Below, in pieces: positions 1 to 64,000 of a DNA stretch of 64,000 nucleotides. The position numbers and the translations under genes are program-made. The stretch is taken from the NCBI GenBank assembly GCA_022823725.1, contig JAJEHL010000026.1, forward strand, positions 310,001-374,000, read 5' to 3'. Within the stretch, counting starts at the first letter, position 1; each line of letters begins with the position of its first letter. Origin of the DNA: Candidatus Latescibacterota bacterium (GTDB lineage: Bacteria > Latescibacterota > UBA2968). The notes under the pieces were generated by a model. That model was not told the DNA's origin, did no database searches, and worked only from the letters and a program-made list of their open reading frames with translations.

Positions 1-2
1 CC

Positions 3-1121
3 TTTACCGGCGACGATACAGTTGAATTTAACTGTCATGGAGGCCCTTTTCTCCTCAGACGGATTGTGGAAGCAGTATTTCAAGAGGGTGGTCGGCCAGC
101 TAGTCCAGGAGAATTCACCAGGCGAGCTTTTCTCAACGGCAAGATAGATCTCTCGCAGGCAGAAGCAGTTTCTGATATGATCACCGCGAAATCTGATCTG
201 AGCCTCCAATCTGCTTTTTTTCAACTCCGAGGTGGATTTCATCGCCGTTTCGTAAAAATGGCAGAATCTATTCGTCAGGCGGCCATGCTTCTCGAAGCTA
301 ATTTAGACTTTTCTGAGGATGTAGAGATAGACGTCGAGATGATTAAGCCACCACTCTCTCAGGCTTTGAAGCATATTGAAGACCTCATTCTTTCCTATGA
401 ACGCGGAAAAATTATTCGCGAAGGTGCCGTCGTCACCCTCGCTGGTCAACCCAATGTGGGAAAATCCAGTCTTCTCAACCGACTTCTCGAAGAAGATCGT
501 GCGATTGTTACAGATATTCCCGGTACAACGCGAGACACAATTGAAGAGCAAATCGATCTCAATGGAATTGCTGTTACACTGGTTGACACAGCTGGTATTC
601 GCGATACCGACGACCCGGTGGAAAGAGAGGGTACACGTCGGTCTCAACAATTCATAGACCGCGCAGCTATTGTTCTCTATATTGTAGATGGATCGCTTCC
701 ACCACATTCCCAGGATCTGGACAACATCAGTGGTTATGACCGGGCGTTTCTTGTTCTCAATAAAAGCGATCTGGGTATTTACGCTGGGTGGCAAAGCGTT
801 CAGCCTTGCTACCCCCAGATCATTCTCTCAGCCAAAACGGGCGATGGCATCACCACTCTGCGCGCTCGCCTTCGTGAGACTCTCTTGGGAAAGAGCGACC
901 TGCCTGACGAGATCGTCACCAAAGAACGGCATGTTCTCGCACTTCAGCAAGCTTCAGCGGGACTCTCTCAGGCTCTGAAGAGCCTTGAATCCGGCAATCC
1001 GGGAGAAATTATTGCCCTGGACCTCCGCGTTGCCCTGGACGCGCTCGCCGCAATCATTGGAGAGACTACGCCCGATGATGTTCTTGATCGAATCTTCCAA
1101 ACCTTTTGCATCGGAAAATGA
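3..1121 (+). CDS. mnmE: MnmE, tRNA modification GTPase (5'-truncated by window edge)
   Basis: With MnmG, MnmE makes the 5-carboxymethylaminomethyl group on wobble U34 of certain tRNAs. The reading frame is open to the window edge, and the upstream codons encode the conserved family stretch VEFNCHGGP. The GTG at 66 is therefore internal, and the true start lies left of the window. The GTPase domain shows G1 (GQPNVGKSS), G2 (PGTTRDT), G3 (DTAGI) and G4 (NKSD). The protein ends in the catalytic C-terminal FCIGK (CxGK) motif, so the 3' end is intact. rsmG follows after 153 bp that contain a parS-like site. mnmE, rsmG and parS often sit close to the chromosome origin. MnmG itself is not in the window. 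Confidence 0.95.
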   Translation, partial: FTGDDTVEFNCHGGPFLLRRIVEAVFQEGGRPASPGEFTRRAFLNGKIDLSQAEAVSDMITAKSDLSLQSAFFQLRGGFHRRFVKMAESIRQAAMLLEANLDFSEDVEIDVEMIKPPLSQALKHIEDLILSYERGKIIREGAVVTLAGQPNVGKSSLLNRLLEEDRAIVTDIPGTTRDTIEEQIDLNGIAVTLVDTAGIRDTDDPVEREGTRRSQQFIDRAAIVLYIVDGSLPPHSQDLDNISGYDRAFLVLNKSDLGIYAGWQSVQPCYPQIILSAKTGDGITTLRARLRETLLGKSDLPDEIVTKERHVLALQQASAGLSQALKSLESGNPGEIIALDLRVALDALAAIIGETTPDDVLDRIFQTFCIGK

Positions 1122-1180
1122 TGTTGAACTGGCCCGGTCCTGTGTAGAACCCTCACGGGATGACGCGACCAGTTGTAAAA

Positions 1181-1196
1181 CGTTCCACGTGAAACA
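1181..1196. other. parS-like centromere site 1
   Basis: The 16-mer CGTTCCACGTGAAACA differs at two positions from the widely conserved ParB site TGTTTCACGTGAAACA and keeps the central CACGTG core. It lies in the mnmE-rsmG gap. A second copy is found after rsmG. This is a match by eye. No parA or parB gene is present in the window. Confidence 0.75.
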
Positions 1197-1274
1197 TCGG
1201 TGAGATGTGAAACGCAAGAGCGGGTGGGCGACCATCTCACCTGCTTCTTACCGCGTTTTCTAAAGGTATATCCA

Positions 1275-1913
1275 ATGCAACCCGATAAAGCTATTGAGCT
1301 TGCAAAGAGGTCCTTTGATATCTCTTTTTCTCATGAACAGATCGCCAGGCTCCAGCAATATGTCGATTTGCTTACCGATTGGTCGGGTCGCGTTCGATTG
1401 ATCTCCCACAATGATCGCAATTTTATATGGGAACGTCATATTCTCGATTGTCTCTCGCTGGTACCGCATCTTCCAGGACATGGGCCTCTCCTGGATTTGG
1501 GGTCAGGTGCTGGTCTGCCGGGTATTGTGATCAAGATTATGAGGTCAGACCTCGAAGTTTATCTCCTTGAACCCACCCGTATGAAGAACCTCTTTCTCCA
1601 GGAAGCTATTACCGCACTCGGCCTTCAAAACACTTTTGCAATTAGAAGTCGCGCTGAGACCCTTGTTGGGAATTCCTCATTCTCGGGTAAATTTTTGATT
1701 GGTACAGCGCGCGCAGTTGCGCGGCTTCCCCAACTCTGGAATTGGGTTGAACCTCTTCTCGCCCCCCAGGGTGTACTTATTGCAATGAAAGGTCCAGACT
1801 CTCTCCGCGAGTTTACGAACGGTGTTCCAGACCACATTTATGCCTCTGAAACTACTTTGACCTTACCATTTACACGACGAAAGCGTTCCTTTGTTTTTAT
1901 TAAAATATGTTGA
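1275..1913 (+). CDS. rsmG: RsmG, 16S rRNA (guanine527-N7)-methyltransferase
   Basis: RsmG uses S-adenosylmethionine to methylate G527 in the 530 loop of 16S rRNA. The predicted protein of 212 residues matches the family's usual length. It carries the SAM-binding loop LDLGSGAGLPG and the later family motifs TARAVARLPQL and MKGP. I place the start at the ATG at 1275, which has an AAAGG ribosome-binding site about 9 bp upstream. The frame stays open upstream to 1200, but that would add an atypical Cys-rich stretch reaching toward the parS site. Gene order mnmE-rsmG is usual near bacterial origins. The parAB genes that often follow rsmG are absent here; a terminator and an opposite-strand gene follow instead. 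Confidence 0.93.
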   Translation: MQPDKAIELAKRSFDISFSHEQIARLQQYVDLLTDWSGRVRLISHNDRNFIWERHILDCLSLVPHLPGHGPLLDLGSGAGLPGIVIKIMRSDLEVYLLEPTRMKNLFLQEAITALGLQNTFAIRSRAETLVGNSSFSGKFLIGTARAVARLPQLWNWVEPLLAPQGVLIAMKGPDSLREFTNGVPDHIYASETTLTLPFTRRKRSFVFIKIC

Positions 1914-1957
1914 ACTGGTCTGGGGATGGTGTACCCCGCTCACTCGTCTTCATACAC

Positions 1958-1973
1958 CGTTCCACGTGGAACA
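1958..1973. other. parS-like centromere site 2
   Basis: CGTTCCACGTGGAACA contains a perfect 14-bp palindrome (GTTCCACGTGGAAC) with the ParB core CACGTG. It lies 44 bp after the rsmG stop codon and 777 bp from the first copy. Two such sites in flanking intergenic gaps argue for function rather than chance. Confidence 0.75.
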
Positions 1974-2035
1974 TTAGTTAGTAAATGGCAGATTAAATTA
2001 ACGAATTATTTATCACTACAGGTCATAACCCCAGC

Positions 2036-2080
2036 AAGAAGCCCGTTTCTCAACGCGAGAAACGGGCTTCTTTTTATTTT
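2036..2080 (+). terminator. Rho-independent terminator after rsmG
   Basis: A perfect 16-bp inverted repeat (arms 2036-2051 and 2057-2072, 5-base loop) is followed on the plus strand by a T-rich run. It would end the mnmE-rsmG transcript. There is no T run on the minus side. Confidence 0.9.
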
Positions 2081-2108
2081 ACGGATGGTTAGGGTAGTTG
2101 CTTGAAGA

Positions 2109-2612
2109 TCAGGTTATGCCAGCAAAAGCTTTTGCTGTACTGAGCAATGCTTGCCATTGTTGGGCGGGGATCTGGGTGACGATCTTAATGAGTTCGGGAA
2201 TATCCCGGTCTGTGGTTGAAGCGCTCGCGTTCAGGGCTTCGCACCACTGCTTGTTCTTGAGTACCTTGCGAATATCGGGGCTTTGAAGTGCTTTGACAAT
2301 GCCTGTATTGAGCATTTTGGGGTTGGCAATAATCTGGCTGATGACGGGGTCTGTTATCAGCTTTTCCATCTGGGTAAAAAGTTTGCGACCTTCGGGTGTT
2401 TTCTGTGCGCGTTCTTTGTAAGCTAAAAAAAGAAGCCTTTGAGGGTCGAGGTCGAGTGTTTTTGCAAGATTCGTACACACGTCGTCGGATGGTATGCGTT
2501 CGCCTTTTTCTATTTGATAAATATAAGTGCCCCACACCCCAATACTTTCCCCCAAAGCCTGCTGGCTAAATCTTCCATTTCGAGCTTGTTTTATTATTTC
2601 ACCAAACCTCAT
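2109..2612 (-). CDS. XRE-family helix-turn-helix transcriptional regulator
   Basis: The 167-residue protein starts with a Cro/C1-type helix-turn-helix at about residues 4-58, including SQQALGESIGV and the recognition-helix region TYIYQIEKGERIPS. The rest (about residues 65-167) is mostly helical and unassigned; it may be a ligand-binding or oligomerisation part. The gene stands alone, facing the rsmG terminator. Its 5' side faces a region of about 450 bp with a strong plus-strand promoter and a hairpin, so it could regulate that promoter or itself. The target is unknown. There is no adjacent toxin or phage gene. Confidence 0.8.
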   Translation of the reverse strand: MRFGEIIKQARNGRFSQQALGESIGVWGTYIYQIEKGERIPSDDVCTNLAKTLDLDPQRLLFLAYKERAQKTPEGRKLFTQMEKLITDPVISQIIANPKMLNTGIVKALQSPDIRKVLKNKQWCEALNASASTTDRDIPELIKIVTQIPAQQWQALLSTAKAFAGIT

Positions 2613-2731
2613 ACACCCCTCCCAAAAGATCGGTCACGTTTAAAAATCTGATAACATAATATGAACTGAAAAGAGCCGCGTGGCAAGCTAAATCCTTAAG
2701 AAACAGACAGGTTAAATGAATATATTTATTC

Positions 2732-2760
2732 TTGACAACACAAACTTGACAGTGTATATT
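2732..2760 (+). promoter_or_regulatory. Strong sigma70-type promoter in the 2613-3059 gap
   Basis: TTGACA at 2732-2737 and TATATT at 2755-2760 are separated by exactly 17 bp. It would drive the coiled-coil gene at 3060 with a leader of about 290 nt. The leader contains the hairpin at 2801-2826 and a pyrimidine-rich stretch (about 2938-3003). The rest of this gene-free stretch shows nothing else I can name. Confidence 0.65.
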
Positions 2761-2800
2761 TGGGTAGTTGCGTTCTGGCACTCCCCATACAGAAGGCAAC

Positions 2801-2826
2801 ATACACACACTTGTTTGTGTGTGTAT
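2801..2826 (+). other. Perfect GT/AC-rich hairpin in a leader region
   Basis: ATACACACAC and its exact reverse complement GTGTGTGTAT flank the 6-base loop TTGTTT. No T run follows, so this is not a standard terminator. It lies about 40 bp downstream of the predicted promoter and could be an operator or a leader structure. Confidence 0.5.
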
Positions 2827-3059
2827 AGGGCTTAAAGTCCTGAAAAATAAAGGGAAACGCGATTCAGTTAAATTCTATTTCTCCTGAATTTAAGTCTCTC
2901 TTTATTTGGATGGGGAGGGTAAACCGATCTTGCTCTGATTCCCCTTTCTCCCCAGATCGTCAGGCTTATCCTCCCCATTTCCCCTTTTTCTCCCCTTTTT
3001 TTTACATTCAAGTACGGGTATTCTTTCGTACTCCATCTGTCTTTTTCAGGAAATCGCCC

Positions 3060-3410
3060 ATGGCCCTTGATGCTGGCGAACTCGATCTCATTCGAGAAAC
3101 CGTTCACAATGCCATTGAGTCTTCGCAAGAAAACTTTGCTCAAATGGTCGCCAGGCAGTTTGTAGAAGTTCGATCTGATATCCAAAATGTGCAGGATGCA
3201 ATTCGCAAAATAAGCACACGTCAGGCTCAGGTCGAGGCCGATATATCAGAAGTCGGTCACATCTGCGAACAGCTAAAGCGCAGGCTTTCGATCATACATG
3301 ATGGCATGGGTACTGCTGATCGGCTGTTGCACGAGCGTGAAGTTTCACTCAGATTGGATCATCTCGAACGCGAGTTGGCAGAATTGCGGAGCCGTTTGCC
3401 CTCTGTTTGA
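3060..3410 (+). CDS. Small coiled-coil protein of unknown function
   Basis: I do not recognise a family. From the ATG at 3060 the protein has 116 residues and is almost wholly helical with heptad-like spacing, for example in the segments VEVRSDIQNVQDAIRKIS and LRLDHLERELAELRSRL. This suggests a soluble oligomeric coiled coil. The frame is open upstream to 2910, but that part is Pro/Phe-rich read-through of a pyrimidine tract and is probably not translated. The ribosome-binding site is weak (CAGGAAAT). The predicted promoter at 2732-2760 points at this gene. The downstream neighbour is convergent. Confidence 0.6.
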   Translation: MALDAGELDLIRETVHNAIESSQENFAQMVARQFVEVRSDIQNVQDAIRKISTRQAQVEADISEVGHICEQLKRRLSIIHDGMGTADRLLHEREVSLRLDHLERELAELRSRLPSV

Positions 3411-3454
3411 TTTCCCTCCCCAAACATCCAGGCCCCCTGTAACTTTGAGATAGC

Positions 3455-4315
3455 TCAATCTGAAACAACCGGATTTTCGAGTCGCCCCAGTCCATCAATT
3501 TCACATATTACCTGGTCGCCGTGTTTGAGCCAGAGTTGGGGCTCACGCCCCATACCCACACCGGGAGGTGTGCCGGTAAAAATCAAATCTCCGGGGGCAA
3601 GTGTGAATACATGTGTGAGATAAGCAATGAGTTTGGGGACGCCGAAGATCAGTTGAGATGTATTGGAATCCTGTACTGTTTCGCCATTGAGAATACAGCG
3701 AATGCCCAGGTTATGAGGATCGGGCACATCGTCTGTTGTGACCAGGTCAGGTCCTATTGGCGCAAATGTGTCAAAGGTTTTGCCCATCATCCATTGAGCA
3801 CCCGGTTTTTCAAGCTGGTAATCACGAGCACTCACGTCGTGCCCAACCATGTAGCCTGCAACGTGGTTGAGGGCATCTTCTTCAGAGATATTGCGACCGC
3901 GTTTGCCAATAACGACAACAAGCTCGACTTCGTAGTCAACCTGGGAACTCGCGCTGGGAGCCACGATATTCTCATCTGGTCCGATGATGGATGATGCATA
4001 TTTGGAAAAGACAATGGGTTCGTCGGGAATGGGCATACCGCTCTCGGCGGCATGGTCGGCGTAGTTGAGACCTATGCAAATAATTTTTTCTGGATTGTCG
4101 ATGGGAGCATGGATGCTGACATCTGTTTCAGAAATGGCATGGTCTCCTCTATCAATCACTGCCCTGGCTCTGGAAATGGCGTTATCACCTGCTTCGAGAA
4201 ATTCTCTCATGGTCGTGGGAATCGAAGGATCGGCAGCACTGAAGTCAATGATCGAATCGCCTGATCGGGCACCGAGCCGACGCAGTCCCCGGTGCGAAAA
4301 TGTCACAAGTCGCAT
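3455..4315 (-). CDS. Fumarylacetoacetate hydrolase (FAH) family protein
   Basis: The 286-residue length and fold fit the short FAH-domain family (2-hydroxyhepta-2,4-diene-1,7-dioate isomerase, ureidoglycolate lyase-like, oxaloacetate decarboxylase and acylpyruvase types). The motif IGLNYADHA is near residue 81. The acidic metal-binding set appears as VDYEVELV followed by GHDVSARD. The active-site Lys region is MMGKTFDTFAPIGP, and FTGTPPGVGMG is the typical C-terminal substrate loop. The enzyme probably cleaves or isomerises a 2-oxo acid or enol with a divalent metal. The substrate cannot be told from sequence. It is transcribed alone, diverging from the cyclophilin gene. Confidence 0.88.
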   Translation of the reverse strand: MRLVTFSHRGLRRLGARSGDSIIDFSAADPSIPTTMREFLEAGDNAISRARAVIDRGDHAISETDVSIHAPIDNPEKIICIGLNYADHAAESGMPIPDEPIVFSKYASSIIGPDENIVAPSASSQVDYEVELVVVIGKRGRNISEEDALNHVAGYMVGHDVSARDYQLEKPGAQWMMGKTFDTFAPIGPDLVTTDDVPDPHNLGIRCILNGETVQDSNTSQLIFGVPKLIAYLTHVFTLAPGDLIFTGTPPGVGMGREPQLWLKHGDQVICEIDGLGRLENPVVSD

Positions 4316-4439
4316 AATGATGTTGTCCTTGGAAATGTGGAGGTTTGTGTTGTTCCGCGAACAATAAAGCGCGGAGGCGGACCACTGTCAAGGAAGATTT
4401 GGGGGTGTTTTTTTTCGCTTAAAATGTGTAAACGGGTTG

Positions 4440-4469
4440 TTGTCTATGATGAGCGTCTGGGCTTATATT
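4440..4469 (+). promoter_or_regulatory. Probable promoter of the cyclophilin gene
   Basis: TTGTCT (4440-4445) and TATATT (4464-4469) have 18-bp spacing and lie about 55 bp before the start codon. The -10 is strong and the -35 is weaker. Confidence 0.45.
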
Positions 4470-4523
4470 TAGAAACAGTACACATATACCGGGCGGTGTT
4501 GTTTTGGTTAAGGAGAACTGTCT

Positions 4524-5207
4524 ATGAAACGATTTGTTTTTTTGGGGCTATGCCTTTCGATAGCGGCCTGTGGAGGTAGTGGAATGGAAGATTTAAAACA
4601 AGCCAATGAGAAGTTGAACAATGAGAATCGGTCTTTGAAAAGCTCTTTGAACAAGGTGCAAAACCAGATTAAGCGGGCTGGCGAGGTCGGAGGTCGAATG
4701 CTATTTCTGGTCAAACAGATTCGGGATGTGAAAGCGCGTATCGCGACGAATATGGGGGATATTGAATTGAAGTTCCATCCCGAAAAGGCACCTGTTCATT
4801 GTTTTGCTTTTATCGCGCGGGCAGAAAGTGGGTTTTATGACAATACCAAGTTTCATCGCGTAATTAAAAATTTTATGATTCAGGGTGGCGATCCAAATTC
4901 AAAGGACGATGATTCATCTGATGATGGAATGGGGGGACCCCTCGTACATATCCCTCACGAATTTAATGATACAAAACATGTACCGGGTATTCTTTCTATG
5001 GCACGCATTTCAGATGTGTCGGCGGGTGCTGGCTCACAATTTTTTATTATGCACGGGTCTTCGCCCAATTTGGACAATCAATATACTGCTTTTGGAGAAG
5101 TGACAAAGGGAATGGATGTGGTTAACAGTATTGCAATGGTCGAAACCGCACCAGGAGATCGACCTCTAAAACCCGTGGTGATCAAGCGCATAGATGTGTT
5201 TCGATAG
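4524..5207 (+). CDS. Lipoprotein cyclophilin-type peptidyl-prolyl isomerase
   Basis: The start has an AAGGAG ribosome-binding site. Residues 1-16 form a lipoprotein signal ending in SIAAC, with Cys16 as the lipidated residue. Residues about 22-70 are a charged helix with coiled-coil character (KQANEKLNNENRSLKSSL). The cyclophilin domain runs from about residue 75 to 226 and shows the hallmark segments FHRVIKNFMIQGGD, GSQFFIMHG and YTAFGEVTKGMDVV. The protein is therefore expected to be anchored to a membrane on the periplasmic side, catalysing proline isomerisation during folding of envelope proteins. The coiled-coil spacer between anchor and domain is the unusual part. The gene precedes the predicted origin. 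Confidence 0.9.
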   Translation: MKRFVFLGLCLSIAACGGSGMEDLKQANEKLNNENRSLKSSLNKVQNQIKRAGEVGGRMLFLVKQIRDVKARIATNMGDIELKFHPEKAPVHCFAFIARAESGFYDNTKFHRVIKNFMIQGGDPNSKDDDSSDDGMGGPLVHIPHEFNDTKHVPGILSMARISDVSAGAGSQFFIMHGSSPNLDNQYTAFGEVTKGMDVVNSIAMVETAPGDRPLKPVVIKRIDVFR

Positions 5208-5342
5208 ACAGGTGTGAAGAGATGAGATGGGCAAGCGGTGTATGAAGGCGAGTAACGAACTGCTGATGAACCATCGCAGTTGTACATCGCTCTGAGCATG
5301 ACTGCGGCAGCAAGTTCATCAAAGGAGATGTGTGGCATCAAA

Positions 5343-5447
5343 TGTGGAAAAGTGGATAATATTATCAACAATTTAAATGGTTGATTTTATTTAATAACGG
5401 AATAAATTGAGGTGGAGAGATGAAAGTTATCCACATACTTTTCCACA
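5343..5447. other. Candidate replication origin (DnaA-box cluster, oriC)
   Basis: Five DnaA-box-like 9-mers lie in 105 bp. On the minus strand are TTTTCCACA (5343-5351) and TTATCCACT (5351-5359). On the plus strand are TTATCAACA (5362-5370), the consensus TTATCCACA (5427-5435) and TTTTCCACA (5439-5447). Between the two groups (about 5371-5410) the DNA is very AT-rich and could be the unwinding element. The gap 5208-5614 has no gene, and a short inverted repeat (AACTGC/GCAGTT) lies at 5258-5281. Nearby mnmE, rsmG and two parS-like sites support an origin. dnaA and dnaN are not in the window. Confidence 0.72.
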
Positions 5448-5524
5448 TTTCCTCTCAGATTTCTCAACGCTAAAATGCAGGCATTTCGGGGTGTTTTTTG
5501 GCCTGTGCGGAAGGGATATTTCGC

Positions 5525-5553
5525 TTGCTACACCTACCGAATTGGCCTATATT
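5525..5553 (+). promoter_or_regulatory. Probable promoter of the CDP-alcohol phosphatidyltransferase gene
   Basis: TTGCTA (5525-5530) and TATATT (5548-5553) are separated by 17 bp, ending about 60 bp before the GTG start at 5615. Confidence 0.55.
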
Positions 5554-5614
5554 TGAATTTGTTCTAACAGTAGAAAAATTCAAATAAAAACTTCACTCTC
5601 CGTGGGTTTTAACA

Positions 5615-6208
5615 GTGATCGAAAAAGTTAAAGATGATGTTGCCGAGATTTTGGCACCTTCTACAGAATATCTCGTCGAAAAACGCTTTACTCCCGATTT
5701 GTTGACGATGATCGGGTTTATTTTCAATATAGGTGCCGCAGTACTCTTTGGCTTTGGATTGTATATGTGGGCCGGGTTGACGGTGCTTGTTGCGGGTATT
5801 TTTGATTTTCTCGACGGGCAGGTGGCGCGCAAGGGCAAAACAGAATCCAAATTTGGTGCGCTTCTCGATTCTACTGTTGATCGATATTCCGAAATTTTTA
5901 TCTGGTTTGGTATCGCGATCAGTTTTATACGAGCTGATGATCTCTGGACAAGCTCGGCAGTCTTTTTTGCACTGGCAGGATCTCTGATGGTGAGTTATGT
6001 ACGCGCGCGCATTGAGGGTCTTGGAGCGGAGTGTAAAGTTGGGTTTATGCAGCGTCCCGAGCGCATTATTGCCATTGGCGCTGGCGGGGTGATCGTACCT
6101 TTGATTGGGGATATTGGTTTGATCGTTGTGGTCTGGGCAATTGCTCTGTTGGGAAATTTTACTGCGATGGAGCGGGTAATTCACTTTCGAAAGCTAACAA
6201 AATCATAA
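5615..6208 (+). CDS. CDP-alcohol phosphatidyltransferase family membrane protein
   Basis: The 197-residue protein contains the complete family signature D-x2-DG-x2-AR-x8-G-x3-D-x3-D, beginning DFLDGQVARKG. The four Asp residues bind metal and catalyse transfer of a phosphatidyl group from a CDP-lipid to an alcohol. Several hydrophobic helices mark it as an inner-membrane enzyme. The segment SYVRARIEGLG resembles phosphatidylinositol-phosphate or archaetidylinositol-phosphate synthase-type members more than PgsA, so an inositol-phosphate-like acceptor is possible but not proven. The start is the GTG at 5615, with no strong ribosome-binding site. A terminator follows the gene. Confidence 0.88.
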   Translation: MIEKVKDDVAEILAPSTEYLVEKRFTPDLLTMIGFIFNIGAAVLFGFGLYMWAGLTVLVAGIFDFLDGQVARKGKTESKFGALLDSTVDRYSEIFIWFGIAISFIRADDLWTSSAVFFALAGSLMVSYVRARIEGLGAECKVGFMQRPERIIAIGAGGVIVPLIGDIGLIVVVWAIALLGNFTAMERVIHFRKLTKS

Positions 6209-6235
6209 GGCCTGGTTTTCGAATACAGGATGACA

Positions 6236-6268
6236 AAACCCGGGGGTACCGCCGGGTTCTTTTTTTCC
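6236..6268 (+). terminator. Rho-independent terminator after the phosphatidyltransferase gene
   Basis: The stem AACCCGG/CCGGGTT (6237-6243 and 6252-6258) is followed by an eight-T run with one C before it. Confidence 0.85.
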
Positions 6269-6290
6269 TTACAGAAAAACGTGGGAACAA

Positions 6291-7367
6291 ATGTCCGGTA
6301 TTTTCATATCATTTGAAGGCATTGATCAAAGCGGGAAAAGCACCCAGGCCAAGTTGCTATTTGATCATTTGCAGGCGCGTGGGTACGAGGTTGTATTTAC
6401 TTATGAGCCGGGCGATACAGAACTCGGTCAAGAAATTCGGCGTCTCGTACTCGAAAGGAAAACGCAAGGCGAGATTGATGCAACCGCCGAAATGTTCTTA
6501 TTTTCAGCGGATCGCGTACAACATGTTAACGAATTGATTCGGCCATCGCTGGATGCGGGCAAAGTGGTAATTTCAGATCGTTACGTCGATTCTACATTGG
6601 CCTATCAGGGCTATGGTCGCGGGTTGAATCTCGATGACCTGAGAATGGTTCAAAACGTGGCCACGGGTGGTTTAAAACCAGATATCACAATCTGGATAGA
6701 TGTCGATTTGCAGACGGTTCAAAAACGGGAATTGCCACTTTTTTCAGATCGCATTGAGTCAGAAGATAGAGGGGATAAAGGGGAGAAAACATTTTTTCAA
6801 AGGGTTCGGCAAGGTTTTAAAGAAGCGTGTCAATCTGAATCCGACCGCATTTTCAGGGTGGATGGGACGCGATCCATCAGTGCTGTGTTTAAGGATGTTA
6901 AAAAGGTAGTTGTTAATCAAATCTCTGTCAGGGATTTATACAAGATTAACTTGAAAGACTGGGTATTTAGTACCATTGAGAAGGTAGAAAAAGGGACTGC
7001 TTGGAACTATGCGTGGCAAGAGACATATTTCGAGCTGGGAGGCAAGAGCAAAGAAAGTGGACGTAAATTCTCACCTATGAACGGCACAGAGATCCTGTAT
7101 CGACTGGGAAGAATCAAAGGCAGCAGAAAGCCTTTTCGAAATCCAGAATTGAAAGAGATATGGAACTGTTCAACAAATGGAGCCTATGCGATTCTGGCGT
7201 TGGAATACATTTTAGAAAAGCCCGATATTTCTCGGTCCGAGTTGTGGGCCAGAATACAAGAGCGTATTCGTTCTGAATTGGGCGAGGAACCCGCAAAGTT
7301 CAATCAAGGTGCTCCCACAGTTGCATATAAGCTGTGGCATCTCGGACTGATCATGCACGACAAATGA
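6291..7367 (+). CDS. tmk: Thymidylate kinase with unusual C-terminal extension
   Basis: Residues about 1-210 are a dTMP kinase, which phosphorylates dTMP to dTDP for DNA synthesis. The P-loop is FEGIDQSGKST, with Gln where Gly is usual. The substrate motif is DRYVDSTLAYQGYGRG. The LID region holds SDRIESED and the later FFQRVRQGF. Usual Tmk proteins have about 200-215 residues; this one has 358. The extra residues of about 215-358 are rich in Trp, Tyr and charged residues (for example STNGAYAILALEYILEKP) and look like a separate, partly helical domain that I do not recognise. There is no frameshift or stop at the junction. The gene stands between a terminator and the protease gene. Confidence 0.85.
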   Translation: MSGIFISFEGIDQSGKSTQAKLLFDHLQARGYEVVFTYEPGDTELGQEIRRLVLERKTQGEIDATAEMFLFSADRVQHVNELIRPSLDAGKVVISDRYVDSTLAYQGYGRGLNLDDLRMVQNVATGGLKPDITIWIDVDLQTVQKRELPLFSDRIESEDRGDKGEKTFFQRVRQGFKEACQSESDRIFRVDGTRSISAVFKDVKKVVVNQISVRDLYKINLKDWVFSTIEKVEKGTAWNYAWQETYFELGGKSKESGRKFSPMNGTEILYRLGRIKGSRKPFRNPELKEIWNCSTNGAYAILALEYILEKPDISRSELWARIQERIRSELGEEPAKFNQGAPTVAYKLWHLGLIMHDK

Positions 7368-7408
7368 GTTTGCCGTAAGAACCTGTTACCACAAACTGGA
7401 GGCGCCCC

Positions 7409-9319
7409 ATGTTTCTCCGAAGAAGATTCGCCATTTTTATAACTTTAATTGGTGTTTTAGGTGTTTATCTGGTACTCGATTCCCGGTTGGTGACCGGCGA
7501 AGATACTTATGAGCAATTGGGGCGCGGTTTTGATGAGATTAACGAAGCCTACCGCCTGCTCTTCAACCAGTATGTCGATGAGTTGAAGCCAGGGGATTTG
7601 AGTAAGGCTGCCATTTCCGGAATGTTGTGGGATCTGGATCCTTATACGACCCTTTTTGATAGTAGCGACCTCAAGCAACTTCAGATTGAAACACAGGGAA
7701 AATTCGGTGGGCTGGGCATTATGATCAGCAAGCGAGGAAAGGATGATGGGCCTCCGGTTGTGATGAGTGTTATTGAAGGCACGCCTGCCGATTCCACCAG
7801 CCTCGTTGTGGGAGATCGCATTGTCGCCATTGACGGGGATCCGACTTTTGACAAGGATCTGCGCGAAATTGTCAATGTTTTGCGGGGTGATCCAGGTGCT
7901 GGCGTGACCATCAAAATTGAGCGACCAGGGATGAAGGACCCCTTTGATCAGCCCATTATTCGGGCGCGCATTGACATTTCAAGTGTACAAATTCCGGGCG
8001 AAGTCGATCCCGATATCGGTTATATTTCCATGTCCTGGCTCAGTGCTTCTCGATTTACTGAACGCACAGGAGGAGAGTTGCAACAGGCGTTGATAAGATC
8101 GCTCAATAATGGCGCTACGGGGATTATCCTGGATTTGCGCGGCAATCCCGGAGGCTTACTCAACGCGGCGGTTGATGTGGTCGATAAATTTTTGCCATCT
8201 GATCGCCTGGTTGTGTCAACCAGAGGTCGCCTTTCGGATCAGAGTCGCAGTCACAAAACGCGCGACGACTCCGTATTGCCCGCCGAGATTCCACTCGTGA
8301 TCCTGGTTGACGAGCGCAGTGCCAGCGCATCAGAAATTGTCGCAGGGGCAATTCAGGATTGGGACCGGGGGGTTATAGTGGGCACGCAAACATTTGGAAA
8401 AGGCTCTGTACAGACCGTGCGCCAACTGGGTCGTCTGGGCGATAAGGCTTTGAAGCTGACAACAGCAGCCTATTATACGCCGAGTGGACGCAGCATTCAC
8501 AATGCTGAGAAGCGCCGATATCGCGGCGGTCCCATTGAGATTACTGTGGGAAATTCAATCAAGGTCTCGGCCTATGAACTCTTTGGTATTATTGGTCAGG
8601 CTGAACGGCGCGAAGATGTTATTACGGAACTCGAGGAGAGATTTGATCTGGACAAGGACCTGGCGGAAGAAGTACTTGGAATGCGATTGGAAGGGTTGTT
8701 GGGATTGGCTTCCAGCGAGCATAACGGCCCCGAAGATGTCGATCCCGAAAAGGTATTTACAACGCGCGTGAACAAGCGCAAAGTTTATGGCGGCGGTGGG
8801 ATTAAGCCCGATGTGGTGGTGCAACAAGAGCGCAGGCCACGGCTGGTGATAGCATTATTGCGCGAGGGGTTGATTTTTGATTTTGCGGTTGATTTTGCAA
8901 CAAAGCAATCATTCCCCAATCGGTTTGAAGACTACACCTTGCCCGAAGATATTGTCGCTCAATTCTGGACTTTCATGGCAGATTCATCCAATGCCGAGGG
9001 TTTTGACTATAAAGCGGATACAGAAATTCAAGTGCAAGAGGTCAAGAAATCACTAAAAGAGAAGGATGTATTGACAGACGAGACCACAGCCGCACTCAAT
9101 CAATTGTCACAGGCTGCCGAGCGCGAGCGCGAAGCCGATTATAATAAGGCCGAGCCGTATATCCGTCTGGAAATTGAACGGGCATTGGCCAATCGCGTGT
9201 GGGGCACTAATGGCAAAATTTTAGCGACGCTGAAGGGTGATAAGCAATTTCAAGAGGCTGTTCGTCTGTTAAAGGATCGGGCTGTTTACGCGCAAAAATT
9301 GGCATTGGTGGAAGAGTGA
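7409..9319 (+). CDS. C-terminal processing protease (S41 family, PDZ domain)
   Basis: The 636-residue protein begins with a basic stretch and a single hydrophobic segment (residues about 7-25), so it is exported or anchored in the inner membrane with the catalytic part outside. A PDZ domain at about 90-175 includes GLGIMISKRG and VVGDRIVAIDGD. The S41 core has ILDLRGNPGG, the Ser motif DERSASASEIVAG and the Lys motif TFGKGSVQT, which form the Ser-Lys dyad region. The family trims or degrades proteins from their C-termini in the envelope. The C-terminal part of about 200 residues is longer than in small CtpA proteins and mostly charged and helical. The ribosome-binding site is CTGGAGG. Confidence 0.92.
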   Translation: MFLRRRFAIFITLIGVLGVYLVLDSRLVTGEDTYEQLGRGFDEINEAYRLLFNQYVDELKPGDLSKAAISGMLWDLDPYTTLFDSSDLKQLQIETQGKFGGLGIMISKRGKDDGPPVVMSVIEGTPADSTSLVVGDRIVAIDGDPTFDKDLREIVNVLRGDPGAGVTIKIERPGMKDPFDQPIIRARIDISSVQIPGEVDPDIGYISMSWLSASRFTERTGGELQQALIRSLNNGATGIILDLRGNPGGLLNAAVDVVDKFLPSDRLVVSTRGRLSDQSRSHKTRDDSVLPAEIPLVILVDERSASASEIVAGAIQDWDRGVIVGTQTFGKGSVQTVRQLGRLGDKALKLTTAAYYTPSGRSIHNAEKRRYRGGPIEITVGNSIKVSAYELFGIIGQAERREDVITELEERFDLDKDLAEEVLGMRLEGLLGLASSEHNGPEDVDPEKVFTTRVNKRKVYGGGGIKPDVVVQQERRPRLVIALLREGLIFDFAVDFATKQSFPNRFEDYTLPEDIVAQFWTFMADSSNAEGFDYKADTEIQVQEVKKSLKEKDVLTDETTAALNQLSQAAEREREADYNKAEPYIRLEIERALANRVWGTNGKILATLKGDKQFQEAVRLLKDRAVYAQKLALVEE

Positions 9320-9327
9320 ATTGATGG

Positions 9328-9363
9328 ACTGGATTCCGGCTCAAAACCATGCCGGAATGACAC
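9328..9363 (+). repeat. Dispersed palindromic repeat, copy 1
   Basis: An ATTCCGGC/GCCGGAAT hairpin (9333-9340 and 9351-9358) with a 10-base loop is preceded by ACTGG and followed by GACACC. It belongs to the same family as the copies at 14809 and 46634. A separate GCCCCTGC/GCAGGGGC hairpin lies just downstream (about 9377-9400). Confidence 0.6.
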
Positions 9364-9473
9364 CTATTGCTCGTCACGCCCCTGCTTAAGGCGTGCAGGG
9401 GCAGGCTCTGCATGTTTTAAGCAGGCGTCCAGTGGTTTAAGTTAATAAACGTAAAGATATCGGAAAATATCTC

Positions 9474-10769
9474 ATGATGTCATTGCCCAACATTATTTTT
9501 ATTCTCTGTGATGATATTGGCTATGGCGATCTGGGTTGTTATGGACAAAAGGTTATTCCCACACCCCGATTGGACCAGCTTGCGTCGGAATCCATGCGGT
9601 TCACGCAGTGTTATACCGGGTCTTCTATCTGCGCGCCATCTCGCTCGGTTTTAATGACGGGTTTACACAGTGGACACACGAGGGTGCGCGACAATATGGG
9701 CATTGTGGGTGGTGTGGGAGATCAGAAACGGGTGCCGCTTGAGCCGGAGGATTTTACGGTTGCCGAGATGCTCAAGCAGGCGGGTTATACCACTGGGATA
9801 ACGGGGAAATGGGGATTGGGTGAACCCGATTCGACGGGTATTCCCACGCGCAAGGGGTTTGATGAATGGTTTGGCTATCTCAACCAGCGCAACGCGCATT
9901 CGTATTATCCGCCCTATTTGTGGCACAATGAAGAGAAGGTTATTCTCAAGGGCAATCTGGACGGCCAGGAGAACGACTATTCTCACGATATGATTTTTGA
10001 CTTTGCCTGTGACTTTATTCGCAACAATAGCGATGGTCCGTTTTTTTTGTACTTGCCGTGGACATTGCCGCACGGGAGATATGAAATTCCCGATGCGAGT
10101 GCCTGGGATGATAAACCCTGGACAGATGATGAGAAAATTTACGCGGCGATGATTACAAAAATCGATACACAGGTTGGACAAATTGCGGATTTGTTGCGCG
10201 AACTGAAGATAAAGGACAATACGCTTTTGTTTTTTGGTTCTGATCATGGCGCCGCACGCCGGTGGGAACCATTTGGCAGTTGTGGTGCTTTGCGCGGGCA
10301 AAAAGGGACGATGTATGAAGGTGGTCTGCGCACGCCTATGATTGTGCATTGGCCAGCTCGTATTCCGGCAGGTGCTGTGAGGGATCAGGTGTGGTATTAT
10401 GCCGATTTCATGCCTACGGTTGCAGACGCGATCGGCCTGGATGCGCCAGATAATATGGATGGCGTGAGCATATTGCAGACGCTTTTGGGTGAATCACAGG
10501 ATATTGGAGAACGCTTTTTGTACTGGGAGCGCTTTGGCGGGGGCTTCAAACAGGCTGTGCGCTGGAAAAATTGGAAGGCCGTGCGCAATCCGTCGCCCCT
10601 GTTGCTCGACGAACCGCTCGAGTTATACGATTTGGACAGGGATCTTGGCGAGGAAAACGATGTTGCAGCAGATCATCCGGATGTGATCGCCGAAATCGAG
10701 AACTATATGAAAGATGCGCGCACAGACTCTCCTAATTGGCCGATTGGCGTCAAGGGGGTGCAGGGGTAA
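9474..10769 (+). CDS. Sulfatase (formylglycine-dependent)
   Basis: The 431-residue enzyme has the N-terminal metal-binding pair DD13-14 (ILCDDIGYGDLG) and the sulfatase signature CAPSR, with Cys53 to be converted to formylglycine. The later motifs are TGKWGLGE and GSDHGAARR. It hydrolyses a sulfate ester, probably on a polysaccharide or small sugar. I see no Sec signal peptide, so it may act in the cytoplasm, unlike many arylsulfatases. A start three bases later (ATG at 9477) is equally possible. No maturation enzyme gene is in the window. Confidence 0.9.
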   Translation: MMSLPNIIFILCDDIGYGDLGCYGQKVIPTPRLDQLASESMRFTQCYTGSSICAPSRSVLMTGLHSGHTRVRDNMGIVGGVGDQKRVPLEPEDFTVAEMLKQAGYTTGITGKWGLGEPDSTGIPTRKGFDEWFGYLNQRNAHSYYPPYLWHNEEKVILKGNLDGQENDYSHDMIFDFACDFIRNNSDGPFFLYLPWTLPHGRYEIPDASAWDDKPWTDDEKIYAAMITKIDTQVGQIADLLRELKIKDNTLLFFGSDHGAARRWEPFGSCGALRGQKGTMYEGGLRTPMIVHWPARIPAGAVRDQVWYYADFMPTVADAIGLDAPDNMDGVSILQTLLGESQDIGERFLYWERFGGGFKQAVRWKNWKAVRNPSPLLLDEPLELYDLDRDLGEENDVAADHPDVIAEIENYMKDARTDSPNWPIGVKGVQG

Positions 10770-10828
10770 TTTCTTTATTCGGTTAATTTGGACCGAGCAT
10801 CTTGGCAATATGGAGTGACGAAGGACAG

Positions 10829-10856
10829 GTGTCATTGCGGCATGGTGTTGAGCCTC
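10829..10856 (-). repeat. Degenerate copy of the dispersed palindromic repeat
   Basis: Read on the minus strand, this holds GGCTCAACACCATGCCGCAATGACACC-like sequence, close to copy 1 (loop and right arm kept, left arm decayed). The gap 10770-11057 also holds a terminator and no gene. Confidence 0.4.
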
Positions 10857-10906
10857 CACGCGCAGCACAACGCCAGTAATCCAGTTATCATTTTTAGAAA
10901 AAATAG

Positions 10907-10938
10907 AACGCTTTGGTGTTATACCAGAGCGTTTTTGT
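10907..10938 (+). terminator. Rho-independent terminator downstream of the sulfatase
   Basis: AACGCTTTGGT (10907-10917) pairs with ACCAGAGCGTT (10923-10933), with one G-U wobble, and is followed by a T run. Confidence 0.8.
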
Positions 10939-11057
10939 TTTGAGTTTGCAAAGTTGATGACTCAGTACTATGGGAAAGACTTCATACCTGCGGCAATTAC
11001 CATATTACATCAATTGAATACTCCTGAAAGGGTCTGTCGCTGCTAATAAAAGGCGCA

Positions 11058-11306
11058 TTACATATATTCCCGGAAATCTTCGAGCGGTTCGTCGAAATCA
11101 TCGCTTATATGAACAAGCCCTTTGGCACTTCCGGGTCGCCGTCGCCGCTTAGTTGGAACTGCTGGTACAGTTGCATTCTGCTCAACAGCCACAAATTTGA
11201 CCACAGGTTGATTGCGTTCCGTAATAATGACATCCTCGCCGCGTCTGGCTCGCTCCACGAGTTCAGGGAACCGTTGCTGTGCTTGATCCAACTCAAAACA
11301 ATTCAT
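11058..11306 (-). CDS. Phd/YefM-family antitoxin without a visible toxin partner
   Basis: The 82-residue protein has the Phd/YefM DNA-binding fold in residues about 1-50, including ELDQAQQRFPELVERARRGED and VIITERNQPVVKFV. Its C-terminal tail PGSAKGLVHISDDFDEPLEDF is the toxin-binding type usually paired with PIN-domain (VapC-like) toxins. The space downstream on the same strand before the sulfatase is only about 290 bp and has no toxin frame. Upstream is the transporter. It is therefore an orphan antitoxin, perhaps a relic or a trans-acting regulator. The ribosome-binding site AGGAGG stands before the start. Confidence 0.85.
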   Translation of the reverse strand: MNCFELDQAQQRFPELVERARRGEDVIITERNQPVVKFVAVEQNATVPAVPTKRRRRPGSAKGLVHISDDFDEPLEDFREYM

Positions 11307-11401
11307 TGCACAATCCTCCTTTTATATTCGAAATTACTATACCCAACAATAAAAGTCAACCAACAGCTTTCATTTTATCTGCGCGAGGGTGGGCTCAGGT
11401 A

Positions 11402-12634
11402 TCAAATTAAAATACCAGCGACACAGGCGGTCATCATCATCGCAAGTGTGCCGCCGATCATGGCGCGTATGCCGAGGATGGCTAATTCTGCACGGCGCTC
11501 TGGGGCGATGCCGCCGATGCCGCCGATTTGAATGCCCACGCTGCCAAAGTTGGCAAAGCCGCACAATGCATACGTCAGGATCAAGGTGCTCCGCTCGCTC
11601 AAGACCACGCCCGAATCGGGCTGGGACCATTCCATCATTTGTGCATAGGCGATAAATTCGTTGAGCACCATCTTCTTGCCCAGTAATTCACCAGCATAAA
11701 AGCAATCGGACCACGGAATGCCCAGCAGATAGGCAAACGGTGCAAAGACATAACCGAAAAGTGCGGCAAGAGACCAGTGCCAGTTATATCCAAAGAGCGC
11801 GCCAGTCCACTCACCAATCAGACCCAGAACGGCATCGACCAATGCGACGAGGGCAAGGAAAGCGATGAGCATTGCGACGACATTGAGGGTCAGTTTCATG
11901 CCGTCTAAAGCCCCTTTGGTTGCAGCATCTATGACATTGGCGTGTTTTTCTTCTACAGCTAATTCAACGTGTCCCAGGGTCACGGATTGCTCGGTTTCGG
12001 GAATCATCAGTTTGGAAATGAGCAATGCTGCAGGTGCGGAGATGACCGACGCGGCTACGAGATGTCCCGCGTCAATGCCCATGCCCACATAGGCGACCAG
12101 GACGCCACCGGCAATGGTCGCAAAGCCTCCAACCATCAATGCCATGAGTTCTGATTTTGTCATGCTGCTTATGTATGGACGCACCATCAGAGGAGCTTCG
12201 GTTTGTCCCACAAAAATATTGGCTGCTGCTGCGAGTGTTTCCGATCCCGACGTGCCCAATGTGCGTTGCATGACCCATGCAAATGCTTCAACGATTTTTT
12301 GGATGATGCCGAGGTAGTAGAGGATTGACATCAATGAGGAAAAGAAGATGATGGTGGGCAATACTTTGAAAGCAAAGAAGTGGTGGACGTATTCTTCTCC
12401 AAATACCAGACTTGTGCCCGCATCGACAAAGCCCAATGTGGCGGTGAAAAAATCTCCGATGCTTTGAAATATGGCAGCACCTATTGACGTTTTTAAAATG
12501 AATACCGCGAGGACAAGTTGCAACAACAGCCCGCCCCATACCACGCGAAGGTTCACCTGCTTTTTGTGCTCACTCATTGCCCAGGCCAGACCTATCATGA
12601 CCACCAGACCCAGCAGGCTGATTACGCGCTCCAT
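11402..12634 (-). CDS. Concentrative nucleoside transporter (NupC/CNT family)
   Basis: The 410-residue, highly hydrophobic protein is of the usual CNT length. It shows the family's nucleoside-binding segment SGSETLAAAANIFVGQTEAP and the C-terminal half motif YALCGFANFGSVGIQIGG. CNT proteins import nucleosides with Na+ or H+ across the inner membrane. It is transcribed alone, divergent from the lactonase gene, with the orphan antitoxin downstream. The start at 12634 has an AGGGGG-like site. Substrate choice (purine or pyrimidine nucleoside) cannot be set from sequence. Confidence 0.93.
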   Translation of the reverse strand: MERVISLLGLVVMIGLAWAMSEHKKQVNLRVVWGGLLLQLVLAVFILKTSIGAAIFQSIGDFFTATLGFVDAGTSLVFGEEYVHHFFAFKVLPTIIFFSSLMSILYYLGIIQKIVEAFAWVMQRTLGTSGSETLAAAANIFVGQTEAPLMVRPYISSMTKSELMALMVGGFATIAGGVLVAYVGMGIDAGHLVAASVISAPAALLISKLMIPETEQSVTLGHVELAVEEKHANVIDAATKGALDGMKLTLNVVAMLIAFLALVALVDAVLGLIGEWTGALFGYNWHWSLAALFGYVFAPFAYLLGIPWSDCFYAGELLGKKMVLNEFIAYAQMMEWSQPDSGVVLSERSTLILTYALCGFANFGSVGIQIGGIGGIAPERRAELAILGIRAMIGGTLAMMMTACVAGILI

Positions 12635-12704
12635 AACCCCTCCTTTAACGGTTGCCGATGTGTGTGAATGCTTTTAAATTGGTTCGTTGCCCTTAATATA
12701 AGAC

Positions 12705-12720
12705 GGTGAAACGGTTCACA
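12705..12720. promoter_or_regulatory. Operator-like inverted repeat between nupC-like gene and lactonase gene
   Basis: GTGAA-ACGG-TTCAC (12706-12719) is an imperfect palindrome of the size and style bound by LacI/GntR-type regulators. It lies in the divergent gap, 35 bp before the lactonase start. This is a visual match only. Confidence 0.3.
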
Positions 12721-12754
12721 ATGCTTTTTTTACTCTTCGAGAAAGGTTCGTACA

Positions 12755-13627
12755 ATGGGTATTGAAGTTATTCGGGACGAGATGGCGGATCTGGTCGATC
12801 CCGCGGCAGAACCCGAATTGGTTGCAGATGGATTTCAGTTTACCGAAGGTCCGGTCTGGGATCCGGCACAGGTCTGTTTGTTTTTTTCGGATATTCCGGC
12901 AAATACCATTTTCAAGTGGTCACCAGAAGGGGGTGTGGTCGCATATCGCCAACCGAGTTATCATTCAAATGGTTTGACATTGGATGGACAGGGAAGGCTC
13001 CTTTCGTGCGAGCACTCTGGCCGGCGGGTGAGCATTGAGGCAGATGGAGAATTGAAGACGCTGGTAGATTCTTATCAGGGCAAAAAGCTCAATTCGCCCA
13101 ATGATCTGGTTGTCTGTCAGAATGGGGACATCATTTTCACAGATCCTCCTTATGGTCTGTCGGGCAGGCATGGTGTGCCGGGAGAACAGGAATTGCCGTT
13201 CCTGGGGGTATATCGCCTGCCTTTGGGCGAATCAGAACCCGTTCTTTTGATTGACGATTTTGAACGCCCCAATGGCTTGGCGATAACAGCCGATGAAAAG
13301 ACCCTGTATGTCGATGACACGCATCGGGGACATATTCGCGCATTTGATGTGCAGGAAGATGGCTCTCTCGCAAATGGCAGGGTATTGGCTGAACTCAAAG
13401 GTGATGAAGATGGTGCGCCCGATGGCCTGAAGCTGGATCGCAATGGGAATATTTATTGCACGGGACCGGGTGCTGTGTGGGTGTTTAACCCTGCTGGTGA
13501 CCTTCTTGGAAAAATTAGACTGCCTCTTCCCGCTGCCAATTTGAACTGGGGCGGTGAGGATCGGAAGACGTTATTTTTTACAGCGAGAACCGATGTTTAT
13601 CGCGTGGCGTGTACAGTGGGAGGATAG
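12755..13627 (+). CDS. SMP-30/gluconolactonase-family lactonase
   Basis: This is a 290-residue six-bladed propeller enzyme. Its family metal-site motifs are in order: FTEGPVWD (Glu ligand), NSPNDLV (Asn ligand), FERPNGLAI and GAPDGLKLD (Asp ligand). It is cytoplasmic (no signal peptide) and probably hydrolyses an aldonolactone to the sugar acid. The next gene starts 3 bp after its stop and encodes an enolase-superfamily acid-sugar dehydratase, so the two likely act in sequence: lactone to acid, then to 2-keto-3-deoxy acid. The ribosome-binding site is GAAAGG. Confidence 0.92.
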   Translation: MGIEVIRDEMADLVDPAAEPELVADGFQFTEGPVWDPAQVCLFFSDIPANTIFKWSPEGGVVAYRQPSYHSNGLTLDGQGRLLSCEHSGRRVSIEADGELKTLVDSYQGKKLNSPNDLVVCQNGDIIFTDPPYGLSGRHGVPGEQELPFLGVYRLPLGESEPVLLIDDFERPNGLAITADEKTLYVDDTHRGHIRAFDVQEDGSLANGRVLAELKGDEDGAPDGLKLDRNGNIYCTGPGAVWVFNPAGDLLGKIRLPLPAANLNWGGEDRKTLFFTARTDVYRVACTVGG

Positions 13628-13630
13628 AAA

Positions 13631-14776
13631 ATGAAAATCACAGCTATCAAGACGTTTATGGCGAGCATGGGACAGCGGTCTCGGGCGCTGGTAAAGGTCG
13701 AAACCGATGAAGGCATTTACGGATGGGGAGAGTGTTATAGTCCCGGGCCCGATCTGGCAATTGGTCCAACGATGGATTATATTTTTGAGCTGGTTAAAGG
13801 TGAAGATCCGCGGCGGATTGAATACATCATGCTCAAGCTGTTTCAGCAGTTCAGATTTCCACCAGGCGCAATAGGTCTTTCCGCTATGTCGGGCCTGGAT
13901 CACGCGCTGTGGGATATCAGTGGCAAAGCTGCGGGAGTGCCGGTTTACATGCTGTTGGGCGGTGCTGTGCGCGATCGCATTCAGGTTTATCGGAGTGTCG
14001 GTGGAAAAGACGGCAGGGAAGCAGCAAGGGTTGCGCGCAAGCTCAATGAAGAGCACGGTATTACGGCATTTAAGACCAGTCCGTTTCGCCTGGATCCCAG
14101 TGCAGATCGATGGGGTCGGGTATGTGCGGCTGCCGCCGATTATTTTGAGGCATTGCGAAAGCATTCGGATGACAACTGGGAATTTGCATTTGATCCGCAT
14201 GCTAAAATTTTTGAGCCAATTCGCGCCTTGCAACTTGCCAATGCTCTGGCGCCTTATGATCCGCTCTTTTATGAAGAACCATTAAGGCCCGAGAACAGCG
14301 ATGCGTGGGCGCGCTTGCGTTCACAAATGCAGGTTCCGCTGGCAACGGGTGAATCTCTGTACACGAAGTTTGAGTTTTTGGATTTGTTGTCGAAAGATGG
14401 CGCAGATATTATTCAGCCAGATATTTGTATATGCGGTGGGTTATTGGAGATGCGCAAGATCGCTGCAATTGCACAGGCGCATTATGTGACAGTGGCACCG
14501 CACAATCCGATGGGACCATTGGCTACAGCGGTCAATGTCCAATTTGCCGCTGCCACGCCCAATTTCAAAATTCTGGAATATCACCTGCCCGATGAAAACA
14601 ATGCCCTGAACTGGCTGGATGAACCCTATTGGCCCGTAGATGGATATTTGGAATTGAGGCCAGATCGTCCCGGTTTGGGTGTGGAAGTGAATGAAGAAGT
14701 CATCAGAGCGGGTGAATACGTCCACTGGGAACGGGGGAGTACCAAAGCGCCCGATGGTTCGACGAATTATATTTAA
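13631..14776 (+). CDS. Enolase-superfamily sugar-acid dehydratase (mandelate racemase/galactonate dehydratase-like)
   Basis: The 381-residue protein has the capping domain, then a barrel with catalytic residues in the expected places: Lys148 (FKTSP), Asp188 and His190 (FDPHAK), Glu216 (EEPLRP), Glu241 (ATGESLY), Asp264 (QPDICICGG) and His291 (APHNPMGP). The DPH at the second strand and the HNPMGP loop resemble D-galactonate or related acid-sugar dehydratases. The enzyme would dehydrate an aldonic acid to a 2-keto-3-deoxy acid with Mg2+. It is in an operon with the lactonase. No aldolase or kinase for the product is next to it. Confidence 0.9.
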   Translation: MKITAIKTFMASMGQRSRALVKVETDEGIYGWGECYSPGPDLAIGPTMDYIFELVKGEDPRRIEYIMLKLFQQFRFPPGAIGLSAMSGLDHALWDISGKAAGVPVYMLLGGAVRDRIQVYRSVGGKDGREAARVARKLNEEHGITAFKTSPFRLDPSADRWGRVCAAAADYFEALRKHSDDNWEFAFDPHAKIFEPIRALQLANALAPYDPLFYEEPLRPENSDAWARLRSQMQVPLATGESLYTKFEFLDLLSKDGADIIQPDICICGGLLEMRKIAAIAQAHYVTVAPHNPMGPLATAVNVQFAAATPNFKILEYHLPDENNALNWLDEPYWPVDGYLELRPDRPGLGVEVNEEVIRAGEYVHWERGSTKAPDGSTNYI

Positions 14777-14808
14777 GGGGCTGGTTGGGTAGCGGGTAGC
14801 TAAAAACC

Positions 14809-14844
14809 ACTGGATCGCGGCTTAACATCATGCCGCGATGACGG
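14809..14844 (+). repeat. Dispersed palindromic repeat, copy 2
   Basis: The ATCGCGGC/GCCGCGAT arms (14814-14821 and 14832-14839) have a 10-base loop, with CTGG before and GACGGC after. It is nearly identical in arms and flanks to the inverted copy at 46634-46668. Confidence 0.7.
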
Positions 14845-14899
14845 CTTTCGTGTACAGCACATGATTTGCTGGCCGCTAATCGCTGAATAGGAGGAAGCT

Positions 14900-15676
14900 A
14901 TGACACCTGAAGAACGATTTATGTTTGACCTGGAGGGCTATCTGGTCATTAAAAATGTGTTGACGCCCGAGGAAGTCAAACGGCTCAATGAGGTCGCCGA
15001 TGCGACATTCGTGCGCGATTACGACGATCCGGGCGAGGATTCAAAGGGGCGAGCAGGTCGCCGACAGGTGGGGCGCGTGTCTGCGTGGTCGCCAGAGACA
15101 CAGGCTCTGATTGATCACCCGCGCATTTTGCCGTATTTAATTGAATTGCTCGGTCCAGGTTTTCGACTCGATCACGACTATTGCATCTTTATGAGGCCGG
15201 GGGCTGCATGTGGCCGCCTGCACGGTGCGCCCGGCGGGCATACGGGCAGCCAACGCAAGTACCTGTATCTGGAAGGTGAGATGTTGAATGGGTTGAGTGT
15301 GGTGACGTTCTTTTTGGCGGATGCAAAGGCAGGAGATGGTGGCTTTGCCTGTATTCCCGGAAGCCATAAGACCAATTTCGGACAAAATGTGCCCCTCGAA
15401 GTGCGTGATTTTGAGCGCGTTCCCGATTATATGGTCCAACCCGCAGTGGAAGCAGGCGATGCGCTGATTTTTACAGAGGCGCTGATGCACGGCACGATGC
15501 CGTGGAGAGCACAACATGAACGCCGCGCATTTTTGTACAAATACGCACCGGGTCATCTGGCGTATTCCAATAATTTTTACAATGCGGATGACTATACCAA
15601 TCCATCAGATCAACAGCGGCGTATCTTGACGCCGCCATCTGCGGGAAGACGACCTCCGGTGATTCAGGAAGTGTGA
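14900..15676 (+). CDS. Phytanoyl-CoA dioxygenase (PhyH)-like protein
   Basis: The 258-residue cupin-type protein is of PhyH length. It has the N-terminal family start EGYLVIKNVLTPEEV, a middle segment ending in RLHGAPGGH (His108) and the C-terminal LMHGTMPW with a second His and downstream Arg. Family members use Fe(II) and 2-oxoglutarate to hydroxylate small molecules. The usual metal motif HxD reads H-G-A here, so the acidic ligand is missing or supplied from elsewhere. Function as a normal Fe/2OG oxygenase is not certain. AGGAGGAA precedes the start. It lies between the sugar-acid genes and a sulfatase-fold gene. Confidence 0.82.
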   Translation: MTPEERFMFDLEGYLVIKNVLTPEEVKRLNEVADATFVRDYDDPGEDSKGRAGRRQVGRVSAWSPETQALIDHPRILPYLIELLGPGFRLDHDYCIFMRPGAACGRLHGAPGGHTGSQRKYLYLEGEMLNGLSVVTFFLADAKAGDGGFACIPGSHKTNFGQNVPLEVRDFERVPDYMVQPAVEAGDALIFTEALMHGTMPWRAQHERRAFLYKYAPGHLAYSNNFYNADDYTNPSDQQRRILTPPSAGRRPPVIQEV

Positions 15677-15688
15677 TCCGCAGGCATG

Positions 15689-15747
15689 TCCCTGTGAAAA
15701 CAGGGATGAACGCAGATACACACAGATAAGGCGAAAAACCTTTCGCC
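15689..15747 (+). other. Two intergenic hairpins before the sulfatase-fold gene
   Basis: TCCCTGT-GAAA-ACAGGGA (15689-15706, GNRA-type loop) is followed by GGCGAAA-AACC-TTTCGCC (15730-15747). No T run follows either. They could be mRNA stabilisers or part of a dispersed repeat. Confidence 0.4.
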
Positions 15748-15766
15748 CGTTGTGAAGGAAGATTCT

Positions 15767-17206
15767 ATGAATATTGTTCTCATTATCATTGATACAATGC
15801 GCTATGACTATATTGGTGCGAACGGAAATGACTGGATTGAGACACCCAACCTCGACCGCCTATCCGCGCAATCGTGGTGTTTTGACCGCGCTTTTGCCGC
15901 CAGTTTTCCCACCATTCCCTATCGCACGGATGTTATGACTGGGAAATACGGCAGTCCGTTCCACACCTGGAAACCCCTGCCTTTTGACACGCGGTCTCTT
16001 CCCTCTGTGCTGGGCGAAGCGGGATACGCGACACAGCTCATTCACGATACGCCGCATCTCGTCAATGGTGGGCACGCATTTGATTATCCGTTCCACACGT
16101 GGACGTTTATTCGCGGTGCAGAAGTTGACCGGGCATGGATGGACGATGAAGCGCAGTGGCCGAGCAATTGGTGCAAAGATCCCGTATTCGATGCTTTAGG
16201 AGAAGACGCGGATCTGACAAAACACAATTACACGTATGCCCGAACCAATCGGGGGCGCACAAATTTAGACGACTGGAATTGTGCGAAGTTGTTCAATACC
16301 GCGGCTCAATTCTTGCGGGATAATGCGCGGCGGGAAAATTTCTTTCTCTGGATTGACTGTTTCGATCCCCACGAACCGTGGGATGTACCCCCGGCTTTTA
16401 TGCTCAAATACGACAAGACCCCCGGTTACGATGGGCGGCTTGATCCTCGCGCTTTTCAGGGCGCGCGCAACAATCCCAATTTGCCCGATGAAGCCAGGGC
16501 GCGCATGAAAGCCAGTTATGCCGCCAAAGTCACCTGGATGGACCACTGCTTCGGGCGATTTCTCGAGGCTTTTGATGCCACGGGGTTGAGCAAAAATACC
16601 GCGATTATTATTGCTGGGGATCACGGTACCAATGTGGGTGAGCGCGGGCGCTTTGGCAAGTACGCGCCTGTGTACGAGCAGGAGATTCACATCCCGCTCA
16701 TTATCAAAACGCCCGAAGGCGACGGGGGGCGCAGTTCAGCGATTTTTCAACCCCAGGATTTTTTCGCTACTGTCGCCAATCTGGCCAGTGCGCCGATTCC
16801 GGGAAATATAGACAGTCAGGATATTCTCGCCGCCGCACGGGAAGGGCGTGCGGGGATGCGACAACTCGCGCTTGCTGGCACTGCCCGGGGATGGGCAAAA
16901 CAGCGCGGATTTTTCACTGTGTTCGACCAGGAGGGGTATCTGGAATGGCAACCCGAAGTAGCAGACTGTATGCTCACGCCTTATGGGTCGCTGGACAACA
17001 CGGCGTCGGAACATCTTGACCGCGTCCAGGATTTGCATGCCGCTGGTCTTTCCGAACTCGAGCGCCGGGGTGCTGATCCCTTACTGATTGACTGGCTCAA
17101 AAACGGCGCCAAGGACGAGGTGCCCGATAATTGCCGCCTTTTCGATGGCTGGCCCGGTCCAGAAGGGTTCCAGACCTATTTTGCGAGAGCTTATGGCGGT
17201 GCGTGA
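15767..17206 (+). CDS. Sulfatase-fold hydrolase with Thr at the formylglycine position
   Basis: The 479-residue protein belongs to the alkaline phosphatase/sulfatase superfamily: N-terminal Asp ligands in LIIIDTMRYDY, and the late metal motif GDHGTNVGERG. At the sulfatase signature the sequence reads T49-I-P51-Y-R53. The Cys or Ser that would become formylglycine is thus Thr, the nucleophile type of phosphodiesterase and phosphonate-type relatives. It may therefore be a phosphoester hydrolase or inactive as a sulfatase. The start is the ATG at 15767 with GAAGGAAG upstream; an in-frame GTG at 15752 lies inside that site. Its 3' end overlaps the opposite-strand permease by 16 bp. Confidence 0.85.
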   Translation: MNIVLIIIDTMRYDYIGANGNDWIETPNLDRLSAQSWCFDRAFAASFPTIPYRTDVMTGKYGSPFHTWKPLPFDTRSLPSVLGEAGYATQLIHDTPHLVNGGHAFDYPFHTWTFIRGAEVDRAWMDDEAQWPSNWCKDPVFDALGEDADLTKHNYTYARTNRGRTNLDDWNCAKLFNTAAQFLRDNARRENFFLWIDCFDPHEPWDVPPAFMLKYDKTPGYDGRLDPRAFQGARNNPNLPDEARARMKASYAAKVTWMDHCFGRFLEAFDATGLSKNTAIIIAGDHGTNVGERGRFGKYAPVYEQEIHIPLIIKTPEGDGGRSSAIFQPQDFFATVANLASAPIPGNIDSQDILAAAREGRAGMRQLALAGTARGWAKQRGFFTVFDQEGYLEWQPEVADCMLTPYGSLDNTASEHLDRVQDLHAAGLSELERRGADPLLIDWLKNGAKDEVPDNCRLFDGWPGPEGFQTYFARAYGGA

Positions 17207-18936
17207 TGGTGTGCTTTCACACGCACGGTCACGATATCCGTTTCGTGATATTGCTGGTGGCGAACAGATGACGCGAGATGTCGCAACAGCCGAAGAGAAA
17301 CTTCTCGCTCCACAGGGGTTTCGTCCGTCTGTTCACCGAGCAGCGCGATCCGATCTTGAATATTCTCCTCTCCCGACGAGACAACGACCTCGAGAACTGC
17401 ATCGCCTTCTTCTCTGTACGCAGTAAGACGCAAGTGTCGTGGGTCGTGTTCTTCTTCATCTTGTGGGATGAGTGTCAGCAATGTTTCCTCAGCGACGGCA
17501 TCCAGGCGGTTCGCCATTGCGGCGTCCCAACTATTGCGAGATGCGAACGCGCCGAGAAAGTCTCTGATTTTTGGCAGGGCGGAAAAATCGAATGTCATCT
17601 CTATCCGGCTGCGGCGAGGTTCTGCTATTTCCACAAATAGCGTCATGAGGATGGCTGTAAAACCGCCGGCGTTCATCCCATTCCGCAAAAAACCGCCTGC
17701 AAATTCCGAGATATACTCGGGAAATATCAGACCGCTCTGGAAGCCAACTCCGACCAAGAATGCGATGCCGACGATCATGCCGTTGCGATAGTCGATTCCA
17801 TCCTGAAAGACTATTTTAATGCCGACTACGAAGAGCGTCGCCAGCATTATGGCGAAATAAGCTGCGATGACGGGGCCTGGTATCGCCAGGATCAGAGCGA
17901 GTACTTTCGGAAGAAATGCCATAGCAATGAACACTGCTCCGGTGGCAATCCCGACGTTGCGGGCACCGACCCCGGTGAGTTCGGCCATCGACACGCCCAG
18001 CGTGTTGGCTGTGTTGGGTATTGTTCCCGCGAGACCGGAAATCAAGTTGCTTATTCCATCTACGGTTATTGCACCACCCACCGCCTGGAAATCCACTGCC
18101 CGGCTCTGACGCCACGATATGCGCTGGATGGCGACGGAGCTGCTGATCGTTCGGATGGTACTGATTATGGCTACGAGCAAGAATGCGGGAAGAAGTGCCC
18201 AGAAAGTTGGTCCAAAATCGAGATCAAAGCCCGGCCATTCGTTCGGCGGTAGGCCGATCCACGAAGCCTCGGCAATGCGATCCACCTCGTATAGACCGAA
18301 GAAGCCGCCAATTATCGAGCCGACGACAACGCCGATAACCGGTGCCCAGAGGCGCAACACCCCAGTCGCCTTTAGCGCGATGCCGCTGATAATGATGATT
18401 GTTGCAAGCGCACTCAGAGGCGCAGCGAACGCTGGTGCGCCGGGCGCCGATAGCAGATTGAAAATGGGCGGCATTATCGTAATGGGTATCAGCATGATTA
18501 CTGTTCCCGCGACGGTCGGCGTCAAGAGTCGCTGAAACAGCGAAAGCCGATGAGAAAGTACAAGCGGGACGAAGGATGAGATGACGACCAGGGTGGCGAG
18601 CATCGCCGGCCCGCCTTCGGTAATGGCCGTGATGCAGACCGCGATGAAGGCTCCGGACGGACCCATAATGAGCAGGTAACCCATGCCGATTCGACCGATG
18701 CGGAGCGATTGCAGAATTGTGGCCATCCCGCCAACTACGACCGTGGCAGACACGGCCCATGACAGATAGGCTTCAGTCGTACCTGCGGCGCGCATCACGA
18801 CTGTCGGGACCAATATGATGGCGGCTATGCTGAGAACGGCGAGTTGCAAGCCAAGGCCGAGGGCGAGAGTCGCCGGAGGCCTTTCGTCGGGCTGGTAGCG
18901 GATGCCTGTGTGACCGCTGGGGTTATTGGTGTTCAT
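17191..18936 (-). CDS. NCS2 xanthine/uracil-type permease with soluble C-terminal domain
   Basis: Residues about 20-445 form a 12-14 helix permease with the nucleobase-cation symporter-2 hallmarks, including GLAGTIPNTANTLGV and LTGVGARNVGIATG. It probably imports a purine or pyrimidine base. Residues about 450-581 are soluble. The segment MANRLDAVAEETLLTLI and the final LRLLRHLASSV resemble the RsbW-like ATPase fold of anti-sigma factors, but the D-x-G-x-G loop is not clear, so this reading is tentative. Usual NCS2 proteins have about 430-480 residues. It converges with, and overlaps, the sulfatase-fold gene. Confidence 0.82.
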   Translation of the reverse strand: MNTNNPSGHTGIRYQPDERPPATLALGLGLQLAVLSIAAIILVPTVVMRAAGTTEAYLSWAVSATVVVGGMATILQSLRIGRIGMGYLLIMGPSGAFIAVCITAITEGGPAMLATLVVISSFVPLVLSHRLSLFQRLLTPTVAGTVIMLIPITIMPPIFNLLSAPGAPAFAAPLSALATIIIISGIALKATGVLRLWAPVIGVVVGSIIGGFFGLYEVDRIAEASWIGLPPNEWPGFDLDFGPTFWALLPAFLLVAIISTIRTISSSVAIQRISWRQSRAVDFQAVGGAITVDGISNLISGLAGTIPNTANTLGVSMAELTGVGARNVGIATGAVFIAMAFLPKVLALILAIPGPVIAAYFAIMLATLFVVGIKIVFQDGIDYRNGMIVGIAFLVGVGFQSGLIFPEYISEFAGGFLRNGMNAGGFTAILMTLFVEIAEPRRSRIEMTFDFSALPKIRDFLGAFASRNSWDAAMANRLDAVAEETLLTLIPQDEEEHDPRHLRLTAYREEGDAVLEVVVSSGEENIQDRIALLGEQTDETPVEREVSLRLLRHLASSVRHQQYHETDIVTVRVKAHHHAPP

Positions 18937-19000
18937 GTCGCAAGCGTTTTCGAGGTGTTGTGGTTAAATAAGCGGAACCTTTATCGAATTCCCATAAACC

Positions 19001-19032
19001 AACAGGCCCCGAATTTCCATCCGGGGCCTGTT
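19001..19032 (-). terminator. Strong hairpin after the acyl carrier protein gene
   Basis: AACAGGCCCCG/CGGGGCCTGTT (19001-19011 and 19022-19032) is an 11-bp perfect stem about 40 bp past the ACP stop. The T run is weak on both strands, but it separates the PKS operon from the permease. Confidence 0.6.
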
Positions 19033-19074
19033 CTATAAGAAGCGTACGTTCTCCGGCTGGAGAGGATTTCAGTC

Positions 19075-19314
19075 TCAGGCGGCGTCCAGCCGCGCGACCA
19101 GTTCCTGTACGCTGTTGAGATTAGCACAATCTTCAAGAGTCAATTTAACGTCAAATTCTTGTTCGACTATTTTCGCGAACGCGACGAGATCTACGGAGGA
19201 AATTCCGGCCTCCAAGAGGCTGATGCTCAGATCATCTGGCAACGAAATTGGCTGTCCATCGACTTCCAGATTTTCCGCGATGAGGTTTTTGATACGTTCT
19301 GCAGTTGAAGCCAT
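19075..19314 (-). CDS. Free-standing acyl carrier protein of the PKS operon
   Basis: This is a 79-residue acidic carrier protein. The phosphopantetheine attachment site is in the motif EAGISSVDLVAF, which has Ser-Ser where Asp-Ser is usual; the second Ser is the expected attachment residue. The downstream helix is KIVEQEFDVKLTLED. The start is the ATG at 19314, preceded by GGAG; the frame stays open upstream but lacks family similarity. The gene begins 91 bp after the PKS, whose second module lacks its own ACP, so it may accept chains from the last KS. No phosphopantetheinyl transferase gene is in the window. Confidence 0.88.
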   Translation of the reverse strand: MASTAERIKNLIAENLEVDGQPISLPDDLSISLLEAGISSVDLVAFAKIVEQEFDVKLTLEDCANLNSVQELVARLDAA

Positions 19315-19405
19315 TGTGAAGCTCCTTTCGTAAGGATAGATGGTTTGAACCGAAAAGATAGTGATCGGCAGGCGTAAAGTCAAATTTTTTTTCTGGTCGT
19401 TTTGG

Positions 19406-22400
19406 CTATTGAATCCAGTAGTGCTGGTGCTGGAATGGATAGCTCGGCAAGGAGATGCGACGGCGCGTTTCTCCCGCAAATAGCCCGGGAAATGAAACTG
19501 TAAGCCCCGCCTCATAAGCCTTCGCCACTGCTTGTACAAACCTGTCGTCTCCCAGACTCGATAACACAACCGGTGGTTCCGCGTCGCCCTCTATCGGATC
19601 CAGCACTGCGTTTGGACCAATCTCGATGAGTACATCAATCCCCTGGTCGGCCAGCTTCTTCAGGCATTTGTCGAATGCCGCCTGTTCCTGCGCTTGCCGA
19701 TGCCAGTATGCTGCGTCAAGGCTCTCGATCTCTCCTGTTACACTGCTCACCAGGGTCAAAGATGGCGATGCAATTGTGACGTCTGCGAGGGTGGCTTCCA
19801 GACTGTCTGTGTCCCGCTCCAGCGCAACCCGCAAGCCATCCTCTAAGCTAAAGACGCCTGCCGCTTGCGCTGCTGCAATTTCCCCGATATCGCGTCCGAC
19901 CACCACGCTGGGCTGAATCCCCACGCTTGACCACAGTGCTGTAAGTGCGGATTCCAGTGCATAGATGGCTGGCAGATCAGATAGATCGTCGGTCTGACCG
20001 AACATCACGTCCAGCAACGAGGTGCCACGCTCTTCCCGAAGGACTTCGTCGCAACGGTCCAGAACTGCGCGGACTACCGGCTCGCTTTCGTAGAGTTCCT
20101 TACCCGTGCCGATCCATTGGCTGTCCTGTCCGGTGTACGCGAAGGCGACCTTTGTCGCCGTATGCGGTTCTGGTCTTTCACCGATCTCTGCGAGTGTCTG
20201 TAACCTCTCTCTCAGCGATTCGGTATCCTGGAATACGATGCCTGCGCGGTGATCGAAATGGCTGCGCCCCACACCTGCTGTCCACGCCATGTCGGCAAGC
20301 AGGTCCACATCTTCGGATGCGAGCGCGTCAAGCCACGATAGGTATCGCTCTGTCAGATCTCGAAGTGCTTCATCGGATTTTCCCGATAGGGGCAGGAGCC
20401 GCGTCTGGCGCGGAGCGAATTCTTCTTCCTCGCCTATGAGATCCACGACCGACAGAGAAACGGGTTGCGCGGAACCCACAGGCGTTGCATCCGGGCTGTC
20501 ATATCCTTCTACGACAGCATGGGCGTTTGTGCCCGATATCCCGAAGGCGCTTACCCCCGCCCGCGGCGGTCGGTCGGGATGGCGCGGCCAGTCTGTCAGG
20601 GCTGACACTACCTGCACCGACAACCGGTCCCAGTCTATATGAGGACTCGGATTCTCAAAGTGCAGGTTTTTAGGAATCACCCCCCGCTTCATCGCAAGTA
20701 CTGCCTTGATCAGAGCCGCAACCCCGGCAGCTGGCTCCAGATGACCGATGTTGGTCTTCACAGAGCCGATCAAAAGCGGACGATCTGCTTCGCGTCCCTT
20801 GCCGTAAACTGCGGCCGCTGCCTGAACTTCGATCGGGTCGCCCAACTCCGACGCCCCCCCGTGTGCTTCCAGATAATCTACTTCTGATGGAGCAACGCCC
20901 GCCCGCGATAATGCCTCTTCAATCACCCGCTCCTGCGCCGGTCCGTTTGGCACGGTGGGTCCTGCGCTGGCTCCATTCTGGTTGACCGCTGACCCGCGGA
21001 TCACGCCCCAGATGCGGTCGCCATCGGCTTCTGCCTCGCTCAGCCGTTTGAGGACGATCATCCCACAGCCCTCACCCCGGACGAAGCCATCCGCAGAGGC
21101 ATCGAAGGTTTTGCACTGCCCTTCCCGCGACAATATCCCCAACTCCGCCATCTCTTTGGTTAACTCAGGAGACAGCACTGCGTGTGTCCCTCCAACCAGA
21201 GCCATATCTATTTCGCCCTCTCGCAAACCCATCACTGCCTGATGTACCGCGACCAGTGACGACGCGCAGTTGAGTTCCACCGGTATCGTCGGTCCCTCCA
21301 GACCAAGAAGGAAAGCAATTCGTCCGACCGTCATGCTCGCGGCAGTGCTCAGATAACTGATGCCGTAGTCGCTGGCTGTCATCAGGTCCCGGTATTCGCT
21401 GGTGGCGATGCCAGCGTATAGCCCGGTGCGGCTGCCCCTCAATTTGTCTGGATCCATTCCCGCATCCTCGAGCGCTTGCCAGGTCGTCTCCAGCATCATG
21501 CGCTGCCGCGGATCCATCATGCGCGCTTCAATCGGCGAAATCCGAAAGAATCTCGCGTCAAATTGATCAATTCCCTCCACAAATCCGCCTTGGCGATAGG
21601 CGGCGTATTCGGGAGGAAGGTCTTTGGCAAGAGCGTTCCATGAACCGGAATCCCGACGTCCATCTGTCACGGCGTCCGCACCTGCTTCGAGCTGCTGCCA
21701 GAAGGCGGAAAGATCCGGGGCGCCGGGAAAGCGGCAGGCCATGCCCACAATCGCAATACCGTTGTCCTCGCGCTGTACTTCCGTCTGTGGTTCTGGTTCG
21801 GGTTGCACCTGGGGTGGAGGGGCGGGCGCAGTGCTGACTTCGCCGAGTTCCTCGATGAGATGGTTGGCGAGACGGGCGATGTCCGGGTAGTCAAATACCA
21901 CAGTGTTAGGTACCACGTACTCATCGGCAAACGCGCGGTTCAGCCGGTTTCGCAACTCTACGGCCATTAGCGAGTCCATCCCCAGATCGAAAAATCCCAC
22001 CGTGGGCTCGGGTGCTGTCGGCAACCTCAGCACCGCCTGTAATTCCTGCTGCAGGAACGATACCAACAGGGCCTCACGCTCCGCCGCGGGCGTTTCCGCC
22101 AGACGGGACATCAGGTCGTCCGCCAGAGCAGGCGAGTCGACCTCGTCTTCTGAAATGGTGGAGAGCAGATCCTCCAGCAGGGGCATCCGGTATTCCAGGC
22201 CCTCCCCGTAAGACAGCCAATCGGCCGCCAGTACGACGGATGTCGCGGCGTCCTCGCGCACCAACTGGTCGAATGCCCTGAGACCTTGCTGTGGCGTGAT
22301 CCAATCCGTTCCGCGCGCTTCCAGCCGTTCGGCAATCCGTTCCCGTTGTTCTTCCGCTTCGCCGAGTTCCGACCACGCGCCCCAGGCGATGGTCTGTCCC

Positions 22401-25400
22401 GGAAGTCCGAGTGCGCGGCGATGCGCGGCGAGTTGGTCCAGAAACGCATTGGCCGCCGCGTGATTCGACTGGCCCGGATTGCCCAGCACACCGGCCACGC
22501 TGGAGAAGAGGACAAACATATCCAGATCGCGGTCCTCAGTCGCGCGATGCAGATGCCACGCGCCCAGCACCTTCGGCCACAGCACCTGCTCGAATCTTTC
22601 CCAACTCTGGTTCCCGAGCGCACCGTCCGACAACACCCCCACGCTGTGGATTACGCCCCCGAGCGGCGGTAGCGTCTCATCTATTCGCGCCAGCATCTCA
22701 TCTATTGCATCGGCGTCCGTTACATCTGCGAGTTCTACCTGCACTGTCACGCCGCGTTCCCGCAGCCTGCGGATCGTCTCTTCGGCTTCAGGGTCCGGTG
22801 CCCGGCGCCCGTTTAGCGCGATTGCACCCGCGCCGCGATCCGCCAAATAGTCGGCCATTACGCACCCGATCCCACCCAGACCACCTGTTACCAGATAGGT
22901 TCGATCCTCTCGCAACCGCCCACTGGTGAGCGGCGAATTCGCAAAGGCAATTTTTCCGATGTGTCTGCCGTCGCGCATGAACTCAATGGCCCGTCTCGCT
23001 TCGGCAAGCGGCCATCTGGTGTGGATGAGCGGCGTTAGTTCTCCCGCTGCCAGCCGTTCCATGATGTCTCTCAGCAAAGCGCCGGGTCGCGCCGGGTCAT
23101 CCCCCTTCATGGCATGAAGATTCACGATGTAATAGGCCACGTCCGGCCGTACGGCCGCCATCTCTTCCTCGCTCAGAATGTCCCGCGCCGCCAATTCCAC
23201 GAACCGGCCACCATGCGCCAGACACGCCAGACTCGCGTCGATGAAACCCTCCGCCGTCAGGCTGTTCAATACCACATCGACCCCTGCGCCGTCCGTGGCC
23301 TCGAGGATTTCCTCCCCGAATTTCGTCTGACGGCTGTCGAACACATGCTTTACACCGAGCGAGCGGAGATACGCCTGTTTCGGCGCGCTCGCCGTCGCGA
23401 ACACTTCCGCTCCCGCCGCCTGCGCCCACTGGATGGCCGCAAGCCCCACGCCACCCGCGCCTGCGTGAATCAGTACGCGGTCACCGGCTTTCAGTTCCGC
23501 GAGTTCGTAAGATAGGGCGACTGAGACGAACACCGTCGGCATTGAGGCGAGCGCCGTGGCGGACAAATCCGGTGGCGCGGGTGCCAAGAGTTCCGCCCGG
23601 GTCACCACCTCCGGCCCGAAGGTGCCGAATGCCAATCCCACGACGCGATCGTCCACCGCAACGCTCGCCACCTCGGAGCCGACCTCGATGATATGGCCGC
23701 AAAACTCCGTGCCCAGGAATTTTTCGTCAATCAAACCGAGCGCCGCGAACACATCCCAGAAGTTCAATCCGGCGGCCTCGACAGCCACGCGAACTTCTTT
23801 CGACTTCAGCGGCGTCGGCGCCACCTGCAGGTCAGCGATCGCGCCGTCCTCGCCGACCCCCAGCATCCAGCCCGGCTCTTCGGGCAAGTTTATCCTATCC
23901 GTCCCCTCGCCGGTCCGGACAAGGCGGGCTACGCGGCGTCGGCTGCCGCGGTGTACGATTTGGTCTTCCGTATCGGGATAGAGCAGTTCATTGGCGAGGT
24001 CTATCGGCGGTGCCGTAGGCTCGGGATCCAGATCGATCATCTTCGGCTGCATGTGGGATGCTTCCCGGGCCAGTACCTTTCCGAAACCCCATAGCGTTGC
24101 GCCAGCGAGTTCTCCGGCGCGTTCGCGCTCCAGCACCTGCGCGCCCCGCGTGAGAAACCACAAGCCCTTCTCGGGCGTCACATCGGCGTCGGCCAGACCC
24201 TGCGCCAGCGCCAATGCGCTCGCTCCCACTCGTTTCACGTTCTCCGCCATTTCAGCAGTCGTCGTATCGGGGCCGGGGCCGTCGAGTGCCGCGAAATGCA
24301 CGACTCCGCTGAGTGCCGCATGCCGGGGCAGGTCTTCGAGCAGCGACCGCCACGATTCTCGGTGCTCCATCTCCAGGGACGTATGGATGACAGCGGTTTT
24401 TGCATCCGCCGGACCCTCTCCTGTCGAACCCGCATCGCTCGCCAGCACAACCGTCTGGTTGCGCGCCGCCAACTCCATGGCCAGTTCCGCCGCCGCGCCG
24501 CCACGATCCGCCGCCAGAACCCATACTCCGCGTCTCTCGGCTACGTCCTCGGGCAGTTGCGCCAGAATCACGCCCCTATCCGGCATCTCGGCGTCGTCGG
24601 GTCCGCCCAGTCCCAGAATCTCCACGCCTTCGAAACCCACGCTGCCGAGGGACTGTCGCCATACGTCTGGCCCCGCCAGGGCGTAGGTGGGGCGGCAGTC
24701 GTCGGAGAACCGCCACCAGCCGTCCAATTGTCCGAAAGTCATATCCAGCCAATCCTGGCCGCAAAGGTTCTCGAGTGCCACGAGATGTCCCGACGGCGCA
24801 AGAAGGCTCCGGCAGTGCGTTAGCGTCTCCTCCAGGTACCGCGTGGCGTGAAGCACATTGGACGCAATCAACAAATCATAACCGTGGGCGTCGAATCCCT
24901 GCTCTACGGGGTCTTTTTCGATATCCAGCACCCGGTACTCGATACACTCATCGCCGAACAACCCCTCTGCCTGCGCGAAGAAGCCCGCCGAGATATCCGT
25001 GTACATGTAGTCGTACCGCCCTTCGGGAAGCTCCGGCAGGACGGATTCGGTCGCCGATCCGGTACCCGCCCCGACCTCAATCACCCTCAAGCGCCGTCCT
25101 TCGGGCAACCCGGCTACAAGTGTGCGCACCGCGTCTCCCAGCATCCGGTTCGACGCTCGATATATCGGTGCCTTGAAATAGAGATCCGCGGCGCTGGGTT
25201 CTCCGCTGCCGAAGAGAAGCGACAGCGGATCCTCCTCGCCGCGAAGCACTTCCGCCAGGGCACCCGCGCTTCTGCGAAAAATCCCGATCTCGCTTGAAGC
25301 ATACGAGTAACGCTCGCTCACTTGTGCCGCGAACTGCTCGGGATTGCCCGGAATTCCTTCTGGCAAGGGATCTCCAGCCCCTACGGCAATGACAAAATCT

Positions 25401-28400
25401 TCGCCCGCCGCCTCCAGAACGCCTGCGCGAGCCAGTATCTCGAGCATCCGGCGGAACAGACGGCTGTGTTCATCCAGGACTCCCAGGCGCTGCCGCAAAT
25501 CTTCGGAGTCCACGGCGGTGCCCGCCTTCCTCTCCCATCCGAGCTTCTCCAGGGCCGAGAGCGCAAAATGCCGCGCCATGCACGAGAGGTCCGCCAACCA
25601 GGCGGGCCTCAATCCGGCGTCGACTCCTTCCGCCGCCAGGTAGTCGGAGAACAGCTCCCAGCGGTCCGCAACCTCTCCCGGACTCGGGAGGAAATCCGCT
25701 GGCAGCAGTCCCGGCGCAAGGGTGCTTTCGCGCCACATGACCTCGTAGAGCAGTTCCTGAACCCCTTCCACTGCCGAGAGCAGCGCCGCCCGCGTCGCGC
25801 GCTTCACCATGAATCCGCTCAATTCGCCGATCAGGACCCCACTCTGGTCGTAGAGAAGGAAATCCCCCACGAAGACCTCCGGCGACCCGCCGGTTTCGGC
25901 ATCCGGTTCCCGATTCTTCGAAGCCTCCCGCATGCGCACGTGGCAGAGAAACCGATCCGGTAGCCGATCCGGCAGCCACAGCCGCTCCCAGCCGAACGGC
26001 AGATAGGTGATTCCATCTTCGGCTCCACCCGGATTGCGCGCGGCTCCCATCACCTGAAAGCAACCGTCGAGCAGGAGCGGGTGTACGTCGAGATCGTTCC
26101 CGCCGAGAGCTTCGGGAAAACATACTTCTCCCAACGCCTCGCCCGCCCGGGACCAGACCATCCTCAGCGTGCGGAACGATGGGCCGAGATCAATCCCGAC
26201 GCCCGCCTTGGCGCGGTAAAACGCCGACACGTCTTCGGGCGACAGATCGGCCTTCAGGCTTTCCAGATCCACCTGCTCAGAGGCTTGCCTTGCGCCGGCA
26301 TCCGATGGCGCGCGACATTCCGCGTGCAGCGTCCAATCCTCCTCTGCCTCTCCTTTGCTGAATATTCGAACGAGGCGCGAAGGCTCCTCTCCCGGAGCCT
26401 CGAGCAGAACCTGCATTTCCCGGCCCCTGCCTTCATCGTTATCCGCACTCTCCTCCAGGAAGATCAGCGCATTGTGCAGTTGCATTTCCTCGATGACCAT
26501 CGATCCGCTTTCCTCAGCCATGGATGCCGATATCGCCATTGCCCCATAGAGCGCGCCCGGGGCTATGACGCGGCCGAACACTCGGTGATCGTTCAGCCAC
26601 GGCGGGTCTGAGGGGAACACTTCTGTCTCGAACGCAATCTCGCCGCTGGCGGATTCATGCCTCTCGCCCAGGAGGGGATGGCCAGCACTCTGCCGCCGTC
26701 GTTTCGGTGCTTCGACCCAGTAGCGTTCGCGCTGGAAAGGATAGCCCGGCAGCGAAATACGGCGCCGGGTTTCACCTGCGAACAGTCCGGCAAAGGACAC
26801 GGAAAGACCTGCTTCATAAGCATTTGCAACCGCCGCTGTAAACGCGCGATCAGCTTCTGCTTGCGACACTTTGGACGAGGGACGCAATAAGCTCGGTAGC
26901 GCGACAGGGGGACCCTCTGCCGTGTCTGGCCACGACAGGGTCGCCATTGTACTCAGCACGGCGTGCGGACCGACTTCAATGACGAGATCGACGCCCAGCT
27001 CAGCCAATGTCTCGATGCTTGGCGCAAATGCCACTGGCTTTCGCGTGTGCTGACGCCAATACGCACTATCCTGACGTTTTCCCGTTTCCAGCACCTGACC
27101 CGTCACATTGCTCACCAGGATGAGCGACGGGGGCGCGATCGCGATCTCTGAGACTATGGCATCCAGTTTGTCCAGCATCGGCTCTACCAATGCACTGTGG
27201 AATGCGTGCGTGGTGCGCAAGCGGCTGACCCGAATGTCCTGCGCGAGGAAGTGCTCGGAGATCGCCTCGACTTTTTCTTCGGGACCGCTCACCACCTGAT
27301 GCGCTCTGTTGTATGCCGCAATGCTCAGTCCCACGCCTGTGGAGGCTGCGTTCAATTCGTCGAGGGCTGATTCTACCTGTGACACGTCCGCAAAAATGGC
27401 CGCCATGGCCCCACCACCGGGCAGTGTCGCTGTCAGTTCACCTCTCGCCGCGGCAAATCGCACACCTTCTTCTATGCTGAAGACACCTGCTGCTTGCGCC
27501 GCTGCCAGTTCTCCAAGACTGTGTCCGAGCACCACACTGGGTGTAATACCCACACTTTTCCAGAGCGCCGTCAGCGCGCATTCTATCGCAAAAATGGCCG
27601 GTTGTGTCCACTCCTGGGCGGATAAATCACCGGCGTGCCCGAACATCACATCGAGCAACGAGGTGCCTCGCGCTTCTCGCAGCACGGCGTCGCATTGGTC
27701 CAGGACTGCCCGCACCACTGGTTCGGTGTGGTACAGGTGCTCGCCCATACCGACCCACTGGCTACCCTGTCCGGTATATACAAATGCGATTTTGGAGGGC
27801 GTTTGCGGTGCAGGTCTCGTGCTGATCTCTGCGAGTGCATTCAGGCTCTCGCGCAGCGATGCGCCATCGCTGAATACGATGCCCGCGCGGTGAGGGAAAT
27901 GGCTTCGTCCCACGCCGGCTGTCCACGCCATGTCGGCAAGCAGGGCTTCATCTTCGGAAGCAAAATCGCGTTTCAGGTACTGCCTCGCCAGGTCTCGAAG
28001 CGCTTCATCGGATTTTCCCGATAGCGGCAGCAACCGCGTCCTGCGCGCGCCGAGTTCTTCCTCCGGCGGTAGCACTGACTTCGGTAGAGAAATGGCAACA
28101 GGCCGTGCGAGTCCCACGGGTAAATACTCTTCATCACTGCTTTTTGGTGTTCCGTACCCCTCCACTATGACATGCGCGTTTGTGCCCGACCATCCGAACG
28201 AATTCACTCCCGCAATCGGTGGTCGTTCGGCGTTGAGGGGCCAGTCCATTGCCTCGGAAGTCACTCGCAGAGGTAGTCGATCCCAGTCCATGTTCGGATT
28301 GGGATTCTCGAAGTGCAGATGCTTTGGGATCACGCCCCGCTTCATCGAGAGTACGGTCTTGATCAGGCCCGCAACCCCCGCGGTTGGCTCCAGATGACCG

Positions 28401-29464
28401 ATATTTGTTTTTACCGAGCCGACGAGTATCGGGTTGTCCGCCTCGCGCCCCCTGCCGTACACCGCTGCTGTCGCGTTTATCTCAATGGGGTCGCCCACCT
28501 CTGTGCCCGTTCCATGTGCCTCCACATAATCGACTTCCGATGGCAGAATTCCCGCCCGCGATAGTGCCTCTTCGATCACGCGCTCCTGTGCCGGACCGTT
28601 TGGTACCGTCAGGCCTGTACTCGCGCCATCCTGGTTTACCGCGGTGCTTCGGATGACGGCCCAGATGTGATCGCCATCGGCCTCTGCTTCGCTCAGCCGT
28701 TTGAGGACCACAATTCCGCAGCCTTCACCTCGCACGAAGCCATTCGCAGACGCATCAAACGCCTTGCATTGCCCGTCTGGCGACAACATCCCGGCATTTC
28801 CCCGCAGTTCGGTTAGCCGCCCGGAAAGGATCGCCTGCACCCCGCCCGCCAGTGCCAGATCCGCTTTGCCCTGCTGCAATTCAGCAACCGCCTGGTTTGT
28901 CGCAACCAGCGACGACGAACAGGCGGTATCTACCGCCATTGCCGGTCCCCCCAGTCCCAATGCGAAGGCTACTCGACCTATGGCTGTGTTCAGAGAGGTG
29001 CCCGCGACAGAGAAGAGGCTGGCGGAAGGCTCGGCAGTTCTACTGGATCCCAGGATTACGCCCCGATAATCGTTGTTGCTGATTCCCGCGTACACACCGG
29101 TGCGGCTACCCTTTAGCCGATCCGGATCTATCCCCGCGTCCTCGAGCGCCTGCCAGCTTGTCTCCAGCATCATCCGCTGCTGCGGATCCAACAATTGCGC
29201 TTCGACCGGCGAAATGCGGAAGAAGGTGGCGTCGAACTGGTCGATGTCATCGACGAAGGCACCGAAACGGCAGGCGTCGTTCTGCACCTCAGCGTCTGGG
29301 AAGAGCGTGCCTATGCGACCGATGCCAGAGCCTGGAGCCCCTTCTGTCACGGCGTTCTGACCGGCTTCGAGCAGACGCCAGAAGGCAGAGATATTCGGCG
29401 CGTTGGGAAATCGACACGCCATACCTATGATCGCTATTGGTTGGTCTGATTTATCCGGCTTCAT
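19406..29464 (-). CDS. Type I polyketide synthase: KS-AT-DH-MT-ER-KR-ACP-KS-AT(degenerate)
   Basis: 3352 residues, start preceded by GGAGG. KS1 (about 8-430) has Cys182 in DTACSSS, plus EAHGTGTEVGDP and KTNIGHLEP. AT1 (about 565-900) has Ser649 in GHSLGE, and HAFHS, which suggests malonyl-CoA. DH has His960 (HRVFGRVIAP) and Asp1133. A C-methyltransferase carries EVGAGTG (near 1465). ER has HAGAGGVG (from 2000). KR has VTGGLGGIG (near 2192), but His2335 (SNHAAAN) replaces the catalytic Tyr. ACP has Ser2498 (LGMDSLMA). KS2 keeps Cys2733 as NCASS. AT2 reads GRDIGE (Asp3192 for Ser) and lacks about 88 residues. There is no thioesterase. Domain order fits a reducing, methylating, probably iterative lipid or polyketide synthase, as in small sponge-symbiont PKSs. 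The product is unknown. Confidence 0.93.
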   Translation of the reverse strand: MKPDKSDQPIAIIGMACRFPNAPNISAFWRLLEAGQNAVTEGAPGSGIGRIGTLFPDAEVQNDACRFGAFVDDIDQFDATFFRISPVEAQLLDPQQRMMLETSWQALEDAGIDPDRLKGSRTGVYAGISNNDYRGVILGSSRTAEPSASLFSVAGTSLNTAIGRVAFALGLGGPAMAVDTACSSSLVATNQAVAELQQGKADLALAGGVQAILSGRLTELRGNAGMLSPDGQCKAFDASANGFVRGEGCGIVVLKRLSEAEADGDHIWAVIRSTAVNQDGASTGLTVPNGPAQERVIEEALSRAGILPSEVDYVEAHGTGTEVGDPIEINATAAVYGRGREADNPILVGSVKTNIGHLEPTAGVAGLIKTVLSMKRGVIPKHLHFENPNPNMDWDRLPLRVTSEAMDWPLNAERPPIAGVNSFGWSGTNAHVIVEGYGTPKSSDEEYLPVGLARPVAISLPKSVLPPEEELGARRTRLLPLSGKSDEALRDLARQYLKRDFASEDEALLADMAWTAGVGRSHFPHRAGIVFSDGASLRESLNALAEISTRPAPQTPSKIAFVYTGQGSQWVGMGEHLYHTEPVVRAVLDQCDAVLREARGTSLLDVMFGHAGDLSAQEWTQPAIFAIECALTALWKSVGITPSVVLGHSLGELAAAQAAGVFSIEEGVRFAAARGELTATLPGGGAMAAIFADVSQVESALDELNAASTGVGLSIAAYNRAHQVVSGPEEKVEAISEHFLAQDIRVSRLRTTHAFHSALVEPMLDKLDAIVSEIAIAPPSLILVSNVTGQVLETGKRQDSAYWRQHTRKPVAFAPSIETLAELGVDLVIEVGPHAVLSTMATLSWPDTAEGPPVALPSLLRPSSKVSQAEADRAFTAAVANAYEAGLSVSFAGLFAGETRRRISLPGYPFQRERYWVEAPKRRRQSAGHPLLGERHESASGEIAFETEVFPSDPPWLNDHRVFGRVIAPGALYGAMAISASMAEESGSMVIEEMQLHNALIFLEESADNDEGRGREMQVLLEAPGEEPSRLVRIFSKGEAEEDWTLHAECRAPSDAGARQASEQVDLESLKADLSPEDVSAFYRAKAGVGIDLGPSFRTLRMVWSRAGEALGEVCFPEALGGNDLDVHPLLLDGCFQVMGAARNPGGAEDGITYLPFGWERLWLPDRLPDRFLCHVRMREASKNREPDAETGGSPEVFVGDFLLYDQSGVLIGELSGFMVKRATRAALLSAVEGVQELLYEVMWRESTLAPGLLPADFLPSPGEVADRWELFSDYLAAEGVDAGLRPAWLADLSCMARHFALSALEKLGWERKAGTAVDSEDLRQRLGVLDEHSRLFRRMLEILARAGVLEAAGEDFVIAVGAGDPLPEGIPGNPEQFAAQVSERYSYASSEIGIFRRSAGALAEVLRGEEDPLSLLFGSGEPSAADLYFKAPIYRASNRMLGDAVRTLVAGLPEGRRLRVIEVGAGTGSATESVLPELPEGRYDYMYTDISAGFFAQAEGLFGDECIEYRVLDIEKDPVEQGFDAHGYDLLIASNVLHATRYLEETLTHCRSLLAPSGHLVALENLCGQDWLDMTFGQLDGWWRFSDDCRPTYALAGPDVWRQSLGSVGFEGVEILGLGGPDDAEMPDRGVILAQLPEDVAERRGVWVLAADRGGAAAELAMELAARNQTVVLASDAGSTGEGPADAKTAVIHTSLEMEHRESWRSLLEDLPRHAALSGVVHFAALDGPGPDTTTAEMAENVKRVGASALALAQGLADADVTPEKGLWFLTRGAQVLERERAGELAGATLWGFGKVLAREASHMQPKMIDLDPEPTAPPIDLANELLYPDTEDQIVHRGSRRRVARLVRTGEGTDRINLPEEPGWMLGVGEDGAIADLQVAPTPLKSKEVRVAVEAAGLNFWDVFAALGLIDEKFLGTEFCGHIIEVGSEVASVAVDDRVVGLAFGTFGPEVVTRAELLAPAPPDLSATALASMPTVFVSVALSYELAELKAGDRVLIHAGAGGVGLAAIQWAQAAGAEVFATASAPKQAYLRSLGVKHVFDSRQTKFGEEILEATDGAGVDVVLNSLTAEGFIDASLACLAHGGRFVELAARDILSEEEMAAVRPDVAYYIVNLHAMKGDDPARPGALLRDIMERLAAGELTPLIHTRWPLAEARRAIEFMRDGRHIGKIAFANSPLTSGRLREDRTYLVTGGLGGIGCVMADYLADRGAGAIALNGRRAPDPEAEETIRRLRERGVTVQVELADVTDADAIDEMLARIDETLPPLGGVIHSVGVLSDGALGNQSWERFEQVLWPKVLGAWHLHRATEDRDLDMFVLFSSVAGVLGNPGQSNHAAANAFLDQLAAHRRALGLPGQTIAWGAWSELGEAEEQRERIAERLEARGTDWITPQQGLRAFDQLVREDAATSVVLAADWLSYGEGLEYRMPLLEDLLSTISEDEVDSPALADDLMSRLAETPAAEREALLVSFLQQELQAVLRLPTAPEPTVGFFDLGMDSLMAVELRNRLNRAFADEYVVPNTVVFDYPDIARLANHLIEELGEVSTAPAPPPQVQPEPEPQTEVQREDNGIAIVGMACRFPGAPDLSAFWQQLEAGADAVTDGRRDSGSWNALAKDLPPEYAAYRQGGFVEGIDQFDARFFRISPIEARMMDPRQRMMLETTWQALEDAGMDPDKLRGSRTGLYAGIATSEYRDLMTASDYGISYLSTAASMTVGRIAFLLGLEGPTIPVELNCASSLVAVHQAVMGLREGEIDMALVGGTHAVLSPELTKEMAELGILSREGQCKTFDASADGFVRGEGCGMIVLKRLSEAEADGDRIWGVIRGSAVNQNGASAGPTVPNGPAQERVIEEALSRAGVAPSEVDYLEAHGGASELGDPIEVQAAAAVYGKGREADRPLLIGSVKTNIGHLEPAAGVAALIKAVLAMKRGVIPKNLHFENPSPHIDWDRLSVQVVSALTDWPRHPDRPPRAGVSAFGISGTNAHAVVEGYDSPDATPVGSAQPVSLSVVDLIGEEEEFAPRQTRLLPLSGKSDEALRDLTERYLSWLDALASEDVDLLADMAWTAGVGRSHFDHRAGIVFQDTESLRERLQTLAEIGERPEPHTATKVAFAYTGQDSQWIGTGKELYESEPVVRAVLDRCDEVLREERGTSLLDVMFGQTDDLSDLPAIYALESALTALWSSVGIQPSVVVGRDIGEIAAAQAAGVFSLEDGLRVALERDTDSLEATLADVTIASPSLTLVSSVTGEIESLDAAYWHRQAQEQAAFDKCLKKLADQGIDVLIEIGPNAVLDPIEGDAEPPVVLSSLGDDRFVQAVAKAYEAGLTVSFPGLFAGETRRRISLPSYPFQHQHYWIQ

Positions 29465-29490
29465 GTGACACCTCCATGTTCGCGCGGGTT

Positions 29491-30417
29491 TTACAATAGG
29501 CGATTAATCTCGAGAAATGCCCGGACCATATCAACGCATTTCGCTGGTTTTTCCAATTGAAGCAAATGCGTTGCCTCTGGCACGAAATCGTAATCTACAG
29601 TTAAAATGTCACCAAGGTCAATGGTCGGCAGAAATGCATAGGGCAAGGTAGGGTCGGCTCCGATGACCTTTGTGGGACAAGACAGTGTTTCAAAATCCGC
29701 CAGTGCAGAAAAACTCCTGAAATAATCAGTGATCTGCGCTTCGTAGTCGCGAGGACACCGAAGCTCGTAACCCTGTTCATCAGCAGACTTTCTAAGGGTT
29801 GTCCGCGCCATGAGTTCCCGAACCCCGGAAACGACGCGTGAGAAGCCGGGCAGATAGCTAAGGAGTTCTGCAAAATCCTCTTCTGTTTGAAACAGATACC
29901 CGCGGCGGCGGGTAGTTGCGGCTGCGTGTTCGATGGCCTTATCAAATTCTATCTGGCTATTGCCGGGCTTGCACAAGGGGGGATCAAATAGAATCATCGC
30001 CGATAAATGGCTGCTTTGGGCAGACGACCACAGGTCTGCCATAGCCGTTAGTGATAGGAGGGTTATCAGCGCAGAAGCAGAGTGAAATATACCGGTTTTT
30101 GGTTTATTCCCATAGTGACGGTCAATGGATTCAAAAATACAGATCTGGTCGCGGACCAGCGTTGGGATATTGTGTTTTTCGCGTGAACCAACGGTATTCC
30201 AGCCGTGGTTCCTGAGGTCGAAGATGACGAGGTCGAAATCATCGGCGAGCAGTGACCAGAAGGGGTAATAGAGATCTATTGCGAGGCCATTGCCGTGGCT
30301 CAGAACGAGTCGGGGGCCTTCGGGATTTCCATGCCGCCGCAAGGTGGTGACGGTGTCATCGTCGAGTTGGACTTCGCATGTCGAAAGTGGTTCGGGTATT
30401 TCCCACACATTATTCAT
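29491..30417 (-). CDS. Alpha/beta hydrolase preceding the PKS
   Basis: The 308-residue protein (from the ATG at 30417) has the alpha/beta hydrolase order: oxyanion region LVLSHGNGLAID, then FDLRNHGWN, a nucleophile elbow GIFHSASAL (Ser in H-S-A-S), an acid strand near KVIGADPT, and a final catalytic His in EATHLLQLEKP. The PKS starts 26 bp after its stop, so the two are almost certainly co-transcribed. It could release or edit the PKS product, since the PKS has no thioesterase. The frame extends upstream to 30585 with residues that lack family similarity. The start is not firm, because the ribosome-binding site is weak. Confidence 0.8.
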   Translation of the reverse strand: MNNVWEIPEPLSTCEVQLDDDTVTTLRRHGNPEGPRLVLSHGNGLAIDLYYPFWSLLADDFDLVIFDLRNHGWNTVGSREKHNIPTLVRDQICIFESIDRHYGNKPKTGIFHSASALITLLSLTAMADLWSSAQSSHLSAMILFDPPLCKPGNSQIEFDKAIEHAAATTRRRGYLFQTEEDFAELLSYLPGFSRVVSGVRELMARTTLRKSADEQGYELRCPRDYEAQITDYFRSFSALADFETLSCPTKVIGADPTLPYAFLPTIDLGDILTVDYDFVPEATHLLQLEKPAKCVDMVRAFLEINRLL

Positions 30418-30716
30418 AACAGGGTTTCCAATGGCATTGGTACTAAAGAATGGCACGCAGCGCGCTGCACGACACAAAATAGCTTCGCGTCGAGGACGGA
30501 CGTGCCATGTTATGCAGTTATAGAAAGTCTTGCAAGAATATTTTTTACTAACATTTGCCAGAAATATAAAACAAAAATCGCGCATAGCCCTTGACAGAGT
30601 GTTTGGAAAGATGTTGTTTTACAGAGTGTTAGTGGTAAGAAGTAATCATGGATTAATGGCAGGCCCGTTATCGCTTTGCTGTGCCTGTAAATAGATTCTT
30701 ACGCGGAGGCGTTTCC
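30418..30716. other. Divergent intergenic region between PKS operon and propeller gene
   Basis: This stretch of about 300 bp must hold promoters for both directions. A TTGACA lies at about 30592-30597 on the plus strand, but no convincing -10 stands at 16-18 bp. An AT-rich part (30530-30580) would suit the minus-strand start of the PKS operon. I see no gene or RNA here. Confidence 0.4.
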
Positions 30717-31934
30717 ATGCACATCCTCATGATCACTTTATCAATTGCCTCGCTCTTCCTGACTGGCAGTGGCTTTGCTGCCGATTGGCCGCAGTGGTTT
30801 GGTCCCAATCGCGATGGGATTTCCTCTGAGACAGGCGTGCTCAAAAACTGGCCTGATTCCGGGCCCGCTGTTCTCTGGCGAATACCGCTGGGCGAGGGTT
30901 TTTCGAGCATTGCCGTTGCACGGGGCGCAGCTTATACTATGTTTGCTGAAGGCAAAGATGAGTACGCGGTATGTCTGGATGCTGCGACAGGAGAAGAGCG
31001 CTGGCGCGTTAAGACGGGAAGCAATTTTTCGGACTGGCAGGGTGGGAATGGTCCCAGATCGACTCCCATAATTGACAAAGAACGGGCCTTCTTTTTGGGC
31101 GCAAACGGACAACTTTATGCACTCAATGTTGAGGACGGCGAAACGGTATGGTCTCACCATTTACAGACTGAATACATAAGTGATCCCCCTCACTGGGGCT
31201 TTTCTACTTCCCCTTTGCTGGAAGGTAACTTGCTGATTGTCGAGGTTGGGGGTTCCTCTGGAAATTCTTTTATTGCCTTTGATAAAACCACCGGCAATGT
31301 TGCATGGGCTTCTCAAGATGATGCGCCTTCTTATGCTTCACCCATTGCTATTACTGTGTCTGATGTTCGGCAAATTGTCTTTTTTCCAGCCTCTGGCCTG
31401 GTTGGTGTCGCTGCCAGAGATGGCCGATTTCTGTGGCGATATCCCTGGCAAACGGGTCCCGATGTCAATGCCGCTACGCCTGTTTTTCTCGCTCCGGATA
31501 GACTTTTTATCTCTTCGGGGTATGGCAAAGGCGCGACGGTTATCCAGCTTATTTCCCAGAACGGTCAGTTTTCGGTAAAAAAAGTATGGTTCAATCGCGG
31601 TATGAAAAATCACTTTGCCTCTTCCATACATCACGAAGGGTACCTCTATGGCTTTGACAACGCCATTCTCAAGTGCATTGCCGCGGATACCGGGCAGGAG
31701 CAATGGCGCAAACGCGGCTTTCAAAAGGGGTCACTCATCTTTGCGGACGGGTATTTGATCGTCCTGGGCGAACAGGGCAAGCTGGCTCTGATAGAAGCTA
31801 CACCTGAAGCGTACATAGAAAAAGCCAGTGCTCAGATTTTGTCTCCGCGGTGCTGGACGCCACCCACACTATCTAATGGCAGGCTTTATCTTCGAAACCA
31901 CAGTGAGGTGGTTTGTTTGGATTTGAGCCGTTGA
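30717..31934 (+). CDS. Exported PQQ-type beta-propeller repeat protein
   Basis: From the ATG at 30717 (GGAGG 7 bp upstream) the protein has 405 residues with a Sec signal peptide ending near SGFAADW. The mature part begins WPQWFGPNRDG, a start common in planctomycete-like PQQ-repeat proteins, and has repeated blades of the type CLDAATGEERWRV, ALNVEDGETVWSH and CIAADTGQEQWRK. These W-rich blades resemble BamB and alcohol-dehydrogenase propellers but lack evident PQQ-binding catalysis. It is probably a periplasmic scaffold or binding protein. Its stop lies 8 bp from the convergent GWxTD gene's stop. Confidence 0.88.
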   Translation: MHILMITLSIASLFLTGSGFAADWPQWFGPNRDGISSETGVLKNWPDSGPAVLWRIPLGEGFSSIAVARGAAYTMFAEGKDEYAVCLDAATGEERWRVKTGSNFSDWQGGNGPRSTPIIDKERAFFLGANGQLYALNVEDGETVWSHHLQTEYISDPPHWGFSTSPLLEGNLLIVEVGGSSGNSFIAFDKTTGNVAWASQDDAPSYASPIAITVSDVRQIVFFPASGLVGVAARDGRFLWRYPWQTGPDVNAATPVFLAPDRLFISSGYGKGATVIQLISQNGQFSVKKVWFNRGMKNHFASSIHHEGYLYGFDNAILKCIAADTGQEQWRKRGFQKGSLIFADGYLIVLGEQGKLALIEATPEAYIEKASAQILSPRCWTPPTLSNGRLYLRNHSEVVCLDLSR

Positions 31935-31942
31935 TCGCTGCC

Positions 31943-34519
31943 TTATTTTCCTATTGCTACCCAAACATCTTTTGTCGCTGTTGGTTTCCCCGGGCGGTTC
32001 AGATCGGTTACGGTTACGCCTATCGTGGGTTTTTGTCCCGGTTTTGCCGCTACATTGAGGGCAACATATACGGGTTCTGTTTCCGTGTTGCCCCGGTGTT
32101 CATAAGATACCTGTACCCCTTCTTGCTTTTCAGATATGCCCAGCAATGTGCCGATACCTTTTAGCAATCTGGCACCGGCATTTTTGCTGCCGCGTACAGC
32201 ATAATCCACGCGGTAATGCGTTTGTCCTGTATCATCTCGGAAGAGGTTGTACACTTTATAGTACAGATAGACTGGCTGTTCCGGGGCAAAGGTGTGTGAC
32301 GGCAGGGGGAATACTTCGAGATCGTCCCGGATGAATTTGCCTTCTGCACGGGTTTCTATTGTTGCAATTTTTCCTGCCACGACAAGGTCGCTTACCATCA
32401 GGGTCGGGGCGTTATATGCTTCTACATCGACGAGTTGTCGGTGGATTTGCAATTTTCCCGAAGCCGGGTCGGACACGCGCACAGCCATGAGATAGTGGCC
32501 GGGTTTAACTTCTGTTGTGATCTGATCCACCCATAAAACGCCGGGGTCGTCAACGGTTTCGGGCTGTGTTGCCCGCGTGTTCAGGCTGTCGCGGGCAATT
32601 TCTGTTCCCTGTGCGTCATAGAGGACCCACATTCGATTCACCGAAGCCTCTATCTGTGTTCCCCGTTTTTGCGTTTTCAATGCGGTCCAGGGTATGCCGA
32701 TAAAGGCATCCAGGCGCGTATCGCGTCCATTTCCCTGGAAATCGGCGACCGATATAAGCAGCGGCATTGGGTCGCCGGGATATGGATACTGGTAAACAGA
32801 GGGCGTGCGGTTGACGACCCGTGCCACCACGGCTTCGGGTGCGAGGTGTAGCCACAGCAATCTATTGGGCGAGTCAACAGGCGGCTGGGGAAATTGAAAA
32901 TCGAAATTGCCCAGGGCATCGAGGAATGTCACTTCAAATCCCTCGCCAATATGGGCGTAAATCCAGGTTTCCCACTTGTAGTTCAAAGACGCGCCATCTC
33001 GAAATAATGCCCCCTGGTGCGGCATGGGGAATATCGGTAGCCCCCGAACCTCGGGAGTTACGCTCATGACCGTGCCTGTGCCCATGGACGATTCTATCTG
33101 CAGCGATGTCGTAGGAACGATTTCGTGCAGTGCTTGTCCCGCGAGGTCCATGAGTCGGTTCTTTACCCGAATCACTTTTGCATTGGTTTCGAATACGAGG
33201 TGGTCGGACCAGCTTCTGTGATCGGGATGACCAAAGCGGATATATACATCGCCGCGCGCATCATAGGGTATTCGGCCTTCGGAAAAGTTCTGTATCGCGT
33301 AATTGACGCGCCGGTAGTGTTCCAACCTGCGCTCGTTAACCCGTGTGGTGGGTGTTGGGTCTATTTTGCGCCAGAACAAGTTGGTAAATGCGCGTTTTTC
33401 ATCTCCTCCGATCATGCGAAAGGTCTCAAACTCTTTTGCGGACAGGAGCAGGGTGACATCTTCGTACAGGTCGCGTTCATTTTGCGGTAAGAGGGATAAA
33501 AATTGCGAAAATGACGCTTCGGCCTGCTCGTACGCGCCCGATTCCAGATATTGTGCGCCCAAAAGCGGCAGATAACGCTCGGGGTCTTTTTGGGTGAGGT
33601 CGCGCAGTTCTGTGGTGGTGTGCAGTTCTTGTTTCAAATATTTCAATTCCATAGCCACGCGCGCCAGTCTGCCCCTTGCCACGCTGTGCGCTGGATTTAC
33701 AGCGACCTGTTTTGACAATGCCTTGACGGCTTTTTCAAAATAATAGAGCGATTCGTAAAACACCCCCAGCTTAAAATACGCATCGCGATGTTGCGGGAAG
33801 CGTTTGACCACATTGCTAAAATGATGGTCCATATCCACGCTGCGCATTGCCAGGTGGCACATCGCTAAATTGTAATACGCCGCTTCGTATTTCGAATCGA
33901 GAGAGACGGTGTCCTGGAAGAGATCCAGTGCGCGGCGCACCTGTTTTTTCTGGATCAAGCACGCCAGTGCCCGGCCATGTCGCGCGATGAGAAACCGCCG
34001 ATCTTTTTCCAGTACGCGCACAAAAATGCGTTCTGCTTCCACGCCTTTGTGCTGTTCTAACAAACAATATCCCAGCGCGCACAGGGCGATTCGGTCATTG
34101 GCATCGTCCTGTAGTATTCGTTCAAATAGTGCAACAGCGTCGTCGAGCAGTGCGGGATCTGGTGGTGCGGCGCGCGTTTTATAGCGCTGGGGTATCAATC
34201 GCCCGCGTTCAAAAAAAGCGTCTGATACCGTCAGGTAGCGACGTCCGGTGTGATACTCGTAATAAAATTGCAGTACTATGGGATTGTGTCGTTGCCAGAA
34301 GGCGATTAAAAATTGCGCTTTCTCTTCCCGACTCAATGCCCGATAGACGTCTGCGCTGTCTGGTCCGGCGCGTTCTGCGATCAGAACCGAAGCGAGGGAA
34401 TCTGCCCGTACATCAAAACTTTCCTGCAGGCGATCTGCCCAGGCTGGCGCACATATCAGAAAAAATAAGGCGATAAGGATGGGTTCGCGAATGGCGCGAA
34501 TTGTCAGGGAGATAGTCAC
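31943..34519 (-). CDS. GWxTD-domain protein with tetratricopeptide repeats
   Basis: 858 residues from a GTG start with GGAAA upstream. A signal peptide (residues 1-28, ending PAWA) directs export. Residues about 110-330 are TPR-like helical repeats (YNLAMCHLAMRS, YFKLGVFYESLYYFEKAV). A GWxTD domain follows near residues 345-430: FWRKIDPTPTTRVNERR, then VYIRFGHPDHRSW. The C-terminal half is beta-rich, with no enzyme motif I recognise. GWxTD proteins are common in Bacteroidota and Acidobacteriota but have no settled function. It is the last gene of a four-gene operon with two DUF6785-type membrane proteins and a GT39-TPR protein, which suggests a periplasmic partner role. Confidence 0.85.
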   Translation of the reverse strand: MTISLTIRAIREPILIALFFLICAPAWADRLQESFDVRADSLASVLIAERAGPDSADVYRALSREEKAQFLIAFWQRHNPIVLQFYYEYHTGRRYLTVSDAFFERGRLIPQRYKTRAAPPDPALLDDAVALFERILQDDANDRIALCALGYCLLEQHKGVEAERIFVRVLEKDRRFLIARHGRALACLIQKKQVRRALDLFQDTVSLDSKYEAAYYNLAMCHLAMRSVDMDHHFSNVVKRFPQHRDAYFKLGVFYESLYYFEKAVKALSKQVAVNPAHSVARGRLARVAMELKYLKQELHTTTELRDLTQKDPERYLPLLGAQYLESGAYEQAEASFSQFLSLLPQNERDLYEDVTLLLSAKEFETFRMIGGDEKRAFTNLFWRKIDPTPTTRVNERRLEHYRRVNYAIQNFSEGRIPYDARGDVYIRFGHPDHRSWSDHLVFETNAKVIRVKNRLMDLAGQALHEIVPTTSLQIESSMGTGTVMSVTPEVRGLPIFPMPHQGALFRDGASLNYKWETWIYAHIGEGFEVTFLDALGNFDFQFPQPPVDSPNRLLWLHLAPEAVVARVVNRTPSVYQYPYPGDPMPLLISVADFQGNGRDTRLDAFIGIPWTALKTQKRGTQIEASVNRMWVLYDAQGTEIARDSLNTRATQPETVDDPGVLWVDQITTEVKPGHYLMAVRVSDPASGKLQIHRQLVDVEAYNAPTLMVSDLVVAGKIATIETRAEGKFIRDDLEVFPLPSHTFAPEQPVYLYYKVYNLFRDDTGQTHYRVDYAVRGSKNAGARLLKGIGTLLGISEKQEGVQVSYEHRGNTETEPVYVALNVAAKPGQKPTIGVTVTDLNRPGKPTATKDVWVAIGK

Positions 34520-34535
34520 GTTGATTTCCGTTCTT

Positions 34536-36488
34536 TTAATACAACGCCAGTGAATGTCCTTGTTCTGGGAACCAGATACAATCTACAAGAAACGACACAA
34601 ATACGCCTGTGAAATACCCCACCATAAGTCCCAGGAAAAACGGCGATGCTTTGCGGTACAGATCAATGCCGCCAGCACGCAAGATGACAAATTTGGAAAA
34701 CCATGCAAAGAAGATCGAAAATACAATGCGATTGACCGGATACGCTGTTACGGCAGCAAACCCGATCGGATGCAAGGGCCACCAGGGCCATACATAGCGC
34801 AGGGCCAGCATCAGTGCCGTGGTTGCCATTCCAATGAGCGCGATGAGCATGCGCTCGCGCTTCAGGGCAAAGGGATCCCGAATATGACCGGCTATGGTAT
34901 CAAAAGTATTTTGCACATAGGGACCATAAATGCCACCGTAATTAAATGCGCCGGTTACATAACTCGATGATATTTGATAATATGCACTTGTGGTTATCAC
35001 CACCAGCATGGCCAGTCCCAGGGCAATGACCAGGCGCGTTCTTTCGTGCCGTATGCTGTCGTAAAGCCGCGTGGCATTGGCCAGGTTGGCCATCAGTATG
35101 GTTTTTATATCGTGGTGCCAGGTTTCAGTAAGCGCAAATGCCGCCATTCCCGATGGCGAAATATTCACGGGACCGAGCAGGTGATAGGCGACAAATTGTC
35201 CCTGTATCATGCGGCTGCTGATCATGCCGCCCTCCACGCAGACGCGCGTGATGCCCAGCCAGATTACGCCCACAAGACTCAAGAAAGTCAGGGCGACAAA
35301 GACCGACATGCCCGACGCCACACACCAGCCGAGAATAAATAGTCCGCTCGCCAGCAATCCGCCAAGTGCTGTGCGGTAGGACAATAATTCGTCCGAGTCT
35401 TCAACCTCCCGCGCATTGAGCACGGCTTTGCGAAATACATTTCTCAGATGTTCTCGCGCCATCCACAAGCTCCACGGCACCAGTACGCACAGCGCACCAA
35501 AACCCTGCCAGTTTTCAAATTGCGATGCCGGCCAAACATGGGTTGGGCCTATTTCGATTCCCAGGCGATTGAACAGTCCCATTTCAAGGGTGAGTAACAG
35601 GTGAAAGACGATGATGCTAAGCAATACATCCAGGTCCATAAAATACGATACGCCAATGATTACGGGATAAAACCGCGTGTGAATCGGCGGGAAATACTGG
35701 CCGAATTCCATCAATCCCAGGTCTCGGGGAATGGTTGGAAAAAGCGGCTGGAAATATCCAACCATGTTCCAGTATATGGGAAATGAGGCGAGCGCGAATC
35801 CCCACCAGAACACGGGGCGATTCATTATGCCCACGGGCCAGAATCCGCGCGGTTCTCTGTTGACGAGTTCCAGTGGCAATGTCATCAATGGAAATGTCAG
35901 GCGCTCGTGTTCTACCCATTGTTTGCGCAGGATTGAAACCGCGCAGAATCCAAATACGCCGATCATAAATACCAGGCTCAGGCGCCAGATCATCGGCGTT
36001 ATCCAGATTTCCCAGGGGATGGTTGCGCCTGCTGGCAGTCCCTCAAAGAACCACCGCGCTGCCGTCACATCGGTGACGACCGCCCAGTCGGGCAAATACG
36101 GATGTATGTCGTCTGCCCATCGATTTTCCGTGTTGGCAAAATAAAATGGCGCTGAGACGTTGGCGATTAAATGCCCCATAAAATAGCTGGGCAATGCCGA
36201 TGCGACCAGGCCCATGCTGAAGATGACCAGCAATTCCGAAGGGCGCAAGACCCATTGCGGGCGCACTTTTCCCAGTAATTTATTTAATATGATCGCTATT
36301 AATAAAAATGGCACGACTGCGCCCCACGGCAAATGGTCCTGCGCCATTTTTGTGGTGTGTGCAATGTGTCGCGTAAAATGTCCGCCCCACCCGAGGAAAC
36401 CCGCGCACAGGGCACCTATAACAATGGACCGCGCGGTTACGGCTCGTTGAAGTGGTGCTGTCTGTGTTTGTTGTTCGCGAATGGCCAT
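34536..36488 (-). CDS. Polytopic membrane protein, DUF6785/6784-type (paralog 2)
   Basis: 650 residues with about 14 hydrophobic helices and no signal peptide. It closely parallels the protein at 38406-40352 throughout, for example ELLVIFSMGLVASALPSYF against ELLVIFSMGLIASTLPTYF, and RWFFEGLPAGATIPWEIW against TWFFEGLPRGAPVPWEVW. I assign it to the DUF6785/DUF6784 type from memory. The general look recalls OPT-type oligopeptide transporters, but no transport function is proven. Its neighbours, a membrane glycosyltransferase and a TPR protein, suggest that it handles a cell-envelope substrate. It ends 16 bp before the GWxTD gene. Confidence 0.8.
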   Translation of the reverse strand: MAIREQQTQTAPLQRAVTARSIVIGALCAGFLGWGGHFTRHIAHTTKMAQDHLPWGAVVPFLLIAIILNKLLGKVRPQWVLRPSELLVIFSMGLVASALPSYFMGHLIANVSAPFYFANTENRWADDIHPYLPDWAVVTDVTAARWFFEGLPAGATIPWEIWITPMIWRLSLVFMIGVFGFCAVSILRKQWVEHERLTFPLMTLPLELVNREPRGFWPVGIMNRPVFWWGFALASFPIYWNMVGYFQPLFPTIPRDLGLMEFGQYFPPIHTRFYPVIIGVSYFMDLDVLLSIIVFHLLLTLEMGLFNRLGIEIGPTHVWPASQFENWQGFGALCVLVPWSLWMAREHLRNVFRKAVLNAREVEDSDELLSYRTALGGLLASGLFILGWCVASGMSVFVALTFLSLVGVIWLGITRVCVEGGMISSRMIQGQFVAYHLLGPVNISPSGMAAFALTETWHHDIKTILMANLANATRLYDSIRHERTRLVIALGLAMLVVITTSAYYQISSSYVTGAFNYGGIYGPYVQNTFDTIAGHIRDPFALKRERMLIALIGMATTALMLALRYVWPWWPLHPIGFAAVTAYPVNRIVFSIFFAWFSKFVILRAGGIDLYRKASPFFLGLMVGYFTGVFVSFLVDCIWFPEQGHSLALY

Positions 36489-36567
36489 TCATGTATTCCA
36501 GATAGCGGATGATGCCAGTAGAAAACGAGGGCAATATACGTATGGCAATATCAGGTGTCTATCTAAT

Positions 36568-38397
36568 TTAGTGCTTGATACGCGTCATCCCAGCCTTTGC
36601 CGAGGGATGGTTGGGTGCTGTTTGCAAGACTTGCAGCCAGGCGTTGCGTGCTTCGTCTATTTGTCCCAGAGACCAATATGCCCAGCCCATGTTCGCGCGC
36701 GCATTGTGTGTGTTGGGATCGCGTTTCAATGCTTCTCGATAGTTATTTATCGCTTCCTGAAACTTTCCTTCGTGAAACAGGATGTTGCCCAGGTTGACGT
36801 ACGCACGCACCATGTCGGGATCCTGAGACAGTGCCTGTTGATACGCGTTTTTGGCGGATTCCATTTTTTGGGTGCGCGCATAAGCCAATCCCAAATTGTA
36901 ATACAAGACGGCATCACCCTGTCCGTATTTTTCTGCCTCTTCGAGATATAATCGCGCCGGTTCATTTTCGTTTGCCCACAAATAAGCCGTGCCCAAATTA
37001 AAGGGATCCATCGCCCAGTTGTTTTGGGCGAGTTGTGCGTTTAGTTCTATGCGGTAGCCGGTCCACAGGATGATCAGCGCCACTGCGCCGATGCACAGGT
37101 TTTTCCACTTTTGCGATTGTACACAGGCTATCAATGTCCATATTCCCATGCCTGAAAATATCATGAGGATGGGAATTGCGGGCATGCGGTAGCGCGAGGA
37201 TACGTGAAAAGCCAATACACCTGCCGCGTATCCAATGAGCCACAGATACAGAATGGCGTGGCGATCAAATTGCCGGGCTGCGACGATGAGTCCCACAATG
37301 GATAGGGGAAATAATATCCACAATTCTGTGATTGGAAGGCGCAGGAGGGCAGAGAATTTTCGCTGGTAGTAAAAGTTGTAATTGAGCGGGACTTCGTATC
37401 CCGATGCAAATAGGCGCACTTTTCGCAAGGTCACGGCTATCGCACCTATTGGATCGTCTATCCAGAATGCGAGGCCCTTATTAAACCAGAAGGAAGAGAC
37501 TTCAGATGCTTTTAAAGATCGCCTCAGAGCATTTTCGGCCACGCGGCGCGGTTCTTCCAAATTACCCTGTGCCCCATCCGGCGTGATCTGTGCATCCACT
37601 CCTGGAGGTGCGGAAAACCAGCCCGGCGCATCGGGGTGATTGCCCATGTAAAAGTTGATGCCGCCGTGCGCGGTTATCAATACCCAGTCGTCTGCGACCA
37701 GGCCATTGCGCAGTCCGCACAGGAGGAGTGGGAGTATCAATCCCCCTAAAAAATAACCGGCCAGTCGTATTGAGCGTTTTGCCGGTGTTGCTTTGTGGTA
37801 GGCCCACCACGCGCCAAATAGCAAGAATGGGATTGCGGATAAGATGTTGGGGCGCATGAGTGTTGCCAGTCCAAAGACCAATCCGGCCAGCCCCAGGTGC
37901 CAGTGGGTTTTATTATTCCCCGAGATTAGCGTCAAGCCTATCAGGCTGAGAAATACGGCACCCGATGTGCCCAGCAACATGCCTTCGTAAAATAGTTGGG
38001 GACCATAGCTCGCGAATAACAATCCCGCAAATAATCCCGCATAAGCGCCAAAATGCCGCGCGCCCAATCGATAGACCAGTATCGCACTGGCACATCCGGC
38101 GGCGGCTTGTAAGCCTATTATCAATTTGGGCGCGTGTCCAAAGATCGTATAGACGATTCCCAGGAGGTATGGATACAGGGGGGGTAGAATGAAGACTTCA
38201 GCAGTGCCGAGCCAGTCCCCCGAGGCGATGCGCAGCGCCCAGTCGTCGAATATCCGTGCGTCTGAGATCAGTTTCTGCGAAAACGGGTGATTAGCCCAGA
38301 ATGACCAGAGATAAAAAAAACGGATTACAATCGCAGTGCCGCCCACAATATAGGGAAAATAGTGCGAGATCCGATCTATCTCATTATTTTTTTTCAT
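36568..38397 (-). CDS. GT39-type membrane glycosyltransferase with C-terminal TPR
   Basis: 609 residues. Residues about 10-460 hold some 10-11 membrane helices of the PMT/ArnT-like GT-C fold, with a first-loop acidic motif ISDARIFDDWA, then ILPPLYPYLLG and ATLMRPNILS. Such enzymes use polyprenyl-phosphate sugars to glycosylate proteins or lipids outside the membrane. Residues about 465-609 are four or five TPR units (YYNLGLAYARTQKMESAKNAY, YVNLGNILFHEGKFQEAI), probably periplasmic. The fusion suggests that the TPR part presents the protein acceptor. It begins 8 bp after one DUF6785 gene and ends 79 bp before its paralog. Confidence 0.87.
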   Translation of the reverse strand: MKKNNEIDRISHYFPYIVGGTAIVIRFFYLWSFWANHPFSQKLISDARIFDDWALRIASGDWLGTAEVFILPPLYPYLLGIVYTIFGHAPKLIIGLQAAAGCASAILVYRLGARHFGAYAGLFAGLLFASYGPQLFYEGMLLGTSGAVFLSLIGLTLISGNNKTHWHLGLAGLVFGLATLMRPNILSAIPFLLFGAWWAYHKATPAKRSIRLAGYFLGGLILPLLLCGLRNGLVADDWVLITAHGGINFYMGNHPDAPGWFSAPPGVDAQITPDGAQGNLEEPRRVAENALRRSLKASEVSSFWFNKGLAFWIDDPIGAIAVTLRKVRLFASGYEVPLNYNFYYQRKFSALLRLPITELWILFPLSIVGLIVAARQFDRHAILYLWLIGYAAGVLAFHVSSRYRMPAIPILMIFSGMGIWTLIACVQSQKWKNLCIGAVALIILWTGYRIELNAQLAQNNWAMDPFNLGTAYLWANENEPARLYLEEAEKYGQGDAVLYYNLGLAYARTQKMESAKNAYQQALSQDPDMVRAYVNLGNILFHEGKFQEAINNYREALKRDPNTHNARANMGWAYWSLGQIDEARNAWLQVLQTAPNHPSAKAGMTRIKH

Positions 38398-38405
38398 AGG
38401 TCAAC

Positions 38406-40352
38406 TCAATCGGAAAATGGGACGCCGTGTCCTTGCCCGTAAAACCAGATCATATCGACGAAGAACGAGATGCCAGCACCCACGTAGTATCCCATGATCA
38501 ATCCGAGGAAGAAGGGGCGGGCACTGCGATAAGTTCTGCTGCCGCCAAAGCGCAAGATCGCGAGTTTGCTCAACCAGCCGAGAAATATTGGAAAAATGAC
38601 ATGGGTTACGGGATACGCAGGCCCGGTTGCCAGACCCAGTGGATGCAGGGGCCACCAGGTGTAGCGATAGCGCAAGAAGTACAGGAGGGCAGCGAAGGCG
38701 ATGCCGCTGGTGAAGAAGGCCATTTTGCGCCAGTCGGGATTGATGGGATCTCTTGCGTATTTGACCACAAAGTCCCAGGGTCCGCGCGCCAGGCCTCCGG
38801 AGATTTGCGATCCGTAATTGCCCGCGCCGCCTTCATACCCCATGGATATGATATACAAACAGGATGCGACAATGCCCACGCCCATTGCGAGGCACATGGC
38901 CCACGCGAGTTGCCGTTTGTGATGTTGAATGGTGTCAAATAGACGGACGGAGTGGGTTAATGCGGGCATGAGCGTTGTTTTCATGTCGCCGCACCAGCCG
39001 AATGACATGCCGAGTGCGACCATGGTTTGTGCAGACAGTCGCGTGGTGCCAAATGTGAACATGATAAATGTTTGCGGTACCATGACGGCCCGGATGGTGA
39101 TGACGCCGGTTTCGGCGATGATGCGCGAGATCCCGATATAGACGACCATCATGACGACGAGAAATACCGCGATTACCCACAGGGCCATGCCCGAAGCGTA
39201 AAACCAGCAGGCCATGTAAAGCAGCCCGACCAACAAGCCGAAGACAGCCCCCCGATAGGAGAGCAATTCGTCTGAGTCATCGACTTTTGCATCGCCTTTG
39301 AATGCTTTGCGAAAGACATCGCGCAAGTGTGACCGCGCAATCCAAAGCCCCCAGCCCACGACGGTAAACCACACGCCGATCATTTGCCAGCCCACGGGCA
39401 CAAAGGAGGTGCCAGCAAAATTCGCTTCTGAAATTGTGACGCCGAATCGGTTGAATAATCCCTCTTCGATGACCGCGAGGATATAAAAGAAGCAGATGCT
39501 AAACGAGACGTCTAAGTTGATAAAGTAGGCAAATCCCACAATTGGCCAGTAGAGGTTCATGCGAATTGCCTGAAATTCTCGTCCAAATGAAATAGATTCA
39601 AACCGCCAGGGAAATACAGGAAATGTGGGATTAAAATAGGATACGATGTTCCACAAGATCCCGAAGATCGAGAATGAAAAGCCCAGCCAGAAGAGCGGCG
39701 AGCGCATAAATGGGGGCAAGCGGGATGGTGTATCGCCGCCCTCGACCATTGCGAGGGGCAATTCCATGAGGGCGTAGTCCAATCGCTCGTATTCGATCCA
39801 TTGCTTGCGCAAGATTACCGCTGTACACAACAATACCGCGCAGAGTGCCGCGAGCAGGCTCAACCACCAGAACAAAGGCCCGATCCACACTTCCCATGGA
39901 ACAGGTGCGCCACGCGGCAAGCCCTCAAAAAACCACGTCAGTGCCGGACCGGGTTCAATCACGGCCCAGGATGGCAGATAATCGTGTGTAAACTCACCCC
40001 ATCGATTTGTCGGGTCGGCGAGGTAATACGGTACGCAAAAACTGGCGATTAATCGGCTTAAGAAATACGTTGGCAGGGTTGAGGCGATCAGGCCCATTGA
40101 AAAGATGACGAGGAGTTCGTCCCGATGGAGCCTGAGATAATGCCGCAAGAATACGACTGTTATTGCAAAGGGAAAAACCACAGCGAGGGACAGGTGGTTT
40201 TGCGCCAGCCGCGTTGTGTGCAAGATGTGTCGTGCGTAAAATCCACCGAGCGCAGCTATCAGTACAAGTGCCAACCCCAGGATGATCGACTTATAGGTCA
40301 ATGCGCGTGCGATGGCGTCTTTTTGTTCGTGTTCTCGAGCGACTTCAGCCAT
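38406..40352 (-). CDS. Polytopic membrane protein, DUF6785/6784-type (paralog 1)
   Basis: From the ATG at 40352 the protein has 648 residues, the same as its paralog (650). The frame is open to 40478, but the added 42 residues are Ser/Pro-rich and have no counterpart. It has about 14 membrane helices. Shared landmarks with paralog 2 are the first helix followed by RHILHTTRLAQNH, the loop DYLPSWAV, and the ending WFYGQGHGVPF. It is the first gene of the minus-strand operon. Retention of two diverged copies around one glycosyltransferase gene suggests that they may work as a heteromer or on different substrates. Function is unknown. Confidence 0.8.
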   Translation of the reverse strand: MAEVAREHEQKDAIARALTYKSIILGLALVLIAALGGFYARHILHTTRLAQNHLSLAVVFPFAITVVFLRHYLRLHRDELLVIFSMGLIASTLPTYFLSRLIASFCVPYYLADPTNRWGEFTHDYLPSWAVIEPGPALTWFFEGLPRGAPVPWEVWIGPLFWWLSLLAALCAVLLCTAVILRKQWIEYERLDYALMELPLAMVEGGDTPSRLPPFMRSPLFWLGFSFSIFGILWNIVSYFNPTFPVFPWRFESISFGREFQAIRMNLYWPIVGFAYFINLDVSFSICFFYILAVIEEGLFNRFGVTISEANFAGTSFVPVGWQMIGVWFTVVGWGLWIARSHLRDVFRKAFKGDAKVDDSDELLSYRGAVFGLLVGLLYMACWFYASGMALWVIAVFLVVMMVVYIGISRIIAETGVITIRAVMVPQTFIMFTFGTTRLSAQTMVALGMSFGWCGDMKTTLMPALTHSVRLFDTIQHHKRQLAWAMCLAMGVGIVASCLYIISMGYEGGAGNYGSQISGGLARGPWDFVVKYARDPINPDWRKMAFFTSGIAFAALLYFLRYRYTWWPLHPLGLATGPAYPVTHVIFPIFLGWLSKLAILRFGGSRTYRSARPFFLGLIMGYYVGAGISFFVDMIWFYGQGHGVPFSD

Positions 40353-40513
40353 AAGTTCTATATAGGGCGGTGAATTGAGGCTGTCAAGGGGAAGTGTGAA
40401 GTGTGCATGTATTGGGCTTGATGATTTCGCCGAATGGGTGTACCTTCGGGGTGGATAGACGGAACGATGGGTGGACACGGGGGCACCGCCCCTACATTTT
40501 AGAGATAAAGCCT

Positions 40514-42895
40514 ATGAAAAACGAACGATCAATTGCAGCTTATTCCGGTCTTTTTTTGATCGCGCTGGCGTCGCTGGCGATCCAGATTGTTCTGGTGCGT
40601 CTGCTGAGTGTTATTACCTGGTACCATCTGGCGTTTTTTTCGATTTCTATTGCCATGCTGGGTATGACTGCGGGGGCTATTCAGGTCTATGTGCAAAGAG
40701 ATCTCTTTGACGGAGAGAACAAATATGACGCGATTATCCGAGCCTGTCTCAAGTTTGCGCTGTCTGTTCCCGCGTCTCTGATCATTTTGTGCGTTCTGCC
40801 CATCGGGTTTTACAAAAGTATTCTGAGTCTGATTGTGCTTTTTGTCGCAACGCTGGTCTGCGCCTGGCCATTTTATTACGCGGGTCTCGTTATTACGACT
40901 GTGTTGACGCGGTTCAAGGCGCCGATTGGCAGGCTTTATGCCAGTGATTTAACAGGTGCTTCGGCTGGTTGTTTGATTGTGTTGGGCGGTCTCGAACTGG
41001 TCGATGCGCCGAGTCTTATGTTGTGGTGTAGCGGTATTGGTGCGCTATCTGGTGCGTGTTTTGCCCGTGTTGCACAATCCCGTTCTGTGCGTCGTTATGC
41101 TGCGTTTGCTTTGCTGTTTTTTGCGTTGGGGATTCTCAATGCTCTAACCCCACATGGCGTTCGGCCGATGTTTGTGAAAGAGAGATTCCAGAGGCTCCAT
41201 GATCAGATTTTAGAACGGTGGAATTCCTTTTCGCGCGTTGTTGTTTATCGCCGACAATTTTTGCCTCCGCAACTCTGGGGTGATAGTCCCGTGGCGGAGG
41301 GAGAAAATATCTTTTTTCACGGGATGACGATTGATGGGGCAGCAGGTACGGCTATTAGATCTTTTGCTTCGTCCAAAGATATTGAACATCTGCGTTATGA
41401 TATCACGAATGTCGGGTATTATCTCAATAGACGGGGTAAAGCGTGTATTATTGGTGTGGGCGGGGGGAAAGATATTCAGAGTGCGCTCTTTTTTGGTCAC
41501 GACGCTGTTTTGGGTATTGAGGTCAATCCGATTTTTGTCGATTTGCTCCAGAATGAGTTTCGCGAGTTTGCGGGTCTCGCCAATCGGGATGATGTGACTT
41601 TTGTGATGGATGATGCGCGCAGCTTTTTGTCGCAGAGTCGCGCGCAATTTTCCGTTATTCAGATGGCGTTGATCGATACCTGGGCAGCGACGGGCGCGGG
41701 TGCATTTTCACTGTCTGAAAATGCGCTCTATACTGTGGAAGCCTGGCAGACATTTCTCAGCCGTCTGACAGAAGACGGTATTTTTATGGTGTCGCGGTGG
41801 TACAGTGCTGAACACATTGGAGAAACGGGTCGGGTGTTGAGCTTGGGCGTTGCGTCGCTTTTGCAGTTAAATGTCAAAAAACCGGCCGATCATATGGCAC
41901 TTATCACAATTGGCAATGTTTCGACTTTGCTGATTTGCCGACAGCCACTGAGCGAGGGAGATGTTAACCGGTTGAGGCAGGTGTGCGGGGAGTTGCAGTA
42001 TCAGATTGTGCATGTGCCCGATAGCTTACCGACCGAACCCATCTTGAGGCAGATTTTATCTGCTCAATCCGCAGATCAACTCGCAGAGGCCATAGCCCAT
42101 GCCGAACTCGATTACAGCCCGCCGACGGATGACAATCCCTATTTTTTTAATATGTTGAAGCTGAGCCATCTGGATACGGCACTGCGAGGTCAAGAGGGCG
42201 TTCTCAGCGGTAATTTGAGAGCACTGGCCACGCTTCTCGTGCTTTTGATTGTGCTCGGCGTGCTCGCTGTTGCGACGATAGGCGTGCCTTTGTGGCTTGC
42301 CCATAGACCCACAACATTGATGCAATCGCCTGGTTTCTGGTTCGGTGCGCTGTATTTTTCTTTGATTGGCTCGGCTTTTATGTTTGTGGAGATTGCCCTG
42401 ATTCAACGGCTCAACGTATTTACTGGACATCCCATCTATTCGCTGGGTATATTGCTGTTTACGCTTATTGCAAGTACGGGTATGGGCAGTTTTGTAAGCG
42501 ATCATCTTCCGCTTACGCGAAAGCCGTGGGTTTATGTTTTTCCCCTTATAGCGGCGGTGTGTGTTGTTGCTCTCAATACCTTTCTCCACTATTTGTTGTC
42601 CTATATGATGACTGAGGATACGACGACAAAAATACTGATGTCTGTTCTGGTCATTTTTCCCGTGGGGATGCTTATGGGGCTGTTTTTTCCGACGGGTATG
42701 CGTCTGGTTCAGTCCTCTTATGAAAACGAAACCCCGTGGTTCTGGGCACTGAATGGGATTATGGGTGTGCTGTGTTCTGCTCTGGCTGTGTTTGTTTCTA
42801 TTATATTTGGGATATCTATTAATTTTTATATTGCCGCTGTGGCTTACGCGCTTGTTCTGTGGTGTGTTTTCAATTTGCGTCGGGCACGGACATAA
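40514..42895 (+). CDS. Membrane-integrated spermidine synthase-like methyltransferase-fold protein
   Basis: 793 residues from the ATG at 40514. Residues about 8-215 carry six or seven membrane helices; about 290-540 are a soluble spermidine-synthase-type Rossmann domain; about 600-790 carry six more helices. The Rossmann part has IIGVGGGKDIQSALFFGHD, GIEVNP and FVMDDARSFLSQ, the arrangement of polyamine aminopropyltransferases. The usual catalytic D-x-x-D region is not obvious, so polyamine synthesis is uncertain. Such fused proteins are common in uncharacterised envelope loci. It diverges from the DUF6785-GT39 operon by 161 bp. The Dabb gene follows after 16 bp. Confidence 0.8.
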   Translation: MKNERSIAAYSGLFLIALASLAIQIVLVRLLSVITWYHLAFFSISIAMLGMTAGAIQVYVQRDLFDGENKYDAIIRACLKFALSVPASLIILCVLPIGFYKSILSLIVLFVATLVCAWPFYYAGLVITTVLTRFKAPIGRLYASDLTGASAGCLIVLGGLELVDAPSLMLWCSGIGALSGACFARVAQSRSVRRYAAFALLFFALGILNALTPHGVRPMFVKERFQRLHDQILERWNSFSRVVVYRRQFLPPQLWGDSPVAEGENIFFHGMTIDGAAGTAIRSFASSKDIEHLRYDITNVGYYLNRRGKACIIGVGGGKDIQSALFFGHDAVLGIEVNPIFVDLLQNEFREFAGLANRDDVTFVMDDARSFLSQSRAQFSVIQMALIDTWAATGAGAFSLSENALYTVEAWQTFLSRLTEDGIFMVSRWYSAEHIGETGRVLSLGVASLLQLNVKKPADHMALITIGNVSTLLICRQPLSEGDVNRLRQVCGELQYQIVHVPDSLPTEPILRQILSAQSADQLAEAIAHAELDYSPPTDDNPYFFNMLKLSHLDTALRGQEGVLSGNLRALATLLVLLIVLGVLAVATIGVPLWLAHRPTTLMQSPGFWFGALYFSLIGSAFMFVEIALIQRLNVFTGHPIYSLGILLFTLIASTGMGSFVSDHLPLTRKPWVYVFPLIAAVCVVALNTFLHYLLSYMMTEDTTTKILMSVLVIFPVGMLMGLFFPTGMRLVQSSYENETPWFWALNGIMGVLCSALAVFVSIIFGISINFYIAAVAYALVLWCVFNLRRART

Positions 42896-42911
42896 CGTGA
42901 AAGGATTTTCT

Positions 42912-43211
42912 ATGATAGATCATATTGTTCTTCTCAAGCTCAAAGATGGAGTTACGCGGGAACAGACCCGGGCGCTCCACGATGGTCTGATTGCGCTTAA
43001 AGAAAAGGGGAGTATTCCGGGTATGGAGGAGATTACTGCGGGGTATAATAACAGTCCCGAGGGCAAAAATTACGGGTATGACTGGGGGTTTATTATTCGG
43101 TTTGCGGATGAGGCCGCGCGAGATTTCTATTTGCCGCACCCGGATCACAGAGCACTCAGCCAGACTTTTATACGTCCAATTGTCGATGATGTGCTCGTGT
43201 TTGATGTATGA
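42912..43211 (+). CDS. Dabb (stress-responsive A/B barrel) domain protein
   Basis: This is a 99-residue single-domain ferredoxin-like protein. It starts MIDHIVLLKLKDGVT and contains YDWGFIIRFADEAARDFYLPHPDH, both typical of the Dabb family. Members are dimeric and often small-molecule or heme-handling enzymes, but most have no known job. The start is the ATG at 42912 with AAAGGA before it; the longer frame from 42753 is read-through from inside the preceding gene. It heads a closely spaced run of genes up to 46589. Confidence 0.85.
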   Translation: MIDHIVLLKLKDGVTREQTRALHDGLIALKEKGSIPGMEEITAGYNNSPEGKNYGYDWGFIIRFADEAARDFYLPHPDHRALSQTFIRPIVDDVLVFDV

Positions 43212-43257
43212 AACAGACAAATCGAAGAACTATTGATAATCGACGAAAGGCAAAACG

Positions 43258-43485
43258 ATGGATTTAAACTTTAAGCCTGAACTTTTTGACAAGAAGATCG
43301 ATCCTCAAACCGGAAATATTCTCTTTTTTCGGCGAGATATGCGGGGCATACCTGACCAGGTGATCGAAGGGGATGGTTTTACAGTTGAATTTAAAGATAA
43401 TCAGGTTTATCTGATCGATATCTTTAATGCAAAAAAAGTGATGGGAAATCTTTTAAGAACGATCCCAACTGAAAACCTCGTTTGA
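43258..43485 (+). CDS. Small protein of unknown function (75 residues)
   Basis: I do not recognise it. A GAAAGG site stands before the ATG. The protein is soluble, slightly acidic, and has alternating strand-like segments (NILFFRRDMRG, FTVEFKDNQVYLIDIF). Its position between the Dabb gene and the next small gene, in the same direction, suggests that it belongs to the same operon. Confidence 0.6.
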   Translation: MDLNFKPELFDKKIDPQTGNILFFRRDMRGIPDQVIEGDGFTVEFKDNQVYLIDIFNAKKVMGNLLRTIPTENLV

Positions 43486-43516
43486 TAACTTCCTATTTAT
43501 TAAAAGGAATCCGCGA

Positions 43517-43807
43517 ATGCCTGAAACACAACTGAGACAAAAACTTCTCTTTCTCTATCTGGGCAATTCCAGTTTGGAGAGCGAAGTTGTTGGCTGGTCG
43601 CTTTACGATGGGACGACTGATGAGATGTTTGAAGCTGCAGGTGAAGATGCCGAGCCGCCTTATAACTCTGTGTTGGATGCCATGCGCGATGGCTGGCGCG
43701 TTATTCAGGTGCCTTTTATTAAAGCACCTCAAGTTGGGCGCGAATACGAAAACGATTATCTCGATTTTGAATTTGTCCTGGAAAAAATGGAGGTTATAAA
43801 TGGATAA
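43517..43807 (+). CDS. Small protein of unknown function (96 residues)
   Basis: I do not recognise it. An AAAGGAA site lies 8 bp before the start. The sequence is acidic and soluble, with segments RQKLLFLYLG, GWSLYDGTTDE and YDYLDF-like Tyr/Asp-rich ends; these are generic. Its stop codon overlaps the start of the PhyH gene (ATGGATAA shared, 8 bases), so the two are translationally coupled. A role linked to that oxygenase is plausible. Confidence 0.65.
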   Translation: MPETQLRQKLLFLYLGNSSLESEVVGWSLYDGTTDEMFEAAGEDAEPPYNSVLDAMRDGWRVIQVPFIKAPQVGREYENDYLDFEFVLEKMEVING

Positions 43808-44618
43808 GAATCTTTTGCTTACGTCCGTAGAAATGGCCCAGTTTGCAAGCACGGGTTTTCTGCGTTTTGACAATCTGGTGCCGCGCGAACTCTGCGAAGC
43901 TGCACACGAAGAGATGAGTACGGGCAAGCTCAGGCGCCGCGCGCCGATGGGTTCGCCTTTTAGTGAGTCCTGGCCCGATGAAGCGATTGGCAAGGTTTTT
44001 CGCCTGCCCAAAGTGGCGGCGATTATTCACAGTCTGGTGGGTCCCAATCCGCGATACGATCACCACGCGGCGCATCTCACGCCGGCAAATACGCGCAAGG
44101 GTGCCAATTTGCATCAGGATGCCGAGTACGATATTCGCGATTTGCATTTCGATATTCAAATTTCCTTTTTTCCAGAAGATACGCCGCTGGAAAGTGGGGG
44201 TACGCTTTTTGTGCCGGGCACGCAATTTCGTCGGGTCCACGAAGCCGAGATCAAACGCTATCAGAATATCATAGGGCAGGTGCAGGCGGTTTGCGAAGCG
44301 GGTACGATGTTTTTCTGGCATACCAATATATGGCATTCGGCGCGGAGCAATTTTACGGATAGAGATCGGTATATGTTTAAGCTGCGCCTCAATCCCACGG
44401 TTCGGCAACAGCGTTTGTGGAATACCGACGATCTCGATAGTCCCGAGGTTAAACAAGCACTCAACCAGAAGATTCCCTGGCACGGGCAACGCCATCGCAT
44501 TGAACTGATGAATCGTATCAAGTTCTGGCGTTTTCTGACGGGAGATCCCACTTTTGATTTGGCACTCTGGTGGGGGCGCGTTGAAAATACGCCGGATATT
44601 ATTGTTCAGGGAGGTTGA
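43800..44618 (+). CDS. Phytanoyl-CoA dioxygenase (PhyH) family protein
   Basis: 272 residues with an intact Fe(II)/2-oxoglutarate site: H105-x-D107 in GANLHQDAEYD, and a distal His in FFWHTNIWHSARSN followed by an Arg. This contrasts with the PhyH-like protein at 14900, which lacks the Asp. The start overlaps the preceding gene, and the stop TGA overlaps the start region of the isomerase gene. The substrate is unknown; the sugar-isomerase and 2-hydroxyacid dehydrogenase neighbours point to a small hydroxylated acid or sugar rather than a fatty acid. Confidence 0.88.
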   Translation: MDKNLLLTSVEMAQFASTGFLRFDNLVPRELCEAAHEEMSTGKLRRRAPMGSPFSESWPDEAIGKVFRLPKVAAIIHSLVGPNPRYDHHAAHLTPANTRKGANLHQDAEYDIRDLHFDIQISFFPEDTPLESGGTLFVPGTQFRRVHEAEIKRYQNIIGQVQAVCEAGTMFFWHTNIWHSARSNFTDRDRYMFKLRLNPTVRQQRLWNTDDLDSPEVKQALNQKIPWHGQRHRIELMNRIKFWRFLTGDPTFDLALWWGRVENTPDIIVQGG

Positions 44619-44620
44619 TG

Positions 44621-45535
44621 ATGCATTTATCTATGCACAATTGGATGCGCTCGGAGTCTCTCGAAGTCACGCTCGCGAGGTTGGCAAAATTTGGATATGA
44701 AAGTATTGAGCTCAGTGGTGAACCCGAGCGGTACGATACATCAGAGGTGCGCGCTTTGCTCAGTAAATACAATATCCGCTGCTGGGGGGCGGTGACTTTG
44801 ATGATGGGCGACCGCAATATGCTGGCCAAAGACGCGGGGATTCGGGCACAATCCGTGCAGTACGTCATGGATTGTGTTACGATGGTTAAAGAACTCGATG
44901 GGTATGAGCTGACTGTGGTACCAGCCACTGTGGGAAAAATCGAGCCGGATGCCACGCCCGATGAAGAGTGGCAGTGGGCTGTGTCGGGCATGCAGGAGGT
45001 TTACGATCATTCCGAAAGCGAGGGGGTTCGTCTCGCGATTGAACCCATCAATCGGTTTGAGACGTATTTTATTACCCGGGGTGCTCAGGCACTTGCTCTG
45101 GCAGAGGCGACGGGTGCGAATTGCGGCGTGTGTTTAGATGCTTTTCATATCAATATCGAAGAGGCAGATCCGTATCAAGCTATTCGAGATGCTGGCGACC
45201 GGCTCGTGGATTTTCATGTGGCGGATAACAATCGCATGGCGTGTGGGCTGGGGAACTGGGATTGGGGAAAATTGGTGGCGACGCTCGAAGAGGTGGGTTA
45301 TGATGGCGCGCTTACGGTGGAGTTTGTCGCGCCGATTGATCGGACGCCTGCGAATGAATACCCCAATGCGGTTGAGACCAATCCCGTTGATATTACGCCC
45401 GAGGAACTCAAATTTATTCAGGATCACGGGAGCAGTCTGTTGAGTGAAGAATTTTACACTTTTCTCGTGGAGAAAACGGCTGAGACGTTGTTGCCGCTGA
45501 TTGGATCCGCAGATGGCGCAGATAGACGCAGATGA
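44621..45535 (+). CDS. Sugar phosphate isomerase/epimerase (xylose isomerase-like TIM barrel)
   Basis: 304 residues. Metal-binding and catalytic segments typical of D-tagatose/psicose 3-epimerase and IolE/Hyi-type barrels are present: LAIEPINRFETYF (Glu), GVCLDAFHINIEE (Asp and His), DFHVADNNR (His) and LTVEFVAP (Glu). GGGAGG ends 6 bp before the ATG at 44621; an ATG three bases earlier overlaps the PhyH stop. The C-terminal residues GSADGADRRR are encoded by a short repeat, so the natural end may have been altered. It is probably cytoplasmic and isomerises a keto-sugar. Confidence 0.88.
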   Translation: MHLSMHNWMRSESLEVTLARLAKFGYESIELSGEPERYDTSEVRALLSKYNIRCWGAVTLMMGDRNMLAKDAGIRAQSVQYVMDCVTMVKELDGYELTVVPATVGKIEPDATPDEEWQWAVSGMQEVYDHSESEGVRLAIEPINRFETYFITRGAQALALAEATGANCGVCLDAFHINIEEADPYQAIRDAGDRLVDFHVADNNRMACGLGNWDWGKLVATLEEVGYDGALTVEFVAPIDRTPANEYPNAVETNPVDITPEELKFIQDHGSSLLSEEFYTFLVEKTAETLLPLIGSADGADRRR

Positions 45536-45559
45536 AAGGCGAAGGCAGATGAAAGGCGA
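45528..45559 (+). repeat. Short direct repeat overlapping a stop codon
   Basis: GCAGATGAAAGGCGA occurs twice (45528-45542 and 45545-45559) with 17-bp period. More CGCAGAT units lie just before. The isomerase stop codon is inside the first unit. Confidence 0.65.
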
Positions 45560-45599
45560 GGAGAAGTCAGCAGTTCATTGACGAATTATAGAGGGAGAT

Positions 45600-46589
45600 A
45601 TGGCTCAAAGAATTCTTATTACAGATAAATTGCAGGGTCCCGAGTTTGCTTCTGAGGAGCGGACAAGGGCGATTGACAGGTTGCGCGATTATGCGGAGGT
45701 GGCGTTTTACTCTGAGTCCGAATTTGGTGCCGAACACGCCGAGGGTGTGGTGGGTGTTCTGGCGGATTCGGTTGTGTTTTCGCCCGAGTTTTACGCCACG
45801 GCGCGCGATTTGCGAATTGTTGCGCGCTGGGGTGTGGGGTTTGAAAAGGTCGATGTGCCGCGTGCGACTGATTGCGGTGTTATTGTGACGGTTGCCCCTG
45901 TGCATATGGCCACGGTTGCCGAATTTGCGATCGCGCAGTGGATGGCTGCGCTGAAGCGCGTTTATACTTTGAACCGAAATAGCCATGCGGGGAATTTTGA
46001 GATTATCAGGACTTATGACGCGGAAGGTTCTACCCTGGGTATTTGGGGACTTGGACGGATCGGCCAGGCGATGGCCGAACGCGCGCGTCCGCTTCTGGGG
46101 GATTCTGGGCGCTTGCTGGTCTATGATATCCGTCCGGATATTGACGAGGTCGCCGCGCAGTACGATGCCGAGGTGGTGGATGATCCCCGCGTTCTTTTTG
46201 AGGAATGCGATGCGATTTCTCTCCATCTTTCGGGAGATGATACGGTTGTGACTTACGATCTGCTCTGCGCGATGAAACCCCATGCTTCAGTGATCAATCC
46301 CTCGCGCGGCAATCTGGTGGATGACGAAGCGGTGAACCGGGCGATTAAAGAGGAGCGGCTCTATTATTATATGGTCGATGATCCGGTCAATCAGACGCGC
46401 GCGATTCACAAAGATCACCCCCGCATTATCTGTACCAATCACAATGCGGGCATTACTGTTGAATCCGCTATTCGGCTCGACGAGTGTTGCGTGGAACAAA
46501 TTATTGACGCGCTTGAGGGTCGTGCGCCCAGAGATGTGCTCAATACCGATGTGCTCAATCACCCACGGGTTCAGGGATTTTTGAAGTAG
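45600..46589 (+). CDS. D-isomer-specific 2-hydroxyacid dehydrogenase
   Basis: 329 residues with the NAD-binding motif LGIWGLGRIGQAMAERA, the substrate Arg in INPSRGNLVDDEA and the catalytic His in TNHNAGITVES. The usual Glu in the A-LDVFExEP segment is hard to place; the aligned part reads YYMVDDPVNQ. The enzyme would oxidise or reduce a 2-hydroxy or 2-keto acid, like phosphoglycerate dehydrogenase-type members. A GGGAG site stands before the ATG. It is the last gene of the 42.9-46.6 kb run. Its stop codon lies inside a 14-bp tandem repeat. Confidence 0.88.
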   Translation: MAQRILITDKLQGPEFASEERTRAIDRLRDYAEVAFYSESEFGAEHAEGVVGVLADSVVFSPEFYATARDLRIVARWGVGFEKVDVPRATDCGVIVTVAPVHMATVAEFAIAQWMAALKRVYTLNRNSHAGNFEIIRTYDAEGSTLGIWGLGRIGQAMAERARPLLGDSGRLLVYDIRPDIDEVAAQYDAEVVDDPRVLFEECDAISLHLSGDDTVVTYDLLCAMKPHASVINPSRGNLVDDEAVNRAIKEERLYYYMVDDPVNQTRAIHKDHPRIICTNHNAGITVESAIRLDECCVEQIIDALEGRAPRDVLNTDVLNHPRVQGFLK

Positions 46590-46609
46590 GACGTGTGAAG
46601 TAGGACGTG
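46582..46609 (+). repeat. 14-bp tandem repeat, two units
   Basis: TGAAGTAGGACGTG is repeated exactly (46582-46595 and 46596-46609). The dehydrogenase stop codon TAG is inside the first unit. Confidence 0.7.
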
Positions 46610-46633
46610 TGAAAAAGAGCCTATCAACAAGTG

Positions 46634-46668
46634 CCGTCATCGCGGCAGGGTTTTAGCCGCGATCCAGA
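46634..46668 (-). repeat. Dispersed palindromic repeat, copy 3 (inverted)
   Basis: ATCGCGGC and GCCGCGAT arms (46639-46646 and 46656-46663) have a 9-base loop. On the minus strand the flanks CTGG and GACGGC match copy 2 at 14809-14844. Confidence 0.7.
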
Positions 46669-46697
46669 TGGTTTTTGTTTGCTTCCAGGAAACCGCT

Positions 46698-48941
46698 ATG
46701 GCGATATCCTTATTCCGAGACCTTGCATCTGAGCTTCGCGCTGACCTCCTGCCCGCGAGGGTCGTTCTGGCGTTGTCAGTCGGCTTTACTTCGGGCCTGG
46801 GTCTGCTCATTGCGCAGATTGCGTTTGGGAGTTTTATCTTTTCGGGACCATTGGCTCCCTATTCCTCCCAGGGCGTCGGTCTGATACTGTTCGGGAATTT
46901 CGCTGCGTGCCTGGTTATAGCCCTCGCGAGCGGGTACCGCGGGGTGATTGCGGGTCTGTCTCCCGCGCTGGTGATTGTGATGGCGCTGTTCGGGTCCTCG
47001 ATCTCGAACAGCGCGGAAGGCGACACGCTGTTCGTCACCACAGTGGTCGTGCTCATGATCAGTGCGGCGGCTACCGGTGTGTGCTGTTTCATGATCGGAC
47101 GTTTCGGACTCGTCAATCTGGTGCGTTTTATCCCCTATCCGGTGGCAGGCGGATTTGTAGCGGGAATAGGGGCTGTCGTGTGTCCGGCGGCCCTGTCGTT
47201 GATGGGAGCAGAACTGGAATGGCGGATGATTCCCGCACTTATAGAGCCTCCCATTCTGTGGAAGTGGAGCCCGGGTGCAGTGTATGGAATTGCCCTGTAC
47301 TTCGCGATGAAACGCTGGGGCAACCCGCTGATCCTGCCCGTAAGTATCGTGCTTGCCGTAGCTGCGTACCATTTCATACTCGCCGGTCTCGGTATTTCGG
47401 GAGACGAGGCGCGGGCAGAGGGATTGCTGCTCACGAGCACGGCGGATGGAAGCCTGTGGCCGGCTCTGCTTCCCGCAGATCTGGTGCATGTAGATTGGTC
47501 TTTGATGGCTACGCAAGTCCCCCATATGCTGACGCTGATTCTGGTCGCTTTCATTTGCGTGGTCATGAATATCGCTGGTCTCGAGTTGGCTGCGACTCAG
47601 GAGTTGGACTGGGACAGGGAGTTCCGCGTGACGGGGGTTGCGAGTATGGCCGCCGGTCTGGGCGGCGGTACGGTGGCGACCATTGTGGTGCCAGCGTCTC
47701 TGCGCAGTAAGCTGTTCGGAGCCACAACGCGCCTGACCGGGGTGGTTGCCGCCTTTGTGATCGGGGTCGCGTTGTTCACGGGCGACGGGATGCTGGAATT
47801 CGTTCCGGCGCCGCTGGTGGGCGGAATTCTGATCTTTGCCGGTCTCGGCATGCTGGACCAGGGTCTCGTGACAAGCTACAGACAGCTTCCCTGGTCAGAG
47901 TACGGCATTATTCTGCTGATCTTCTTTGTGATCATGTACTTCGGACTCTTTGAGGGCGTAGCTGTCGGAATGCTCGCCACTCTGGTGTTTTTCGCCGTGC
48001 GCCTGAGCCGCGTGGATCCGGTCGAATCGCGGTTTACCGCACGCGAGCGCGTGAGCAACAAGACCCGGTCCGTCCCCGATCGCGCCATCTTACTGGAGGA
48101 GGGAGAGCGGGTGCAGGCATACCGGCTGCGCGGCTATCTCTTTTTTGGCAGTGTGAGTCCTCTGGCCGATCATCTCAGGCAGTCCCTGACCGGTGTTTCG
48201 CGTCCCCTTTGTCTGTTGCTGGACTTCAGCGCTGTCTCCGGCTTTGACTTCTCGGCAGTGAGCGTCCTGGGCAGGTTTTTGCAGACGGCGAACGCGGCCG
48301 GGGTGCGGGTCGTTCTGTGCGCGTTGCCCGAGGGATTGAGGATAGGGCTTGAGCGAAACATTCCCCCTTCTGTGTATGATGAGTTGCTGGTAGAGCCGGA
48401 TGTGGATGGTGCCCTCGAGCGTTGCGAGGATATCTTTATTGAGGCGTGGAATGCGGATGTGGATATGGCAGACGAGCGGCGTGCCTCGCTGCTGGATCAC
48501 GCCGCCGATGACCTCGAGCAGTATCTGGATCGGCAGATTGATTTCGAGGATCTGATAGAGGACCTTCAAGGCTATCTGAGTCCTCACGAGTATTCCTCTG
48601 GCGAGACTATCGCAGGACCAGGGGCACCTCAGGGAGATCTGCAATTGCTGCTTTCGGGCCGGGCTTCCGGCTACGACGCCGCAGGTACGCGCCTGTTTCA
48701 GTTCGGTTCTGGCAATGCGATATGGCCAGCGGGTGCGCCTGACCAGAGAGCGGCCTCTGTGGTTGCGGACGAACCCTGCCGAACAATGGTGCTGACGCCG
48801 GTCGCTCGGGACTGGCTGGAGGCGCACGAAGAGCGGCTTGCCCTCAAGCTATATCGATATCTCCTCAGAGGACGTCTCCAGGCTGAATCGAAAACTGGGG
48901 AATTGCCAGCGGATTCTCGTCGCGGGGAGGAAGACCAGTGA
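46698..48941 (+). CDS. SulP-family anion transporter with STAS and cNMP-binding domains
   Basis: 747 residues from the ATG at 46698 (AGGAAA upstream; the frame is open a further 10 codons). Residues about 20-430 are the SulP/SLC26 membrane part (VRFIPYPVAGGFVAGIGA, LYFAMKRWGNPLILP). The STAS domain follows near 480-590, with LCLLLDFSAVSGFDFSAVS. After a charged linker, residues about 640-735 look like a cyclic-nucleotide-binding fold (GETIAGPGAPQGDLQLLLSG), though the phosphate-binding cassette is not clear. It is predicted to move sulfate, bicarbonate or a similar anion. The stop overlaps the next gene by 4 bp. Confidence 0.87.
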   Translation: MAISLFRDLASELRADLLPARVVLALSVGFTSGLGLLIAQIAFGSFIFSGPLAPYSSQGVGLILFGNFAACLVIALASGYRGVIAGLSPALVIVMALFGSSISNSAEGDTLFVTTVVVLMISAAATGVCCFMIGRFGLVNLVRFIPYPVAGGFVAGIGAVVCPAALSLMGAELEWRMIPALIEPPILWKWSPGAVYGIALYFAMKRWGNPLILPVSIVLAVAAYHFILAGLGISGDEARAEGLLLTSTADGSLWPALLPADLVHVDWSLMATQVPHMLTLILVAFICVVMNIAGLELAATQELDWDREFRVTGVASMAAGLGGGTVATIVVPASLRSKLFGATTRLTGVVAAFVIGVALFTGDGMLEFVPAPLVGGILIFAGLGMLDQGLVTSYRQLPWSEYGIILLIFFVIMYFGLFEGVAVGMLATLVFFAVRLSRVDPVESRFTARERVSNKTRSVPDRAILLEEGERVQAYRLRGYLFFGSVSPLADHLRQSLTGVSRPLCLLLDFSAVSGFDFSAVSVLGRFLQTANAAGVRVVLCALPEGLRIGLERNIPPSVYDELLVEPDVDGALERCEDIFIEAWNADVDMADERRASLLDHAADDLEQYLDRQIDFEDLIEDLQGYLSPHEYSSGETIAGPGAPQGDLQLLLSGRASGYDAAGTRLFQFGSGNAIWPAGAPDQRAASVVADEPCRTMVLTPVARDWLEAHEERLALKLYRYLLRGRLQAESKTGELPADSRRGEEDQ

Positions 48942-49675
48942 GTGAAGATACGCAAATCGACATGAATCCGCTGGATTACGGGCGCTCGTTCTTGATCGGG
49001 AAGGGGCATGCCAATGAGGCGCGTTTCTGGATCGAGTCGCGCACCCGCGTTATCGACGATAGGCGGGGGATTTGTGAGGATTTCTACCAGACTGCCTCAT
49101 GCAAGAGCGAGAACACTTTTCACGAGAAGGATCTGTTTCAGAGGGATAATTACGATTTCCTGCCGATCTTCAGCGCCGGGTACGGTCTCATTTTCAGGCG
49201 CCATGCCTATCTCAGCGATCGGTATCGGGAGACGCGTTCGTACACGGAGATGTTTGGCGGTTACGATCTGCACCTCGTCAACGGCGCGACGATTCGCGAG
49301 TTGCCGACGAACGCGGCGATCCGCGAGGAGACGTATGGCTTCGCGCCGCTGGTTTCGCAGACCGAGATCCGCAACGACGAGACCGGACTTCGGGTACTGA
49401 TTGAATGCCCGGTTAAGACGATGAATACCCGCCGTGACGACGACCGCTACCAGGTCGATACCGGCCCGATTGCCTTTCCAGACCTTTCGGTGCGTCCCGA
49501 ACGGCTCGTCGATTGTCTGGTGCTGGCTTTCGTGGCTTTTAATGCCCCTCACTTTGCCGATTTCGTGATTGAAGTGCCCACCACGGTCGATCCCGACCAT
49601 CCCGATTTGCAGATCTACCATTTCTCGAAGATTGTCAGCCTGCCCGCGCGCAATCGGCTGTTTGCGGTTGAATAG
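48938..49675 (+). CDS. Unknown protein coupled to the SulP transporter
   Basis: I do not recognise a family. The 245-residue soluble protein has no signal peptide or helices of membrane type. Conserved-looking stretches are GYDLHLVNGATIRELPTNA, TGLRVLIECPVKTMNTRR and FADFVIEVPTTVDPDHP. Its GTG start overlaps the SulP stop (GTGA) with GGGGAGGAAG just upstream, a classical coupled arrangement, so it is probably made with the transporter in equal amounts and may act on its substrate. It converges with the SWIM gene 17 bp away. Confidence 0.7.
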   Translation: MSEDTQIDMNPLDYGRSFLIGKGHANEARFWIESRTRVIDDRRGICEDFYQTASCKSENTFHEKDLFQRDNYDFLPIFSAGYGLIFRRHAYLSDRYRETRSYTEMFGGYDLHLVNGATIRELPTNAAIREETYGFAPLVSQTEIRNDETGLRVLIECPVKTMNTRRDDDRYQVDTGPIAFPDLSVRPERLVDCLVLAFVAFNAPHFADFVIEVPTTVDPDHPDLQIYHFSKIVSLPARNRLFAVE

Positions 49676-49692
49676 GGCGGCTCCGACATAAC

Positions 49693-51621
49693 CTATTCCC
49701 TATCGATGATGCGCTTGCCTGCCAAACCATCCAGGACTTCGAGGCAACGCGGTCTTCTTTTGTTTTGGTCTCTCAACTCGCTCAAATACGCTTCCCATTC
49801 GTCTTCCTTGTTGAGACGCTTGAGCGTGTCTCGCACTTCGCGGAGATAGGTGCCAGCTTCCCGATAACCGGAAACTTCAACGCGGCTGATCGCAGACTCA
49901 GCCTGTTCTTTCCAGATCGCTATGGCGCGGTCTGGATATTTTTCTTTGATGGCCTGGGCTACGTTGAGCGATGATGTGTAAATATAGCCCCATGAGTAGT
50001 CTCTTGTGGATTCTTTGAAATCGTACCACTTCAAAACCTCTGTTGGCTTTTTCTCAGCGATGGCAAGTTCGATCAGGAGGTGGATCATGGGGCCTTCTGA
50101 AGCGTCAATGTCTTTTTCAAATTCCGTCTTTGGTAAAGGCCATTTGTCATTGGGTTCCCCTTTTCGCTTTCTGCCTTTTGTTCGAGGCAAGTGTCCTGTT
50201 TCTAGAAAATAGCGCGCCCAGGCTTCGACTGCTGGTCCCACTTTGGCCTTGTGTGCAGCCTCGCATAATTCTTGAAATGTGTGTAGCGAAGAATTCGAGA
50301 AAAAGTCATCCGCATAAAAGGCCAGAGCACCGAGTAGGTCCCCGGTTCTTTCGTGAATAGTACGCAGCCGGTCCTCAATATCTGAGATAGTGCCCTGATG
50401 GTTGGGGTCTGTGTTTGCAATGGCTTTCTGGCACCAGTTTTCGGCGTCTTCATAGTGTTTTTCCTCAATCAGGAGGTCTATCAGTTGTATATAGTCGCCA
50501 GTGATTTCAGCCTCTCGCTCGCGTAGAGGGATGATTTCATCCTCGCGTCCGGTTTGCTCAAACGCAGCGATGAGCCATCCGGTCAACTGGTTTCGGAGGT
50601 ACTTGTCTGTCTGTTTAACAGCAAGGCGTTTCTGCAATTCGTCGGCGAGTTCGCGCCAGTCGGATTTTTTGTTTGTATTATTCCATATATTTTCCAGGAC
50701 TTCATAACAAAATTCGTAGCTGTCTGCCAATTCTATATCTACCGCCCAGATTAGTTGTTCGGACGAAGATAGGGAGGACGCTGGCAGTGCTCGAATCACA
50801 ATTTCCATGCAGGCGGGGATTTCGTCGATTATGTCTCCTTCGATATCGTAGTTGTCAAGCGCGAAATTGACGGCATCGATCAATTCTTTGCCCAGGAGAA
50901 TGGCCTCGTCGGCATGGCCCGCTATAAGGAGTGCCTGAAGATATGTTTTTAGACGGTTGAAACTCATAGGCTGATATTCCCGCTCATATTCATCCCAGTC
51001 GGGTTCTTTTCTTATGTCCGCAATTTCCTGTCTGATTGCATTGAGTAGCGTGCTGGCACTGCCACTGCGAACCTTTTGGCGATCCTCAAGAAATTCTCGT
51101 ACATCGGGAAAGGCGTTGGTGAGTTCGTCGAGCAGTTCTACGAGTTGTGCTTTGGTCTGTTTTTCGAGGTAGGCTGAAAGGGAGCCTGTGTTCTGCTGTT
51201 GTTCGGCCTCTAATTGTTGTTCTATATCTGTCCACATACCCAATTCGGGGTCCCAGCATTCTTCTCCGGTTGTCTCTGTTTCTCGCAGCCTGTCCAGTCG
51301 GGCGTCTGTTTGCGGGATTTGTGGTACTGCACCGTCGTTCTTCAAGCACATCAGGTATTCCAATACCACTGCAACGGCATGTTTGCAAGTTGTCCAGTAA
51401 GGACAGGTACATTCTGATGTCAAGTCCCCATCCTGGATTGCCACTTGTGTGGCGTAGCGCACACTACCTTGCACATAGGCGATGAGTACGCCTTCGGGTG
51501 TGATTCCCAAATCAGAGACGCTACTGTTGCGCTGGTAGGTGCGTCCTCTGCTGACGATTGTAGTCCCCGCCCAATCTTCAAGGTCTTCCCAGGTGAGGTC
51601 GGCATAAGAGTCTTTTTCCAT
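49693..51621 (-). CDS. SWIM zinc-finger protein with helical repeats
   Basis: 642 residues. A SWIM zinc finger is complete near the N-terminus: Cys71-x-Cys73-x5-Cys79-x-His81 in CTCPYWTTCKH. SWIM domains bind DNA or proteins in bacterial transcription and repair-related proteins. The remainder (about residues 140-640) is helical and TPR-like (YEDAENWCQKAIA, RAIAIWKEQAESAI) with no catalytic motif I can name. No helicase gene, a common SWIM partner, is adjacent. The DUF4143 ATPase lies upstream on the same strand. Confidence 0.85.
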   Translation of the reverse strand: MEKDSYADLTWEDLEDWAGTTIVSRGRTYQRNSSVSDLGITPEGVLIAYVQGSVRYATQVAIQDGDLTSECTCPYWTTCKHAVAVVLEYLMCLKNDGAVPQIPQTDARLDRLRETETTGEECWDPELGMWTDIEQQLEAEQQQNTGSLSAYLEKQTKAQLVELLDELTNAFPDVREFLEDRQKVRSGSASTLLNAIRQEIADIRKEPDWDEYEREYQPMSFNRLKTYLQALLIAGHADEAILLGKELIDAVNFALDNYDIEGDIIDEIPACMEIVIRALPASSLSSSEQLIWAVDIELADSYEFCYEVLENIWNNTNKKSDWRELADELQKRLAVKQTDKYLRNQLTGWLIAAFEQTGREDEIIPLREREAEITGDYIQLIDLLIEEKHYEDAENWCQKAIANTDPNHQGTISDIEDRLRTIHERTGDLLGALAFYADDFFSNSSLHTFQELCEAAHKAKVGPAVEAWARYFLETGHLPRTKGRKRKGEPNDKWPLPKTEFEKDIDASEGPMIHLLIELAIAEKKPTEVLKWYDFKESTRDYSWGYIYTSSLNVAQAIKEKYPDRAIAIWKEQAESAISRVEVSGYREAGTYLREVRDTLKRLNKEDEWEAYLSELRDQNKRRPRCLEVLDGLAGKRIIDRE

Positions 51622-51707
51622 AGGCTAACGTTCCTTATTTGTGAATAAAATACCAGGATTTTGTGAATATAAGCCGCTTGTTTGGAAGGAATAACAGATT
51701 CAGCAGG

Positions 51708-52874
51708 TCATATCTTTTCTTGAAAGATGTGATCCACGTCGGTAAAATGCAGTACGCTGGCATGGGATAGTTCGGGTGTGAGATTGCCAGCGTAGATGAT
51801 GTGGCCTTTTTGCGCGGATGACGCGATTTTCTGGAATTGCGCGATGCCTTTTGCAAATTCTGGATGGAAGGTCATGGCCGATTTGATTTCAATGGGGATT
51901 AACAGTCTGTTTTGCCTGAACAACAGATCTACTTCGTTGCCTTTGTTGTCGCGGTAAAAGTAGAGTTCAGGCTCTTTTCCCGCGTTGAGTCTGGCTTTCA
52001 AGGCTTCGATGACGACCATGTTTTCAAAGAGATTGCCGATTAGTGGATCCCGGGTAGCGAGTGCGGGCGATTCAATGCCGAGCAAGTAGGACGCGAGTCC
52101 GACATCGGTAAAATAGATTTTTGGCGATTTGATGATGCGTTTGCCAAAGTTTTCAAAATAGGGATTCAACCTGAAAATGGTGTGCGATGCTTCGAGTACG
52201 GAGAGCCATTCTTTTAGCGTGGTACTCGACACACCCACGTCGTTAGATAGAGAACTCAGATTCAAGATCTGACCGACGCGACCGGCCAGCAGGCGCGTGA
52301 AGTTCTCAAAATCTGTCAGGCTTCTGAGGTTGATCATTTGTCTGATGTCGCGCTCGATATAGGTTTGACAGTAATTTCGGTACAGGCGAGTCGGGTTGAT
52401 TTTTTCGTTGTAAAGGCGGGGCATAAAGCCCTGGTAGATAAATTCGTCGCGGGTGTGTGTGATGCCGGTTGCTTTGAGTTCTGATATCGACAGGGGTAGC
52501 AGGCGCAAGAGGGCGGTGCGTCCGGCCAGGGATTGGGCAACGGCTTCTTGAAGGCGCAACTGATGACTGCCTGTGAGTATATATTGTCCGCGTTGATGGC
52601 TGCTGTCAGCGAGGACCTGGATGGTTGAGAGCAGTTCGGGGACGCGCTGAATTTCGTCGATGATGACGGGTGGGGGAAATTGTGAGAAGAAGGCGTGGGG
52701 ATCGCTTATTGCAAGCGTGCGTATGTCGGGTGCTTCCAGGTTCGCATAAGCGTGGTTGGGAAATTGCATGCGCGCCAATGTGGTTTTTCCCGCCTGCCGC
52801 GGACCGATGATTGTTACCACGGGAAATTCGTTTGCTGTCGCGGCCAATTCTCTGGCGATTTGTCGTACTATCAC
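51708..52874 (-). CDS. DUF4143 AAA-type ATPase
   Basis: About 388 residues from the GTG at 52874 (AGGGA upstream); a TTG at 52922 gives 404. The Walker A GPRQAGKTTLA and Walker B PVIIDEIQRVPEL are at the N-terminus, with a sensor-like LTGSHQLRLQ. The C-terminal part is of DUF4143 type (YFTDVGLASYLLGIE, YFYRDNKGNEVDLLF), including a restriction-endonuclease-like strand pattern near EVDLLF and PIEIKSA. This family is widespread and poorly understood; nuclease or regulatory roles have been proposed. It stands alone between the SWIM gene and the sulfatase operon. Confidence 0.88.
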   Translation of the reverse strand: MIVRQIARELAATANEFPVVTIIGPRQAGKTTLARMQFPNHAYANLEAPDIRTLAISDPHAFFSQFPPPVIIDEIQRVPELLSTIQVLADSSHQRGQYILTGSHQLRLQEAVAQSLAGRTALLRLLPLSISELKATGITHTRDEFIYQGFMPRLYNEKINPTRLYRNYCQTYIERDIRQMINLRSLTDFENFTRLLAGRVGQILNLSSLSNDVGVSSTTLKEWLSVLEASHTIFRLNPYFENFGKRIIKSPKIYFTDVGLASYLLGIESPALATRDPLIGNLFENMVVIEALKARLNAGKEPELYFYRDNKGNEVDLLFRQNRLLIPIEIKSAMTFHPEFAKGIAQFQKIASSAQKGHIIYAGNLTPELSHASVLHFTDVDHIFQEKI

Positions 52875-52984
52875 GTGCTGATCCCTGTTCGCGTTGATGT
52901 AACTCAAGGGTAAAATAAGCAAATTGGTACATATTTCAAGTTAAACTTGAGATTTGTACCGATTTCGGGTTCATATCTGTGATA

Positions 52985-54361
52985 TCACTGTACAATGCGC
53001 CGCCGGTCCGCTTCTATCGCTTCAAACCACGTTTCCAGTTCGCCTTTCATGCGGTGTACGCGGCCCGGCTGTTGTTGCGTGAGGTTGATGTTTTCGTGCG
53101 GGTCATTTTTTATATTGTAAAGTTCCGGTTCTCCGGGTGGTGATAGTGTCCGTTCCACGGGTGGATTTTCTACGTTCATGAGAAAATGCGGGACTTCGAG
53201 ACTTTTGCGGAATGGCGGACCATCCGATTTGAGTTTTTGCATGGCCTCTTCAATGCGGGGCCAGTAGAGTTTCCATTCCCCATCTCTCATTGCGGCATTG
53301 CATGTGCCGATGGGGTCGTAGCGGTTGAATTGCCAGTATCGTTTGGTCGGGAGTTTTTTGGGTTCACCCTGTAATGCGGGCATGACTTCCATTCCGTCAG
53401 TGGGCGTCTGCAGGTCGATTCCGCAGGCCTGTAATAGCGTGGGCATCCAGTCTGTGAAATGCAGCATTCCGTCATACGTCTTGCCCTGCGGCAAGCCCGC
53501 GGGCCAGCGAATGAGGCCCGGTACGCGGATTCCGCCTTCGAGTACGTCGTATTTCATGCCTCGAAACGGTCCGTTGTAGCGGGTCTGGTCGTTTTCTCCT
53601 TTGCCGAGGTGTACAGGCCCGTTGTCGCTGGTGTAGAGTATTATCGTATCTTCCGCCAGACCGTGTTGTTCGAGTGTGTCCAGGATTTGTCCGATTCCGG
53701 TGTCTATCCGCCGGATCATGCCGTAGGTGAGGCATACGGCGCGGGTGAATTTTTCCATTTCCTCAAAGGGGCGGACGTCTTCTTCTGGCGCTTCGAGGGG
53801 ACTGTGTGGCGCGTTGTAGGCTACGTAGAGAAAGAACGGCTCTGTTTTGTGCCGTTTGATAAATTCGATGGCGTCCTGCGTAAATACGTCTGTGAGATAC
53901 CGGCCGTCTGACCATTTCGGCTGTCCGTTGTATTCGATGATCCAGTTCCAGTAGTTCATTCCGCCGTTCAAGAATCCAGCAAATTCATCGAATCCCCGGT
54001 TGTTTGGGTGATACCGCATGTCGTGTAGTCCGTTGTGCCATTTTCCCACCATTCCCGTTGCATAGCGGTTTGCTTTGAATAAGTCCGCGATTGTGGTTTC
54101 GCCGAGTGCAATCCGGTCCAGTCCGCGGTTTGATTCCACGCTCAATGCGCCTACGCGGTGGTTGTAGCGGCCGGTTAAAAGAGCGGCGCGGGCTGGCGCG
54201 CAGATTGGAGATGCGGTATAGTGCTGGTTCAGACAGAGTCCTTCCTGGCCGATGCGGTCGATGTGGGGCGTGTTCAGGTCCGGGTTTCCGTAGATTCCCA
54301 GGTCGCCATAGCCCTGGTCGTCGGTTAAAAATACGATTATGTTTGGTCGCTTACGGGTCAT
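52985..54361 (-). CDS. Sulfatase (arylsulfatase A-like)
   Basis: 458 residues. The N-terminal DD14-15 metal pair is in FLTDDQGYGDLG, and the formylglycine signature is intact as Cys54-A-P-A-R in PICAPARAALLTG. Later motifs are GMVGKWHNG and YTSDNGPVHLG. It desulfates an organic sulfate ester, probably a sugar. No signal peptide is visible. An amidohydrolase gene ends 9 bp upstream, so the two form an operon. This is the third sulfatase-fold gene in the window and the second with the catalytic Cys. Confidence 0.92.
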   Translation of the reverse strand: MTRKRPNIIVFLTDDQGYGDLGIYGNPDLNTPHIDRIGQEGLCLNQHYTASPICAPARAALLTGRYNHRVGALSVESNRGLDRIALGETTIADLFKANRYATGMVGKWHNGLHDMRYHPNNRGFDEFAGFLNGGMNYWNWIIEYNGQPKWSDGRYLTDVFTQDAIEFIKRHKTEPFFLYVAYNAPHSPLEAPEEDVRPFEEMEKFTRAVCLTYGMIRRIDTGIGQILDTLEQHGLAEDTIILYTSDNGPVHLGKGENDQTRYNGPFRGMKYDVLEGGIRVPGLIRWPAGLPQGKTYDGMLHFTDWMPTLLQACGIDLQTPTDGMEVMPALQGEPKKLPTKRYWQFNRYDPIGTCNAAMRDGEWKLYWPRIEEAMQKLKSDGPPFRKSLEVPHFLMNVENPPVERTLSPPGEPELYNIKNDPHENINLTQQQPGRVHRMKGELETWFEAIEADRRRIVQ

Positions 54362-54370
54362 TTTTGTGCC

Positions 54371-55216
54371 TCAGGGCAAGATATCTACGGTCAACCGATC
54401 TGTTTGATCCGGGTTGCAAGCCCAAAGTCTGTCCGGATTGTACACGCGGGGTGCTTGAGGCGGCTGCGTCGGCAATGTCCAGTCCGGTTTGTATTGTCCG
54501 ATCAGGGTCATGACATTTCGATGGGCGATTCGATCTTTCAGGTCGTCGTCGCAGTCGGCTTCTTCTATTACGCGCTGGAGAAAGCGGTAGTCGTAATACG
54601 GCAGGTCTGCGCCAAAGATGAGTCGCTCGCGTCCGACTTTGTCGGCGAACCATTTGAAGTCCCATGTGGAGTTCCGTCCATCGGGGTATTGTACGACTTC
54701 AAACCAGATGTTGTCGTGCTGTGACAGGTTTTCCGCGGCCCATGTGCTGGCGTGTACAATAAATTGTGCATTTGGAAATGTTCGGGCGGTGCGGTCCATC
54801 AAGTTGTCGTGCCAGTGCAGGTTGCACAGTCCGTTTCGCGCGGCTGCGGCTTCTACCAGGGGGAGGATTTCTTCTTTCATGGGGGGATGTCCGGCTATTC
54901 CGACGAGGCCCAGGTCGTCCAGGGCTTTTTCGGCTTCGTCAATGCCGAGTTCGCCAAATCGCGGCTCGATGAGTGCCATGCCGATGGGAAATACGTCTGG
55001 ATATTTTTTGCACGCGCGGGCAATTGCTTCGTTTTGCTCCCGGATGTCCTGTATTCCCCGGGTGATTGGGCTTCCCACGGCTGTGGGCATTGATATGGCT
55101 GCGTAAATATCGGTTTCGGCAAAGCGGGATAAGCACATCTGGGCGTTTTGTCCAACGGTGGGCACGCGGTTAATGGTTCGTCCAATGTGGTTGTGACAAC
55201 AGATGTAGGGGCGCAT
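54371..55216 (-). CDS. Amidohydrolase family 2 (TIM-barrel metal hydrolase)
   Basis: 281 residues. The N-terminal H-x-H metal motif is CHNHIG. Later strands carry GIAGHPP, LCNLHWHDNLMD, IVHASTWA and FGADLPYYDY (terminal Asp). This is the layout of the Amidohydro_2/ACMSD-like group, which hydrolyses or decarboxylates small cyclic or aromatic acids. The Cys-rich first residues (YICCHNH) are unusual. It is co-transcribed with the sulfatase downstream. The substrate is unknown. Confidence 0.85.
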   Translation of the reverse strand: MRPYICCHNHIGRTINRVPTVGQNAQMCLSRFAETDIYAAISMPTAVGSPITRGIQDIREQNEAIARACKKYPDVFPIGMALIEPRFGELGIDEAEKALDDLGLVGIAGHPPMKEEILPLVEAAAARNGLCNLHWHDNLMDRTARTFPNAQFIVHASTWAAENLSQHDNIWFEVVQYPDGRNSTWDFKWFADKVGRERLIFGADLPYYDYRFLQRVIEEADCDDDLKDRIAHRNVMTLIGQYKPDWTLPTQPPQAPRVYNPDRLWACNPDQTDRLTVDILP

Positions 55217-55327
55217 GGTAGTTCCTTATGGGATTGTGGGGGATTAAATTTTTTCCGTTAAGAAGGCGATAACACGTAATATATGACATCGGATTTGATC
55301 GTCAATCGAGAGATGAGGACAATATAG

Positions 55328-56581
55328 ATGCATAATTATCCATCTCCCCACTATCCCGCACGGTGTAAGCGTACCCATCGGATATGTGAACTTCAGGCAG
55401 GTGAGTTTGCGGTTTTGGCCGGGCGGCTTGTAGGCCGAGATTCGCTTTCCGATGAGACGGGGGCGGTGCGTCTGTGTTTTAATACCGCACATGAGGCGCG
55501 GGCGGGAGATATTGTGGAGGTTGAAGGCCGTTTCGAAGATGATGTTTTTTGTGCTTCAGTGTTGCGGGTGCTGGTGCCGTCGCGTTCTACTGCGGGGTCT
55601 TTAACCCGGGACGTGCAGGCTATTTTGCACAAGCGCGCCAATATTATCGCAGGGATTCGCCGCTTTTTTGATGAGAAGGGTTTTATTGAGGTTGAGACGC
55701 CTCTGATGGTGCCGCAACCGGGTATGGAGCCGCATCTCGAGGCGTTTCGGACGACGTATGAGATGCGGCAATTTTATCTGCATACTTCGCCTGAGTATGC
55801 GATGAAGCGTCTTCTCGCGGCTGGTTTTGAACGAATATACCAGGTTTGCAAGGTGTTTCGGCACGAGCCTGTTGGCAGGATGCATACGCCGGAGTTTACG
55901 ATGATAGAGTGGTATCGGGCGTTTGCGGATTATACCGATATTATGGTGGATACTGAGTATCTGATTGCCGAACTCGCAACGGATTTATATGGAGAGCCTG
56001 TTGTGCGGACGGGTCAGTGCGCGGTTGATCTGACGCCGCCGTGGGAGCGTATTTCTGTGCGGACGGCGATGTTGCGCTACGCGGGTATTGCTGCTGATCC
56101 GTATTTGGAGACGGCTGATTTTATCAGGCAGGCGGGGCATGAGACGGTTGATGAGGACGATCCGCCAGATGTCGCGTTTTTTAAGGTTTTTCTCGATCGG
56201 GTTGAGCCGCATCTGGGTGTGCAGAAGCCCGCGATTTTGTACGATTATCCCGCGCCGATGGCGGCGCTTGCCAAACGCAAGTCCAATGCGCCAGATCTGG
56301 CTGAGCGTTTCGAGGTTTATATTGCGGGGGTGGAGTTGTGCAATGCGTTTACAGAGTTGAACGATCCGGATGAGCAACGCCAGCGTTTGGAAGAGGAAGC
56401 CGCCCAGCGCGTGCGTGAAGGGAATCCGGCTTATCCGATTGACGAGCGTTTTCTCGCGGCGCTCGAATACGGGATGCCGCCTTCTGGCGGTATTGCGCTT
56501 GGGGTTGATCGTCTTGTTATGTTGCTTACGGGTGCATCTTCTATTGGCGAGGTTATGGCTTTTCCTGTGTCTGATCCGTAA
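55328..56581 (+). CDS. epmA: EpmA-like lysine ligase (class II LysRS paralog) with N-terminal OB-like part
   Basis: 417 residues. Residues about 110-417 are a class II LysRS-type catalytic core: ETPLMVPQPGMEPHLEAF, motif 2 CKVFRHEPVGRMHTPEF, and motif 3 SGGIALGVDRLVMLLTG. EpmA (PoxA/GenX) attaches beta-lysine to elongation factor P. Usual EpmA has about 325 residues and no anticodon domain. Here residues about 20-95 look like a short OB fold (VLAGRLVGRDSLSDETG, GDIVEVEGRF), so it is larger than usual yet shorter than LysRS (about 500). efp and epmB are not in the window. Confidence 0.85.
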   Translation: MHNYPSPHYPARCKRTHRICELQAGEFAVLAGRLVGRDSLSDETGAVRLCFNTAHEARAGDIVEVEGRFEDDVFCASVLRVLVPSRSTAGSLTRDVQAILHKRANIIAGIRRFFDEKGFIEVETPLMVPQPGMEPHLEAFRTTYEMRQFYLHTSPEYAMKRLLAAGFERIYQVCKVFRHEPVGRMHTPEFTMIEWYRAFADYTDIMVDTEYLIAELATDLYGEPVVRTGQCAVDLTPPWERISVRTAMLRYAGIAADPYLETADFIRQAGHETVDEDDPPDVAFFKVFLDRVEPHLGVQKPAILYDYPAPMAALAKRKSNAPDLAERFEVYIAGVELCNAFTELNDPDEQRQRLEEEAAQRVREGNPAYPIDERFLAALEYGMPPSGGIALGVDRLVMLLTGASSIGEVMAFPVSDP

Positions 56582-56592
56582 TAATAAAAATA

Positions 56593-56618
56593 GGGTGGAA
56601 GATGTGTGTCTTCCACCC
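56593..56618 (-). terminator. Terminator hairpin between epmA and nrdB
   Basis: GGGTGGAAGA/TCTTCCACCC (56593-56602 and 56609-56618) is a perfect 10-bp stem. On the minus strand it is followed by TATTTTTATTATTA, so it mainly ends nrdB transcription; for epmA it lacks a T run. Confidence 0.85.
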
Positions 56619-56674
56619 TGGATCAGGCCCTGATTTCCCTTCCCCCGTCATTGCCTGAATAATTTTCTGTCAGA

Positions 56675-57847
56675 TCAATCATCCCACTGCAATGAGCCAG
56701 CGCTTTGATAGTCCGTGACGCGGGTTTCAAAGAAGTTCTTTTCTTTTGCGATGTCAATGGTTTCTCCCATCCACGGGAATGGATTTTTCGATCCATATAC
56801 GCTTTGTAGGCCGATTCGTTCCAATCGACGGTCGGCGATGAATTGTACGTATTCGCGGAATAAGTCTTCATTGAGGCCCAACACGCCATCGGGCACACAA
56901 TCCCTTGCATAGATGACTTCGTATTCCACGGCTTCGTGTATGAGGTCGTAGATGTCGCGTTGCAGTTCCGTTGTCCAGATTTCTGGATTTTCGAGTTTTA
57001 TGGTGTTGATCAGGTCGATGCCGAAATTCAGATGTATGGTCTCGTCGCGCAAGATGTACTGGAATTGTTCGCCTATGCCGGTCATGCGGTTTTGCCGATG
57101 GAAGGACAGGATCATGACAAAGCCGCTATAAAAGAAGATGCCTTCCATGATGACGTAAAAGCCGATGAGATTTTTCACGAATTTCTGGATGCCTTCAATG
57201 CTTTGTGTTGTGAAGTTGGGGTCCAGTACATCTTCGGTTAGTTCCATTACGAATTTGTCTTTGCCTTCGATGGAGGCGACTTCGTGATACATGTTGAATA
57301 CTTCGCGTGCGTTCAGCCCCAGGGATTCGACGATGTAGTGGAATGTGTGCGTGTGTATGGCTTCTTCAAATGCCTGACGCAAGAGGTATTGCCGGGCTTC
57401 GGAGTTTGTGATGTGTTTGAAGATGGCGAGTACGATGTTGTTGCCGACGAGGCTTTCGCCCGTGCTGAAGAATCCGAGGTTTCGCAAGATGACTTTTCGC
57501 TCGGCTTCGTTCAGTGCATCTGAACGCCAGAGTTCTATGTCGCGCTGCATCGGCACTTCTGTCGGCATCCAGTGATTGGCACATCCGTTGAGATAGTGCT
57601 CCCAGGCCCATTCGTATTTGAGGGGCATCAACTGGTTCACATCTACCTGCCGACAGTTGAGCAGCCGCTTGTCTTCCGGGTTGATGCGCCTGGTCAGGTC
57701 ATACGCCTCGCCAGTGGCACCACAACACAGCGCGGATGGGGTATTCTCTGCCTCAACGGGCGCATGACTACCGTTTTGGTGGATCGCACTGTGCTCCATA
57801 TTTGTACGATTTTCAACATCTTCGTCTTCAAATATGAGCTTGGACAT
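56675..57847 (-). CDS. nrdB: Ribonucleotide reductase beta subunit, class Ic-like (NrdB)
   Basis: 390 residues, GGAG 7 bp before the start. The dimetal ligands are Glu131 ([10 protein letters not shown]), Glu162 and His165 (EEAIHTHTF), Glu235 (VIMEGIFF), and Glu269 and His272 ([10 protein letters not shown]). Class Ia and Ib enzymes have Asp at the first position and a radical Tyr four residues after the first His. Here these are Glu131 and Phe169, the combination known from Chlamydia class Ic enzymes that use a Mn/Fe centre and no tyrosyl radical. The protein reduces ribonucleotides with NrdA, encoded upstream on the same strand after three intervening genes. Confidence 0.93.
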
Positions 57848-57886
57848 ATTACAACTCCTTTAAAAGTAATGAGATACAGCAATGGT

Positions 57887-58504
57887 TCAAGCAGTTGCCT
57901 CAATAATGGCTTCGCGAAATTTCACGAAACTGTGCGAACGGCTACGATTAGCATCAATGTGAATGCCAACATCTCTGGCAGCTTCCGTCTTGCGTAGTCC
58001 AGTTTTAAAGTAGCCATGTCGCTTCAGGATGCGTTCGAAAGCTTCCCATGTGCCTCCGCGGATTGCATCGGGGTGGCGATAGCGTGCTTGATTTGGAATT
58101 TTTTTTGAAACCCTCGGATAAGCATTACACACCGCCTGCCAGTCGCCGAAGTACCATGCCTCCAGTTCTTCAATGGCAATGCGATTGACCAGTTGCCAGA
58201 GACGACTACGGGCCTGTGAGCGGGTGAGCAGTTGAGTCCGAGAAGCAATGTTTTCAAGTTTTTGTTTTAATTGTTCGCAGTTGTCGTTATCGCGGTCAAC
58301 GATTACGAAGATGCGATAGTTGTCGGGTAACCATTTTGCATAGGCTCGCAGACGATTTTGCAACTTGTCCAACAGGTCTGGCTTCCCCTGAAACGGATGA
58401 ATTTTGAATGTGCATTCCGCAGGCAGCATACGCGGCAATAGCTCTCGCAAGAAGGCCTCCATTGAGGGTTCTTCAACGAGTAATTCCAGATGTTGTGCCG
58501 TCAT
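57887..58504 (-). CDS. DUF4276 (TOPRIM-like) protein paired with AAA ATPase
   Basis: 205 residues. The TOPRIM-like acidic pattern is present: Glu11-Glu12 in LLVEEPSMEAF, and Asp70-x-Asp72 in VIVDRDNDN. The family motif AIEELEAWYFGDW follows. DUF4276 proteins often lie beside AAA15/21-type ATPases. The pair resembles ATPase-TOPRIM defence modules such as PARIS, in which the TOPRIM partner is the nuclease. Its ATG overlaps the ATPase stop (TAATG), so the genes are coupled. The role as effector is inferred from context only. Confidence 0.85.
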   Translation of the reverse strand: MTAQHLELLVEEPSMEAFLRELLPRMLPAECTFKIHPFQGKPDLLDKLQNRLRAYAKWLPDNYRIFVIVDRDNDNCEQLKQKLENIASRTQLLTRSQARSRLWQLVNRIAIEELEAWYFGDWQAVCNAYPRVSKKIPNQARYRHPDAIRGGTWEAFERILKRHGYFKTGLRKTEAARDVGIHIDANRSRSHSFVKFREAIIEATA

Positions 58505-59778
58505 TACCCGCGTCCCTCCAGAGGAGGAGTCGGTTCACCATGTCTGTCCAGCGGGTCTCCCAGATTGAAATATCCTTCCATCCATAGATGGCCAAGATAT
58601 GCACCCTCTTCGACAAATTCCGGTATGCCGGGTATATCTGCGACTCGGCGTGTTTGTGTGTACCCCTCCGCGTCGCGCCAGAGGACGCGGACCTCTTTGG
58701 GACGCAGTGCGTTCAGGAAAAATGGCGAATGCGTGGTCGCCAATAACTGCGTGCCTTCGCAGGCCGCACGGCATTCTTCGGCAAGTTCCGGAAGCAATCG
58801 AGGGTGCAAGAAGTTTTCCGGTTCTTCAATGCCGATGAAGGGCGGTGGTTCGGGGTCGTATAACAGTACCAGATAAGCCAGTATTTTTAATGTGCCATCA
58901 GAAGCGAATCGCGCCAGCACCGGGTTGTTGAATGGCGCGTCCTTGATCTGCAATAATAGGCGGCCATCGGGCATGACTTCTGATAGCACGCGCTCAATGC
59001 GCGGCACGCGCTGACGTAGCACCTCGAAGATATGGTTAAGTTGATCGGGATGTTGCTCTGCGAGGTGCTGTATGACATTGGCAAGGTTGTCGCCGCTTTT
59101 AGACAGTCGCTCTTGAGGTCCTGCTTCGGGCTGGCCCCGTGCGCTGTCTGCCGAGAGGTATGACACATGCCATCCGGTGATGAAGTCGCGCAGTGCTGCT
59201 ACGCGCGGGTGATCGGCAAGTTGTCCCAGGGCATTGACTGCCAGCAGGTCGGGCGATTGGAGCGGTACCTCGTTGCGCGGGTCCCATTGGATCGTTCCCT
59301 GATTGTTCATGTCCAATTCGTCGTCGGGTTGCTCACCGCCGACCGCTCTGCCCTGTCCCTCGCGATAATCGAGAAACCGGAATGGTCTGCCGTGTTGGCC
59401 GCGCCGCCATTGTAACCATTCCTCCATGACAACGGGGCGGTTGCGGTCTTCGTCAATGGCCAGGTGATAAGTGATCAGGCGCGTGCCCGGCTGTTCGCGG
59501 TACTTGAGTTCAATGACAACTGGATCAATGTTTCCTCGCGTCCGCAGTTCTTTGGCACGACCTCGCTGATCCCAAGCGCGGCGCAGACCCGACTCGAAGC
59601 ATTCAGATAGAAACGCGAATACGTCAAATACTGTTGACTTCCCGCTGCCATTGGGACCGAGCAACACAGTCAGTGGCGTTAATTCCTTGAACTCAACTTC
59701 CCGCAACGCGCGGAAGTTCCGCACCTTCAGGTATTCAATGCGTGCCGGTGCTGTGTATTGTGAAGTTGTTGGGTTCAT
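58504..59778 (-). CDS. AAA-family (SMC/OLD-like) ATPase
   Basis: 424 residues. An N-terminal strand ([17 protein letters not shown]) leads to the Walker A G41PNGSGKST. Further on come an ABC-like signature region [13 protein letters not shown], the Walker [14 protein letters not shown] and the switch-like ATTHSPFFL. This is the AAA_21/AAA15 type of free-standing SMC-like ATPase. It is coupled to the DUF4276 gene. Both sit between nrdA and nrdB, an unexpected place that suggests insertion. A defence or toxin-antitoxin role is likely but unproven. Confidence 0.88.
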
Positions 59779-59922
59779 CTCTTAGTGTGACGAGCGCAAG
59801 GATGAGCAATCTGGTCATTTTGCCGATTCTCTATCTATTCCAAAACGGGGCGGCCACCTATCTCATTCTTTTGTGATAGAGTTTTTCGTTGACTTTTATA
59901 ATCTCAAGGGGGGTTCTGTTGA

Positions 59923-60252
59923 TCACATTAAGCCTTGTGGTGGGAAACAATATTGACATTTGTTGAGCGAGTACGACAATATGCGCTGTCCTGGCAACAA
60001 ATCCGAAATAAATAATTCTGTACCATCGGGAAGAAGATGAACCGGCAAATTGTCAATATTTTGCAAAAAAATAAATTCATCCAAACGGGCATTGTGAAGG
60101 TTGTGCCTACCGCAAAAACGGTGCGGATCAACGTGATGTAGTTTATAAGTGTCATCATTAATGGTGAATACGTATCCGGCTCCAAAAGCTTGACGGAGTA
60201 AATTCCAGTTGTTGAGACTGCGTACGAAATTGCCGAAGGATATATCTGCCAT
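59923..60252 (-). CDS. Unknown small protein between nrdA and the ATPase gene
   Basis: I do not recognise it. From the ATG at 60252 (AGGAG 8 bp upstream) it has 109 residues. It is rich in His, Asn and aromatic residues (YKLHHVDPHRFCGRHNLHN) and could bind a metal, but Cys/His spacing matches no finger I know. It starts 60 bp after the nrdA stop and ends 144 bp before the ATPase gene; that gap has no further gene. It could be part of the inserted module or an RNR-associated protein. Confidence 0.65.
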   Translation of the reverse strand: MADISFGNFVRSLNNWNLLRQAFGAGYVFTINDDTYKLHHVDPHRFCGRHNLHNARLDEFIFLQNIDNLPVHLLPDGTELFISDLLPGQRILSYSLNKCQYCFPPQGLM

Positions 60253-60312
60253 TTTTATTCTCCTAAAACGCAAAGTTCACTGTGCTTTGAGCCTACCGAG
60301 AAGCAAATCGCT

Positions 60313-63204
60313 CTATTGACACGCCTCACATGTGCCGTCTGTTATATCGCATGATGCAGCCGTTGGGCCTGGTGTGGCAGGGGGCTGTTGGTGTACCTGT
60401 CCGTTGAGCGGCGCGTCTGTTTCAACAGGTGCATCTTCGCGTTGTACTTGCACATCGCTCGAAGCGGATTTGGACTGCATCCACCGGGGCTGGACACCGC
60501 GTTTGTTGATGTCCATGGTGGATTTCTCGATCTGGGTTGCGGCGAGGGAGCGCAAGTAGTACGTGGTTTTCAGCCCGCGTATCCAGGCGAGTTTGTACAT
60601 GTCGTCCAATGCCTTGCCGCTGGGTTCTGCGATGTACAGGTTCAGGGACTGGCCCATGTCGATCCACTTTTGCCGGCGGCTGGCGCATTCGATGAGCCAC
60701 TCGGGCGCCACTTCAAATGCGGTTTTGTAGAGGTCTTTTACGTCTTGTGGCACGCGGTCGATTTCCTGGACTGATCCGTCGAAGTATTTCAGATCATCTA
60801 CCATCTGGTCGTCCCACAGGTCGCGCGCTTTTAAGGCATCGACCATGTAGGGATTTAATACAGTAAAATCACCGGACAGATTTGCTTTTACATACAGGTT
60901 GCGATACATCGGCTCGATGGATTGCGTCACGCCTGAGATATTCGATATGGTGGCGGTCGGGGCAATGGCCATGACATTGCTGTTTCGCATGCCGTGTTTG
61001 GCGACTGCCTCGCGCACGACATTCCAGTCCAGGCGCGCGGATGTATCGACTTCGAGGTACGACCCCCGTTCCTGTCCCAATACTGTCAGGGTATCGATGG
61101 GCAATATGCCGCGATCCCATTTTGATCCGATGTAGGAGTGATATGTGCCGCGTTCTTCGGCCAGGTGCGTTGAGGCGAGGATCGCGTAATACGAGATCAT
61201 TTCCATGCTTATGTCGGCAAAATCAACCGCGCCTTGTGAATCGTAGGGCAAATTCAAGAGGTAGAGCGCGTCCTGAAATCCCATCACGCCCAGGCCCACG
61301 GGACGGTGGCGTTTGTTGGATGTGGCGGCTTCTTCTGTGGGATAAAAATTGATGTCTATTACGTTGTCCAGCATCCGAAGCGCGGTGGATATCGTGTCTT
61401 CCAGCAATTCTCGGTTGAGGCCGGTGGGTGTGATGTGCGCCACGAGGTTTACAGAGCCGAGGTTGCATACCGCGGTTTCTTCGCGGCTCGTGTTCAACAG
61501 TATTTCAGTACACAAGTTCGAGCTGTGGACAACGCCCGCGTGATCCTGCGGCGAGCGGATGTTGGACGGGTCCTTAAATGTGATCCACGGGTGCCCGGTT
61601 TCAAAGAGCATGGACAACATTTTGCGCCACAATTGCACGGCGTCGATCTGGCGGTGTTGTTGTAGTTCACCGGCTTCAGCCATTTGTTCGTACGCGAGAT
61701 ATTTTTCTTCAAAGGCTTTGCCGTACAAGTCGTGCAGATCGGGGACTTCATCCGGGCTGAACAGAGTCCAGGATCCCTTTTCCATGACGCGCTTCATAAA
61801 CAGGTCGGGGATCCAGTTGGCCGTGTTCATGTCGTGTGTGCGGCGGCGGTCATCACCTGTGTTTTTGCGCAACTCCATAAAATCTTCGATGTCCAGGTGC
61901 CAGGTTTCCAGATAGGAGCATACCGCGCCCTTGCGTTTTCCACCCTGGTTGACGGCAACTGCTGTGTCGTTCACGACTTTTAAAAATGGAATGACGCCCT
62001 GGCTTCTGCCATTTGTGCCGCGAATATAGGAATTTGTCGCGCGCACATTGGTCCAGTCATTGCCCAGGCCGCCAGCCCATTTGGACAATTTGGCATTGTC
62101 GGATACCATTTTGAAAATGTGTTCCAGATCATCCTGCGCGGTTGACAGATAACACGAGGACAATTGCGGGTGCAGGGTGCCAGCATTGAACAGGGTGGGG
62201 GTGGCAGAGACAAATCGGAAGGAAGAGAGCACTTCATAAAATTGAATGGCGCGCGCTTCTTTGTCGTCTTCGTCCCAGGCGAGACCCATGGCCACGCGCA
62301 TCCAGAAAAACTGCGGGGTTTCAATGCGGCGCTCATTGACGTGGAGCAAATAGCGATCAAAAATTGTTTGTACGCCCAGGTACTCAAAGTCTTCATCGCG
62401 CTCGGGTTTTAATGCCGCGGATAGACGCTCCAGATCATAAATGCGCAATTTGGGATCTAAGCGGTCATTTTCAATGCCCGTTTCAATAAATTTTGCAAAT
62501 CCCTGCCGACATGCAGTGTCTCTGTCTTCAAGCGCGGGCTTGAAGCCCAGGGCGTGGCGATAGATCACGTTGAGGAGCAAGCGCATTGCGACTTTGCTAT
62601 AGGCGGGTTCTTTTTCCACGCGGCTGCGCGCTGCCAATATCATGGCGCGTTCTATATCATCGGGTTTGATGTCGTCGTAGAGGGAGCGATATATTTCATT
62701 GAGCAGGGCCTGGGGATCTACTTCGTCATCGCAAACGGCAAATACCTCGGTGCGAATGCGGTTGGCATCTAAAGGTTCGCGCTTGCCGTCGGCGGTTTGC
62801 ACGCGGAGTTTGGGCGCGTTGGGGTCTTGGGGTTCTTCCTGGCCGCTGAGTACGCGGGCTTTTTTGTGGTCTTCTCGATAGACGATGTAGCGTCGGGCAA
62901 CCGCAAAATGGCCTGCACGCATCAAATGGATTTCAACTTTATCCTGAATGCGTTCGACATCCACACTGTCATCCGGCTCGTGCAATTCCCCTTCGATTTC
63001 AGCTATAACATCGTCGGTGAGTTCCGACACATCGGTTTTTATTTTGGGCGGCAATGAATGGTCATTAGACAGCCTCAACTCGGCTCTGAATGCCGCCTCA
63101 ATCGCGCGTTCAATGCGCGCGCGGTCAAAATCGACGATCCGACCATCGCGTTTGCGTACCGCAAAACCAACTGCTTCCAGTAAAGTGTCAACTATTTCGG
63201 CCAT
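60313..63204 (-). CDS. nrdA: Ribonucleoside-diphosphate reductase alpha subunit (NrdA)
   Basis: 963 residues from the ATG at 63204 (GGGAGG 5 bp upstream); the frame is open to 63363 without similarity. Two ATP-cone regulatory domains occupy about residues 10-100 ([20 protein letters not shown]) and 110-205 ([13 protein letters not shown]). The catalytic barrel has the redox Cys in [15 protein letters not shown]-x-C-x-E in [10 protein letters not shown], the second Cys in [10 protein letters not shown] and the Tyr pair in KTTYYLRS. The C-terminal tail ends CEACQ for thiol exchange. It works with NrdB at 56675. Chlamydial class Ic alpha subunits also have extra ATP cones. Confidence 0.94.
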
Positions 63205-63520
63205 GCATGCCTCCCAAATGCGAGCCGAGAACCAATAAGAGCCTGCTCCCGCGCGTGCTAAAAGAAAAAATAAACCCATAACCGCTGCACAAAAACCACA
63301 ACGGGGAGGGTTGAAAAGATAATCTTGGGGATGTGTTTTTAAGACAACAAATCGGGAAAACATAAGGTTGGAAATCCCAATCGCAGAGACGGGGAGAGAC
63401 TGCGAACAATGGATTTGTTTTCCCGAAAATAGTAATAACTTACGCAGTTGTAATGATTTGTTTGAGTTTGCAAAAAATAGTTAAAGGAGGAGAGCAAAAA
63501 TTTTTCACTAACAACTGCAA
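63205..63520 (-). other. Long leader of nrdA
   Basis: About 310 bases separate the predicted transcription start from the nrdA ATG. I see no B12-box or other riboswitch core, and no clear leader peptide. The sequence is pyrimidine-rich on the coding strand. Confidence 0.4.
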
Positions 63521-63553
63521 GCACAATATATGGTGGTCTAAAAAAAAAGTCAA
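63521..63553 (-). promoter_or_regulatory. nrdA promoter with overlapping NrdR-box-like site
   Basis: On the minus strand TTGACT (63548-63553) and TATATT (63525-63530) are separated by 17 bp. The 16-mer GCACAATATATGGTGG (63521-63536) over the -10 is close to the NrdR consensus ACACWATATMTTGTGT. NrdR boxes usually come in pairs about 31-32 bp apart; a much weaker match lies about 32 bp upstream (63553-63568). Confidence 0.6.
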
Positions 63554-63749
63554 TACCAAATGTGCGTAAATTGTAACTTTACCGGCATTGCGTCGTGCGT
63601 GCGTCCAATTGTCTGTATATGCGAGATTTAGAGCAAAAATCAGGGGATAGGGACCGGGGAGTTGGAGGCTGGGGATACAGGTTTTGTGACGAAAAAAAGG
63701 GAAAATTTTACGATTTATTGGCGTATTGTTTTTTTTCTAAAAAAATCCT

Positions 63750-63778
63750 TTGACGCGGTGGGTAAAATTCTGAATATT
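63750..63778 (+). promoter_or_regulatory. Promoter of the partial gene at 63910
   Basis: TTGACG (63750-63755), 17-bp spacer, AATATT (63773-63778). The leader of about 125 nt contains the branched structure at 63792-63857. Confidence 0.6.
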
Positions 63779-63791
63779 CTGGGCGTTGAGA

Positions 63792-63857
63792 GGGACGGCA
63801 CGGGGCCTGCCCCGCAGTGATTACCGTATAGAATCATTGCCTATACGGGACCGTCCC
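63792..63857 (+). repeat. Branched palindromic element (three-way junction)
   Basis: Outer arms GGGACGG/CCGTCCC (63792-63798 and 63851-63857) enclose two hairpins, CGGGG/CCCCG (63801-63805 and 63810-63814) and CCGTATAG/CTATACGG (63824-63831 and 63841-63848). It could be a dispersed element or a leader RNA structure. A similar short GC hairpin motif (CACGGGGGCACCGCCCC) is seen near 40477. Confidence 0.55.
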
Positions 63858-63909
63858 CTACGATGATATTGTTAATCTGTTGGCCGTTGATTGCTAATAA
63901 GGAGAAGAT

Positions 63910-64000
63910 ATGGATGCTCATTTACTCGCTTCACTTACACAGACCAAAAAGGCGAGGACACTGCGGGAATCGTCATGGGATGTTGGTGGACGCAATGGCG
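63910..64000 (+). CDS. Start of a probable GH172/DUF2961 protein (3' truncated by window)
   Basis: Only 30 codons are visible, with GGAGAAG before the ATG at 63910. The sequence LRESSWDVGGRNG resembles the conserved N-terminal RxSSxDxTGGN motif of DUF2961 proteins (glycoside hydrolase family 172). The assignment rests on this short match alone. Confidence 0.4.
   Translation, partial: MDAHLLASLTQTKKARTLRESSWDVGGRNG

Follow-up and report, generated by a model that had tools for sequence, protein, structure and literature searches.

The cluster of five DnaA boxes at positions 5343-5447 of the window (the whole stretch of 64,000 nucleotides analysed here, identical to C2:310001-374000 of the 739.9-kb contig C2 of an uncultured Latescibacterota bacterium) is probably a conserved accessory site of DnaA binding that would regulate the operon next to it, close to a likely oriC on the dnaA side. 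Judging from the arrangement of boxes, promoter and genes, we give this reading a probability of roughly 0.55. The boxes are conserved and hold a fixed place before the promoter of a PIPS-like gene, and only the dnaA side shows an unwinding-type module. The accessory reading is favoured because no unwinding module was detected above chance at this cluster in 28 genomes, because the position of the cluster follows that of the PIPS-like gene and not that of rsmG and parS, and because known DUEs lie beside a box cluster, not within it.

In the proposed mechanism, DnaA would bind the two groups of boxes that flank the 56-bp AT-rich core, next to the operon promoter, and the chromosome would be unwound at a separate cluster directly downstream of dnaA, not at 5343-5447. 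Bound DnaA may regulate an operon comprising the PIPS-like gene (encoding a putative acidic-phospholipid synthase), tmk and an S41 protease gene, and such regulation would couple the supply of lipids and of dTTP to the DnaA cycle. Lying near oriC and being duplicated early, the cluster might also titrate DnaA, holding it away from oriC. If DnaA does control the PIPS-like gene and tmk, the initiator would be linked to the supply of both acidic phospholipid and dTTP.

DnaA boxes upstream of the PIPS-like gene

DnaA boxes were called with at most one mismatch to TTATCCACA. As the sequence-only reading had described, five boxes (one perfect and four with one mismatch) lie on both strands within 105 bp around an AT-rich core, and the gap at 5208-5614 holds no plausible gene (Table 1). 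An Rfam scan of the first 12 kb and a tRNA scan gave no matches. The same reading judged this density unlikely by chance, and the numbers agree: with 232 boxes on C2, about 8e-6 clusters of at least five boxes in 105 bp are expected, and two were found, one at 5343-5447 and one next to dnaA. The window as a whole contains 18 boxes, compared with 11.3 ± 3.5 in shuffles, and its box count falls to chance level when the five clustered boxes are removed. The surroundings of the core are within the least stable 0.05% of the 50-bp windows of the contig, and the core sits amid the boxes, not beside them. A chance cluster in AT-rich intergenic DNA is hardly credible: nothing speaks for it beyond the AT-rich setting, and both the expected number and the conservation over the genus and most of the class stand against it.

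Table 1. Positions of the features at and around the DnaA-box cluster, numbered from the first letter of the window.
Feature	Position	Strand	Remarks
parS-like site between mnmE and rsmG	1181..1196	-	1 mismatch
rsmG (gidB)	1275..1913	+	PF02527
parS-like site after rsmG	1958..1973	+	2 mismatches
Cyclophilin-type prolyl isomerase, upstream neighbour of cluster	4524..5207	+	
DnaA box 1, TTTTCCACA	5343..5351	-	1 mismatch; all columns invariant in 11 genus genomes
DnaA box 2, TTATCCACT	5351..5359	-	1 mismatch; 89% of columns invariant in genus
DnaA box 3, TTATCAACA	5362..5370	+	1 mismatch; kept, or as GTATCCACA, in 10/11 genus genomes
AT-rich core between the two box groups	5371..5426	.	56 bp; 27% GC; 30% invariant columns
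DnaA box 4, perfect TTATCCACA	5427..5435	+	89% of columns invariant in genus
DnaA box 5, TTTTCCACA	5439..5447	+	present in 11/11 genus genomes
Probable promoter, TTGCTA-17 bp-TATATT	5525..5553	+	76% of columns of 5519-5556 invariant in genus
CDP-alcohol phosphatidyltransferase, PIPS-like	5615..6208	+	PF01066; directly downstream of cluster throughout class
tmk, dTMP kinase with C-terminal DUF6979-like extension (~140 aa)	6291..7367	+	
S41 C-terminal processing protease	7409..9319	+	third gene of conserved block

The cluster was found to be kept in all ten genus relatives searched. In the genus alignment, boxes 1, 2 and 4 are 89-100% invariant, versus 5% for the 135 bp before the boxes. Although box 5 is present in every genus genome, only 44% of its columns are invariant in the alignment, probably as a result of an alignment slip. 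Throughout families f1-f4, almost all genomes in which the DNA upstream of the PIPS-like gene is assembled have two to six boxes there; the exceptions are G011, with no box, and G016, with one. The position held in the window by the prolyl isomerase gene is occupied in other families by rsmG or the FAH hydrolase gene, and in f1-f4 the boxes persist whichever of these genes precedes them. Box number, orientation and spacing differ between families; the median core length in relatives is 70 bp (interquartile range 56-111). In other families of the phylum, the PIPS-like gene lies elsewhere or in different surroundings and is without such boxes. Family f9 is the exception, with boxes before an rsmI-PIPS promoter (L279 3954-4062; L278 2442-2645); dnaA and rsmG were not found on the f9 contigs that carry these boxes. 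In family f10 (L282/G056 and L283/G057), dnaA and the PIPS-like gene are about 10 kb apart on the same strand, and no clusters of E. coli-type boxes were detected at either gene.

A three-box group at C2:269.8 kb was taken as incidental; the surrounding DNA is 93% identical in the relative G007 and looks coding, and no cluster was found at the corresponding place in G007, G008 or G037. A further tight tandem pair of boxes, TTATCCACATCGTTATCCACA, lies on another contig (G000 C35:21608-21628).

The origin region and the cluster beside dnaA

The sequence-only reading placed its candidate oriC away from dnaA. This description is correct inside the window, but the absence of dnaA is only apparent, because the gene (C2:305622-307004, minus strand) lies just beyond the left edge of the window, 3-4.4 kb away, with 8.3 kb between its start and the cluster; dnaN, at C2:286.1 kb, lies about 29 kb to the left. 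The order of elements is box cluster 1, dnaA, rpmH, rnpA, yidC, mnmE, parS, rsmG, parS, an HTH gene, the FAH hydrolase gene, the prolyl isomerase gene, box cluster 2, the PIPS-like gene, tmk and the S41 protease gene. The proximity of mnmE, rsmG and two parS-like sites, also pointed out in the earlier reading, was confirmed, and dnaA, rpmH, rnpA, yidC, mnmE, rsmG, the parS sites and a sign change of the GC skew all fall within about 20-30 kb. A general caution is that a cluster apparently far from dnaA in a fixed window may be accessory, with the likely origin just past the edge. The parS-like sites, which flank rsmG in the window, recur around rsmG throughout the class. The only ParB-type match in the home genome is on a contig other than C2.

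Box cluster 1 lies directly downstream of dnaA, at about C2:305.4 kb and about 9.9 kb to the left of the 5343-5447 cluster. A denser cluster elsewhere, which the sequence-only reading had named as evidence against its proposal, is thus present: the two clusters are equal at the 105-bp scale, and the dnaA-side cluster is the larger per 300 bp (seven boxes versus five). On the dnaA side, the box TTTTCCACA is followed by GAATCCACAG, CG and TTATTATTATTG, an order that matches the published arrangement of tandem boxes, GC spacer and DnaA-trios (PMC8287927). No 50-bp window of the contig is less stable than the one adjoining this module, and the module recurs in relatives, for example as TTATCCACA-TTTTCACAG-CTATTATTGTATCTACTA (L096).

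A strict DnaA-trio pattern was found at 9 of 30 loci for the dnaA-side cluster, and no strict run of trios (0-16 bp from a box) was detected at any of 30 loci with a cluster of the 5343-5447 type. A scored trio search was adopted because the strict pattern missed TTATTATTATTG of the home genome; in this search, the boxes were held fixed in the shuffles, and the weights were our own approximation of the published motif logo. The mean z was 1.5 on the dnaA side, with 11 of 28 genomes above 2, versus 0.07 (chance level) for the 5343-5447 cluster and its counterparts, with 1 of 28 above 2. The home genome itself reaches only z = 1.9 on the dnaA side, and several f2 genomes score at chance there too. 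Because of its larger number of boxes, its DnaA-trios and the least stable 50 bp, the dnaA-side site is the better oriC candidate. The earlier proposal therefore holds for the region, marked by dnaA, mnmE, rsmG, parS and the change in skew, but probably not for the site.

The GC-skew check suggested with that proposal revealed a switch in the region, with the cumulative skew on C2 reaching its minimum at 287.8 kb, within a broad plateau. The curve falls to this minimum, is nearly flat to about 350 kb and then rises; the plateau, at about 280-350 kb, is too broad for two sites 10 kb from each other to be told apart. Of three complete relatives, G008 (OY282377) has negative skew to the left and positive skew to the right of the region, and its local minimum falls between the box clusters; G037 has its local minimum at dnaA, and the skew of G007 (OX638329) is uninformative. 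In yidC, mnmE and rsmG the GC skew at third positions is lagging-like; in the genus genomes it changes sign between rsmG and the FAH gene, nearer the 5343-5447 cluster than the dnaA side. This was set aside as proof because the GC and TA skews of yidC, mnmE and rsmG contradict each other. Overall, the skew places the origin in the region of both clusters, but its resolution does not allow a choice between them. A literature search found no work on oriC in Latescibacterota, and the dnaA-side site and the second cluster therefore provide a concrete map to test.

The PIPS-like gene, its promoter and its neighbours

In profile searches, the best hits of the 5615-6208 product were 6h53 and 5d92 (E 1e-26 to 1e-24), with 6wm5 also matched; the best hits are phosphatidylinositol and phosphatidylinositol-phosphate synthases. 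Among NCBIfam models, those of inositol-phospholipid synthases, including PIPS, rank first, and "PIPS-like" is the appropriate level of claim because all of these matches are below the cut-off. In families f1-f4 and f9, the PIPS-like gene is usually followed by tmk and the S41 protease gene, and in f9 an inositol-3-phosphate synthase gene lies between the PIPS-like gene and tmk. Several close relatives carry the DUF6979-like extension of tmk intact; in L046/L147 it is divided between two frames, and it was not found in the remaining loci searched.

Between the last box and the TATATT element lie 39-286 bp (median 100 bp), and 39-147 bp in all but one genome. The boxes are thus close upstream of the promoter and conserved with the gene, as expected of a DnaA-regulated promoter. 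Distances of up to 286 bp are nevertheless loose for a classical regulator, and the AT-rich core and low stability would also suit an origin; both points count against the accessory reading. A similar promoter motif was observed in other families, including f8, which has no boxes there.

DnaA of Bacillus subtilis regulates several operons, for example yqeG-M and trmEF-rsmG-noc (PMC8203912). Boxes precede the operon in these cases as well, and trmEF-rsmG-noc also lies in an mnmE-rsmG neighbourhood; the difference is that the candidate target here would be the PIPS-like gene with tmk and the S41 protease gene. A link between DnaA and this operon is plausible on two grounds: DnaA of B. subtilis regulates an operon containing rsmG, and in E. 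coli the protein is reactivated by acidic phospholipids (PMC3645759, PMC3535390).

Alternative roles of the cluster

Could the cluster be part of an origin after all? One alternative is a bipartite origin with a wide spacer: the cluster would be its distal half, DnaA bound there would reach DnaA on the dnaA-side cluster through looping, and both halves would be needed for efficient opening at the dnaA side. The bipartite origins of B. subtilis and Helicobacter pylori likewise have paired box clusters of which only one has an unwinding module (PMC4285127), and across the class the dnaA-rpmH-rnpA-yidC-mnmE-rsmG block is flanked by the two clusters, which are conserved together. However, in described bipartite origins the spacer measures no more than about 2 kb and is usually dnaA by itself (PMC4285127), whereas in Latescibacterota it amounts to about 6-12 kb (9.9 kb in the home genome) and includes several genes. 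Moreover, in families f1 and f2 other genes intervene between rsmG/parS and the cluster, indicating that it travels with the PIPS-like gene and not with the dnaA block. We consider this arrangement unlikely, if worth keeping in mind. An extended version, in which a class-wide split origin has clusters about 6-12 kb apart that cooperate, the far one also driving the acidic-phospholipid synthase operon, appears rather more doubtful. If it were true, it would close a loop between DnaA and membrane lipids of the type that reactivates this protein in E. coli.

It is improbable, by a similar reckoning, that 5343-5447 is the true oriC or a second one. Boxes on both strands around an unstable AT-rich core, parS nearby, the skew change in the region with its minimum between the clusters in G008, and the sign change of the third-position skew all suit such a role. 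Compared with a BUS-type oriC, in which DnaA boxes, GC spacer and DnaA-trios follow in order (PMC8287927), the locus shares the box cluster, the AT-rich DNA and the neighbourhood of dnaA, mnmE, rsmG and parS, but differs in having no trios above chance, in its core lying between the boxes and in the presence of a full-module site 9.9 kb away. The strict trio run is missing from every relative, known DUEs flank the cluster rather than lying amid the boxes (PMC4285127), the dnaA-side site surpasses the locus in boxes, trios and instability, and the local skew minimum of G037 is at dnaA.

A narrower role would be that of an initiation-control locus only, titrating DnaA or changing its nucleotide state with no transcriptional effect. 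Clusters of DnaA boxes outside oriC are known from E. coli as datA (PMC10950094) and DARS, and the 5343-5447 cluster resembles them in lying outside the likely oriC. Being origin-proximal, dense in boxes and outside the likely unwinding site, with a distance to the promoter that varies between families, the cluster would be suited to such control. However, it always precedes the same gene and promoter, even in f9, where dnaA is on no shared contig, and a role restricted to initiation control is therefore quite improbable.

About 14 kb from the cluster, the minus strand at 19406-29464 of the window encodes a 3352-aa type I polyketide synthase with KS, AT, DH, MT, ER, KR and ACP domains, which sits in a GC-rich island of negative skew.
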